Positions 1 to 31,293 of a stretch of 31,293 bases of DNA are shown here, one piece after another (positions within the stretch are counted from its first letter, which is position 1; each line of letters opens with the position of its first letter). A program made the position numbers and the translations under genes. The notes under the pieces are model-generated. The model was given only the letters and a program-made list of their open reading frames with translations, did not search any database and was not told where the DNA came from. Location: the IMG/VR virus record IMGVR_UViG_3300043435_000351, positions 1-31,293 of that record; one strand, 5' to 3'. This DNA comes from a virus.

Positions 1-302
1 TTTACGCACAAGCCGTAAGAATTAACGAGGCGTTACAAATCGTAACAGATGAATTAAAAAATTCAATTCCGCAAGAAAACTTTGAGGCGTTTGGTATTAA
101 AGGAACTTACCGAAGCGGTAGGTCAATGCCACAATTTAATGAAGATGATGTTTGGGATGAATTAAATAAAAAATTAAAAGAAAGAGAAGAACTTTTAAAA
201 TTATCTTGTAAATCTTTATCAGATATATATGATGAAAATGGTGTTTGTGTACCTAAAATTAGTACTAAATATTCTAAAGATAGCTTAAGTATTTCATTTT
301 AA
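1..302 (+). CDS. 3' part of conserved phage protein split by the window ends
   Basis: The open frame enters from the left edge (frame starting at base 3) and ends with TAA at 300-302. It is the same frame as the gene starting at 31030, and the first 116 bases repeat at the window end. Joining 31030-31293 to 117-302 gives one protein of 149 residues. The C-terminal part is charged and helical, rich in Lys and Glu, and ends in DSLSISF. I do not recognise a characterised domain. Its place directly upstream of the recombination genes suggests an early role in DNA metabolism, which is inference only. The stop codon lies 5 bases before the TATATTTG promoter at 308. Confidence 0.8.
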   Translation, partial: YAQAVRINEALQIVTDELKNSIPQENFEAFGIKGTYRSGRSMPQFNEDDVWDELNKKLKEREELLKLSCKSLSDIYDENGVCVPKISTKYSKDSLSISF

Positions 303-307
303 TTTTG

Positions 308-315
308 TATATTTG
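308..315 (+). promoter_or_regulatory. Host-type promoter -7 box (TATATTTG)
   Basis: TATATTTG fits the Bacteroidota -7 consensus TAnnTTTG. No clean TTG -33 box sits 17-20 bases upstream. It lies just after the stop codon of the upstream gene, and a structured leader (318-404) starts 2 bases downstream. Confidence 0.6.
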
Positions 316-317
316 CT

Positions 318-404
318 TATCAATAGTTGCGTTATTGATATAATAAAATTTAACATAATTCAAGCCTTAGTAAGAACGCAACTCCGAAAGGGTTTGAATT
401 TTTT
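318..404 (+). ncRNA. Structured leader or sRNA with loop-loop complementarity, copy 1
   Basis: Hairpin 1 is a perfect 8-bp stem (TATCAATA 318-325, TATTGATA 333-340) with a 7-base loop GTTGCGT (326-332). Hairpin 2 is an 11-bp stem with two G-U pairs (357-367 with 390-400) followed by a T run (399-404), so it looks like an intrinsic terminator. Its loop contains ACGCAAC (376-382), the exact complement of the whole hairpin 1 loop. The two loops can form a 7-bp kissing interaction. The same plan recurs at 2126-2228 with different sequence. It could be an attenuating leader for the GIY-YIG gene at 410 or a short terminated RNA. I know of no named RNA family that matches. Confidence 0.6.
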
Positions 405-409
405 GCATT

Positions 410-1186
410 ATGATAGGAATATATAAAATAACGAATCCAAATAATAAAGTTTATATTGGGCAAAGTGTAAATATTAAAGAAAGATTAAAAAAATATAAAA
501 AAATACAATGCAATACACAAATAAAAATTTTTAATTCTTTAAATAAATATGGAGTAGAAAATCATACTTTTGAAGTTATTGAAGAATGTAGTATTGAATT
601 ACTTAATGAACGTGAAAGATATTGGCAAGATTATTATAATGTTTTAGGAAATGGTTTAAATTGCATTTTAACTAAAACAAATAATAAAAGTGGATATCTT
701 TCTAAAGAAGTTAAAAACAAAATAAGTAAAAGTAATTTAGGAAAAAAACATACTGAAAATACTATTTTAAAAATTAAAGAAATTCAAAATAATAGAAATA
801 TAGAATGGATTGAAAATAATAAAAAAGCATGTAAAAATAATGTGTTTTCTAAAAAAGCAAAAATAAATTCTTTAAAATATCTTATAGGGAATAAACATAA
901 TTTAGGGAAAAAACATACAGAAGAAAGTAAACTTAAAATGTCTTTAGCTAAAAAAGGTAAAAAATCTAATAGAATTAATTTTAAATTTAGTGAAGAAAGT
1001 AAACTTAAAATATCTTTATCAAAAAAAAATATAAAAATTGGAGGCAAATTAGTTTTAAATATTTATACAGGAATTTATTATAATTCTTTAAATGAAGCTT
1101 CTTTTTATAATTGCATTTGTCCTAAACAGGCTTCAAGAAAATTAAATGGAACAAGAAAAAATAATACTAATTTAATTTATGTTTAA
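410..1186 (+). CDS. Free-standing GIY-YIG homing endonuclease with NUMOD modules
   Basis: This 258-residue protein starts with the GIY-YIG nuclease core: GIY at residues 3-5 and YIG at 15-17, followed by the basic helix KERLKKYKK. The middle carries repeated NUMOD3-type DNA-binding motifs (variants of GKKHTEESKLKMS near residues 110, 165 and 195). The C-terminus (from about residue 210, KLVLNIYTGIYYNSLNEAS) looks like a NUMOD1-type helix-turn-helix. Such enzymes cut a cognate allele and spread their own gene. No intron or intein boundaries are visible, so it appears free-standing between two early genes. It is even more AT-rich and Lys/Asn-rich than its neighbours, which fits horizontal arrival. 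The start codon lies only 6 bases after the leader's T run. Confidence 0.9.
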   Translation: MIGIYKITNPNNKVYIGQSVNIKERLKKYKKIQCNTQIKIFNSLNKYGVENHTFEVIEECSIELLNERERYWQDYYNVLGNGLNCILTKTNNKSGYLSKEVKNKISKSNLGKKHTENTILKIKEIQNNRNIEWIENNKKACKNNVFSKKAKINSLKYLIGNKHNLGKKHTEESKLKMSLAKKGKKSNRINFKFSEESKLKISLSKKNIKIGGKLVLNIYTGIYYNSLNEASFYNCICPKQASRKLNGTRKNNTNLIYV

Positions 1187-1204
1187 ATTAAAAGAAAGTC
1201 AAGT

Positions 1205-1235
1205 TTGGCTATATCGTTTTAATTTTGTAAATTTG
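1205..1235 (+). promoter_or_regulatory. Host-type promoter for the recombination/replication operon
   Basis: TTG (1205-1207) and TAAATTTG (1228-1235) are separated by 20 bases, close to the Bacteroidota TTG-N17-19-TAnnTTTG layout. It lies about 26 bases before the ERF start codon, with no hairpin leader. Confidence 0.6.
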
Positions 1236-1261
1236 AAAATCTTAATTAAATATCTTATCTT

Positions 1262-1756
1262 ATGAAACAAATTGCAACCGCTTTATTAAAAGCACAATCT
1301 GAAATGAGCAATCCTAAAAAACAAGCGGAAAACCCATTTTTTAAAAAAAAATACGCTGATTTAAACGCAATACGTGAAGCAGTTATACCTACGTTAAACG
1401 AAAACGGAATTAGTGTACTACAACCAATTGTACACGTTGATGGAAAAAACTTTGTAAAAACTATTTTACTTCACGAATCAGGCGAGTTAATGGAATCGCT
1501 TACTGAAATTATCTATAATAAACAAAACGACGCACAGGCACAAGGTAGCGGAATAAGCTACGCAAGACGCTACGCATTGCAATCTTTTGTTTGTGTAGGT
1601 GCAGACGACGACGATGGACAAAAAGCGGTTCAAAACAAACCAAACGCCACTAAAGAAGTAATGCAAAAAGCTAAAACTGCTGGTGCTACTATTGAACAAA
1701 TCAAAACTAAATATTCAGTTACTGCTGAATTAGAACAATATTTTATTAATCTTTAA
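1262..1756 (+). CDS. erf: ERF-family single-strand annealing recombinase
   Basis: This 164-residue protein belongs to the ERF family of phage single-strand DNA annealing proteins, which promote recombination and genome circularisation. The N-terminal half has the family pattern (KKKYADLNAIREAVIPTLNENGIS), and residues about 96-120 hold the signature GSGISYARRYALQS followed by an acidic GADDDDGQ. The length is normal for a short ERF. The C-terminal 40 residues are a short helical tail. It is the first gene after the promoter at 1205 and lies 11 bases upstream of an SSB-like small gene, a typical recombination pair. Circularisation by annealing would suit a phage with redundant ends. Confidence 0.92.
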   Translation: MKQIATALLKAQSEMSNPKKQAENPFFKKKYADLNAIREAVIPTLNENGISVLQPIVHVDGKNFVKTILLHESGELMESLTEIIYNKQNDAQAQGSGISYARRYALQSFVCVGADDDDGQKAVQNKPNATKEVMQKAKTAGATIEQIKTKYSVTAELEQYFINL

Positions 1757-1767
1757 TTTTATTTATT

Positions 1768-2055
1768 ATGGCTACAAGCTACTACGGAAGTATTGACTTC
1801 ACAAAACTATTAGAACAAGCGAAATCAGGCAACAAAGCATTTACAAAAAACGAAAATGGTAAAATCTATTTAAACGTAAGAGTTTACGTTAATGATGAGG
1901 TTGATAAGTATGGTAACTGTGCATCTTTTCAAAGCAATTTTAAAGGTGCAACAAAGGAGGATAAGTTTTACTTTGGTAATCTTAAAGAATCAACTCCTTT
2001 AGAAATACCAGTTGTAGAAGCGGACATTGTAGATGCTTCTGATTTACCTTTTTAA
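1768..2055 (+). CDS. Small protein with SSB-like acidic C-terminal tip
   Basis: This is a 95-residue protein with a strand-rich body (GKIYLNVRVYVNDEVDKYGNCASF, split here as GKIYLNVRVYVN and DEVDKYGNCASF) that could be a small OB-like fold. It ends in the acidic/hydrophobic tip VDASDLPF. That tip resembles the DDDIPF-type tail by which bacterial single-stranded-DNA-binding proteins recruit partners. It follows the ERF gene by 11 bases and precedes a strong terminator. A single-stranded-DNA-binding role is inferred from tail and context; the body is shorter than classical SSB and I cannot prove homology. Confidence 0.6.
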   Translation: MATSYYGSIDFTKLLEQAKSGNKAFTKNENGKIYLNVRVYVNDEVDKYGNCASFQSNFKGATKEDKFYFGNLKESTPLEIPVVEADIVDASDLPF

Positions 2056-2062
2056 TGTTAAA

Positions 2063-2098
2063 AAAACCGCTAAAATAAATTAGCGGTTTTCTTTTTTG
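2063..2098 (+). terminator. Intrinsic terminator after the ERF/SSB-like pair
   Basis: A perfect 11-bp stem AAAACCGCTAA / TTAGCGGTTTT (2063-2073 with 2080-2090) with loop AATAAA is followed by CTTTTTT. It separates the erf unit from the promoter at 2113. Confidence 0.88.
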
Positions 2099-2112
2099 TA
2101 TTGTTTTTTTTG

Positions 2113-2120
2113 TATATTTG
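2113..2120 (+). promoter_or_regulatory. Host-type promoter -7 box (TATATTTG)
   Basis: TATATTTG matches TAnnTTTG, directly after a terminator and a T-rich stretch. Transcription would start a few bases before the structured leader at 2126. Confidence 0.62.
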
Positions 2121-2125
2121 CATAA

Positions 2126-2228
2126 GTAATGAAGTGAGAAGCATTACAACATAACGGAAAAAATTACATAAATCCTATCAGGAAAGCACTTCTCACAATA
2201 CTGCTGACTTGATGGGATTTTACTTTTT
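2126..2228 (+). ncRNA. Structured leader or sRNA with loop-loop complementarity, copy 2
   Basis: Hairpin 1 has stem GTAATG/CATTAC (2126-2131, 2142-2147) and a 10-base loop AAGTGAGAAG. Hairpin 2 has an 11-bp stem with one G-U pair (AAATCCTATCA 2170-2180 with TGATGGGATTT 2210-2220) and is followed by the T-rich TTTTACTTTTT. Its loop contains CTTCTCAC (2189-2196), complementary over 8 bases to GTGAGAAG (2134-2141) in the first loop. This is the same architecture as 318-404, but every paired word has changed while pairing is kept. It sits between a promoter and the gene at 2268 and fills the 200-base gap there. Confidence 0.65.
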
Positions 2229-2267
2229 AACTAAATAGTTTATCGGTATCTTAAAACCGTTATTTTT

Positions 2268-2489
2268 ATGGCAAAATTTGAATTAAGATTTATTGATTGT
2301 TTTAACGAAACTGATTTTATTAAAACAGAAGTACAGAAATTACATAGTAAAGATATTATTGAAATTTATGGTAAATGTGGTTATGATATTTTTAGTGTTT
2401 ATTTAGACAAATCAACCGCTATTAAATTTGCTAAAACACTTCGTACTGAAATCAATAAGATAACAGAAAGTGAGGTAAACAATGGCTAA
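2268..2489 (+). CDS. Small hypothetical early protein
   Basis: This is a 73-residue protein with no recognised domain. It appears to alternate short strands (KFELRFIDCF, DIIEIYG, DIFSVYLD) and end in a helix (KSTAIKFAKTLRTEINKI). It is the first gene after the kissing-loop leader at 2126-2228. Its stop codon overlaps the start of the replication initiator (ATGGCTAA, 8 bases shared), so the two are probably translationally coupled. That coupling suggests a role in or beside replication, but this is only context. Confidence 0.75.
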   Translation: MAKFELRFIDCFNETDFIKTEVQKLHSKDIIEIYGKCGYDIFSVYLDKSTAIKFAKTLRTEINKITESEVNNG

Positions 2490-3159
2490 AGAGTTACCAT
2501 ATTTTAAATTTGAACCTAACCAATGGGAAAACGGAAATATACAAATGTTATCACGTGAAGATAAAGGTTTATTTATAGACTTATGTAGTATGTATTGGTC
2601 AAGACTTGGTGATGTGCCTTTAAAACTTGCTATTCAAAAATTATGCGCTGGCAATGCGACCGCATTAAATCCGCTTTGCGATGAAAAAATTATAGAGGTA
2701 ATTGAAGGTAATATTTTTATAAAATTTTTATCTGAACAACTAAACGAGTTTGACGATATTAGTAAACAAAACTCTAAAAATGCAAAAGAAGGCTGGGAAA
2801 AGCGCCGTAAACAAAAGGAAGAAAGCGAGCGCAATGCGACCGCATTAATTTCGCAATGCGAAAACGATGCCATAAGAGAAGATAAGATAAAAGAAGATAA
2901 GATAAAAGAAAGTAAACCGAGTTTAGAAACTCGCTCTCTCGCTTTTAAAGAAACTTTAAGACCGTTTATAAATAAATACGGAGTTGATATGATAAAAAAC
3001 TTTTACGGCTATTGGAGTGAACCTAATCAAACTAAAACTAAAATGCTTTTTGAAATGCAAAAGACTTGGGATACTTCAAGGCGTTTAGAAACTTGGAGTA
3101 AAAGAGAAAGTTCATTTAATAACAAACAAGAAGTTAAACATAATAATTTAGGCATATGA
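2482..3159 (+). CDS. Phage replication initiator (replisome organiser type) with internal origin
   Basis: This 225-residue protein has an N-terminal domain (LPYFKFEPNQWENGNIQMLS, then REDKGLFIDLCSMYWSR) of the DUF4373/Lin1244-like winged-helix type found in phage replisome organisers. A charged linker (about residues 100-150, with EDKIKEDKIKES) leads to a C-terminal module ending FYGYWSEPNQTKTKMLFEMQ, then KTWDTSRRLETW, a pattern common in Bacteroidota phage replication proteins. By analogy with lambda O it should bind origin repeats and recruit a helicase or loader. The gene itself holds an 18-bp repeat pair and dyads (2651-2863) plus an AT-rich tandem repeat (2878-2907). It overlaps the next gene by 4 bases. 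Confidence 0.8.
   Translation: MAKELPYFKFEPNQWENGNIQMLSREDKGLFIDLCSMYWSRLGDVPLKLAIQKLCAGNATALNPLCDEKIIEVIEGNIFIKFLSEQLNEFDDISKQNSKNAKEGWEKRRKQKEESERNATALISQCENDAIREDKIKEDKIKESKPSLETRSLAFKETLRPFINKYGVDMIKNFYGYWSEPNQTKTKMLFEMQKTWDTSRRLETWSKRESSFNNKQEVKHNNLGI
2651..2907 (+). repeat. Candidate replication origin: iteron-like repeats and AT-rich tandem repeat
   Basis: An exact 18-bp repeat (gcaatgcgaccgcattaa) occurs at 2651-2668 and 2831-2848, exactly 180 bases apart. Each copy contains the dyad AATGCG-AC-CGCATT. A second dyad, TTTCGCA-A-TGCGAAA, lies at 2849-2863. A tandem pair of the AT-rich 15-mer gaagataagataaaa follows at 2878-2907 and could be an unwinding element. These GC-rich words stand out in AT-rich sequence and lie inside the initiator gene, as in lambda O. 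Both repeats encode the peptide NATAL, so protein-level duplication is the alternative reading. Confidence 0.6.
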
Positions 3160-3584
3160 GTTGGGAACAGAAACGATACGTAACAAAAATATTTAACGCT
3201 TTTAAACGTAACAAAGAACGAATTTACAAAGAAGATATTGAAGCACTTAAAAACCTTGATGAATTTATAAACGAATCCTCAAAGAATTTAACAAAAGATA
3301 ATCTAATTTACGCTAAATTACTTTGCGTTTTTTTAAGGCAGAATGTTCACCATTACAAAGACATTAAATTTGCAATTAAAGAACTTAAGTTTCAGTTAAA
3401 TATTCCTTTAGATAGACAAATAGAATTATTAACTTATGATTTAAATTTAATAAGTTTGCAAAATGAAACTGATGCAAAAGAAGTATTTAAAAAAATGGAT
3501 AACGCTTGGAGCAAAGAACAAGTAGAAAAATCATTTTACAATTCAGCAAATGATATATTAAAAGAAATCGAAAACTATTCTTAA
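3156..3584 (+). CDS. Hypothetical helical protein between initiator and ATPase (possible helicase loader)
   Basis: This 142-residue protein looks almost entirely helical and is Lys-rich (YVTKIFNAFKRNKERIYKED; FLRQNVHHYKDIKFAIKELK). No catalytic motif or Walker sequence is visible. It overlaps the initiator gene by 4 bases (ATGA) and is followed after one base by the RecA-fold ATPase, so the three are made together. Phages often place a helicase loader or primosome adaptor in this slot, as lambda places P after O. That role is inference from position only. Confidence 0.7.
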   Translation: MSWEQKRYVTKIFNAFKRNKERIYKEDIEALKNLDEFINESSKNLTKDNLIYAKLLCVFLRQNVHHYKDIKFAIKELKFQLNIPLDRQIELLTYDLNLISLQNETDAKEVFKKMDNAWSKEQVEKSFYNSANDILKEIENYS

Positions 3585-3585
3585 T

Positions 3586-4419
3586 ATGAATTTAGACTTT
3601 AACCAATTAGAAAACCTATCAAACGAAGTTGAGTTTGATTTTAATAAATTAGAAAAGGATTGTTATATTGATTTATCTTTAGAATTGATACATCCCGAAA
3701 CTCTTATCTCAATCGGTTCACACGAATACAAAGGTGCAATGTATCCAACTCCTGTAATGACTGCTGGAGAGTTTTCAGCAATAGTAGCTGCGTCAAAATC
3801 AAAAAAGACTTTTTTAAAATCTGCATTTTTAGGTTCTTACATCGGCGGAAACTCAAACGAATTATTCCCAAATATTAAAAGCCATCGTGATAAAGATTAT
3901 ACTATTTTGGATTTTGATACGGAACAAGGTAAATACTACACACAAAGAACTTTTAGACGAGTTATCGAAATGGTAGGTGGTAATTACGAAAACTACAAAG
4001 GTTATGCAACAAGGCATTTAAGTAGTAATGAACGATTGCTTTTAATAGACCATTGTTTAAAGAATCAACAAAAGTATAAGCATCCCGTTAAATTAATTGC
4101 AATAGATGGAATTGCTGATTTAGTTGAAAATACAAATGATATTGTTATGTCAAAAGAAGCGTCTGATTATTTAATGAAATGGACTTACGAGTATAACATT
4201 CACATTATAGCAGTTATACACAAATCACCGCAAACAAATAAACCTTTAGGGCATTTAGGTACTTACGTTTTAAAGAAAGCAGAAAGCGTTATTGATTTAA
4301 CTATTGATAAAGATGGCAGTATTTTAGTTACAAATCCATATTCAAGAGGTTATAAATTTGAAGATTTTAGTTTTGATATTAATAAAAATGCGTTACCTTT
4401 CTTAATAAATAACTTTTAA
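3586..4419 (+). CDS. RecA-fold (AAA_25 / RepA-helicase-like) ATPase
   Basis: This 277-residue protein has the RecA-type layout of RepA-like replicative helicases and AAA_25 ATPases. The P-loop position reads AAASKSKKTFLKS after a strand (around residues 67-79). It has SKSKKT where GxxGxGKT is expected, a form common in AAA_25 proteins. Walker B is LIAIDGIADLV near residues 178-188. A later strand with IIAVIHKSP (sensor-like His) and a KAESVIDLTI strand follow, as in the family. It is likely the phage helicase or a recombination ATPase; at 277 residues it is shorter than DnaB and lacks a primase domain. Confidence 0.8.
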   Translation: MNLDFNQLENLSNEVEFDFNKLEKDCYIDLSLELIHPETLISIGSHEYKGAMYPTPVMTAGEFSAIVAASKSKKTFLKSAFLGSYIGGNSNELFPNIKSHRDKDYTILDFDTEQGKYYTQRTFRRVIEMVGGNYENYKGYATRHLSSNERLLLIDHCLKNQQKYKHPVKLIAIDGIADLVENTNDIVMSKEASDYLMKWTYEYNIHIIAVIHKSPQTNKPLGHLGTYVLKKAESVIDLTIDKDGSILVTNPYSRGYKFEDFSFDINKNALPFLINNF

Positions 4420-4421
4420 TT

Positions 4422-4766
4422 ATGACAAATTTTGAAAAAACACTTGAAAACCTTACAAGCTACATACAAGCTTATGATGATGTAAGTCTTAACGATGGCG
4501 AAAGTCTTAACTTTTTACTTCAAAAGATAAACACAACTTTATTCTATTTAGAAAGTGAACGTGCTATATTTAAAAAGAAATACGAAAATAGAATTTACGA
4601 ACTTACAACTGATAAAAAGATGACAGTTTCAAGGTCGGTTAACTTTGCAGAAGTAGAAGTTCCTGAATTATATTTATTGCGTAGGATAATGGATTCAGGT
4701 TATAGATGCTCCGACGCTATTCGTACAAACATATCATTTTTAAAATCAGAAAAAAGAAATGCTTAA
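4422..4766 (+). CDS. Hypothetical coiled-coil protein upstream of ninG
   Basis: This 114-residue protein has long helices likely to form a coiled coil (FLLQKINTTLFYLESERAIF and following KKKYENRIYEL). The C-terminal part includes a single RCSDAIR Cys region. No domain is recognised. It follows the ATPase after 2 bases and overlaps the NinG-like gene by 8 bases (ATGCTTAA), so it belongs to the replication/recombination operon. Confidence 0.75.
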   Translation: MTNFEKTLENLTSYIQAYDDVSLNDGESLNFLLQKINTTLFYLESERAIFKKKYENRIYELTTDKKMTVSRSVNFAEVEVPELYLLRRIMDSGYRCSDAIRTNISFLKSEKRNA

Positions 4767-5298
4767 GATATACGAAAGAAAATGTTTAGTCTGTAAAGAT
4801 AAGTTTACACCTAAAAACAGCACTCAAATAGTTTGTAGTCCATCTTGTGCAGTTGAGTATATGAAAAAGCAAAACGCTAAAAATTGGAAGCAAGAAAAAA
4901 AAGAAATCAAAATTAAGTTAATGTCAAAGTCTGATTACTTAAATATATTGCAGAAAGTTTTTAATACTTACATAAGACAAAGGGATAAACTTAAACCTTG
5001 CATTTCTTGTGGTAAACAATTAGGTAAAACTTTTCACGCTGGGCATTTTTTTTCTGTTGGAGCATATCCAAATTTAAGATTTAATGAAAACAACGTACAC
5101 GGCCAATGCGTAGAATGTAACCTACATAAACACGGAAACGTAAAAGAATACGATTTAAGACTTCAAAATGTTATAAGTGATAAAGAATATAACGAACTAT
5201 TAGAAATGCGACACACACCGCTTAAATTAAGCGTAGATGAGGTAAAAGAACTTATTGCAATCTATAAACAAAAAATTAAAGAGTTAAAAAATGGCTAA
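4759..5298 (+). CDS. ninG: NinG/Rap-like recombination nuclease
   Basis: This 179-residue protein matches the NinG (Rap) family of lambdoid phages, a structure-specific nuclease acting on recombination intermediates. The N-terminus has a zinc-knuckle pattern (CLVCKDKF, then CSPSCAVEY). The core has PCISCGKQLGKTFHAGHFFS and NNVHGQCVECNLHKHGN, giving the two CxxC pairs and the His residues expected of the HNH-like metal site. The length is close to lambda NinG. It sits at the end of the replication block, overlapping genes on both sides, and probably works with ERF. Confidence 0.88.
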   Translation: MLKIYERKCLVCKDKFTPKNSTQIVCSPSCAVEYMKKQNAKNWKQEKKEIKIKLMSKSDYLNILQKVFNTYIRQRDKLKPCISCGKQLGKTFHAGHFFSVGAYPNLRFNENNVHGQCVECNLHKHGNVKEYDLRLQNVISDKEYNELLEMRHTPLKLSVDEVKELIAIYKQKIKELKNG

Positions 5299-5461
5299 AC
5301 AACAACAACGCAACTATTTTTTAGATGCAAACACAATAGTAAAAGTAATTGCTTATCATAGATTTTCAGATGAATCATTTGAACAAAAAATGACTTTCGG
5401 AAAATGGCTTGAATTTAAAAAGTCAAAAAATTATTTTTATAAATGCTTGCAAATCGAATAA
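5291..5461 (+). CDS. Small hypothetical protein, end of the replication operon
   Basis: This 56-residue protein (MAKQQQRNYFLDANTIVKVI ... KCLQIE) overlaps the end of the NinG gene by 8 bases (ATGGCTAA), the same overlap word as at 2482-2489. It has one likely helix and several Tyr/Phe residues and no known domain. Its stop codon overlaps the promoter spacer of the sigma gene. The overlap and in-phase start favour a real gene, though homology is not recognised. Confidence 0.6.
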   Translation: MAKQQQRNYFLDANTIVKVIAYHRFSDESFEQKMTFGKWLEFKKSKNYFYKCLQIE

Positions 5462-5474
5462 TTTTGTATATTTA
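5447..5474 (+). promoter_or_regulatory. Host-type promoter for the sigma-factor gene
   Basis: TTG (5447-5449), 17 bases, then TATATTTA (5467-5474). The spacing fits the Bacteroidota consensus; the final G of TAnnTTTG is A. It would make the phage sigma factor an early or middle gene read by host RNA polymerase. Confidence 0.6.
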
Positions 5475-5475
5475 C

Positions 5476-5544
5476 AAAAACTAAAGACGTTCTTACGATA
5501 TTTAAAATTATACACAACCGCTTTTTTGTTAGTTTTAAGCGGTT
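5476..5544 (+). promoter_or_regulatory. Leader hairpin of the sigma gene with upstream complementarity (weak copy 3)
   Basis: A perfect 8-bp hairpin AACCGCTT/AAGCGGTT (5516-5523 with 5537-5544) has the loop TTTTGTTAGTTTT. TTAGTTTT in the loop (5529-5536) is complementary to AAAACTAA (5477-5484) right after the promoter. This resembles the other leaders, but the pairing is almost all A-T and no first hairpin is visible. CGTTCTTAC (5488-5496) is also complementary over 9 bases to GTAAGAACG (370-378) in the loop of leader copy 1. A near-match to the phage late-promoter motif (TAGTTTTAAG at 5530, ACAA at 5514) overlaps the hairpin. Confidence 0.4.
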
Positions 5545-5554
5545 ATTATTAAAT

Positions 5555-6064
5555 ATGTTAAACGAACTATACAAGTATCATAAAGAGTTAATTAAAATGG
5601 CTTCTGTATTCTCTAAACAAGATGCGGAAGACATAGTGCAGGAAACTTATATAAAAATGCACTTGTATTCGAGTTACGATAAATGCTTTACAAACGATGT
5701 ACTAAATAAAAGTTATGTATTTATTTGTATTCGTTCCGTATTTATTAGACAATTTTTAAAAAAGCAAAAAATTGAATCGTTTTATTATGAAGGTGATATT
5801 GATGAAGAATATTTAATAGTTGATGAATTTAACGAAGATGCAGAAATTGATTGGTATAAGTTCAGAACCAAATGCGAAGCAGAGGTAAATAGTTGGGATG
5901 CATACGATAAAAAACTATTTACGATTTATAGAGATAGCGGTTTAAGTATGCAGGAATTAGCAAATGAAACAAAGATTAGCAAAACAAGTATTTTTCACTC
6001 GCTTAAAGAACACAAAAGAAAATTAAAAGATTTATTTCAAAACGATTATAATAATTTAAAATAA
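5555..6064 (+). CDS. Phage sigma-70-family (ECF-like) sigma factor
   Basis: This 169-residue protein has the two-domain layout of a small sigma factor. Region 2 is near residues 5-65, with SKQDAEDIVQETYIKMHLYS and then YVFICIRSVFIRQFLKKQK. An acidic linker (DIDEEYLIVDEFNEDAEIDW) follows. Region 4 is near residues 112-160, with YDKKLFTIYRDSGLSMQELA, then NETKISKTSIFHSLKEHKRK, a clear helix-turn-helix. It would redirect host RNA polymerase to phage promoters. Its likely targets are the four ACAA-N13-GTGTTTTAAT sites ahead of the late genes. It sits between replication and terminase genes, as expected for a middle-to-late switch. Confidence 0.85.
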   Translation: MLNELYKYHKELIKMASVFSKQDAEDIVQETYIKMHLYSSYDKCFTNDVLNKSYVFICIRSVFIRQFLKKQKIESFYYEGDIDEEYLIVDEFNEDAEIDWYKFRTKCEAEVNSWDAYDKKLFTIYRDSGLSMQELANETKISKTSIFHSLKEHKRKLKDLFQNDYNNLK

Positions 6065-6435
6065 TGGCAAGAGGAAGAAAAGCAAAAGGTTTAGGTGATA
6101 CAATAGAACAATTCACAGAAGCAACAGGTATAAAAGCAGTTGTAGATAAAATTTCAGAAGTAACTGGAGTTAATTGCGGATGTGAAGAAAGAAAAGAAGC
6201 ACTTAACAAACTATGGACTTACAAAAAAGTAAGTTGCATAAACGAAACGGATTTACTTTGGTTACAGGAGTTTTTACCAAACAAACCAAATCAACTAACA
6301 ATTAAAATGCAAGAGCAATTAAAATCAATTTACGAAAGAGTTTTTAATACTCCTTATAAAGGTTCAACTTGCGGTAGTTGTTGGAGAGATATGATAAACG
6401 AAATAGAGAAAGTTTATACTACGCAAGTAAGTTAA
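6064..6435 (+). CDS. Conserved hypothetical protein with paired cysteines, next to terminase
   Basis: This 123-residue protein begins with a basic MARGRKAKGLGDTIEQFTEA segment, then TGIKAVVDKISEVTGVNCGC. A second Cys cluster, STCGSCWRDMINEIEKVY, lies near the C-terminus. NCGC and TCGSC together could bind one zinc. I recognise the GLGDTIEQFTEATGI pattern as recurring in Bacteroidota phages but with no known function. It shares one base with the sigma stop codon (TAATG), implying coupling, and lies 22 bases before the small terminase. A DNA-binding or packaging accessory role is possible but unproven. Confidence 0.75.
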   Translation: MARGRKAKGLGDTIEQFTEATGIKAVVDKISEVTGVNCGCEERKEALNKLWTYKKVSCINETDLLWLQEFLPNKPNQLTIKMQEQLKSIYERVFNTPYKGSTCGSCWRDMINEIEKVYTTQVS

Positions 6436-6457
6436 TTGGATTTCAAATTTTTTCAAT

Positions 6458-6718
6458 ATGAATGAAACAAAAAAAAGAGGTGGAGCAAGACCAAATTCAG
6501 GAAGATTAAAGAAAGATGAAGTAATATCTTTAATTGAGTCTATGGATGCAATTACTGTACCTGATACAGTATGGAAAATGTTGTATGCAAAAGTATTAGA
6601 TAGCGATGTAAATGCAATTAAACTTTGGTTAAGTTATAGATACGGACTACCTAAACAAACAATAGAACAAAAAACAGAATTACAATTTCCTAAAATTGAT
6701 ATGAATGAATGGAAATAA
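6458..6718 (+). CDS. terS: Small terminase subunit
   Basis: This 86-residue protein opens with KKRGGARPNSGRLKKDE, the GARPNSGR motif typical of small terminase subunits and related basic N-termini. A helical region (VPDTVWKMLYAKVLDSDVNA) likely drives oligomerisation, and a short C-terminal tail (IDMNEWK) probably contacts the large subunit. It overlaps the large terminase gene by 10 bases. It is shorter than most TerS proteins, but position and N-terminus are convincing. It would recognise the packaging site and feed DNA to TerL. Confidence 0.82.
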   Translation: MNETKKRGGARPNSGRLKKDEVISLIESMDAITVPDTVWKMLYAKVLDSDVNAIKLWLSYRYGLPKQTIEQKTELQFPKIDMNEWK

Positions 6719-7977
6719 ACAAACCACATTTAACAGATTACCAAAAGGAAATCTTATTTTGTGATGCACGTTTTACAATCACTGAAGCAAGTACTAAAGT
6801 AGGTAAAACGCACTCGCATATTATTTGGCTATTTGGTAAAGCACACGAATACGAAAATGGAGAAGGCAAAAATTATTGGTGGGTTGCTCCTGTATTCTCT
6901 CAATCTAAAATAGCATTTAAAAGACTACGCCGTAACTTATCACGTTATGGCGTTTATAATTTTAACGAAAGTAATTTAATTATAACGTGTCCGAATGGTG
7001 CTGAAATACATTTTAAATCTGCTGACAATCCTGATAACTTATACGGAGAGGATGTTTATGCTTGTGTGTTTGATGAAGCACCGAGAGCAAAAGAGGAAGC
7101 GTGGTTTGCATTACGTTCTACTTTAACAGCAACAGAAGCACCTTGTAAATTAATTGGTAACTTTGGGGGCATATCTAATTGGGTGCATAAGTTAAAAGAT
7201 AAATCTAAAACAGATAAAAACTATGCTTACTTTAAAGTAACTTGTTGGGATGCAATTCGTGAGGGGATATTGTCTGAAGATGAAGTTTTGCAAGCACAAA
7301 AAGATTTACCTGAAAAGATTTTTAAAGAACTTTATGAAGCTGAAGCCAGCGAAGATGAAGGGCAATTAATAAACAATCAAAGTATTGTAAAAGTATTTTC
7401 TAATACACATATTGAAAGCGGTGTTAAATATATTACAGCCGATATAGCACGTTTAGGAAAAGACAAAACAGTTGTTTATGTTTGGGATGATTTCAGAGTA
7501 ATAGAAATAAAAGAATATGACATAAGTCGTATTGATTTTATAGTAAGCGAAATAAAGACTTTACAGAAACAATATAATATAAATGATAACAATGTTATAG
7601 TAGATGAAGATGGTGTAGGTGGTGGTGTTGTAGATTACTTACATTGTAACGGATTTGTAAATAATAGCGTGCCAATTAAAGTTAATGGTGTCAAAGACAA
7701 CTTTGCCTCTTTAAAAGACCAATGCTATTACTATTTAGCTGAAAAAATAAATAGAAATGAATTGTATGTTGACTGCAATGAAAAAATAGAAAAGTACCTT
7801 ACAGAAGAACTTGAAATGGTACGATTACCAAAAGAAATTGATACAACACGAATAAGGTTAATGGGTAAAGATGAAATTAAAAAACGTATTGGAAGGTCAC
7901 CCGATTATTCAGATGCTTTAATGATGCGTATGTGGTTTAGTGTAAATCCAAACAAAGGTAACTACTATGTCTACTAA
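6709..7977 (+). CDS. terL: Terminase large subunit (packaging ATPase and nuclease)
   Basis: This 422-residue protein has both TerL domains. In the ATPase, Walker A reads STKVGKTHS (residues 28-36), Walker B is CVFDE (119-123) and the coupling motif region is LIGNFGG (148-154). In the RNase-H-fold nuclease, the acidic residues are in ITADIARLGKD (D245), NVIVDEDGVGGG (D299, D301) and SPDYSDALMM (D399, D402). The motor translocates DNA into the prohead and the nuclease cuts it. The repeated ends of the window fit either headful packaging or assembly of a circular map; the sequence alone does not decide. Confidence 0.95.
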   Translation: MEINKPHLTDYQKEILFCDARFTITEASTKVGKTHSHIIWLFGKAHEYENGEGKNYWWVAPVFSQSKIAFKRLRRNLSRYGVYNFNESNLIITCPNGAEIHFKSADNPDNLYGEDVYACVFDEAPRAKEEAWFALRSTLTATEAPCKLIGNFGGISNWVHKLKDKSKTDKNYAYFKVTCWDAIREGILSEDEVLQAQKDLPEKIFKELYEAEASEDEGQLINNQSIVKVFSNTHIESGVKYITADIARLGKDKTVVYVWDDFRVIEIKEYDISRIDFIVSEIKTLQKQYNINDNNVIVDEDGVGGGVVDYLHCNGFVNNSVPIKVNGVKDNFASLKDQCYYYLAEKINRNELYVDCNEKIEKYLTEELEMVRLPKEIDTTRIRLMGKDEIKKRIGRSPDYSDALMMRMWFSVNPNKGNYYVY

Positions 7978-8122
7978 TCAACCTACATACGGACAAATGA
8001 TTGAAATGGTAGAAATACATATTTTAAAAAAGACAGGCAAAAATGTTAAGATAAATATGCCTCGTAATGTGGGGGAAATAAAGAAACTTATTCACGCTTA
8101 TAAAATAGCTACAAACACTTAA
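7967..8122 (+). CDS. Small hypothetical protein overlapping terL
   Basis: This is a 51-residue protein (MSTNQPTYGQMIEMVEIHIL ... IATNT) whose start overlaps the terL end by 11 bases. It is predicted to be two helices with a basic middle (KKTGKNVKINMPRNVGEIKK). No domain is recognised. Tight overlap and a standard codon pattern support it. It ends just before the first late-promoter motif (8124-8150). Confidence 0.6.
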   Translation: MSTNQPTYGQMIEMVEIHILKKTGKNVKINMPRNVGEIKKLIHAYKIATNT

Positions 8123-8123
8123 T

Positions 8124-8150
8124 ACAAAAATACACTAATTGTGTTTTAAT
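8124..8150 (+). promoter_or_regulatory. Phage-specific late promoter candidate 1
   Basis: ACAA at 8124-8127 and GTGTTTTAAT at 8141-8150, with starts 17 bases apart, sit 7 bases before the start codon at 8157. The same two words at the same spacing occur ahead of 16199, 17417 and 20407. It likely drives the tail operon and is probably read by the phage sigma factor. Confidence 0.7.
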
Positions 8151-8156
8151 AATGAT

Positions 8157-8342
8157 ATGAATATAAAAGACATTGAAGATACTGATTGCTACTATTATGG
8201 CAAAATAGTGAAATATACTAAAGAAGAAATTATATATATTTTACAAGGTATTATATGGGATGGAGAAGAAGATTTTGAAAACGAATTAATAGGAAAAGAA
8301 ATTACGCCTAAATGGTGGAAAATAGAATTATATGAAGATTAA
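8157..8342 (+). CDS. Small acidic hypothetical protein, first gene of the tail operon
   Basis: This is a 61-residue acidic protein (MNIKDIEDTDCYYYGKIVKY ... WKIELYED). I chose ATG at 8157 over the in-frame TTG at 8139 because the latter lies inside the late-promoter motif. No domain is recognised. It overlaps the tail chaperone gene by 11 bases. Translational coupling to the chaperone is likely. Confidence 0.65.
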   Translation: MNIKDIEDTDCYYYGKIVKYTKEEIIYILQGIIWDGEEDFENELIGKEITPKWWKIELYED

Positions 8343-8979
8343 TATAACAATACCCGAAAATCTAAACGAAATCACTCTTTACCAATATCAAAGATTTGAA
8401 AAGTTGATAAAGGATAACGAGCCGAGTGAATTTGTAAATCAAAAGACGATTGAAATCTTTTGTAATATTGAATTAAAAGATGTTGCGAGAATACGAATTG
8501 CAGAAGTAAGCGAAATATTAAAACATATTAACGAACTATTACGGCAGAAACCTAAACTTACACAAACTTTTAAATTAGGAGTTTATGAGTTTGGATTTAT
8601 TCCGAAGTTAGAAGATTTATCTTCAGGAGAGTATATTGATATAGAAAGCTATTTAGGTGATACGCAAACACTTCACAAGGCAATGGCTGTTTTATTTAGA
8701 CCGATTAAAACAAAAGTAAACAAACTTTATACTATTGAAGAATACGAAAGTTCAGAAAAGTATTCAGAGGTTTTAAAATATATGCCTTTAGATGTTGCGT
8801 TAGGTTGTATGCTTTTTTTTTCGACTTTGCTAAACGATTGCGTGAGCGGTTTGACGGACTATATACAGAACGAAGTGGAACAATCGGAGCAAGTGAAGAA
8901 TCTTTTGGAAAAAAATGGGGTTGGTATCAATCAATTTACGCAGCAAGTCAAGGAAACATTCTCAACTTTGACGCAGTAA
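8332..8979 (+). CDS. Tail assembly chaperone, short (G-type) product
   Basis: This 215-residue protein is in the position and form of the siphovirus tail assembly chaperone (lambda gpG type). It is helical, with a conserved N-terminal segment LNEITLYQYQRFEKLIKDNE and an acidic middle. After codon 160 the gene contains nine T's (8813-8821). A -1 slip there enters the overlapping frame to 9074. The zero-frame product continues 52 residues past the slip site, so both C-termini share DNA over about 160 bases. Such chaperones coat the tape measure during tail assembly, and the ratio of short to long product is set by the frameshift. Confidence 0.8.
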   Translation: MKINITIPENLNEITLYQYQRFEKLIKDNEPSEFVNQKTIEIFCNIELKDVARIRIAEVSEILKHINELLRQKPKLTQTFKLGVYEFGFIPKLEDLSSGEYIDIESYLGDTQTLHKAMAVLFRPIKTKVNKLYTIEEYESSEKYSEVLKYMPLDVALGCMLFFSTLLNDCVSGLTDYIQNEVEQSEQVKNLLEKNGVGINQFTQQVKETFSTLTQ

Positions 8980-9074
8980 CTAAATTACCGATAACAACGC
9001 TAATGACTTGGTTAGTATTTGAGAAGGAAAAAACACAAATAGAAATAAATAATATCAAAAGAAATGGTATATAG
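8332..9074 (+). CDS. Tail assembly chaperone, -1 frameshift (GT-type) product
   Basis: The overlapping -1 frame downstream of the T run has no ATG start of its own and reads DFAKRLRERFDGLYTERSG and then WGWYQSIYAASQGNILNFDA. The latter resembles the T domain that binds the tail tube subunit in GT chaperones. Slipping at CTT TTT TTT (8812-8820) and rereading T8820 fuses 163 zero-frame codons to 84 residues, a 247-residue protein ending at 9074. No strong downstream stimulatory hairpin is obvious. The alternative is a sequencing length error in the T run, but tail chaperone frameshifts are widespread and the zero frame also stays open. Confidence 0.78.
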
Positions 9075-9489
9075 TTTAATAAATAAAATTAAGGAAGCGT
9101 TACTTGAAGAACCTTTTGTAAATACAGCAACGGAGGGTGATATTTTTGAGGTTGATTTAGCTAAACGTACACTTTTCCCTTTGTCACATATTATGATTAA
9201 CAGTGCAACGCATCAAGGTAACACAATTCAATTCAATGTTACTATTTTAATGATGGATTTATTGAATCAAAAAGACGAAAGTAATAAAGTAGATATTTGG
9301 AATACTCAAATGGCGGTAGGAGTTCGTGTTTTAGATAGGTTAAATCGTGGGGATTTAAGAAGTGATTTTTGGGAGTTAACAGGTTCACCAAACTTTGAAC
9401 CATTTACAGAAAGATTTGAAAATGATTTAGCAGGGTGGGCTGTTACATTTGATGTATTAGTTCGTAATGATATGACTATATGCAATTAA
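9064..9489 (+). CDS. Putative tail completion/terminator protein
   Basis: This 141-residue alpha/beta protein has an N-terminal helix (YSLINKIKEALLEEPFVNTA), a strand-rich core (QFNVTILMMDLLNQKDESNK) and a final strand with GWAVTFDVLVRND. This arrangement resembles small tail terminator/completion proteins that cap the tail tube and join it to the head. It overlaps the chaperone frame by 11 bases and the next gene by 10. The function is inferred from fold-like pattern and the neighbouring gp10-like gene. Confidence 0.62.
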   Translation: MVYSLINKIKEALLEEPFVNTATEGDIFEVDLAKRTLFPLSHIMINSATHQGNTIQFNVTILMMDLLNQKDESNKVDIWNTQMAVGVRVLDRLNRGDLRSDFWELTGSPNFEPFTERFENDLAGWAVTFDVLVRNDMTICN

Positions 9490-10019
9490 ATAATAAGAAC
9501 ACAAAAGAGTATTTAAACGCATTTGCTAAATATGTAATTCAGCAGAGTAGAAGTAATTTGTCTAAAGGCGGTAAGAATAGCACTAAAGATTTATATAATA
9601 GTTTAGATAAAGAAATTGAAGTAGGTGCAAATAGTTTTCGTTTAGCTTTTTTAATGGAGGACTACGGAAAATTTATTGATAAAGGGGTGCAAGGTTCAAA
9701 CCCAAGCGGAATAAAAAACGGATTTAATAAAGCACCTAATTCGCCTTATAAGTTTAAAAGTAAAATGATACCTACGAGAGTTTTAGATAAGTGGGTAATT
9801 AAAAAAGGAATAGCACCAAGAAGTAAGTCAGGAAAGTTTTTAAGTAGAGAAGGTATAAAATTTGCACTTGCAAAAAGTATAGCATTGCAAGGAATTAAAC
9901 CGAGTTTATTTTTTACAAAACCATTTGAGAAAGCATTTGAAAGACTACCTGATGAATTAGTTGAAGCGTATGGTTTGGATGTTGAACAATTTTTAGAATA
10001 TACAATTAATAAGAAATGA
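9480..10019 (+). CDS. HK97 gp10-like neck/head-tail connector protein
   Basis: This 179-residue basic protein contains MEDYGKFIDKGVQGSNPSG and a later PSLFFTKPFEKAFE segment, the pattern of HK97 gp10-like/minor tail connector proteins of Bacteroidota phages. Members sit at the neck and help join the tail terminator to the head. It is rich in Lys and has a Gly/Ser loop (KSGKFLSREG). It overlaps both neighbours by 10 and 4 bases. Placement with tail genes, far from the portal at 20739, is unusual. Confidence 0.7.
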   Translation: MQLNNKNTKEYLNAFAKYVIQQSRSNLSKGGKNSTKDLYNSLDKEIEVGANSFRLAFLMEDYGKFIDKGVQGSNPSGIKNGFNKAPNSPYKFKSKMIPTRVLDKWVIKKGIAPRSKSGKFLSREGIKFALAKSIALQGIKPSLFFTKPFEKAFERLPDELVEAYGLDVEQFLEYTINKK

Positions 10020-11017
10020 AAAAGATATTTATAAGAAGCCCGTATTTTATTGAAGTTGATGAGGTAGGGCAAACTTCTGCAAAGATAGAAGTATTTTTAT
10101 GGAATAAAGGAACTACAGAGCCTACAACTCCAAACTATACTTTTACGAAAGCAATACCGAGTCCAACACAAACAAAGTTATCTTGGAATATTTCTAATTT
10201 AGCACAAGGTTTCATTAAGCCTATTGCCCCTGTTAACGTATCAGTTCCTACTGAAGAAAATGTTAACACGTGGTGTTATATGCGTGTTATAAGTTATTCA
10301 GATGATGTTGAAATACTTGACGAGGTTTACGTTTGTTTAAATGGATATACTTCTTATAGTGGTGGGTACAATCAATATACAACTGATGCTATTGTATTAT
10401 TGTTTAATGAAGATATAACACTAACAACTGCATCAGGATTCAATTACATTAATGTTTGGATTGAAACTGCTGAAGATTATTTATGGGAAGGAAATGATGA
10501 TAATTTCATTAAATCCTTTGATGCGGGTTTATGGAAATTACCTTACGATTATGGTAGATATAGATTGTCTATTGATGGTACAACAGAATTCTTTTTTATA
10601 ATTCAAACTGAACAATTATGCGAGCCTAAATACACACCTATAATTTGCACGTTTATTAATCGTTTTGGAGGTTGGCAATACTTAACGTTCTTTAAGGCTA
10701 ATCAGCAAGGTATAGATGTAACTTCTAAAGATTATAATCTATTGCCTTCATCTATAAATTACAATCCATTACAAGGTAAGAAACAACGTTTTAATTTTCA
10801 AGGCACGCAAAAGATAAAATGTAATACGGGGTGGGTTGATGAGAATTACAGCGAGTTAATTCAGGATTTACTTTTGAGTCAAGTTGTTTTATTGGATAAT
10901 AAACCAGCAATTGTAAAAAGTCAAAGTGCTGATATTAAAACGCATTTGAAAGATAGAAATATTAACTACGAGGTTGAGTTTGAATACAACTACGGACTAA
11001 TAAACGATGTTATATGA
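10016..11017 (+). CDS. Tail-tip structural protein (distal-tail-like position)
   Basis: This 333-residue protein is strand-rich, with many aromatic residues (FIRSPYFIEVDEVGQTSAKI; WCYMRVISYSDDVEILDEVY). Its N-terminal 100 residues look like a beta-sandwich. No enzyme motif is visible. It overlaps the following 748-residue gene by 4 bases. In Bacteroidota siphophages this pair near the tape measure forms the distal tail and hub of the tail tip. I assign it as a baseplate/tail-tip component by position and composition, not by a decisive motif. Confidence 0.62.
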   Translation: MKKIFIRSPYFIEVDEVGQTSAKIEVFLWNKGTTEPTTPNYTFTKAIPSPTQTKLSWNISNLAQGFIKPIAPVNVSVPTEENVNTWCYMRVISYSDDVEILDEVYVCLNGYTSYSGGYNQYTTDAIVLLFNEDITLTTASGFNYINVWIETAEDYLWEGNDDNFIKSFDAGLWKLPYDYGRYRLSIDGTTEFFFIIQTEQLCEPKYTPIICTFINRFGGWQYLTFFKANQQGIDVTSKDYNLLPSSINYNPLQGKKQRFNFQGTQKIKCNTGWVDENYSELIQDLLLSQVVLLDNKPAIVKSQSADIKTHLKDRNINYEVEFEYNYGLINDVI

Positions 11018-13260
11018 TAGTAGCACTTTATATAAAAGTTGATGGAATAGCGAAACGTATTGAATTATTTGAAGATGAAAAAATAAGCGTTACTTCATCT
11101 GTGCAAGATATTGCTGATGTATCAAAAGCAAAGACTGATTTTACACAAAGTTTCACTATTCCTGCAAGTACAACTAATAACGAAATTTTTAAACATTGGT
11201 ACGAAAGTAGTATTGATGGAGGTTTTGACCATAGAGTAAAATATAACGGATATATTGAAATAGATACACGTACTTTTAGAGAGGGTGCATTTGCGTTAAA
11301 CGATGTGAAGTATAAAAACGGAATGCTTGACGCTTATTCAATTGTATTTTATGGTAAGGCAAAGAACATAAAAGATATTCTAAAAGAGGATAAGTTAGCT
11401 AATTTAGATTTCAGTAGTTTAAATCATACCTATACAAGTGCGGAAGTAATCAATAGAATTACAAGTACTTCTTATGATGTATCTTATCCATTATTTGCAC
11501 ACGATAGGATTTACAATTATAATACAGGCGGAAGTAATGATATTACAATTAATGCGGGTTCTATAAAATGGAATAGTTTATTTCCTGCAATACCTTTGTC
11601 TGAAATATTATCGAGAATATCAACAGAGTACGATTTGAATTTTACGGGTGCATTTTTAGACTACCCACAATTTAGTAAGTTATGGATGTTGTTTAAAAAT
11701 GCTGAAAGTTTTAGCCAAAAGTTAACGCCATTAAGAGTAAATTTTACTACTAAAAATCCCGCTTTAACAAATTCCGAAGTAAATCTTACAACTGATGAGA
11801 TAGGTTTTCAAGGTAGCGGATTTAGACAAGTAAGACTTCAAATTACAACCGCAAGCACTCAACCTTATGATATATTAATTTATAAGAATGGTGCATTACA
11901 CGGAAGTTATGTAGGAGTAATAGGTAATAGTAATGATACTTTTATAAGTGAAGTAATTACTACTCAAAGCATAAACGACAAATTTACTTTAGCTATTCAA
12001 GGACAATCGGGAATGTCATTTACAAGTTTGCTGACTTATACACGTGGTTTTGGAAGTAGTGCGGTAAGTTATACCGCAAGTGGCACAACTCAAACTATTT
12101 CAAGTACTATTGATATTGGTGGTTACGCACCTGACATAAAATTGATTGATTTAATTACGGGACTTATTAAAATGTTTAACCTTGTAATTATTCCGCAAGA
12201 TGAAACAACCTACGAGTTAATTCCGTTAGAGTTATATTACAACGATGGGCGTTACAATGATATTTCAGCAAATGTAATAACTGATGAAATTGATTTAAAA
12301 AAGACTTCGATGTATAAAAACATCAACTTCAAATATCAAACTTCGGAGAATATATTAAATACAAAGTTTAATGATTTGTTTTTATCAACTCGTAATTTTG
12401 CTTATGGTGATTTGGCTTATGAACAAATTGATAGTTTAGAAAGTTCAACTTTTAGCGTAGAGTTACCTTTTGAAAATGCAATGTATGAACGTAAAACTAA
12501 TAGTAACTTTCAAACAATTACTTTTAAAAAATCTGATTTAAGCAATTACTTGCCGAAACCTTTATTGATGTATGATAATGGAGTGCAGACAGTAACTCCA
12601 AACATTAGAATTGATTTAACAACAGGCGGACATAGTTCGATAACTCAATACAGAAGATTCTCAAACGATTATAGTAACGGAACTATTTTAACTTTAAATT
12701 GGGGTGAAGAAATCAGCACGTGGTTTTTGTCGAATGTTTCAAACGGACTATATAAAAGACACTACGAGAATTATTTAGGTAATATCTTCAACATTAAAAG
12801 TAGATTAGTTATTGTTAAATGCTATTTTAACCCCGTTCAGTTAATCGATATTAAGTTAAATGATAGAATTATCATAAGGGATAAAAAGTACACGATTAAT
12901 AAAATGACAACTGATTTAACAAGCGGTGAAACTACAATGGAATTGCTAACAGATTATCGTAGTGGCGAAGTTCCAATAGGAAATAGATTTTCGTATCAAC
13001 CTTTTTATGAAGTTGATAATACAGAGCAAACTATTGAAGCTTTATTATTAAGAAATGTAAGTCCGTTAATATCTTTACAATCGTCGCTTTATGGGTGGAT
13101 TAACTACATTAATACTGATTATTATAACGACACAACCATAAGAGTAGATATATCACAAAATACAACAGGTTCACAACGTATAGGATATATTACTGGAAAG
13201 TGGAATAATGAATTTGGAGTTGCAATAAACATCGAAATACCAATTATACAAAATGCTTAA
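11014..13260 (+). CDS. Large tail protein, putative tail hub/baseplate component
   Basis: This 748-residue protein is rich in beta strands, Ser, Thr and Asn. The N-terminal region (IALYIKVD-like start, then DVSKAKTDFTQSFTIPASTT) recurs in tail proteins of Flavobacterium-type phages. The middle (residues 150-350) looks like a stacked beta domain that may be a carbohydrate-binding or jelly-roll insertion. The C-terminal third has QLIDIKLNDRIIIRDKKYTI and TSGETTMELLTD, like the hub domains of tail proteins. It probably forms the tail hub and may touch the host surface. It overlaps the small ORF at 13253. Confidence 0.65.
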   Translation: MIVALYIKVDGIAKRIELFEDEKISVTSSVQDIADVSKAKTDFTQSFTIPASTTNNEIFKHWYESSIDGGFDHRVKYNGYIEIDTRTFREGAFALNDVKYKNGMLDAYSIVFYGKAKNIKDILKEDKLANLDFSSLNHTYTSAEVINRITSTSYDVSYPLFAHDRIYNYNTGGSNDITINAGSIKWNSLFPAIPLSEILSRISTEYDLNFTGAFLDYPQFSKLWMLFKNAESFSQKLTPLRVNFTTKNPALTNSEVNLTTDEIGFQGSGFRQVRLQITTASTQPYDILIYKNGALHGSYVGVIGNSNDTFISEVITTQSINDKFTLAIQGQSGMSFTSLLTYTRGFGSSAVSYTASGTTQTISSTIDIGGYAPDIKLIDLITGLIKMFNLVIIPQDETTYELIPLELYYNDGRYNDISANVITDEIDLKKTSMYKNINFKYQTSENILNTKFNDLFLSTRNFAYGDLAYEQIDSLESSTFSVELPFENAMYERKTNSNFQTITFKKSDLSNYLPKPLLMYDNGVQTVTPNIRIDLTTGGHSSITQYRRFSNDYSNGTILTLNWGEEISTWFLSNVSNGLYKRHYENYLGNIFNIKSRLVIVKCYFNPVQLIDIKLNDRIIIRDKKYTINKMTTDLTSGETTMELLTDYRSGEVPIGNRFSYQPFYEVDNTEQTIEALLLRNVSPLISLQSSLYGWINYINTDYYNDTTIRVDISQNTTGSQRIGYITGKWNNEFGVAINIEIPIIQNA

Positions 13261-13402
13261 ACTAATTATTGAAATGCTTGAATTCCAAAAGTTGGGGGCA
13301 AGCGAGAGCGTAGACATAGCGAAAGGAAAATATAAACTTCCTGAAAATTTTAAAGAATTTAAAACACAAATAAAATGGCAATTACCAAGACTATTGAAAT
13401 AG
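13253..13402 (+). CDS. Small basic protein between tail hub and tape measure
   Basis: This 49-residue protein (MLKLIIEMLEFQKLGASESV ... LPRLLK) starts 8 bases before the end of the hub gene and ends 28 bases inside the tape-measure gene in another frame. It fills the whole 114-base gap between them. Overlaps on both sides and an uninterrupted frame support it, but no family is recognised. Confidence 0.5.
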   Translation: MLKLIIEMLEFQKLGASESVDIAKGKYKLPENFKEFKTQIKWQLPRLLK

Positions 13403-15414
13403 ATGTTAACTCGCTAAAAGCAGTTGGAGGACTTGAAAATTTAGATAAGGCACTTAAACAAGTTGATAAATCCGCTAAAAGTGTAGATGCTACATTTGAA
13501 GAAGTTTACGGAGATTTGCAACCGCTAACATCAAGAATGGGCGAGGCTGAAGATAGGTTATACGAACTTGCTCTTGCTGGACAAAGTGCTACTAAAGAAT
13601 ATCAAGACTTACTTCAAACAGTTGGTAATTATCGAAAGGTGCAAATGCAAACCGATATGGTTGTCGATGCTGCTGCAACTACTTTTGATGCAAAGTTAGG
13701 AGGAGCTTTACAAGGTGTTACTTCAACTTTTGCAGGTGTTCAAGGTGCAATGGCTTTAACAGGTGGCGAAAGTCAAAAACTTGAAGAAGCATTAATAAAA
13801 GTTAACGGAGCAATGGCACTTGCTGAAGGTGTTAGAGGTATTCGTGAAGGTATGGTTGCTTTTAAAGCATTAGGTATATCAGCAAGATTAGCTTTAAACG
13901 GAATTAAAACAGGAATAGCTGCTACAGGTATAGGTGTTTTATTAATTGCTTTAGGTGCTATTGTAGCTTATTGGGATGACATCAAAGCATTAGTAGGAGG
14001 TGTAAGTTCAGAACAAGAAAAACTAAATGCACAAGCACAAGCTAATTTAGATGTTCAACAAAGTAAATTAGATGCAATCGGTGGGCAAGAAAATATTTTA
14101 AAGTTACAAGGTAAATCTGAAAAGGATATTTTAAAATTAAAGATTGCTCAAACCGATGAAGTAATAAAAGCGACTGAAAACCAAATTGCACAAAATGATA
14201 TTACTGCAAAAGCACAAATAGCAGCATCACAACGTAATAGGGATATATTAGCAGGTATAATTAAATTTATACAAATGCCATTAACTTTATTATTAGAGGG
14301 TGTTGATATGGTAGGCAAAGCATTAGGGCAAAACTTCGGACTTGCTCAAGGCTTTAGTGATTTGGTAGATAAAGGTGCGAGTTTATTATTTGACCCTGAA
14401 GCAGAAAAAAAGAAAGCCGAAGAAACAAGAAAAGAAAGTTTAAAAGCAGTAGCTAAATTAAAAAATGATAAAGCAGGTTTACAAAATTCATTAAATAATA
14501 TTGATGCACAAGCAGCTAAAGATGCACAAGCTAAACAAAAAGAAGCGAATGATAAGGCTATTGAATTAGCAAAACAAAAAGCGGATGCATTAGAGAGAAT
14601 TAGACAAGCTGAAATTGATACAGAAGCGGAACGTAGAGCGGAAGAATTAAAAAAAGTTCAAGATGAATATACTGAACTAATAAAAGAAGCAGACAAATAT
14701 AATCAAAGTACTTTACAATTAGAGGAAGCACAACGCACAAAAGAAAATGAGTTAAAAGAAAAATGGAGAATTGAAGATGAGGAAAAGAAATTAGCAGCAG
14801 ATGAAAAGAAAAAGGCTGACGACCAAAAAAAGTTAGACGATGCAAAAGTTTTAGCAGATAAACAAATTGAAATAGACAAAGCAGTAGCTGATGGTAAATT
14901 AGCAATTCAAGAGCAATCTTTTGCAGCTACTGAAAATGGACTTTCTTTATTAAAAGGTTTATTTGAAAAAAACAAAGCAGTTCAAAAAGGTTTAATGATA
15001 GCGGAATCAGCAGTGGGTATTGCAAGAATTGTAGTTGCAACGCAAGCAGCAGACGCAGCCGATACAGCAGCAGCAGCTTTAATGGGTCCAGCAGGAGTTG
15101 GATATTTAGCAACTAAAAAAGTTTTAAATAAAGTTAGTGCAGGTATTGGTATAGCTGCAAATATAGCAGCAACTGCAAAGGCTTTAGGTTCTTTAGGTGG
15201 TGGTAGTGCTGGAGGTGGTGGTGCAAATGGTACTAACTCACCAAGTGGAACTGCTCCTGCTCCAAGTTTTAACGTAGTAGGTAATAGCGGAGTAAATCAA
15301 ATTGCTCAAACGTTAGTAAATCAGCAACCTGTTCAAGCGTATGTAGTAGCAAACAATGTAACTACTCAACAAAGTTTAGATAGGAATATAGTCAATAACG
15401 CAAGTTTAGGATAA
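13375..15414 (+). CDS. Tail tape measure protein
   Basis: This 679-residue protein has the typical tape-measure layout. The N-terminus has VDKSAKSVDATFEEVYGDL, then Ala/Gly-rich helices. A hydrophobic segment GIAATGIGVLLIALGAIVAY lies near residues 180-200. A long Lys/Glu/Ala coiled coil runs from about 380 to 500. A second Ala-rich hydrophobic stretch (residues 545-610) is followed by a Gly-rich linker and the NQQPVQAYVVANNVTTQQSL tail. It sets tail length; 679 residues at about 1.5 angstrom each predicts a tail near 100 nm. The gene ends just before a paired repeat and a terminator. Confidence 0.9.
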   Translation: MAITKTIEIDVNSLKAVGGLENLDKALKQVDKSAKSVDATFEEVYGDLQPLTSRMGEAEDRLYELALAGQSATKEYQDLLQTVGNYRKVQMQTDMVVDAAATTFDAKLGGALQGVTSTFAGVQGAMALTGGESQKLEEALIKVNGAMALAEGVRGIREGMVAFKALGISARLALNGIKTGIAATGIGVLLIALGAIVAYWDDIKALVGGVSSEQEKLNAQAQANLDVQQSKLDAIGGQENILKLQGKSEKDILKLKIAQTDEVIKATENQIAQNDITAKAQIAASQRNRDILAGIIKFIQMPLTLLLEGVDMVGKALGQNFGLAQGFSDLVDKGASLLFDPEAEKKKAEETRKESLKAVAKLKNDKAGLQNSLNNIDAQAAKDAQAKQKEANDKAIELAKQKADALERIRQAEIDTEAERRAEELKKVQDEYTELIKEADKYNQSTLQLEEAQRTKENELKEKWRIEDEEKKLAADEKKKADDQKKLDDAKVLADKQIEIDKAVADGKLAIQEQSFAATENGLSLLKGLFEKNKAVQKGLMIAESAVGIARIVVATQAADAADTAAAALMGPAGVGYLATKKVLNKVSAGIGIAANIAATAKALGSLGGGSAGGGGANGTNSPSGTAPAPSFNVVGNSGVNQIAQTLVNQQPVQAYVVANNVTTQQSLDRNIVNNASLG

Positions 15415-15468
15415 TACCTTAAAGGGTATAATGTAAACAAATTTAATTAAAATATACCTTAAAGGGTA
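15414..15468 (+). repeat. Two 15-bp direct repeats after the tape-measure gene
   Basis: ATACCTTAAAGGGTA occurs exactly at 15414-15428 and 15454-15468, starts 40 bases apart. Each copy is itself a small dyad (TACC...GGTA). The first overlaps the tape-measure stop codon. They could be protein-binding sites or a duplication scar; no known element is matched. Confidence 0.7.
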
Positions 15469-15476
15469 CAAACAAA

Positions 15477-15501
15477 AAAGCCACTCGTTAAGGGTGGCTT
15501 T
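15477..15501 (+). terminator. Terminator ending the tail operon
   Basis: Stem AAAGCCACTC / GGGTGGCTTT (15477-15486 with 15492-15501, one T-G pair) has a 5-base loop. The A run upstream means it can also work for minus-strand transcripts from 16072. The T tract on the plus strand is short (CTTTAAT). The rest of the 15502-15563 gap shows nothing else. Confidence 0.7.
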
Positions 15502-15563
15502 AATGATTAACTCTAATAATTAAAAGTATATGGATGACAAATCTTTGCAAATATAGTAAATTA

Positions 15564-15659
15564 TTATTTACTAAAAAAATCTTTTATAAATTTACCAACT
15601 AACATATAGAATACTATAAGTATTGGTATTCCTACTAAAACTAAAACAAGTAATTTCAT
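15564..15659 (-). CDS. 31-residue single-pass membrane peptide
   Basis: MKLLVLVLVGIPILIVFYML is followed by a short basic tail (VGKFIKDFFSK). It is one hydrophobic segment of about 18 residues. Its ATG shares a base with the stop codon of the lipoprotein gene (TAATG), which is good evidence for a translated, coupled gene despite its size. It could act with the lipoprotein at the envelope, for example in superinfection exclusion, but this is inference. Confidence 0.6.
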   Translation of the reverse strand: MKLLVLVLVGIPILIVFYMLVGKFIKDFFSK

Positions 15660-16072
15660 TATTTTAAATTTATAATTGCACCTTGATTACCTAAAGTAGT
15701 AGTTGGTAATTTACCATTCCAACGATTAATTTTATTATATTCTAAAATCGTAGGAGTAATAGATTTGTTTAGCATTTCATTTGCTTTAGCTTGACTTTCT
15801 GCATTCATAATTCTTGCTTGTGCATCTGCTTTAGCTTGTATTATTTTAGCTTCTGCGGTTGCATTTGCTTTTTCAATTTTTGTTTTTGCATCAAGTTTAG
15901 CACTTTCGTAATTTGCTTTAGCTTGTTCAATGTCGGCTTTCTTTTCACTTTCTGCTTTTAGTAAAATAGATTTACCATCACTTTCTGCATCTAATTGGTT
16001 TTGTTGTCTTTGATAATCATTACAAGATAATAACGAAATAGACAAACCTAAAATCAATAATACTTTTTTCAT
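15659..16072 (-). CDS. Lipoprotein with coiled coil and prohibitin-like C-terminus
   Basis: I start at ATG 16072 (137 residues) because MKKVLLILGLSISLLSC is then a clean lipoprotein signal with lipobox LLSC and Cys17; an upstream in-frame ATG at 16102 would spoil it. The mature part is an Ala/Lys/Glu coiled coil (KAESEKKADIEQAKANYESA and repeats of AKAD/AEAK). The end, ITPTILEYNKINRWNGKLPT, strongly resembles the C-terminal tail of bacterial SPFH/prohibitin proteins. The gene lies antisense between tail and head operons and has its own host-type promoter. This is the arrangement of a phage lipoprotein accessory gene, possibly for superinfection exclusion. It is the minus-strand gene preceded by leader 16146-16085. 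Confidence 0.8.
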   Translation of the reverse strand: MKKVLLILGLSISLLSCNDYQRQQNQLDAESDGKSILLKAESEKKADIEQAKANYESAKLDAKTKIEKANATAEAKIIQAKADAQARIMNAESQAKANEMLNKSITPTILEYNKINRWNGKLPTTTLGNQGAIINLK

Positions 16073-16084
16073 AATAAATAGTTT

Positions 16085-16146
16085 AAAAAAAATCCCCAAC
16101 ACTCGCTACAAAATGTCAGGGATTAAATATCTTATTGTTGTAGCGA
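16085..16146 (-). ncRNA. Structured leader with loop complementarity, minus-strand copy
   Basis: On the minus strand an 11-bp stem with two wobbles (AATCCCTGACA, 16124-16114, with TGTTGGGGATT, 16101-16091) encloses the loop TTTTGTAGCGAG and is followed by a run of T's (plus-strand A's 16085-16090 and beyond). TTGTAGCGA in the loop (16111-16103) is complementary over 9 bases to TCGCTACAA (16146-16138), which starts 4 bases after the promoter box. A tenth G-U pair is possible. No convincing first hairpin encloses the upstream segment. It lies between the promoter and the lipoprotein gene. Confidence 0.58.
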
Positions 16147-16150
16147 AGTA

Positions 16151-16158
16151 CAAATATA
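16151..16158 (-). promoter_or_regulatory. Host-type promoter of the lipoprotein gene
   Basis: Plus-strand CAAATATA reads TATATTTG on the minus strand, a match to TAnnTTTG. It lies 2 bases from the ACAA box of the divergent late promoter at 16161, so the two promoters are back to back. No -33 TTG is at the usual distance. Confidence 0.6.
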
Positions 16159-16160
16159 AA

Positions 16161-16187
16161 ACAAATTTTCAATTAACGTGTTTTAAT
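16161..16187 (+). promoter_or_regulatory. Phage-specific late promoter candidate 2
   Basis: ACAA (16161-16164) and GTGTTTTAAT (16178-16187), starts 17 bases apart, are followed by TTAAAAAAG and the ATG of the protease at 16199. The block AACGTGTTTTAATTTAAAA is nearly identical at 17388. Confidence 0.72.
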
Positions 16188-16198
16188 TTAAAAAAGAT

Positions 16199-16792
16199 AT
16201 GAATTTAATCGAATTAATTATAGACGAAAAAGATGAGTTAAGCGGAGTTGATGCAATTTCAGTTGTTGAAAGTCCTGCAATAGAATCCAATTTCGTAGCG
16301 TTAAAGTCCGAAGAAATTAAACTCGCACAAGTAGATAGCGAAAAACGTATTTTAATGGGTGCGGTTTTAATTCCTGAAAAACCTATTTATAGAAAAAACG
16401 GAGAGGATGAATATTATATCTACTTTTCAAAAGATACAGTAAACAAAGCAAGTCAATTATTCTTTAAAAATGGTAATCAGAATAATTGGACTTTAGAACA
16501 CAACAAAGAAATTAAAGGATTGACAGTTGTTGAAAGTTGGATTGTAGAAGATACGCAAAAAGATAAAAGTGCAATTTATAATTTATCAGTTCCTGTTGGT
16601 TCGTGGATGGCATCAGTAAAAGTTGAAGATGACACTATTTGGAATGACTATGTGAAAACTGGAAAAGTAAAAGGGTTTTCTTTAGAAGGTTACTTTGCTG
16701 ATAAGTTAGAAGAAAAGAAACAATTATCTAAACAACCAAATGTTATCGAGCAAATAAAACAAATAATAAATAAATATGAAAACAAAAAGTAA
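16199..16792 (+). CDS. XkdF-like prohead protease
   Basis: This 197-residue protein matches the XkdF-like phage serine protease family. It has the N-terminal AISVVESPAIESNFVALK motif, the catalytic-type His in WTLEHNKEIKGL (H101) and the conserved GFSLEGYF block with Ser161. Such enzymes process the capsid and scaffold proteins during head maturation. The C-terminal 30 residues form a basic helix. It is the first gene of the head operon, 12 bases after the late promoter. Its end overlaps the next small gene by 17 bases. Confidence 0.87.
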   Translation: MNLIELIIDEKDELSGVDAISVVESPAIESNFVALKSEEIKLAQVDSEKRILMGAVLIPEKPIYRKNGEDEYYIYFSKDTVNKASQLFFKNGNQNNWTLEHNKEIKGLTVVESWIVEDTQKDKSAIYNLSVPVGSWMASVKVEDDTIWNDYVKTGKVKGFSLEGYFADKLEEKKQLSKQPNVIEQIKQIINKYENKK

Positions 16793-16964
16793 AACAAGTC
16801 CGAAAGGTGGTAAGCGTGGTTGTCTATGTGATGACGATACTTATAGTAAAGAATGTTGCAATGGTGATTTGCAAAATCAAGGAATTGGCAAAACTACAGG
16901 AGTAGATAACATAACCATTACAGAAAATAACGGAGTAAGAGTAATAACACGAGTAAACGGATAA
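16776..16964 (+). CDS. Small Cys-rich protein of the head operon
   Basis: This 62-residue protein has a basic N-terminus (MKTKSKTSPKGGKRG), a Cys cluster (CLCDDDTYSKECCNGDLQNQ) and a strand-like tail (GVDNITITENNGVRVITRVN). The pattern C-x-C ... CC-x-G-x-L-x-x-Q-G-I-G recurs in small proteins beside head genes of Bacteroidota phages. It could bind a metal or be a minor head protein. Function is unknown. It overlaps the protease gene by 17 bases. Confidence 0.72.
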   Translation: MKTKSKTSPKGGKRGCLCDDDTYSKECCNGDLQNQGIGKTTGVDNITITENNGVRVITRVNG

Positions 16965-16986
16965 ACAATTAAATAAATAAATAAAA

Positions 16987-17364
16987 ATGACACCACAAGA
17001 AAAAAACGTATTTGGTAAATTATTTACTAAAACTGAATTAAGTTCTCAAAGAATTGAATTAGCAAGAATTTCTGTAGATGAAATTAGAAAATCTTATGAA
17101 ACTGTACAAACTGCAAGAAACGAAAGTACTGCTTCTTTAAGAAAAGCAACAGAAGCAGCTACAGCAATTGAAGCATCAGCAAAATCATTATCGGTAAAAT
17201 CTAATGAATTTTTAAAGAATTATGAAGTTTTTATGAATGATGTAAAAGCATTAGGATTAGAAATTCCAGCTAATTTGCAAGGTTTAAATAAAGTTGTTAA
17301 TGATGATGTTAAGTTATCGGCAAAATTATTTAAAAGTGCGTCTACTATTAAAGGGTTAGTTTAA
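16987..17364 (+). CDS. Helical head-region protein, paralogue A (MTPQEKNVF family)
   Basis: This is a 125-residue protein with N-terminus MTPQEKNVFGKLFTKTELSS followed by long Ala/Ser/Thr-rich helices (SLRKATEAATAIEASAKSLS). It ends in a GLEIPANLQGLNKV motif. The first 39 bases are identical to those of the gene at 19561 except for one base, and both proteins end in similar helical hairpins. No domain is known. Its location before the scaffold and capsid genes suggests a head assembly or virion role. It is followed by its own late promoter unit at 17374. Confidence 0.75.
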   Translation: MTPQEKNVFGKLFTKTELSSQRIELARISVDEIRKSYETVQTARNESTASLRKATEAATAIEASAKSLSVKSNEFLKNYEVFMNDVKALGLEIPANLQGLNKVVNDDVKLSAKLFKSASTIKGLV

Positions 17365-17373
17365 TAAAATACA

Positions 17374-17400
17374 ACAACATTTTAACAAACGTGTTTTAAT
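17374..17400 (+). promoter_or_regulatory. Phage-specific late promoter candidate 3
   Basis: ACAA (17374-17377) and GTGTTTTAAT (17391-17400), starts 17 bases apart, followed by TTAAAATAA. The start codon of the scaffold-like gene lies at 17417. A dedicated promoter here would boost scaffold and major capsid expression. Confidence 0.72.
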
Positions 17401-17416
17401 TTAAAATAATATTAAT

Positions 17417-17965
17417 ATGTCAAACGTACTAACAGAAATCAAAAGGCTTTTAGGGATGGAAATCCAATTAGAGCAAATGACTTTAGATAATGGTACTGTT
17501 ATCGAAGCGGAAATCTTTGAAGCAGGTCAAGCTGTGTTTATTGTTAATGGTGAAGATAGAGTTGCATTGCCAGTAGGTGAGTATATTCTTGATAACGGAA
17601 TGATTTTAGTTGTTGCAGTTGAAGGTGAAATTGCTGAAATCAAAGAGGCTGCACCTGCTCAAGAGGAAACTCCTGAAGTAGAAGTAGAAGTTGAACAAGC
17701 TGCTGAACCTACTGCACCTAAAAAAGTAATCGAGTCAACTACTAAAGAATCACATTTTTCAAAAGAAGATGTAGATGCTTTAAAGTCTGAAATCGAAGCA
17801 TTAAAAACAGAATTAGCATCTATGAAAGAAGTTAAAGAAGTAGAATTGTCTGCTCAACCTTTAACACATAATCCTGATGCAAGACCAAATGTTGAAAAAA
17901 TCTTATACTCACAAAATAGAGTATTGACAACTTTCGACAAAGTAATGAGTAAAATTGCTAACTAA
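17417..17965 (+). CDS. Scaffold-like head protein preceding the capsid gene
   Basis: This acidic 182-residue protein sits 17 bases before the major capsid gene. Residues 15-75 are strand-rich (MTLDNGTVIEAEIFEAGQAV; LPVGEYILDNGMILVVAVEG). A Glu/Pro/Val-rich disordered linker follows (EETPEVEVEVEQAAEPTAPK), then a coiled coil (KEDVDALKSEIEALKTELAS) and a short conserved tail. Acidic, coiled-coil proteins in this slot act as scaffolds and are often cut by the prohead protease. The N-terminal beta module is not part of classical scaffolds and could instead be decorative. Confidence 0.72.
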   Translation: MSNVLTEIKRLLGMEIQLEQMTLDNGTVIEAEIFEAGQAVFIVNGEDRVALPVGEYILDNGMILVVAVEGEIAEIKEAAPAQEETPEVEVEVEQAAEPTAPKKVIESTTKESHFSKEDVDALKSEIEALKTELASMKEVKEVELSAQPLTHNPDARPNVEKILYSQNRVLTTFDKVMSKIAN

Positions 17966-17982
17966 ATAAATTAATAAAAAAA

Positions 17983-18915
17983 ATGCCGACTACAACAAGT
18001 ATTACCACAACTTATGCAGGTGAGTTTTCAAAGAAATACATATCTGCTGCATTATTATCAGCACCTACTATCGACAATGGGGGAATTGAAGTAATGCCAA
18101 ACGTAAAGTACAAATCAGTTATCCAACGTTTAGCTACTGATGCTATCGTTAAAAACGCTACTTGTGCTTTTGACCCTACTTCTACAGTTACTTTAACTGA
18201 AAGAGTAATTACACCTGAAGAATTTCAAGTGAATTTAGAATTATGTAAAAAAGATTTTGCAAGTACATGGCAATCTATTGAAATGGGAATGTCTGCTTTT
18301 GGAGATTTACCAAAATCATTTGCTGATTATTTAATCGGACACGTTTCAGCTAAAGTTGCTGAATCAATGGAGGTTTCAATTTGGAGAGGTGCTAACGCTA
18401 CTGCAGGTCAATTTGATGGATTTGTGCCTTTAGCAACTGCTGATGCAACTGTTATTGATGTAGTAGGTACAACTATTACCGCTTCTAACGTTATTGCTGA
18501 ATTAGGAAAAGTAGTTGATGCAATTCCTGCTGCACTTTACGGAAAAGAAGATTTATATATCTATGTTTCTCAAAATGTTGCAAGAGCATACGTTAGAGCT
18601 TTAGGTGGATTTGGTGCTTCAGGTTTAGGTGCAAACGGAACAAACGCACAAGGAACACAATGGTTCAACAATGGTTCATTATCTTTTGACGGAGTTAAAA
18701 TCTTTGTTGCAAACGGATTGGCTAATAACTATATGATGGCTGCTCAAAAATCAAATTTATACTTTGGTACAGGTTTACTAAATGATATGAATGAGGTTAG
18801 ATTAATTGACCAAGCAGAAGTAACTGGAGCACAAACTGTAAATGTAATTATGAGATTTACTGCAGGTGTTCAATATGGTATCGGTTCTGAAATCGTATTA
18901 TATACTCCAGCATAA
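17983..18915 (+). CDS. Major capsid protein, HK97 fold
   Basis: This 310-residue protein is the major head subunit. It has the HK97-fold arrangement: an N-terminal arm, a region resembling the long spine helix (DLPKSFADYLIGHVSAKVAE), an E-loop/P-domain region, and an A-domain pattern ending in QTVNVIMRFTAGVQYGIGSE. The composition is Ala/Val/Thr-rich and codons are less AT-biased than neighbours, as for a highly expressed gene. The normal length for such proteins is 300-330. It follows protease and scaffold-like genes. Phage heads of about 31 kb fit a T=7-type capsid, which is inference. Confidence 0.9.
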   Translation: MPTTTSITTTYAGEFSKKYISAALLSAPTIDNGGIEVMPNVKYKSVIQRLATDAIVKNATCAFDPTSTVTLTERVITPEEFQVNLELCKKDFASTWQSIEMGMSAFGDLPKSFADYLIGHVSAKVAESMEVSIWRGANATAGQFDGFVPLATADATVIDVVGTTITASNVIAELGKVVDAIPAALYGKEDLYIYVSQNVARAYVRALGGFGASGLGANGTNAQGTQWFNNGSLSFDGVKIFVANGLANNYMMAAQKSNLYFGTGLLNDMNEVRLIDQAEVTGAQTVNVIMRFTAGVQYGIGSEIVLYTPA

Positions 18916-18933
18916 TTAATTAAATATTAACTT

Positions 18934-18966
18934 AAAAAGGTGGTGCAAAAAACACCGCCTTTTTTT
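18934..18966 (+). terminator. Terminator or attenuator between capsid and tail tube genes
   Basis: The 9-bp stem AAGGTGGTG / CACCGCCTT (18937-18945 with 18953-18961, one T-G pair) encloses CAAAAAA and is followed by TTTTT. The next gene has no visible promoter of its own, so partial read-through would set capsid to tail-tube ratios. Confidence 0.8.
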
Positions 18967-18984
18967 ATAAAACAAATATATACT

Positions 18985-19512
18985 ATGGCTTGTGATTTAA
19001 GTTCAGGAAGATTAGAAGTATGTAAAGATTCAGTAGGTGGCTTAAAAGCGGTTTATTTCGTAAATTATGGCGATGCTACTGGTTACACATACGACGTAAC
19101 AAATACAGATGTAATTGATGCGGTTGCAGGAACACCTTCTGCATACAAATACGAGTTAAAAGGTGCTTCAACCTTTACTCAAAACGTGAATAGTTCACGT
19201 GAAAATGGAACTACTTTTTGGGAGCAAGTTTTAGAATTGACTTTCAAAAAATTAACTGTTAAAGACCACAAAGAATTAAAACTTATGGCTTATGGTAGAC
19301 CGCAAGTTATCGTAGAAGATAACAACGGAAACTTCTTTTATGCAGGTTTAAAAAACGGAATGGATGTAACAGGCGGAACTATTGTAACAGGTGGTGCAAT
19401 GGGTGATTTAAGTGGTTATACTTTAACTTTAACAGGTCAAGAAAAAGAGCCTGCTAACTTTATTGGTGATGCTTTAACTGCTGCTGGTTTCACAGTTGTT
19501 GTTGGTTCTTAA
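18985..19512 (+). CDS. Major tail tube protein
   Basis: I start at ATG 18985 (175 residues, MACDLSSGRLEVCKDSVGG), because the longer frame from 18940 runs through the terminator hairpin. The protein is strand-rich with a central helix (WEQVLELTFKKLTVKDHKEL) and a Gly/Thr-rich end, as in siphovirus tail tube subunits. GLKNGMDVTGGTIVTGGAMG and SGYTLTLTGQEKEPANFI match the tube protein pattern in Bacteroidota phages. It polymerises around the tape measure. It is placed beside the capsid gene, far from the other tail genes. Confidence 0.8.
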   Translation: MACDLSSGRLEVCKDSVGGLKAVYFVNYGDATGYTYDVTNTDVIDAVAGTPSAYKYELKGASTFTQNVNSSRENGTTFWEQVLELTFKKLTVKDHKELKLMAYGRPQVIVEDNNGNFFYAGLKNGMDVTGGTIVTGGAMGDLSGYTLTLTGQEKEPANFIGDALTAAGFTVVVGS

Positions 19513-19520
19513 TAATTAAT

Positions 19521-19545
19521 AAAAGGGAGCGTAAAAACTCCCTTT
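19521..19545 (+). terminator. Weak terminator after the tail tube gene
   Basis: An 8-bp stem AAAGGGAG / CTCCCTTT (19522-19529 with 19538-19545) is followed by ATATAAC rather than a long T tract, so termination may be partial. Confidence 0.6.
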
Positions 19546-19560
19546 ATATAACTTTATAAT

Positions 19561-19923
19561 ATGACACCACAAGAAAAAAACGTATTTAGTAAATTATTTT
19601 TAGGTACTCAAAAAGTTGATTTAGGTTTAATTCAAGATATTGATTCTTCTATCTCTGAAGCATCTAAAACATTTCAAAAATCAAATGATTTTATGTTTAA
19701 TGCTAAGAAACCTTTAGCAGATGCAAAAACTGAATATAATTTAACAATTACTAAATATAATGAAGCTTTAAAATTAGCTGAAAACACACTAAGTAAAGTT
19801 AAAGAATTAGGTATTGATGTTTCTGAAAAACAAATACAAGATAAAATAAACAATATAAAGAATCAAATTAAAAGTGCTGAATCAACACTTAAAAATATAA
19901 ATTCCGCATTAAGTATTTTATAA
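19561..19923 (+). CDS. Helical head-region protein, paralogue B (MTPQEKNVF family)
   Basis: This 120-residue protein begins MTPQEKNVFSKLFLGTQKVD and continues as coiled-coil helices (LAENTLSKVKELGIDVSEKQ; IKNQIKSAESTLKNINSALS). The first 39 bases match the gene at 16987 with one difference, though the rest has diverged strongly. It lies after the tail tube gene between two hairpins. Two related helical proteins flank the scaffold, capsid and tail tube genes. Function is unknown. Confidence 0.75.
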   Translation: MTPQEKNVFSKLFLGTQKVDLGLIQDIDSSISEASKTFQKSNDFMFNAKKPLADAKTEYNLTITKYNEALKLAENTLSKVKELGIDVSEKQIQDKINNIKNQIKSAESTLKNINSALSIL

Positions 19924-19957
19924 AAAAAAGGGTAGCTATTAAGTTACCCTTTTTTAT
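19922..19957. terminator. Bidirectional terminator between convergent genes
   Basis: A-run, GGGTAgC...GtTACCC stem and T-run (19930-19951 core) serve both the plus-strand gene ending at 19923 and the minus-strand gene whose stop is at 19944, inside the hairpin. Confidence 0.8.
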
Positions 19958-20132
19958 TCATTAAATCTATTAAAGATTGTTTTGTAATTAAAGTTTGTAT
20001 TGCTTTTTCAATATCTTTAACTTTATTATTTCTTTCTTTAAAAGATTCAGGATATTCTTTACAATCCCAATCAGATAAACATTTTAATAATAATGTTTTT
20101 TCTTTTTCTAAAACTTCTATTGCGTAATTCAT
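19944..20132 (-). CDS. Small helical accessory protein, minus strand
   Basis: This is a 62-residue protein (MNYAIEVLEKEKTLLLKCLS ... IDLMNKKG) of two helices with a DWDCKEYPESFKERNNKVKD middle. The pattern resembles small hypothetical proteins common in Bacteroidota phages and prophages. It overlaps the upstream gene by 4 bases (ATGA) and ends within the shared terminator. It belongs to a two-gene accessory unit antisense to the late operon. Confidence 0.72.
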   Translation of the reverse strand: MNYAIEVLEKEKTLLLKCLSDWDCKEYPESFKERNNKVKDIEKAIQTLITKQSLIDLMNKKG

Positions 20133-20341
20133 TTTTGTAAATATTCGTTATACCAATACTCAAAAGCTTCTTCTTTATTTAAATTTTCTTTTGATTTAGA
20201 TTGAGCCAAAACACCTAAATCAAAAAATCTTTTAAATTCTGATTTTTGTTTTAATATACAAATTTCATAAATGTTTTTTGTTGTATCAAATGTACATTCT
20301 AAAACTAATTGTCTAAACATTCTATCTACTGATGTTTCCAT
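20129..20341 (-). CDS. Small accessory protein, minus strand, first of a two-gene unit
   Basis: This is a 70-residue protein (METSVDRMFRQLVLECTFDT ... EEAFEYWYNEYLQK). Its C-terminal half is helical and charged. No domain is recognised. It is expressed from a host-type promoter at 20356-20363, back to back with the late promoter of the portal operon. That is the same arrangement as the lipoprotein unit at 16072, so it looks like a second independently transcribed accessory cassette. Confidence 0.7.
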   Translation of the reverse strand: METSVDRMFRQLVLECTFDTTKNIYEICILKQKSEFKRFFDLGVLAQSKSKENLNKEEAFEYWYNEYLQK

Positions 20342-20355
20342 AATTTATTTTTTTA

Positions 20356-20363
20356 CAAATATA
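20356..20363 (-). promoter_or_regulatory. Host-type promoter of the minus-strand pair
   Basis: Plus-strand CAAATATA (TATATTTG on the minus strand) lies 14 bases before the start codon at 20341, leaving a very short leader. It is separated by 3 bases from the ACAA of the divergent late promoter. Confidence 0.6.
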
Positions 20364-20366
20364 AAA

Positions 20367-20393
20367 ACAATTTTAGAACATTTGTGTTTTAAT
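20367..20393 (+). promoter_or_regulatory. Phage-specific late promoter candidate 4
   Basis: ACAA (20367-20370) and GTGTTTTAAT (20384-20393), starts 17 bases apart, lie 13 bases before ATG at 20407. The following TTTTAATATAAATAAC (20387-20402) also occurs at 28258-28273. Confidence 0.7.
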
Positions 20394-20406
20394 ATAAATA
20401 ACTACT

Positions 20407-20736
20407 ATGATTATTTTAAGAGAACAAGAAACCGCACAAATATTAAACGCTATCATATACGGAAGTGATGCTGATACTATTGTTTTAAGAGATGAAGAAA
20501 CGAATATTGAGACTGAAATTGAATGCGTATTTTCTATTTATAAATACTACGCAACTACTTCGGTTATTTTACCTATAAAAGAAAATAAATATTATACTTT
20601 GACTATTAAAGATGGCACAAATATAGTTTATAGAGATAAAATTTTCTGTACAAATCAAACTTTAGAAACGTATAGTATAAACAAAGATGCTTACGTTCAA
20701 CACACAACAACAAACGAATATAAAATATTTGAATAA
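20407..20736 (+). CDS. Hypothetical beta-rich protein, first gene of the portal operon
   Basis: This 109-residue protein appears to be a single small beta-sandwich (TIVLRDEETNIETEIECVFS; YYTLTIKDGTNIVYRDKIFC). It resembles in layout the small structural proteins placed before portal genes in Bacteroidota phages. Two bases separate it from the portal gene. It may be a minor head or tail protein. No motif identifies it further. Confidence 0.7.
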   Translation: MIILREQETAQILNAIIYGSDADTIVLRDEETNIETEIECVFSIYKYYATTSVILPIKENKYYTLTIKDGTNIVYRDKIFCTNQTLETYSINKDAYVQHTTTNEYKIFE

Positions 20737-20738
20737 TT

Positions 20739-22514
20739 ATGTATGTATTAAATTTAAGTGCTTATACAAGTCCGCAAATTAACGAAAGTAAAAAAGGTGA
20801 TTTTGTGGAATATGGAGCAGATAATAACTACTTTCAATTTTTAATTGATAGATATTTATATAGCACAACAAATAACGCTATTATTACTGGTTGTAGTAAT
20901 ATGATTTATGGAAAAGGTATTAGTGCATTAGACGGTAATAAAAAGCCTGATGAGTACGCTAAAATGATTTCTATTATAAAACCAAATGCTTTACGCAAAG
21001 TAGCACTTGAAAGAAAACTTTTAGGAATGGCTGCAATGCAAATAGGATACGATAAAGGGCAAGTTTCTTTTATTGAACATTTTCCAATACATACTTTACG
21101 TGCTGAAAAATGCAACGATAAGGGCGAAATAGAAGCGTGGTATTATCACCCTGATTGGGCAAATAAAAAGCCGAGTGAAGAATTAAAAAGAATTCCTGCG
21201 TTTGGTTTTGGTAATAAAAAAGAAGTTGAACTTTATATCATAAGACCATATATAAGCGGTTACCATTATTACACTCCGATTGATTATTCGGGTGCGTTAC
21301 CTTATGCAAAGTTAGAAGAAGAAATTTCAGACTATTTGATTAACGATGTAATGAATGGTTTTAGCGGTACTAAAGTTGTAAACTTTAATAATAATATACC
21401 GCCAGAAGAAAAAAGAGAAGAAATATCTGCCGATGTAAAAAGAAAATTAACAGGTGCTAAAGGTCAAAAAGTAATTGTATCGTTTAATAGTAGCAAAGAA
21501 AATGCAACAGAAGTTATTGATATTCCGTTAAATGATGCACCGCAACATTATGAGTATTTGGCAAAAGAATGTTTTGAAAAATTAGTTGTAGGGCATAGAG
21601 TTACTTCACCAATGCTTTTAGGAGTTCGTGATACAGGCGGTGGATTTTCTAACAATGCAGATGAAATTAAAACCGCTACTTTGCTTTATGATAATTTAGT
21701 AATCAAACCATATCAAATTGAAATAATTGAAGCGTTAGATACTATTTTAGCGGTTAACAATATCAAATTAAAATTATACTTTAAAACTATACAACCTTTA
21801 GAGTTTACGGATTTGGAAAACGCACAAACAGCGGAGCAAGTTGCAGAAGAAACAGGACTTACTTTGTCAGCACACACACACCCTGATTTAGCAGACGCAT
21901 TAATTGATAAAGGCGAAGTTTTAAGTGATGAATGGCACTTAATAGATGAAAACGAAGTTGATTATGAACTTGAAGATGAATTAGATTCTGAAATTGAAAA
22001 GCTAAATAATAAAAAAGAGCAAAGTTTATTTTCTAAAATAGTAAATTTAGTAAGTACAGGAACTGCGAAACCGAGAACAAAGTCAGAAGATGACAAAGAA
22101 ATAGACGGAGTTAACTTTATAACTCGTTATGTTTATAGTGGCGACACAAAAGGCGAAAGGGATTTTTGTAATAAAATGTTAAGTGCTGAAAAAGTATATA
22201 GAAAAGAAGATATTTTAGCAATGGATGACGTAGCGGTTAACGCTGGTTTTGGTAAAAATGGGGCAGATACTTATTCAATTTGGTTATACAAAGGCGGAGC
22301 AAGATGTAATCATAAATGGCTTCGTAGAACTTATGCAAGTTTTGACACTAAAATAGATCCTACAAATCCAAACGCAAAACCTTTATCTATTGCAAAAGCT
22401 GAAAAGTATGGTTATCGTTTAAGAAATCCAAAAGAAGTTGCAATGAAACCTAAAGATATGCCTTACAAAGGTTATACTAAAGAGTATTGGGAGAAAAAAG
22501 GATTTAAAAACTAA
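20739..22514 (+). CDS. Portal protein with C-terminal extension
   Basis: This 591-residue protein is the likely portal, the dodecameric DNA gate. Residues 1-390 have portal features: GDFVEYGADNNYFQFLIDRY, a wing-like region, then GHRVTSPMLLGVRDTGGGFS and NADEIKTATLLYDNLVIKPY, as in SPP1-type portals. After an acidic linker (DENEVDYELEDELDSEIEKL) a separate module follows from residue 465: ITRYVYSGDTKGERDFCNKM, then AGFGKNGADTYSIWLYKGGA and CNHKWLRRTYASF. That module resembles a C-H-x-W domain found on minor head and portal proteins of Bacteroidota phages. The gene lies 13 kb from terL, an unusual distance. Confidence 0.8.
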   Translation: MYVLNLSAYTSPQINESKKGDFVEYGADNNYFQFLIDRYLYSTTNNAIITGCSNMIYGKGISALDGNKKPDEYAKMISIIKPNALRKVALERKLLGMAAMQIGYDKGQVSFIEHFPIHTLRAEKCNDKGEIEAWYYHPDWANKKPSEELKRIPAFGFGNKKEVELYIIRPYISGYHYYTPIDYSGALPYAKLEEEISDYLINDVMNGFSGTKVVNFNNNIPPEEKREEISADVKRKLTGAKGQKVIVSFNSSKENATEVIDIPLNDAPQHYEYLAKECFEKLVVGHRVTSPMLLGVRDTGGGFSNNADEIKTATLLYDNLVIKPYQIEIIEALDTILAVNNIKLKLYFKTIQPLEFTDLENAQTAEQVAEETGLTLSAHTHPDLADALIDKGEVLSDEWHLIDENEVDYELEDELDSEIEKLNNKKEQSLFSKIVNLVSTGTAKPRTKSEDDKEIDGVNFITRYVYSGDTKGERDFCNKMLSAEKVYRKEDILAMDDVAVNAGFGKNGADTYSIWLYKGGARCNHKWLRRTYASFDTKIDPTNPNAKPLSIAKAEKYGYRLRNPKEVAMKPKDMPYKGYTKEYWEKKGFKN

Positions 22515-22521
22515 TTAAGCT

Positions 22522-23034
22522 ATGGCATACGCATTACTAATAAGCACAGAAGACGTAAAGAAATTTACAATAACAAATGGTAATTTAGACGCTGACGATT
22601 TTATAGAATATATTAAAATAAGTCAGGATATTACTATTCAAAACTATTTAGGTACTAAACTTTACGAAAAGTTACAGGAATTGATTTTAAACGATGATAT
22701 TAACGAAGCGGAGTATTTACCTTACAAAACTTTATTAACGACTTATATTAAGCCTATGCTTATTCATTGGGCAATGGTTTACTATTTGCCTTTTGCAGCA
22801 TATACATTAAGTAATAAAGGGTTGTTTAAACATACTTCTGAAAACTCTACAAACGTAGAAAAAGCAGAAGTAGATTATTTAGTTGAAAAAGAAAGGGATA
22901 TTGCCGAAAGTTATACGCAAAGATTTATAGATTTTATGTGTTTTAACCAAAATACATATCCTGAATATAATTCAAATTCAAACGATGACGTTAACCCTGA
23001 TACAAATAATTTTTATAATGGCTGGCAATTATAA
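22522..23034 (+). CDS. Head-tail connector (gp6-like, DUF6712-type)
   Basis: This 170-residue helical protein starts MAYALLISTEDVKKFTITNG and has IKISQDITIQNYLGTKLYEK, then YKTLLTTYIKPMLIHWAMVY. This is the pattern of gp6-like head-tail connectors (DUF6712) in Bacteroidota phages, which dock under the portal. The C-terminal 35 residues are Asn/Asp-rich and probably disordered. It follows the portal after 7 bases, the expected place. It overlaps the small gene at 23018. Confidence 0.82.
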   Translation: MAYALLISTEDVKKFTITNGNLDADDFIEYIKISQDITIQNYLGTKLYEKLQELILNDDINEAEYLPYKTLLTTYIKPMLIHWAMVYYLPFAAYTLSNKGLFKHTSENSTNVEKAEVDYLVEKERDIAESYTQRFIDFMCFNQNTYPEYNSNSNDDVNPDTNNFYNGWQL

Positions 23035-23140
23035 TAAACCAAAAATTGAGAATTTTAAGAAGTTAAATTTATATTTAGCAAAAGTTGAACAATTAAAAAA
23101 GATACAAAATGAGCGATTGGGGACAAGGAGCGAAAAATAA
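23018..23140 (+). CDS. Small basic protein between connector and fibre genes
   Basis: This is a 40-residue frame (MAGNYNKPKIENFKKLNLYL ... RLGTRSEK) that starts 17 bases inside the connector gene and ends 32 bases inside the next. It fills the gap completely and is a Lys-rich helix. No homology is recognised; support is only the open frame and overlap pattern. Confidence 0.42.
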   Translation: MAGNYNKPKIENFKKLNLYLAKVEQLKKIQNERLGTRSEK

Positions 23141-24230
23141 TGATATTGGTTGGGGGCAAGGAGCAGTTAATAATAATATTAGTTGGGGTTCTGTTCACGC
23201 TGATAGTTGGGCAGGTGATACCGATATTGTAGGAGAAAATGCAATAGCACCTGTAAATATTATTGCTCCTGTTGTAAGTGGTACTAATACTGTTGGAAGT
23301 ATTTTAACTACAACTAACGGAAGTTGGAGCGGAAGTTTACCTATAACTTATACATACCAATGGTTAAGAAATGGTAGTAATATAAGCGGTGCAACTTCAT
23401 CTACTTACACTTTAGTAACTGCTGATACTTCAAATGTTGTATCTTGTAGAGTAACTGCAACTAATTCAGTAGGTAGTGCAAATGCTGCTTCTAATAGTTT
23501 AACAATTTATGAAGCGGAATACAAATCTATTTTAGACTATGCAATAACTAATAGTTATACTTTACCGAGTACTGCACAAAGGCTGAAACAAAACACTTTA
23601 TTGAGTAGTTTAAAAACCGCAGGAGTATGGAATAAACTTGATACGTTTGCGAATTTCGCTACTGATGGTAGTAGTAACTTTGCTTTAATAGATTGGAAAA
23701 GGGTATCACTTTTAACTGCTGTTAATAGTCCAACTTTTACAACTAACGAAGGATTTATGGGAAATGGTACTTCGAGTTATATTGATACAAATTTCAATCC
23801 AAGTACTCAAAGTACAAATTACGTCACCAATAATGCGAGTCGTTATATGTATCTTTTTTCAGGCACTACTGCACAAAGAATAGATGGTAATAGTATCGAT
23901 ACTAATAATATTCGGTTAGGAAATTATGTAACACATAAAATTAATTCAGGAGCGGTAAATACATTAAATAGTGCGTTTAATTATACTACTACAAAAGGAA
24001 TGAAGTCTATACATCGTACAAGTATGACTGATATAGCTTTATTTAATGATACAACCGTAGGTAATAGAACTTTACTATCAACAGGTTTACCTGATGCAAA
24101 TCAATGGGTTTTAAGACAAGGAGCTGTATATGTAAATGCTGAAATATCTATGTATGCAATGGGTTCTTCTTTGATAACTGAAAACACAAATTTTGTAAAT
24201 GCTTTTGATACTTACTTAAACTCTTTATAA
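23109..24230 (+). CDS. Virion surface/fibre-like protein with Ig-like domain
   Basis: This 373-residue protein has three parts. Residues 1-40 carry WG-rich repeats (WGQGAKNN, GWGQGAVNNNISWG), probably for virion attachment. Residues about 47-135 form an Ig-like domain (YTYQWLRNGSNISGATSSTY, then CRVTATNSVGSANAASNSLT). Residues 140-373 are a Ser/Thr/Asn-rich beta domain with GFMGNGTSSYIDTNFNPSTQ, like a concanavalin/LamG fold. It probably binds host surface glycans or mucus. It follows the connector and precedes lysis genes. It could be a decoration rather than a fibre. Confidence 0.72.
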   Translation: MSDWGQGAKNNDIGWGQGAVNNNISWGSVHADSWAGDTDIVGENAIAPVNIIAPVVSGTNTVGSILTTTNGSWSGSLPITYTYQWLRNGSNISGATSSTYTLVTADTSNVVSCRVTATNSVGSANAASNSLTIYEAEYKSILDYAITNSYTLPSTAQRLKQNTLLSSLKTAGVWNKLDTFANFATDGSSNFALIDWKRVSLLTAVNSPTFTTNEGFMGNGTSSYIDTNFNPSTQSTNYVTNNASRYMYLFSGTTAQRIDGNSIDTNNIRLGNYVTHKINSGAVNTLNSAFNYTTTKGMKSIHRTSMTDIALFNDTTVGNRTLLSTGLPDANQWVLRQGAVYVNAEISMYAMGSSLITENTNFVNAFDTYLNSL

Positions 24231-24231
24231 T

Positions 24232-24432
24232 ATGTTAGTACTACACCCAAATTTAGAACAATATAACGCATTGAATGGTTATAAGAATAACGCATCTGAA
24301 TTACTATTTGTAAAAGATGGTAGCGATAAATGGATAGTTGGAATTGAAGTCTTAAACGACGAAAATTTTACTGCAATTCATAACCAATTAAACGAATTAG
24401 AACGGATTGAATATACACCCATAATCGAATAA
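24232..24432 (+). CDS. Small hypothetical protein after the fibre gene
   Basis: This is a 66-residue protein (MLVLHPNLEQYNALNGYKNN ... RIEYTPIIE), likely alpha/beta, with the segment ELLFVKDGSDKWIVGIEVLN. One base separates its start from the fibre stop codon. Such small genes after receptor genes are sometimes fibre chaperones or contain a conserved Asn-Gly-x-Tyr start. The role here is unknown. Confidence 0.7.
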   Translation: MLVLHPNLEQYNALNGYKNNASELLFVKDGSDKWIVGIEVLNDENFTAIHNQLNELERIEYTPIIE

Positions 24433-24444
24433 CCTACTTAACCT

Positions 24445-24879
24445 ATGATTACCACTAAAACACTAATTATTATTTTAACAACATTCTTTATATTTATTAC
24501 GCCAATACTCGGACTATTGGCGTTAATATCGTTTGCTGTTTTGTTCGACACGATTTTTGCAATTTATGTAAGTATTAAACTAAAAGGAATTAACTCTTTT
24601 AAAAGTACAAAACTATTTAATATTGTAGTTAAGACTTTCTTTTATATGGGTAGCATAATATTTGCTTTTATGATAGACAAATATATTTTAGAAGGAAAAA
24701 TGTTTGATATACCTTATTTAATATCAAAAGTACTTACCTTTGTATGGATATATATTGAAGTTAAAAGTATAGATGAAACTTCTATGAAATTAGGCAACCG
24801 CTCACTTTGGGTAATTGTAAAAGAAATTATATCTAAAGGCAAAGATTTAAAAAAGGATATTAACGAAATAAAAGATTAA
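24445..24879 (+). CDS. Phage holin (Holin_4_1-like)
   Basis: This 144-residue membrane protein has a long hydrophobic N-terminus (TLIIILTTFFIFITPILGLL, then ALISFAVLFDTIFAIYV). A second hydrophobic segment lies near residues 62-82 (TFFYMGSIIFAFMIDKYIL) and a third near 90-106. The tail SIDETSMKLGNRSLW plus Lys-rich end matches the Holin_4_1 type (bacteriocin/phage lysis holin). It would open the inner membrane for the amidase, whose ATG overlaps its stop codon (TAATG). Confidence 0.8.
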   Translation: MITTKTLIIILTTFFIFITPILGLLALISFAVLFDTIFAIYVSIKLKGINSFKSTKLFNIVVKTFFYMGSIIFAFMIDKYILEGKMFDIPYLISKVLTFVWIYIEVKSIDETSMKLGNRSLWVIVKEIISKGKDLKKDINEIKD

Positions 24880-25322
24880 TGCTTTCACAACTTTACGAAA
24901 ATTATAAGAATATGAGAGAAATTTCTTGGATTGTCATTCATTGCACAGCCACTCAACCAAACGCAACAAAGCAATCTATTTTAGACTATTGGAAAAACAT
25001 TTTAAAATGGAAGTCAGTAGGTTATCATAGATTAATTGATGCAAATGGTGTTATTCACGAACTTGCAAAATATGAACAAGTAACAAACGGAGTAAAAGGA
25101 TTTAATTCTAATTCAATACACTTTAGCTATATTGGTGGCGTAGATGAAAAAGGAAAGCCAAAAGATACAAGAACACCAAAACAAAAAGAAAGTCTTTTAT
25201 ATCTAATAAAACAAGCTAAAAATCAATTTCCTAATGCTATTGTACAAGGGCATAAAGATTTTAAAGGCGTTGCAAAAGCGTGTCCAAGTTTTGAAGCAAA
25301 AAAAGAATATGCCAATTATTAA
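24879..25322 (+). CDS. Endolysin, N-acetylmuramoyl-L-alanine amidase (T7-lysozyme-like)
   Basis: This is a 147-residue Amidase_2-fold enzyme. The zinc ligands are His21 (VIHCTAT), His125 (VQGHKDF) and Cys135 (KACPSF); Tyr49 (GYHRLID) and Lys133 match the catalytic Tyr and Lys of T7 lysozyme. The GYIGG-like SYIGGVDEKG segment is also family-typical. It cleaves the amide between N-acetylmuramic acid and L-alanine. There is no signal peptide, so release depends on the holin. The start overlaps the holin stop; an internal ATG at 24912 is an alternative start. Confidence 0.93.
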   Translation: MLSQLYENYKNMREISWIVIHCTATQPNATKQSILDYWKNILKWKSVGYHRLIDANGVIHELAKYEQVTNGVKGFNSNSIHFSYIGGVDEKGKPKDTRTPKQKESLLYLIKQAKNQFPNAIVQGHKDFKGVAKACPSFEAKKEYANY

Positions 25323-25372
25323 TTTAATTGGTTTTTTTTATTACTTTTGGTAAAACCTACTAAATAAAAAAT

Positions 25373-26518
25373 ATGGCAAATTCAAAATGGTCGCAATACG
25401 ATTCAGAAATATTTGAATTAATACAAACTATTGATAGCAATACGCAAATAGCTAAAACAATTTTAAAAGAAAATGTTTCTAAAGTTGAAAAGATTGATGT
25501 TGATTTGTTTAGAACTTATATTAAAAGATATAAAGAGAAAAACAAAGGCATTTTAGATGCTTGTAGTAATGTTGGAATAAGTCCAGAATCAACTCCAATG
25601 CTATGGTTAAAGACAAAGAATGAAAGTGTACGTGTTACAAATCCATTATACAAAGCACCGCAAGAATTTAACTTTGAAAATTTAGCAAAAAAAGTAATTG
25701 AAGATTTAAAAAATTACGTACCTAAATATCCTCAACTTAAAAGAGAAGTAAACGAAAATAAAAGGTTATTTGTTTTTGACCCGGCAGACATTCACATAGG
25801 TAAATTATGCAGTGCTTTTGAAGTTGGTGAAAAATATAATAATCAAATAGCTGTGCAACGTGTTTTAAAAGGCTGTAAAGGCATATTAAATGAAATTGAT
25901 ACTACTACAATAGATAAGGTTTTATTTGTCATAGGAAACGATATTTTACATATTGATAATACAAAAAGAACAACTACAAGCGGAACACCACAAGATACTG
26001 ATGGAATGTGGCATAGTAATTTTTTAATAGCTAAACAACTTTATGTAGATATTATTGAAATTCTTATGAGTGTAGCAGATGTTCACGTTGTTTACAATCC
26101 AAGTAATCACGATTATACAAATGGTTTCTTTTTAGCACAAGTAATCGAAACGCATTTTAAAGACTGCAAAAATGTTACTTTTGATACTACAATAGCACAC
26201 CGAAAATATTTTACTTATGGTAAAAATTTAATAGGCACAACTCATGGAGATGGTGCAAAACCGCAAGACTTACCTATGTTAATGGCACACGAAAGTAAAG
26301 ACTGGGTAAATTGCAAACACAAATATATTTATACACATCATTTACATCATAAAGTAAGTAAGGATTATATGGGCGTTTGTGTTGAAACTTTAAGAAGTCC
26401 AAGCGGTACAGATAGTTGGCATCATAGAAATGGTTATCAACACGCTCCAAAAGCTGTTGAAGGATATATACACGATAAAGAACACGGACAAATTCAAAGA
26501 TTAACCTTTATATTTTAA
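25373..26518 (+). CDS. Calcineurin-like metallophosphoesterase with N-terminal helical domain
   Basis: This 381-residue protein has a helical N-terminal region (residues 1-125) with an HTH-like stretch and a C-terminal metallophosphoesterase. Metal-binding motifs are DPADIHIGK (D139, H141), VIGNDIL (N189, D190), NPSNHDY (N245, H246), TTHGDG (H291) and THHLHH (H323/H325). These are all five blocks of the calcineurin-like family. Substrates could be DNA ends, nucleotides or phosphoproteins. It lies between the endolysin and the spanin-like gene, an odd place for a DNA-processing enzyme. Confidence 0.85.
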   Translation: MANSKWSQYDSEIFELIQTIDSNTQIAKTILKENVSKVEKIDVDLFRTYIKRYKEKNKGILDACSNVGISPESTPMLWLKTKNESVRVTNPLYKAPQEFNFENLAKKVIEDLKNYVPKYPQLKREVNENKRLFVFDPADIHIGKLCSAFEVGEKYNNQIAVQRVLKGCKGILNEIDTTTIDKVLFVIGNDILHIDNTKRTTTSGTPQDTDGMWHSNFLIAKQLYVDIIEILMSVADVHVVYNPSNHDYTNGFFLAQVIETHFKDCKNVTFDTTIAHRKYFTYGKNLIGTTHGDGAKPQDLPMLMAHESKDWVNCKHKYIYTHHLHHKVSKDYMGVCVETLRSPSGTDSWHHRNGYQHAPKAVEGYIHDKEHGQIQRLTFIF

Positions 26519-26521
26519 ATT

Positions 26522-26671
26522 ATGAAAATACAAATCGAAGCATACGGAAAAAAGCATAGTTTTGAATGCGACTATGACGACATAACAACAGTTGAAATAA
26601 TTGAAATTATAACTAACTTATTAATCAGTGCGGGTTATGATTATCAAAATATTAAAGATGAATTACAATGA
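26522..26671 (+). CDS. Small hypothetical protein before the spanin-like gene
   Basis: This 49-residue protein (MKIQIEAYGKKHSFECDYDD ... NIKDELQ) has the look of a small alpha/beta fold. Similar short proteins (ITTVEIIEIITNLLISAGY pattern) occur in Bacteroidota phages and elements. Its stop codon overlaps the next start (ATGA). Function is unknown. Confidence 0.72.
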   Translation: MKIQIEAYGKKHSFECDYDDITTVEIIEIITNLLISAGYDYQNIKDELQ

Positions 26672-27225
26672 GTGATATAACAAAATGTAGCGGGTTTAAT
26701 TGCCCTATAAAAGACAATTGCAAAAGATATAAAGCAATAGATGGAAATTGGCAATATTACTTTACAGAACCGCCTTATAAAAATGGAGAATGTGAAATGT
26801 TTTGGGGTGCAGAAAGTGAAGGAATTTTAAATCAATTAAAGAAAATTACTTTAGGTTGTTTAGTTTTAGTTTTAACGTCTTGCGGAACTATAAAAAGGTC
26901 AAGTTCAGTTATCGAGGAAAACACAACAACTGAAACCGATATAACAAAGTTTAGTAATAGCTTTACTTTAGAGCCTGTAAATCTTGACAAACCTATACTT
27001 TTAGGAAAAGACACAATTTATAATACGAGGGTTATTTATAACAATTCTAAAGAAACAATTAAGGAAAAGAAAAACATCGATTTTAAAGAACAAAAAAAAG
27101 CTAAAGAGGTTGACTATTCAGAAACTATTAAAATAGTCGCAAATCGGTTTATGTGGCTTATTGGAATACTATTTGTACTAATGTTTGTATTGAATTGGAT
27201 AAAAAATAAAACCACTCTATTTTGA
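26668..27225 (+). CDS. Zinc-finger-like module fused in frame to a u-spanin-like lipoprotein
   Basis: This 185-residue frame joins two unlike parts. Residues 1-50 hold a Cys module (CSGFNCPIKDNCKRY ... YFTEPPYKNGECEMFWG) that I recognise as a stand-alone small protein in other Bacteroidota phages. Residues 58-72 read KKITLGCLVLVLTSC, a lipoprotein signal with Cys72 in the lipobox. A periplasmic stretch follows, and the C-terminus is a single membrane segment (WLIGILFVLMFVLNWIKNK). Lipid anchor at one end and membrane anchor at the other is the plan of a unimolecular spanin, fitting its place after holin and amidase. An internal ATG at 26797 (Met44) would give a plausible spanin start. A Lys-rich segment (KKNIDFKEQKKAKEV) precedes the membrane part. 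Confidence 0.75.
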   Translation: MSDITKCSGFNCPIKDNCKRYKAIDGNWQYYFTEPPYKNGECEMFWGAESEGILNQLKKITLGCLVLVLTSCGTIKRSSSVIEENTTTETDITKFSNSFTLEPVNLDKPILLGKDTIYNTRVIYNNSKETIKEKKNIDFKEQKKAKEVDYSETIKIVANRFMWLIGILFVLMFVLNWIKNKTTLF

Positions 27226-27233
27226 GTGGTTTT
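27208..27233. terminator. Strong bidirectional terminator after the lysis genes
   Basis: A perfect 10-bp stem AAAACCACTC / GAGTGGTTTT (27208-27217 with 27224-27233) with loop TATTTT has A and T runs on both sides. It contains the TGA of the spanin-like gene and separates it from the convergent minus-strand gene ending at 27239. Confidence 0.9.
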
Positions 27234-27238
27234 TTTAA

Positions 27239-27400
27239 TTAAAGTAATTCCCAAGCCTTAACCTCAATTTGCTTAAACTCTTTATCTAACTTTAATTGTA
27301 AATCTAAACACGCTTCAATTATTACTTTATTTTTTATAGGTATTTCAGTTCTAAAATAATACTCTATTGTAGAAGGTTTAACGTGTAACTTCCTTGCCAT
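27239..27400 (-). CDS. Small HTH-like protein, minus-strand early unit
   Basis: This is a 53-residue protein (MARKLHVKPSTIEYYFRTEI ... VKAWELL). The segment MARKLHVKPSTIEYYF resembles the turn and recognition helix of a helix-turn-helix. The upstream codons (DRKSFVDN) stay open back to a stop at about 27430 without another ATG, so translation may start at a rarer codon and complete the first helix. It may be a small regulator. It is the last gene of the minus-strand unit before the bidirectional terminator. Confidence 0.6.
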   Translation of the reverse strand: MARKLHVKPSTIEYYFRTEIPIKNKVIIEACLDLQLKLDKEFKQIEVKAWELL

Positions 27401-27445
27401 ATTATCGACAAATGATTTTCGGTCTATTAGTTGTTATAAGTAACT

Positions 27446-27649
27446 TTAGGTCAATGACTTTTTAAGAGCTTTTAATATTTTTCTACAATCTTTTGCATCA
27501 TCAGAACCTTTGTTTTGCCATAACAGAAATTCGTAAGTTGAAATCATCCCTTCAACTATCTCTCTATTTAATTTTACAGAAACAAAGCGTCTTGTAGTAT
27601 CAGTATTTATATGTTGTTGTGTTTCTATTTTTTCGTAGATATTTATCAT
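27446..27649 (-). CDS. Small hypothetical protein, minus-strand early unit
   Basis: This is a 67-residue protein (MINIYEKIETQQHINTDTTR ... LKALKKSLT). RFVSVKLNREIVEGMISTYE may form a short strand and helix. No domain is recognised. Upstream on the minus strand is AAATATAATTG-rich sequence with a possible TAnnTTTG-like box, not convincing. It could be a co-regulator with its neighbours. Confidence 0.65.
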   Translation of the reverse strand: MINIYEKIETQQHINTDTTRRFVSVKLNREIVEGMISTYEFLLWQNKGSDDAKDCRKILKALKKSLT

Positions 27650-27678
27650 AATTTCATTTTTTTTGTCACAATTATATT

Positions 27679-27894
27679 CTATTTTTGTGAAATTAATAAA
27701 TCCTTTAACTCAATTAAATCAAGACATTCAATGCGTTTTTCTTGCGAATACCCTATGGCAAAATTTAATTTATTTAAAACAGTCCTTCTTACAAATGGTT
27801 GCATTTCTTTTTTACTTAAAACTTGACCATCTGAATTGAATATTATGCTTAATTCATTTAAAGCAAGTTGTTTCATTTTTTCTAATCTTTCCAT
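27679..27894 (-). CDS. Small hypothetical protein, minus-strand early unit
   Basis: I start at ATG 27894 (71 residues, MERLEKMKQLALNELSIIFN) rather than the upstream in-frame ATG at 27954. The region between holds a promoter-like TATAAATTTTG and an inverted repeat AACAGT/ACTGTT that suit a leader. The protein is helical with a KKEMQPFVRRTVLNKLNFAI middle and EKRIECLDLIELKDLLI end. No domain is recognised. Confidence 0.62.
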   Translation of the reverse strand: MERLEKMKQLALNELSIIFNSDGQVLSKKEMQPFVRRTVLNKLNFAIGYSQEKRIECLDLIELKDLLISQK

Positions 27895-27995
27895 ATAAAA
27901 GCTACTTATAACAGTGGTTTTGCTCAATGACTGTTTAGGGCAAAATTTATACACTGTTTTGTGTTTTTAAAATTTGTTTTTAATTCAATAATTTA

Positions 27996-28048
27996 GGCTC
28001 GCTTTTCAGCCACTAAGCAAAGCCACGATACGTTGTAGTTTTTGTATC
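27996..28048 (-). repeat. GC-rich double hairpin after a minus-strand gene
   Basis: Two hairpins lie together. GATAC...GTATC (28027-28031 with 28044-28048) contains the stop codon of the gene at 28047. The second is GGCT-c-GCTT ... AAGC-aa-AGCC (27996-28004 with 28015-28024). The block is far more GC-rich than its surroundings and has no T tract, so it is not a standard terminator. It looks like a repeat or processing site of host origin, unidentified. The rest of 27955-28046 shows only AT-rich sequence. Confidence 0.5.
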
Positions 28049-28220
28049 ATAGTTTATTTATTTCGTTTTTTACTTCTTGCCAGTATACTTTAGCTATTGG
28101 ATGTGTATAAAACTCATTTAACATTTCATCAACTATTTTAAGAGCATATTGTTTTTTTTGCTCTATTAATTCGTATTCAAATAATTCTAATAAATATTCA
28201 GCTTTTGCTTTTGGTGTCAT
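28047..28220 (-). CDS. Conserved small helical phage protein
   Basis: I start at ATG 28220 (57 residues, MTPKAKAEYLLELFEYELIE), because the upstream ATG at 28253 lies within the promoter. The pattern KAKAEYLLELF ... ALKIVDEML ... YWQEVKNEINKL is that of a small protein very common in Bacteroidota phages and prophages, whose function is unknown. It is the first gene of the minus-strand early unit, divergent from 28381. Confidence 0.78.
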   Translation of the reverse strand: MTPKAKAEYLLELFEYELIEQKKQYALKIVDEMLNEFYTHPIAKVYWQEVKNEINKL

Positions 28221-28242
28221 AGTTTTAATCTTTAAATTTCCA

Positions 28243-28250
28243 CAAATATA
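28243..28250 (-). promoter_or_regulatory. Host-type promoter of the minus-strand early unit
   Basis: Plus-strand CAAATATA (TATATTTG on the minus strand) lies about 22 bases before the start codon at 28220. A 16-base word TTTTAATATAAATAAC (28258-28273) shared with 20387-20402 lies just upstream. Confidence 0.6.
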
Positions 28251-28265
28251 CAAACTATTTTAATA

Positions 28266-28289
28266 TAAATAACATAGCAATGTTATTTA
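28266..28289. promoter_or_regulatory. Operator-like perfect inverted repeat between divergent promoters
   Basis: TAAATAACAT-AGCA-ATGTTATTTA is a perfect 10-bp inverted repeat with a 4-base spacer. It lies between the minus-strand promoter (28243-28250) and the plus-strand promoter (28317-28346). Its position suits an operator for a dimeric repressor; the XRE-like protein at 30533 or the HTH-like protein at 27239 are candidates. Confidence 0.6.
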
Positions 28290-28316
28290 GAATAAATATA
28301 AATTAACTTCATTGTG

Positions 28317-28346
28317 TTGTTTATCTAAAAAAAGATATTAGATTTG
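28317..28346 (+). promoter_or_regulatory. Strong host-type early promoter
   Basis: TTG (28317-28319), exactly 19 bases, then TAGATTTG (28339-28346): the best match to the Bacteroidota consensus in the window. It precedes the run of early genes from 28381. Confidence 0.75.
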
Positions 28347-28380
28347 CTCTATCAAATTAACAAATTAAAACTTTAAAATT

Positions 28381-28920
28381 ATGACAACTATTGAAAAATT
28401 AGAACAAAACAGACAAAACGCATTAGCGCCTTATTATGAAATCCAAGATGATAGAATGAGAAGATATTTTGATTGTCAAGATGATACTATTCTTGGTGGT
28501 ATATCAGACCAAGTTACATCTAATACAATTTCTAATATTAACAGATATTATGATATTTTAATCGAGCAAGAATTAAATGGAGGTTTTTTAGTTAGAAGCG
28601 AAAAAACTATATGCTTGTTTAGAGAAGGTGTTTTGGTTAGTGATAAAATTTGCTATGGTAAATTTGGATATTTTTTTGTTTTAACAGACGGGACTTTTGT
28701 TAGCGTTGCTAAAAAGAAAAATACTTTTGATAAAAAAGGCTTTGAGGTTAAAATATTACAAACTGAATATAAATGCTCTTTTGTTAAAATAACGGATAAA
28801 GGTTATGTTATTTACGATAATATTCAAGAATTGCAGAAAATACAAAAGGATTTTGATTTTAAAAATGATACATTTTCAGAAAATTATAATTGGATTTCTT
28901 ATTTAAAAAAAAATAATTAA
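28381..28920 (+). CDS. Hypothetical early protein
   Basis: This 179-residue protein starts MTTIEKLEQNRQNALAPYYE (helical). The middle looks like a small beta barrel (GFLVRSEKTICLFREGVLVS; LTDGTFVSVAKKKNTF; CSFVKITDKGYVIYD). It is the first gene after the strongest host-type promoter and so probably among the earliest expressed, a place where anti-host or anti-defence proteins are often coded. No family is recognised, and that role is inference. Confidence 0.75.
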   Translation: MTTIEKLEQNRQNALAPYYEIQDDRMRRYFDCQDDTILGGISDQVTSNTISNINRYYDILIEQELNGGFLVRSEKTICLFREGVLVSDKICYGKFGYFFVLTDGTFVSVAKKKNTFDKKGFEVKILQTEYKCSFVKITDKGYVIYDNIQELQKIQKDFDFKNDTFSENYNWISYLKKNN

Positions 28921-28932
28921 CTAAATCAGGGG

Positions 28933-28949
28933 TGCGACTGTAACGCACA
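28933..28949 (+). other. Small GC hairpin in a leader
   Basis: GTGCG-ACTGTAA-CGCAC is a 5-bp stem with a 7-base loop just before the ATG at 28956. It could be an RNA stability or processing signal; there is no T tract. Confidence 0.4.
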
Positions 28950-28955
28950 ATTATT

Positions 28956-29069
28956 ATGAAAACAATTATCTTTTTATCAGTTGCAACTATCGGAATGAGT
29001 ACCGATAATTTTTTAGTAATGACAGGTGCATTGCTTGTATGTGGAATATTAATCTTTAAAAAACAATAA
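28956..29069 (+). CDS. 37-residue membrane peptide
   Basis: MKTIIFLSVATIGMSTDNFL is followed by VMTGALLVCGILIFKKQ. The C-terminal half is a clear membrane segment with a basic end, and the N-terminus is also hydrophobic. It starts after the hairpin at 28933 and ends 2 bases before the next gene. Small membrane peptides in early operons can act on host envelope functions; no homology is recognised. Confidence 0.62.
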   Translation: MKTIIFLSVATIGMSTDNFLVMTGALLVCGILIFKKQ

Positions 29070-29071
29070 TT

Positions 29072-29293
29072 ATGAAAAACCTTTGGGAACGATTAAGCGA
29101 AGAACAGCAGTTAGTACTTCTTAAACAACAAACTACTTATCCATCTTTGTATGGTTCTATTATTTCAGATTTAAAAGATACTAATGGATGGCATACGTTA
29201 AGCGTAGATACTGCAAATCATTTAATTAATGATTTAACAAAAGAAAGAACTGATTTTATAACCGATTTATATAACATATTTAGCAATGAATAA
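29072..29293 (+). CDS. Small hypothetical early protein
   Basis: This 73-residue acidic helical protein (MKNLWERLSEEQQLVLLKQQ ... DLYNIFSNE) has a central DTNGWHTLSVDTANHLINDL. No domain is recognised. It follows the membrane peptide after 2 bases and overlaps the next gene by 8. Confidence 0.75.
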   Translation: MKNLWERLSEEQQLVLLKQQTTYPSLYGSIISDLKDTNGWHTLSVDTANHLINDLTKERTDFITDLYNIFSNE

Positions 29294-29441
29294 ATATAGA
29301 GTTTACTACTGGAAATATAGAAATGACGAATACCAAGATTTTGAAGTAGAAATATACGCTTCTAATTTTGATGAGGCATATAAGGCTTTTAGAGAGGCTT
29401 TTAGATTAGTAAAAATTAGAGATATAAGAGAAATAGTATGA
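29286..29441 (+). CDS. Small hypothetical early protein
   Basis: This 51-residue protein (MNKYRVYYWKYRNDEYQDFE ... KIRDIREIV) has a YRVYYWK strand and an FDEAYKAFREAF helix, giving a likely beta-alpha fold. Many phages encode similar small proteins of unknown role. It overlaps both neighbours by 8 and 4 bases, which supports it. Confidence 0.68.
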   Translation: MNKYRVYYWKYRNDEYQDFEVEIYASNFDEAYKAFREAFRLVKIRDIREIV

Positions 29442-29539
29442 TAAGATTTTTAAAACAGCTGTTTTGTAAGCATCGATTTGCTTACAATTACAAAAGAAAA
29501 TATTACAGATGTAAAAATTGTGAACTAAAATTAAAATAA
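29438..29539 (+). CDS. 33-residue zinc-ribbon-like peptide
   Basis: MIRFLKQLFCKHRFAYNYKR is followed by KYYRCKNCELKLK. CKH and CKNC form a C-x-H ... C-x-x-C pattern able to bind one zinc. It overlaps the upstream gene (ATGA). It may be a nucleic-acid- or protein-binding micro-protein. Confidence 0.6.
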   Translation: MIRFLKQLFCKHRFAYNYKRKYYRCKNCELKLK

Positions 29540-29540
29540 T

Positions 29541-29657
29541 ATGAAACTAACAATAGAAGTAATTGATGGTCGCTGGACTGTTAACGGAAAGTTACTACAC
29601 GAATTAACACCAAACGAAAAAAACGCACTTGACCAATTTATAAAATCTTACGAATAA
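29541..29657 (+). CDS. 38-residue hypothetical protein
   Basis: MKLTIEVIDGRWTVNGKLLH and then ELTPNEKNALDQFIKSYE give a beta hairpin followed by a helix. Its stop shares a base with the next start (TAATG). Short proteins with this VNGKLLHELTPNEK pattern are frequent in Bacteroidota phages. Function is unknown. Confidence 0.65.
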   Translation: MKLTIEVIDGRWTVNGKLLHELTPNEKNALDQFIKSYE

Positions 29658-29875
29658 TGAAATATTTAGACGAAGTTTTGGAAACACATAAAACGGACAA
29701 AGTAGTAGATGACGTAATAAACCAATTTAAAGAGCGTTCTAAACGTGGAATTGAAAAATACGGAACTACACTACAAGAAAATAATACAGATGATTTCTTG
29801 CAACATTTTAAAGAGGAATTAATGGACGCAATTTTATACATACAAAAAATACAAAGTCAAAAAAATGAGAACTAA
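29657..29875 (+). CDS. Small all-alpha protein resembling phage MazG-like/NTP-PPase fragments
   Basis: This 72-residue protein has the segment ERSKRGIEKYGTTLQENNTD followed by FLQHFKEELMDAILYIQKI. The KYG ... EEL-D helix pair is widespread in phages and resembles the EEx(x)E/D helices of all-alpha NTP pyrophosphohydrolases, though shorter. A nucleotide-related role is possible but not proven. It overlaps both neighbours. Confidence 0.62.
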   Translation: MKYLDEVLETHKTDKVVDDVINQFKERSKRGIEKYGTTLQENNTDDFLQHFKEELMDAILYIQKIQSQKNEN

Positions 29876-30206
29876 AGAAACACACAACGCATTAGAATTG
29901 CTTTTAACGGCTCAATTATTTATAGACATATTCGACAACTATAATTTAACAGGAATTGAAAAGAAGTACGGCAAAATGTTTTACAACGCACTTGAAAAGA
30001 AAACCATCAAACATTATAACGAAGTTTACAAAAATGATAGTGAATTTGCTTTAAATAGTTTAAATATTAAAGAGCGAATGATTACGCAAATTGCAGAATT
30101 AAACGAAGCCGATGCAATTCTATTAAGTGAATTTATAAATAAGTTTTACGAAAATATAGAAATAGCACGAAAAAAAGGAGTAGTATTTTTTGATAAAATT
30201 TTGTAA
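29865..30206 (+). CDS. Hypothetical helical early protein
   Basis: This is a 113-residue all-helical protein (MRTKETHNALELLLTAQLFI ... ARKKGVVFFDKIL) with ERMITQIAELNEADAILLSE in the middle. It starts 11 bases inside the previous gene and ends 1 base before the next ATG. Proteins of this type recur in Flavobacterium-type phages. Function is unknown. Confidence 0.75.
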   Translation: MRTKETHNALELLLTAQLFIDIFDNYNLTGIEKKYGKMFYNALEKKTIKHYNEVYKNDSEFALNSLNIKERMITQIAELNEADAILLSEFINKFYENIEIARKKGVVFFDKIL

Positions 30207-30207
30207 T

Positions 30208-30546
30208 ATGGATGCAACAAATTTAATAAAAGTAATTAACAATGCTTTTAATTGTAATATTAAAAATACTTCAAGAAAAAGAGAATTAGTAGAAAATAGA
30301 ATTATATACGCAAAAATAATGCATAACACAAACATATTTACTTTGTCAAAAATAGCAAGTTATATTGATAAAGACCACGCTACTATAATTCACTATTTAA
30401 AACAACACGATGATTTTTTCAAATACGATGATTTTTATAAAAGTAAATTTAAAAAAATACAAAGTTTGATTAATGATTATAAAGCTAATTATATTAAAGA
30501 ATTAAATAAGTGCGAGTTTAAAGTATTAAGATATGAAACTAAATAA
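30208..30546 (+). CDS. DnaA domain IV-like DNA-binding protein
   Basis: I start at ATG 30208 (112 residues). The segment ENRIIYAKIMHNTNIFTLSK followed by IASYIDKDHATIIHYLKQHD resembles the C-terminal DNA-binding domain of DnaA, including DHATI in place of the DHSTV box signature. No ATPase domain is present, so it is a stand-alone DnaA-domain-IV-type binder. It might bind DnaA boxes to divert host initiation or regulate early genes. It overlaps the XRE gene by 14 bases. Confidence 0.7.
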   Translation: MDATNLIKVINNAFNCNIKNTSRKRELVENRIIYAKIMHNTNIFTLSKIASYIDKDHATIIHYLKQHDDFFKYDDFYKSKFKKIQSLINDYKANYIKELNKCEFKVLRYETK

Positions 30547-30730
30547 AATTATAAAAGAACTCCAGCAAAAAAGCGGAATGAATCAGCGAGAGTTTGCAAA
30601 GCATTACGGAATAAGTTACTCAACACTTAACCACGTTATTACAAGTGAAAGCCGATGCGGTATTGATTTCTTCGAAAAGGTATTAATTAAAATGAAATTA
30701 AAATATAATGTCGAAATTAAACAAGCGTAA
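30533..30730 (+). CDS. XRE-family helix-turn-helix protein
   Basis: This is a 65-residue single-domain protein. Helices MNQREFAKHYG and ISYSTLNHVITSESRCGIDF form a Cro/CI-type HTH. It starts inside the DnaA-like gene (14-base overlap) and overlaps the next small gene by 23 bases. Cro-sized proteins of this type usually repress divergent promoters, so the inverted repeat at 28266-28289 is a possible target. No oligomerisation domain is visible. Confidence 0.85.
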   Translation: MKLNKIIKELQQKSGMNQREFAKHYGISYSTLNHVITSESRCGIDFFEKVLIKMKLKYNVEIKQA

Positions 30731-30872
30731 AAGCATAGTATTAGTAGGTAAACGAATCCCTACAGCCTACGAAATTCAAAAAGAAACTACTTTAAAAGCA
30801 AAAGAAGTTTTAGAGAAAACAAAAGAAATGGAACATATAAAAAATAAACCAATTAAATATTTATTAAAATGA
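30708..30872 (+). CDS. Small basic hypothetical protein
   Basis: This is a 54-residue protein (MSKLNKRKSIVLVGKRIPTA ... IKYLLK) rich in Lys with an amphipathic helix (KETTLKAKEVLEKTKEMEHI). It overlaps the XRE gene by 23 bases and the next gene by 4 (ATGA). No domain is recognised. Confidence 0.62.
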   Translation: MSKLNKRKSIVLVGKRIPTAYEIQKETTLKAKEVLEKTKEMEHIKNKPIKYLLK

Positions 30873-30988
30873 AACAAACACCGCTACAAAGAATAAAAAG
30901 AGTAATGAATTTTTACTATAAAAGAGGCGTGAATTCTGAACGTATTAATACACTCTATAAAAAAATATTAAAAAATAGATGTAATTAA
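30869..30988 (+). CDS. 39-residue basic peptide, end of the early operon
   Basis: MKQTPLQRIKRVMNFYYKRG and VNSERINTLYKKILKNRCN make a basic helical peptide that could bind nucleic acid. The start overlaps the previous stop (ATGA). It is the last gene of the early run; the promoter at 31000 follows. Confidence 0.55.
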   Translation: MKQTPLQRIKRVMNFYYKRGVNSERINTLYKKILKNRCN

Positions 30989-30999
30989 CAAAATAATGT

Positions 31000-31007
31000 T
31001 ATATTTG
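31000..31007 (+). promoter_or_regulatory. Host-type promoter -7 box before the split gene
   Basis: TATATTTG lies 22 bases before the ATG at 31030, with no TTG at the usual distance and no structured leader. Confidence 0.6.
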
Positions 31008-31029
31008 CATAACTTTAAAAATCAAAATT

Positions 31030-31293
31030 ATGGGAGCAAACTCAAACTTATTCCTGATGTTACAGGAACAATCGGTAGAAACAAACAATTTTCTACCTTC
31101 AAAAAAAGAAATTCAACTTTCTGCAAAATCATTTGTTAGCAATCTTTTAGATGCTGGAACAACTGATAAAATGGAACTTTACGCACAAGCTGTTAGAATT
31201 AACGAGGCGTTACAAATCGTAACAGATGAATTAAAAAATTCAATTCCGCAAGAAAACTTTGAGGCGTTTGGTATTAAAGGAACTTACCGAAGC
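31030..31293 (+). CDS. 5' part of conserved phage protein split by the window ends
   Basis: ATG 31030 follows the promoter at 31000 and the frame runs open to the window end (88 codons). It continues at base 117 of the window to a stop at 302. The N-terminus (MGANSNLFLMLQEQSVETNN) and the SAKSFVSNLLDAGTTDKMEL segment precede a helical core with NEALQIVTDELKNSIPQENF. I recognise it as a type common beside recombination genes in Bacteroidota phages, but not its function. The whole protein is 149 residues. Confidence 0.8.
   Translation, partial: MGANSNLFLMLQEQSVETNNFLPSKKEIQLSAKSFVSNLLDAGTTDKMELYAQAVRINEALQIVTDELKNSIPQENFEAFGIKGTYRS
31178..31293 (+). repeat. Terminal redundancy with bases 1-116
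   Basis: These 116 bases repeat the start of the window. Two bases differ (31191 T against 14 C; 31194 T against 17 A), both third positions of Ala and Val codons. It marks circular closure of the map or a real terminal repeat. Confidence 0.92.

Follow-up and report, generated by a model that had tools for sequence, protein, structure and literature searches.

Kissing-hairpin leaders with a terminator-like end lie between promoter and gene in phages of Bacteroidota

What kind of element sits behind a phage promoter if two copies of it keep every pairing and share hardly any sequence? In a window of 31,293 nt of viral DNA (the whole stretch analysed here), the first-pass annotation had pointed to two such copies, at 318-404 and 2126-2228, each a promoter-like box followed by a small hairpin, a spacer, a longer terminator-like hairpin and a T-rich stretch, with complementary words in the two hairpin loops. 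Read directly from the sequence, both are present exactly as described, and the repeated architecture holds, although not as two copies but as many, distributed across phages. The element is a leader of roughly 90 bases that stands directly after many promoters of viruses of Flavobacterium-like hosts; its 5'-terminal hairpin (hairpin 1) has a loop that pairs with the loop of a terminator-like hairpin (hairpin 2). The window itself is a contig of a Flavobacterium phage relative: its DNA is similar to that of the Lillamyvirus and Muminvirus phages of Flavobacterium sp. LMO6/LMO9, and it carries an ERF recombinase, NinG and primosomal genes.

The window holds three kissing leaders, at 308-404 (+), 2113-2228 (+) and 16158-16084 (-), with detector scores (see below) of 42.7, 39.6 and 37.2, respectively (Table 1). 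High scores occur at these three alone among its TAnnTTTG boxes. Seven intergenic TATATTTG boxes are found in the window, three of them followed by a leader and three of the rest by a nearby downstream ATG; the latter, leaderless arrangement is an ordinary flavobacterial 5' UTR. In leader 1 the kissing helix reaches 9 nt (AGTTGCGTT at 325-333 with AACGCAACT at 375-383), and AGTA (369-372) and GAA (386-388) flank a short, imperfect, bulged-G-like inner stem of hairpin 2. Hairpin 2 of leader 2 has an inner stem made of AGC(A) at 2185-2188 and (T)GCT at 2202-2205. The T-rich stretch ascribed to both copies is interrupted in leader 2. A third copy had been suggested at 16085-16146; it does exist, on the minus strand, but lacks a proper hairpin 1, having at best a 3-bp stem there, and thus resembles an H-type pseudoknot more than a loop-loop kiss. 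Downstream of leader 2, and outside its kissing fold, the stem of the small hairpin H3 varies with pairing kept (CGGT/ACCG, AGGT/ACCT, CCGT/ACGG, CAGT/ACTG), and its loop is conserved.

Table 1. Coordinates of the three kissing leaders of the window and of the genes behind them
Feature	Position	Strand	Remarks
Leader 1, -7 promoter box TATATTTG	308..315	+	TAnnTTTG is the flavobacterial sigma-A -7 box (PMC9723704); assigned from sequence
Leader 1, hairpin 1	318..340	+	stem TATCAATA/TATTGATA, loop GTTGCGT; near predicted transcription start
Leader 1, hairpin 2	357..400	+	outer stem 357-368/389-400; loop word ACGCAAC (376-382) pairs with hairpin 1
Leader 1, U-tract	399..404	+	3' of hairpin 2; GIY-YIG ORF starts at 410
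GIY-YIG/NUMOD3 free-standing homing endonuclease, 258 aa	410..1186	+	gene behind leader 1
Leader 2, -7 promoter box TATATTTG	2113..2120	+	
Leader 2, hairpin 1	2126..2147	+	GTAATG / AAGTGAGAAG / CATTAC; kissing word GTGAGAAG (2134-2141)
Leader 2, hairpin 2	2170..2220	+	outer stem 2170-2180/2210-2220; loop word CTTCTCAC (2189-2196) pairs with GTGAGAAG of hairpin 1
Leader 2, U-tract	2218..2228	+	interrupted (TTTTACTTTTT); 3' of hairpin 2
Small hairpin H3	2244..2259	+	CGGT / ATCTTAAA / ACCG; ahead of the 73-aa ORF
Conserved 73-aa protein, function not assigned	2268..2489	+	gene behind leader 2
Primosomal protein	2482-3159		next after the 73-aa gene
Leader 3, -7 promoter box TATATTTG	16151..16158	-	
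Leader 3, 5'-proximal word CGCTACAA	16138..16145	-	hairpin 1 weak or absent
Leader 3, hairpin 2	16091..16124	-	13-bp stem; loop word TTGTAGCG (16111-16104) pairs with CGCTACAA (16145-16138)
Leader 3, U-tract	16090-16084	-	follows hairpin 2
Lipoprotein-like protein, 137 aa	15659..16072	-	gene behind leader 3; weak Rz-spanin similarity

Might such folds simply be expected in AT-rich DNA? A first, simple detector was far too loose and was replaced by an energy-based one, which scores a kissing word together with hairpin 1 and hairpin 2 within 135 nt after a box, and for which dinucleotide shuffles served as controls. Across 8 phage sequences with 597 TAnnTTTG boxes, 12 boxes scored at least 36, compared with 0.0 per shuffled replicate (5 replicates); across 67 fetched loci, nearly all of them phage contigs (949 boxes), 58 scored at least 32, compared with 1 after shuffling. 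Box-free segments of the same genomes reached 36 once in 7087, and that case was a direct-repeat artefact. Shuffled DNA, which had been named as a possible source of equally frequent pairings, does not yield the kissing leader, and chance hairpins are contradicted by these comparisons. Nor is the leader a general feature of host promoters, a possibility ruled out by 672 kb of cellular Bacteroidota DNA, where 1 of 1049 boxes scored at least 32, compared with 3 in shuffles.

As a non-circular test, loci were picked by protein homology alone. Upstream of the 73-aa protein that follows leader 2, a kissing leader is present in 57 of 64 non-redundant regions, or 57 of the 58 with a box, and in 0.6% of shuffles of the same DNA. 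For the lipoprotein that follows leader 3, 8 of 9 homologous loci have one upstream, and for the GIY-YIG endonuclease behind leader 1, 3 of 21 relatives do, so that the association with this endonuclease is sporadic. A mobile element linked to homing endonucleases was rejected on the same count, and because other genes lie behind most leaders. A covariance model built from 11 relatives of leader 2, with the kissing helix left out, returned 24 non-training matches at E<0.05 from 45 sources; of these, 23 contain the kissing word, and the remaining one lies antisense to a true element. The same model recovers leader 1 of the window at E=0.022. A model made from copy-2-like sequences and ignorant of the kiss thus finds copy 1, which shows that the two are one architecture, as had been supposed. 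A covariance-model search of 497 cellular genomes gave two weak matches (1/101 and 1/396), neither of them with a kiss.

Is the kiss itself under selection? In an initial set of 11 relatives, whose choice was aided by the detector, two-sided changes were seen in six of the eight kissing pairs and one-sided changes in none. We then aligned 31 protein-selected relatives to a model ignorant of the kissing helix. The helix is 98.0% paired among them, with 49 two-sided changes, again spread over six of the eight pairs, and 0 one-sided changes, not even G-U wobbles; if the whole structure is slid along as a control, pairing drops to 36-42%. The 31 relatives share ancestry, so that the cells of the alignment are not independent events; the pair types at columns 30/87 (CG, AU, UA, GC) and 31/86 nevertheless show repeated replacement. 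G-U wobbles do occur in the hairpin stems, for example at columns 71/114 of hairpin 2 (UG 12, UA 8, GC 5), where they argue for the RNA rather than the DNA level. Beyond this one alignable class, 66 different kissing words are found in 90 elements that are non-redundant at 85%. The covariation first noticed within a single genome is therefore borne out among relatives, and the pattern that would speak against it, sequence kept with pairing lost, is the reverse of what is found. Pairing that is kept although almost every letter changes marks a real control element. The kissing helix, 6-10 bp of Watson-Crick pairs, is under strong selection, and the leader is a real RNA-level element, selected for its kiss, with a terminator-like end just before a gene.

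The 90 non-redundant elements come from phages of Flavobacterium, Olleya, Tenacibaculum and Phocaeicola/Bacteroides. Carriers among the Flavobacterium phages are Lillamyvirus, Muminvirus, the podovirus Elemovirus, Ficleduovirus FCV-1 and phage 11b. The elements of Olleya phage Harreka_1 (GTGGTGG/CCACCAC) and Tenacibaculum phage JQ (GCATCCTAC/GTAGGATGC behind TATATTAG) were read by eye. In Phocaeicola phage PV4-TP1 and the Bacteroides LoVEphage the element adjoins a repressor gene and consists of two 7-nt loops that pair, a 15-bp hairpin 2 and a U-tract. Many IMG/VR contigs carry elements as well, up to five on one contig of 9.5 kb (L025). The leader is not universal in phages of Bacteroidota: Nonlabens phage P12024S and Flavobacterium phage 6H were found without a convincing element. 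The genes that follow, most of them named from sequence, encode replication proteins, a DNA methyltransferase-like protein, HNH and GIY-YIG endonucleases, a helicase-like protein, lipoproteins and small unknown proteins. In the window, FCV-1 and tooticki, the presence of leaders ahead of GIY-YIG and NUMOD4 HNH genes had made an endonuclease link look attractive.

Over the whole set (90 elements; some measures on a subset of 49), the anatomy is laid out from the transcription start. In Flavobacterium psychrophilum the -7 box TAnnTTTG spans -12 to -5 (PMC9723704), so that hairpin 1 begins at about +1 in the window and, with the same spacing, at a median of +1.5 in the 90 elements. A spacer with a median of 18 nt (50% A in the subset) leads to hairpin 2, which usually consists of two stems with an internal loop and ends at a median of +90. 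The kissing words are 56% G+C (subset) in phages of about 30% G+C. One loop, AAGTGAGAAG, belongs to hairpin 1 in one class and to hairpin 2 in another (L163), with its partner swapped, which suggests that the contact matters and not its strand placement. As in an intrinsic terminator or attenuator, a G+C-rich stem base is followed by a U-tract, and the whole lies between promoter and start codon. Positions 2-4 past the last stem G/C are T at a frequency of 0.89-0.92 and A at 0.04-0.09, and a T-run of at least 4 follows hairpin 2 in 84 of the 90 elements. The distance of this run from the stem varies little (sd 3.3 nt) and its distance from the ATG much more (sd 14.6 nt), again as in an intrinsic terminator; an ORF begins 3-52 nt past hairpin 2 in 47 of 49 elements. 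A good U-tract is missing in some members (L050, L053, L056, L068). A generic terminator scan of the window reported leader 3 only, the loops of leaders 1 and 2 being too large for the scan.

How might such a leader act? The architecture is observed, whereas the direction of regulation and its trigger are what we infer from it. We lean towards attenuation, by a family of cis-acting 5' leaders in which the kissing interaction governs an intrinsic terminator. Among the functions that the first-pass annotation had offered (attenuator, small RNA, processing-resistant leader), the stem-anchored U-tract favours the attenuator. Each leader, fused to a host-type TAnnTTTG promoter, presents hairpin 1 at the predicted 5' end of the transcript, followed by the A-rich spacer, the two-part hairpin 2, the U-tract at its base and, usually within ~50 nt, the start codon. 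We envision that hairpin 2 would terminate transcription intrinsically, at about +90 to +100. Formation of the kissing helix may precede completion of the terminator stem, and the helix may compete with that stem or re-shape it, so that the kiss would set how often transcription stops and how often it reads through into the gene. Transcripts that end at the U-tract would never reach the gene, and this would make the leader an attenuator. Since the leader sequence is free, a small-molecule ligand is an unlikely trigger, and a shape-reading factor or the kinetics of folding a more likely one. No mutually exclusive antiterminator stem was seen by eye, and one molecule could in principle hold both the kiss and a full hairpin 2. 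A geometric estimate puts a straight coaxial stack at ~98 A and the fully stretched spacer at ~116 A; a stack so close to the stretched length might oppose closure of the hairpin 2 base while the loops are kissed. This is a suggestion only, because kissing complexes bend and because spacer length does not track helix length: the idea that the two are tuned to each other was discarded, as the spacer does not lengthen with the stack (rho -0.40). The F. columnare RNA-seq data in PMC8092290, which were checked for phage transcripts, come from cells grown without phage.

Alternatively, the leader might protect the 5' end of the message. Hairpin 1, locked on hairpin 2, would form a compact knot and shield the mRNA from 5'-end-dependent decay and keep an A/U-rich initiation region free, the U-tract being incidental or an aid to ribosome binding. 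We regard this as the less probable account, yet one with points in its favour: hairpin 1 starts at about the predicted first nucleotide, the leaders far exceed the median flavobacterial 5' UTR of 24 nt (PMC9723704), and, as the best argument, the kiss is kept where the U-tract is missing (L050, L053, L068). What weakens it is that the T enrichment is specific and keeps its place relative to the stem, not to the start codon, and that hairpin 2 of the homing-endonuclease leaders ends 3-10 nt before the ATG in four of five cases, where it would hinder initiation, not help it.

Attenuation also has to be weighed against the notion that the main product is a terminated small RNA of ~95 nt, acting in trans on leaders with the same word or on a host factor, for example in superinfection immunity or autoregulation, as P4/c4 RNAs do. 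A promoter at +1, together with an end of terminator type close to +90, would suit such a transcript, and the hypervariable, element-specific words (66 distinct in 90) resemble the loops by which antisense RNAs recognise themselves. We nevertheless consider it improbable, because an ORF lies within ~50 nt of nearly every element, often with no room for another promoter, because the words are satisfied inside one molecule, and because neutral drift with compensation would be expected to make the words differ. We give still less credence to a protein-binding platform, on which a phage or host protein would recognise the kissed shape, or a bulged-G AGUA/GAA, and repress or activate translation. 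The pattern AGTA..GAA, by which the strands of the bulged-G (sarcin-ricin) motif are recognised, does flank the inner stem of hairpin 2 in 8 of 90 elements, compared with 0.1 expected; most elements lack it, however, no conserved protein partner was identified, and the start codon is not occluded in most members. That the elements act as DNA (an origin, or a site of recombination or module exchange) or are chance hairpins is hardly credible, for although leader 2 sits at the replication module, the strict promoter-ORF orientation, the G-U pairs, the covariation, the unrelated downstream genes and the shuffles all speak against it.

A more far-reaching scheme can be considered, in which a kissed-hairpin shape of freely drifting sequence stands on many promoters of a phage and a single phage- or host-encoded factor, or the RNA polymerase itself, switches all operons from termination to read-through. 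We put it forward tentatively, as a possibility that we doubt more than we believe. Because sequence is free and only shape is kept, one factor could switch all leaders of a phage together, by recognising either the shape of the kissed RNA or the polymerase that carries it. The resulting attenuation/antitermination regulon would comprise genes such as those for replication proteins, methyltransferases, homing endonucleases and lipoproteins. Such a "shape regulon" would, if true, represent antitermination signals of a class that has a tertiary contact as its sole definition. Hosts among the Bacteroidota lack Shine-Dalgarno signals and have unusual promoters, and the leaders would be a candidate, the first among the open papers searched, for gene control after initiation by their phages. 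The proposal is testable in named laboratory pairs, Lillamyvirus and Muminvirus on Flavobacterium sp. LMO9/LMO6. In addition, the family offers RNA engineering a natural collection of over 60 distinct kissing loops that pair within one molecule.

How do the leaders relate to known systems? With the structured motifs of Rfam 15 they share the character of short cis-regulatory RNAs with compensatory changes, yet no family overlaps a leader at E<=1 in the window or at E<=0.5 in 12 further loci, in agreement with the earlier impression that no described RNA family fits. Away from any leader, RF02914 matched the five-element contig below its gathering score (L025:2813). In the openly accessible literature, no description of this RNA was found. 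Searches based on sequence or on nested structure largely miss this architecture, because its conserved part is a pseudoknotted loop-loop contact. In the attenuation systems of P4 CI RNA, P1 c4 RNA and pIP501 type, complementarity to a phage or plasmid leader likewise controls premature termination, but it is provided by a separate RNA complementary to its target, whereas here both words lie inside the same leader. ColE1 RNA I and RNA II, recognised by Rom/Rop, form intermolecular kissing complexes that control plasmid copy number; they share the fully paired 7-nt loops, the free sequence and a shape that can be recognised regardless of sequence, while the phage leaders carry both loops in one transcript. 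HK022 put and EAR-type leaders direct processive antitermination, and resemble the phage leaders in general placement, as two hairpins after an early phage promoter that act in cis on transcription. However, put has a conserved sequence and acts on distant terminators, whereas hairpin 2 of the phage leaders is itself terminator-like, the loops kiss, and several operons carry a copy each.

The guanidine-IV (mepA) riboswitch shares the architecture only, namely a kissing loop in a leader set against completion of an intrinsic terminator upstream of a gene: the ligand-driven kissing loop makes it harder for the terminator stem to form in full, and read-through follows (PMC11611296). Its conserved sequence binds guanidinium, whereas the phage leaders are almost unconserved across classes outside the promoter; with no match in Rfam and their many kissing words, they do not conform to the guanidine-IV aptamer. 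The RNA family is apparently new, and unusual in that a tertiary contact and a position, not sequence, define it; by mechanism, it would be leader attenuation in a new form.

The 73-aa MAKFELRF protein, a small and widespread phage protein with 114 relatives in one IMG/VR scan, is encoded next to replication genes, and a Pfam search with the window copy gave no match. Its ATG is preceded, at a distance of 8 nt, by a second conserved RNA element, and a matching 4-bp hairpin occupies the same position in L158-L237, further phage sequences compared here. The loop is conserved as A[TG]CTTAAA, whereas the stem varies in its letters with pairing maintained (CGGT/ACCG, AGGT/ACCT, CCGT/ACGG, CAGT/ACTG). 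A similar small hairpin is retained in L058 and L204, although the kissing leader, the ~90-base RNA whose two hairpin loops pair, was not found there. The element looks like a translational operator. Upstream, leader 2 (2113-2228) is insulated by a terminator that closes the preceding gene immediately ahead of the promoter at 2113.

How might the leaders act on other genes? Free-standing homing endonucleases of the GIY-YIG and NUMOD4-HNH types also carry them, and their tight repression is suggested by the position of hairpin 2, the terminator-like second hairpin, just 3-10 nt from the ATG.

Coordinates of the features (L-numbers, other phage loci)
Feature	Location	Detail
4-bp hairpin	window 2244-2259	CGGT-ATCTTAAA-ACCG
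MAKFELRF gene	window 2268-2489	
Ordinary intrinsic terminator, strong	window 2063-2096	AAAACCGCTAAAATAAATTAGCGGTTTTCTTTTTTG
Homing endonuclease genes with leader	window 410-1186; L006:40457; L003:11689; L025:2260	free-standing
AGTA/GAA motif	window 369-372/386-388	within hairpin 2; bulged-G-like
AGTA/GAA motif, other leaders	L006:40354, L008:33621, L009:3628, L042:3878, L048:1099, L061:438, L130, L185	bulged-G-like
Second structured stretch, PV4-TP1/LoVEphage	L007:4599-4720 and L082:20599-20720	19-bp imperfect hairpin following box

In the Phocaeicola phage PV4-TP1 and the Bacteroides phage LoVEphage, the kissing leader is separated from the first early ORF by a second structured stretch; the early leader in these phages is 0.7 kb long and untranslated. 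Within hairpin 2, one subset of leaders contains an AGTA/GAA motif resembling the bulged-G motif of the sarcin-ricin type.
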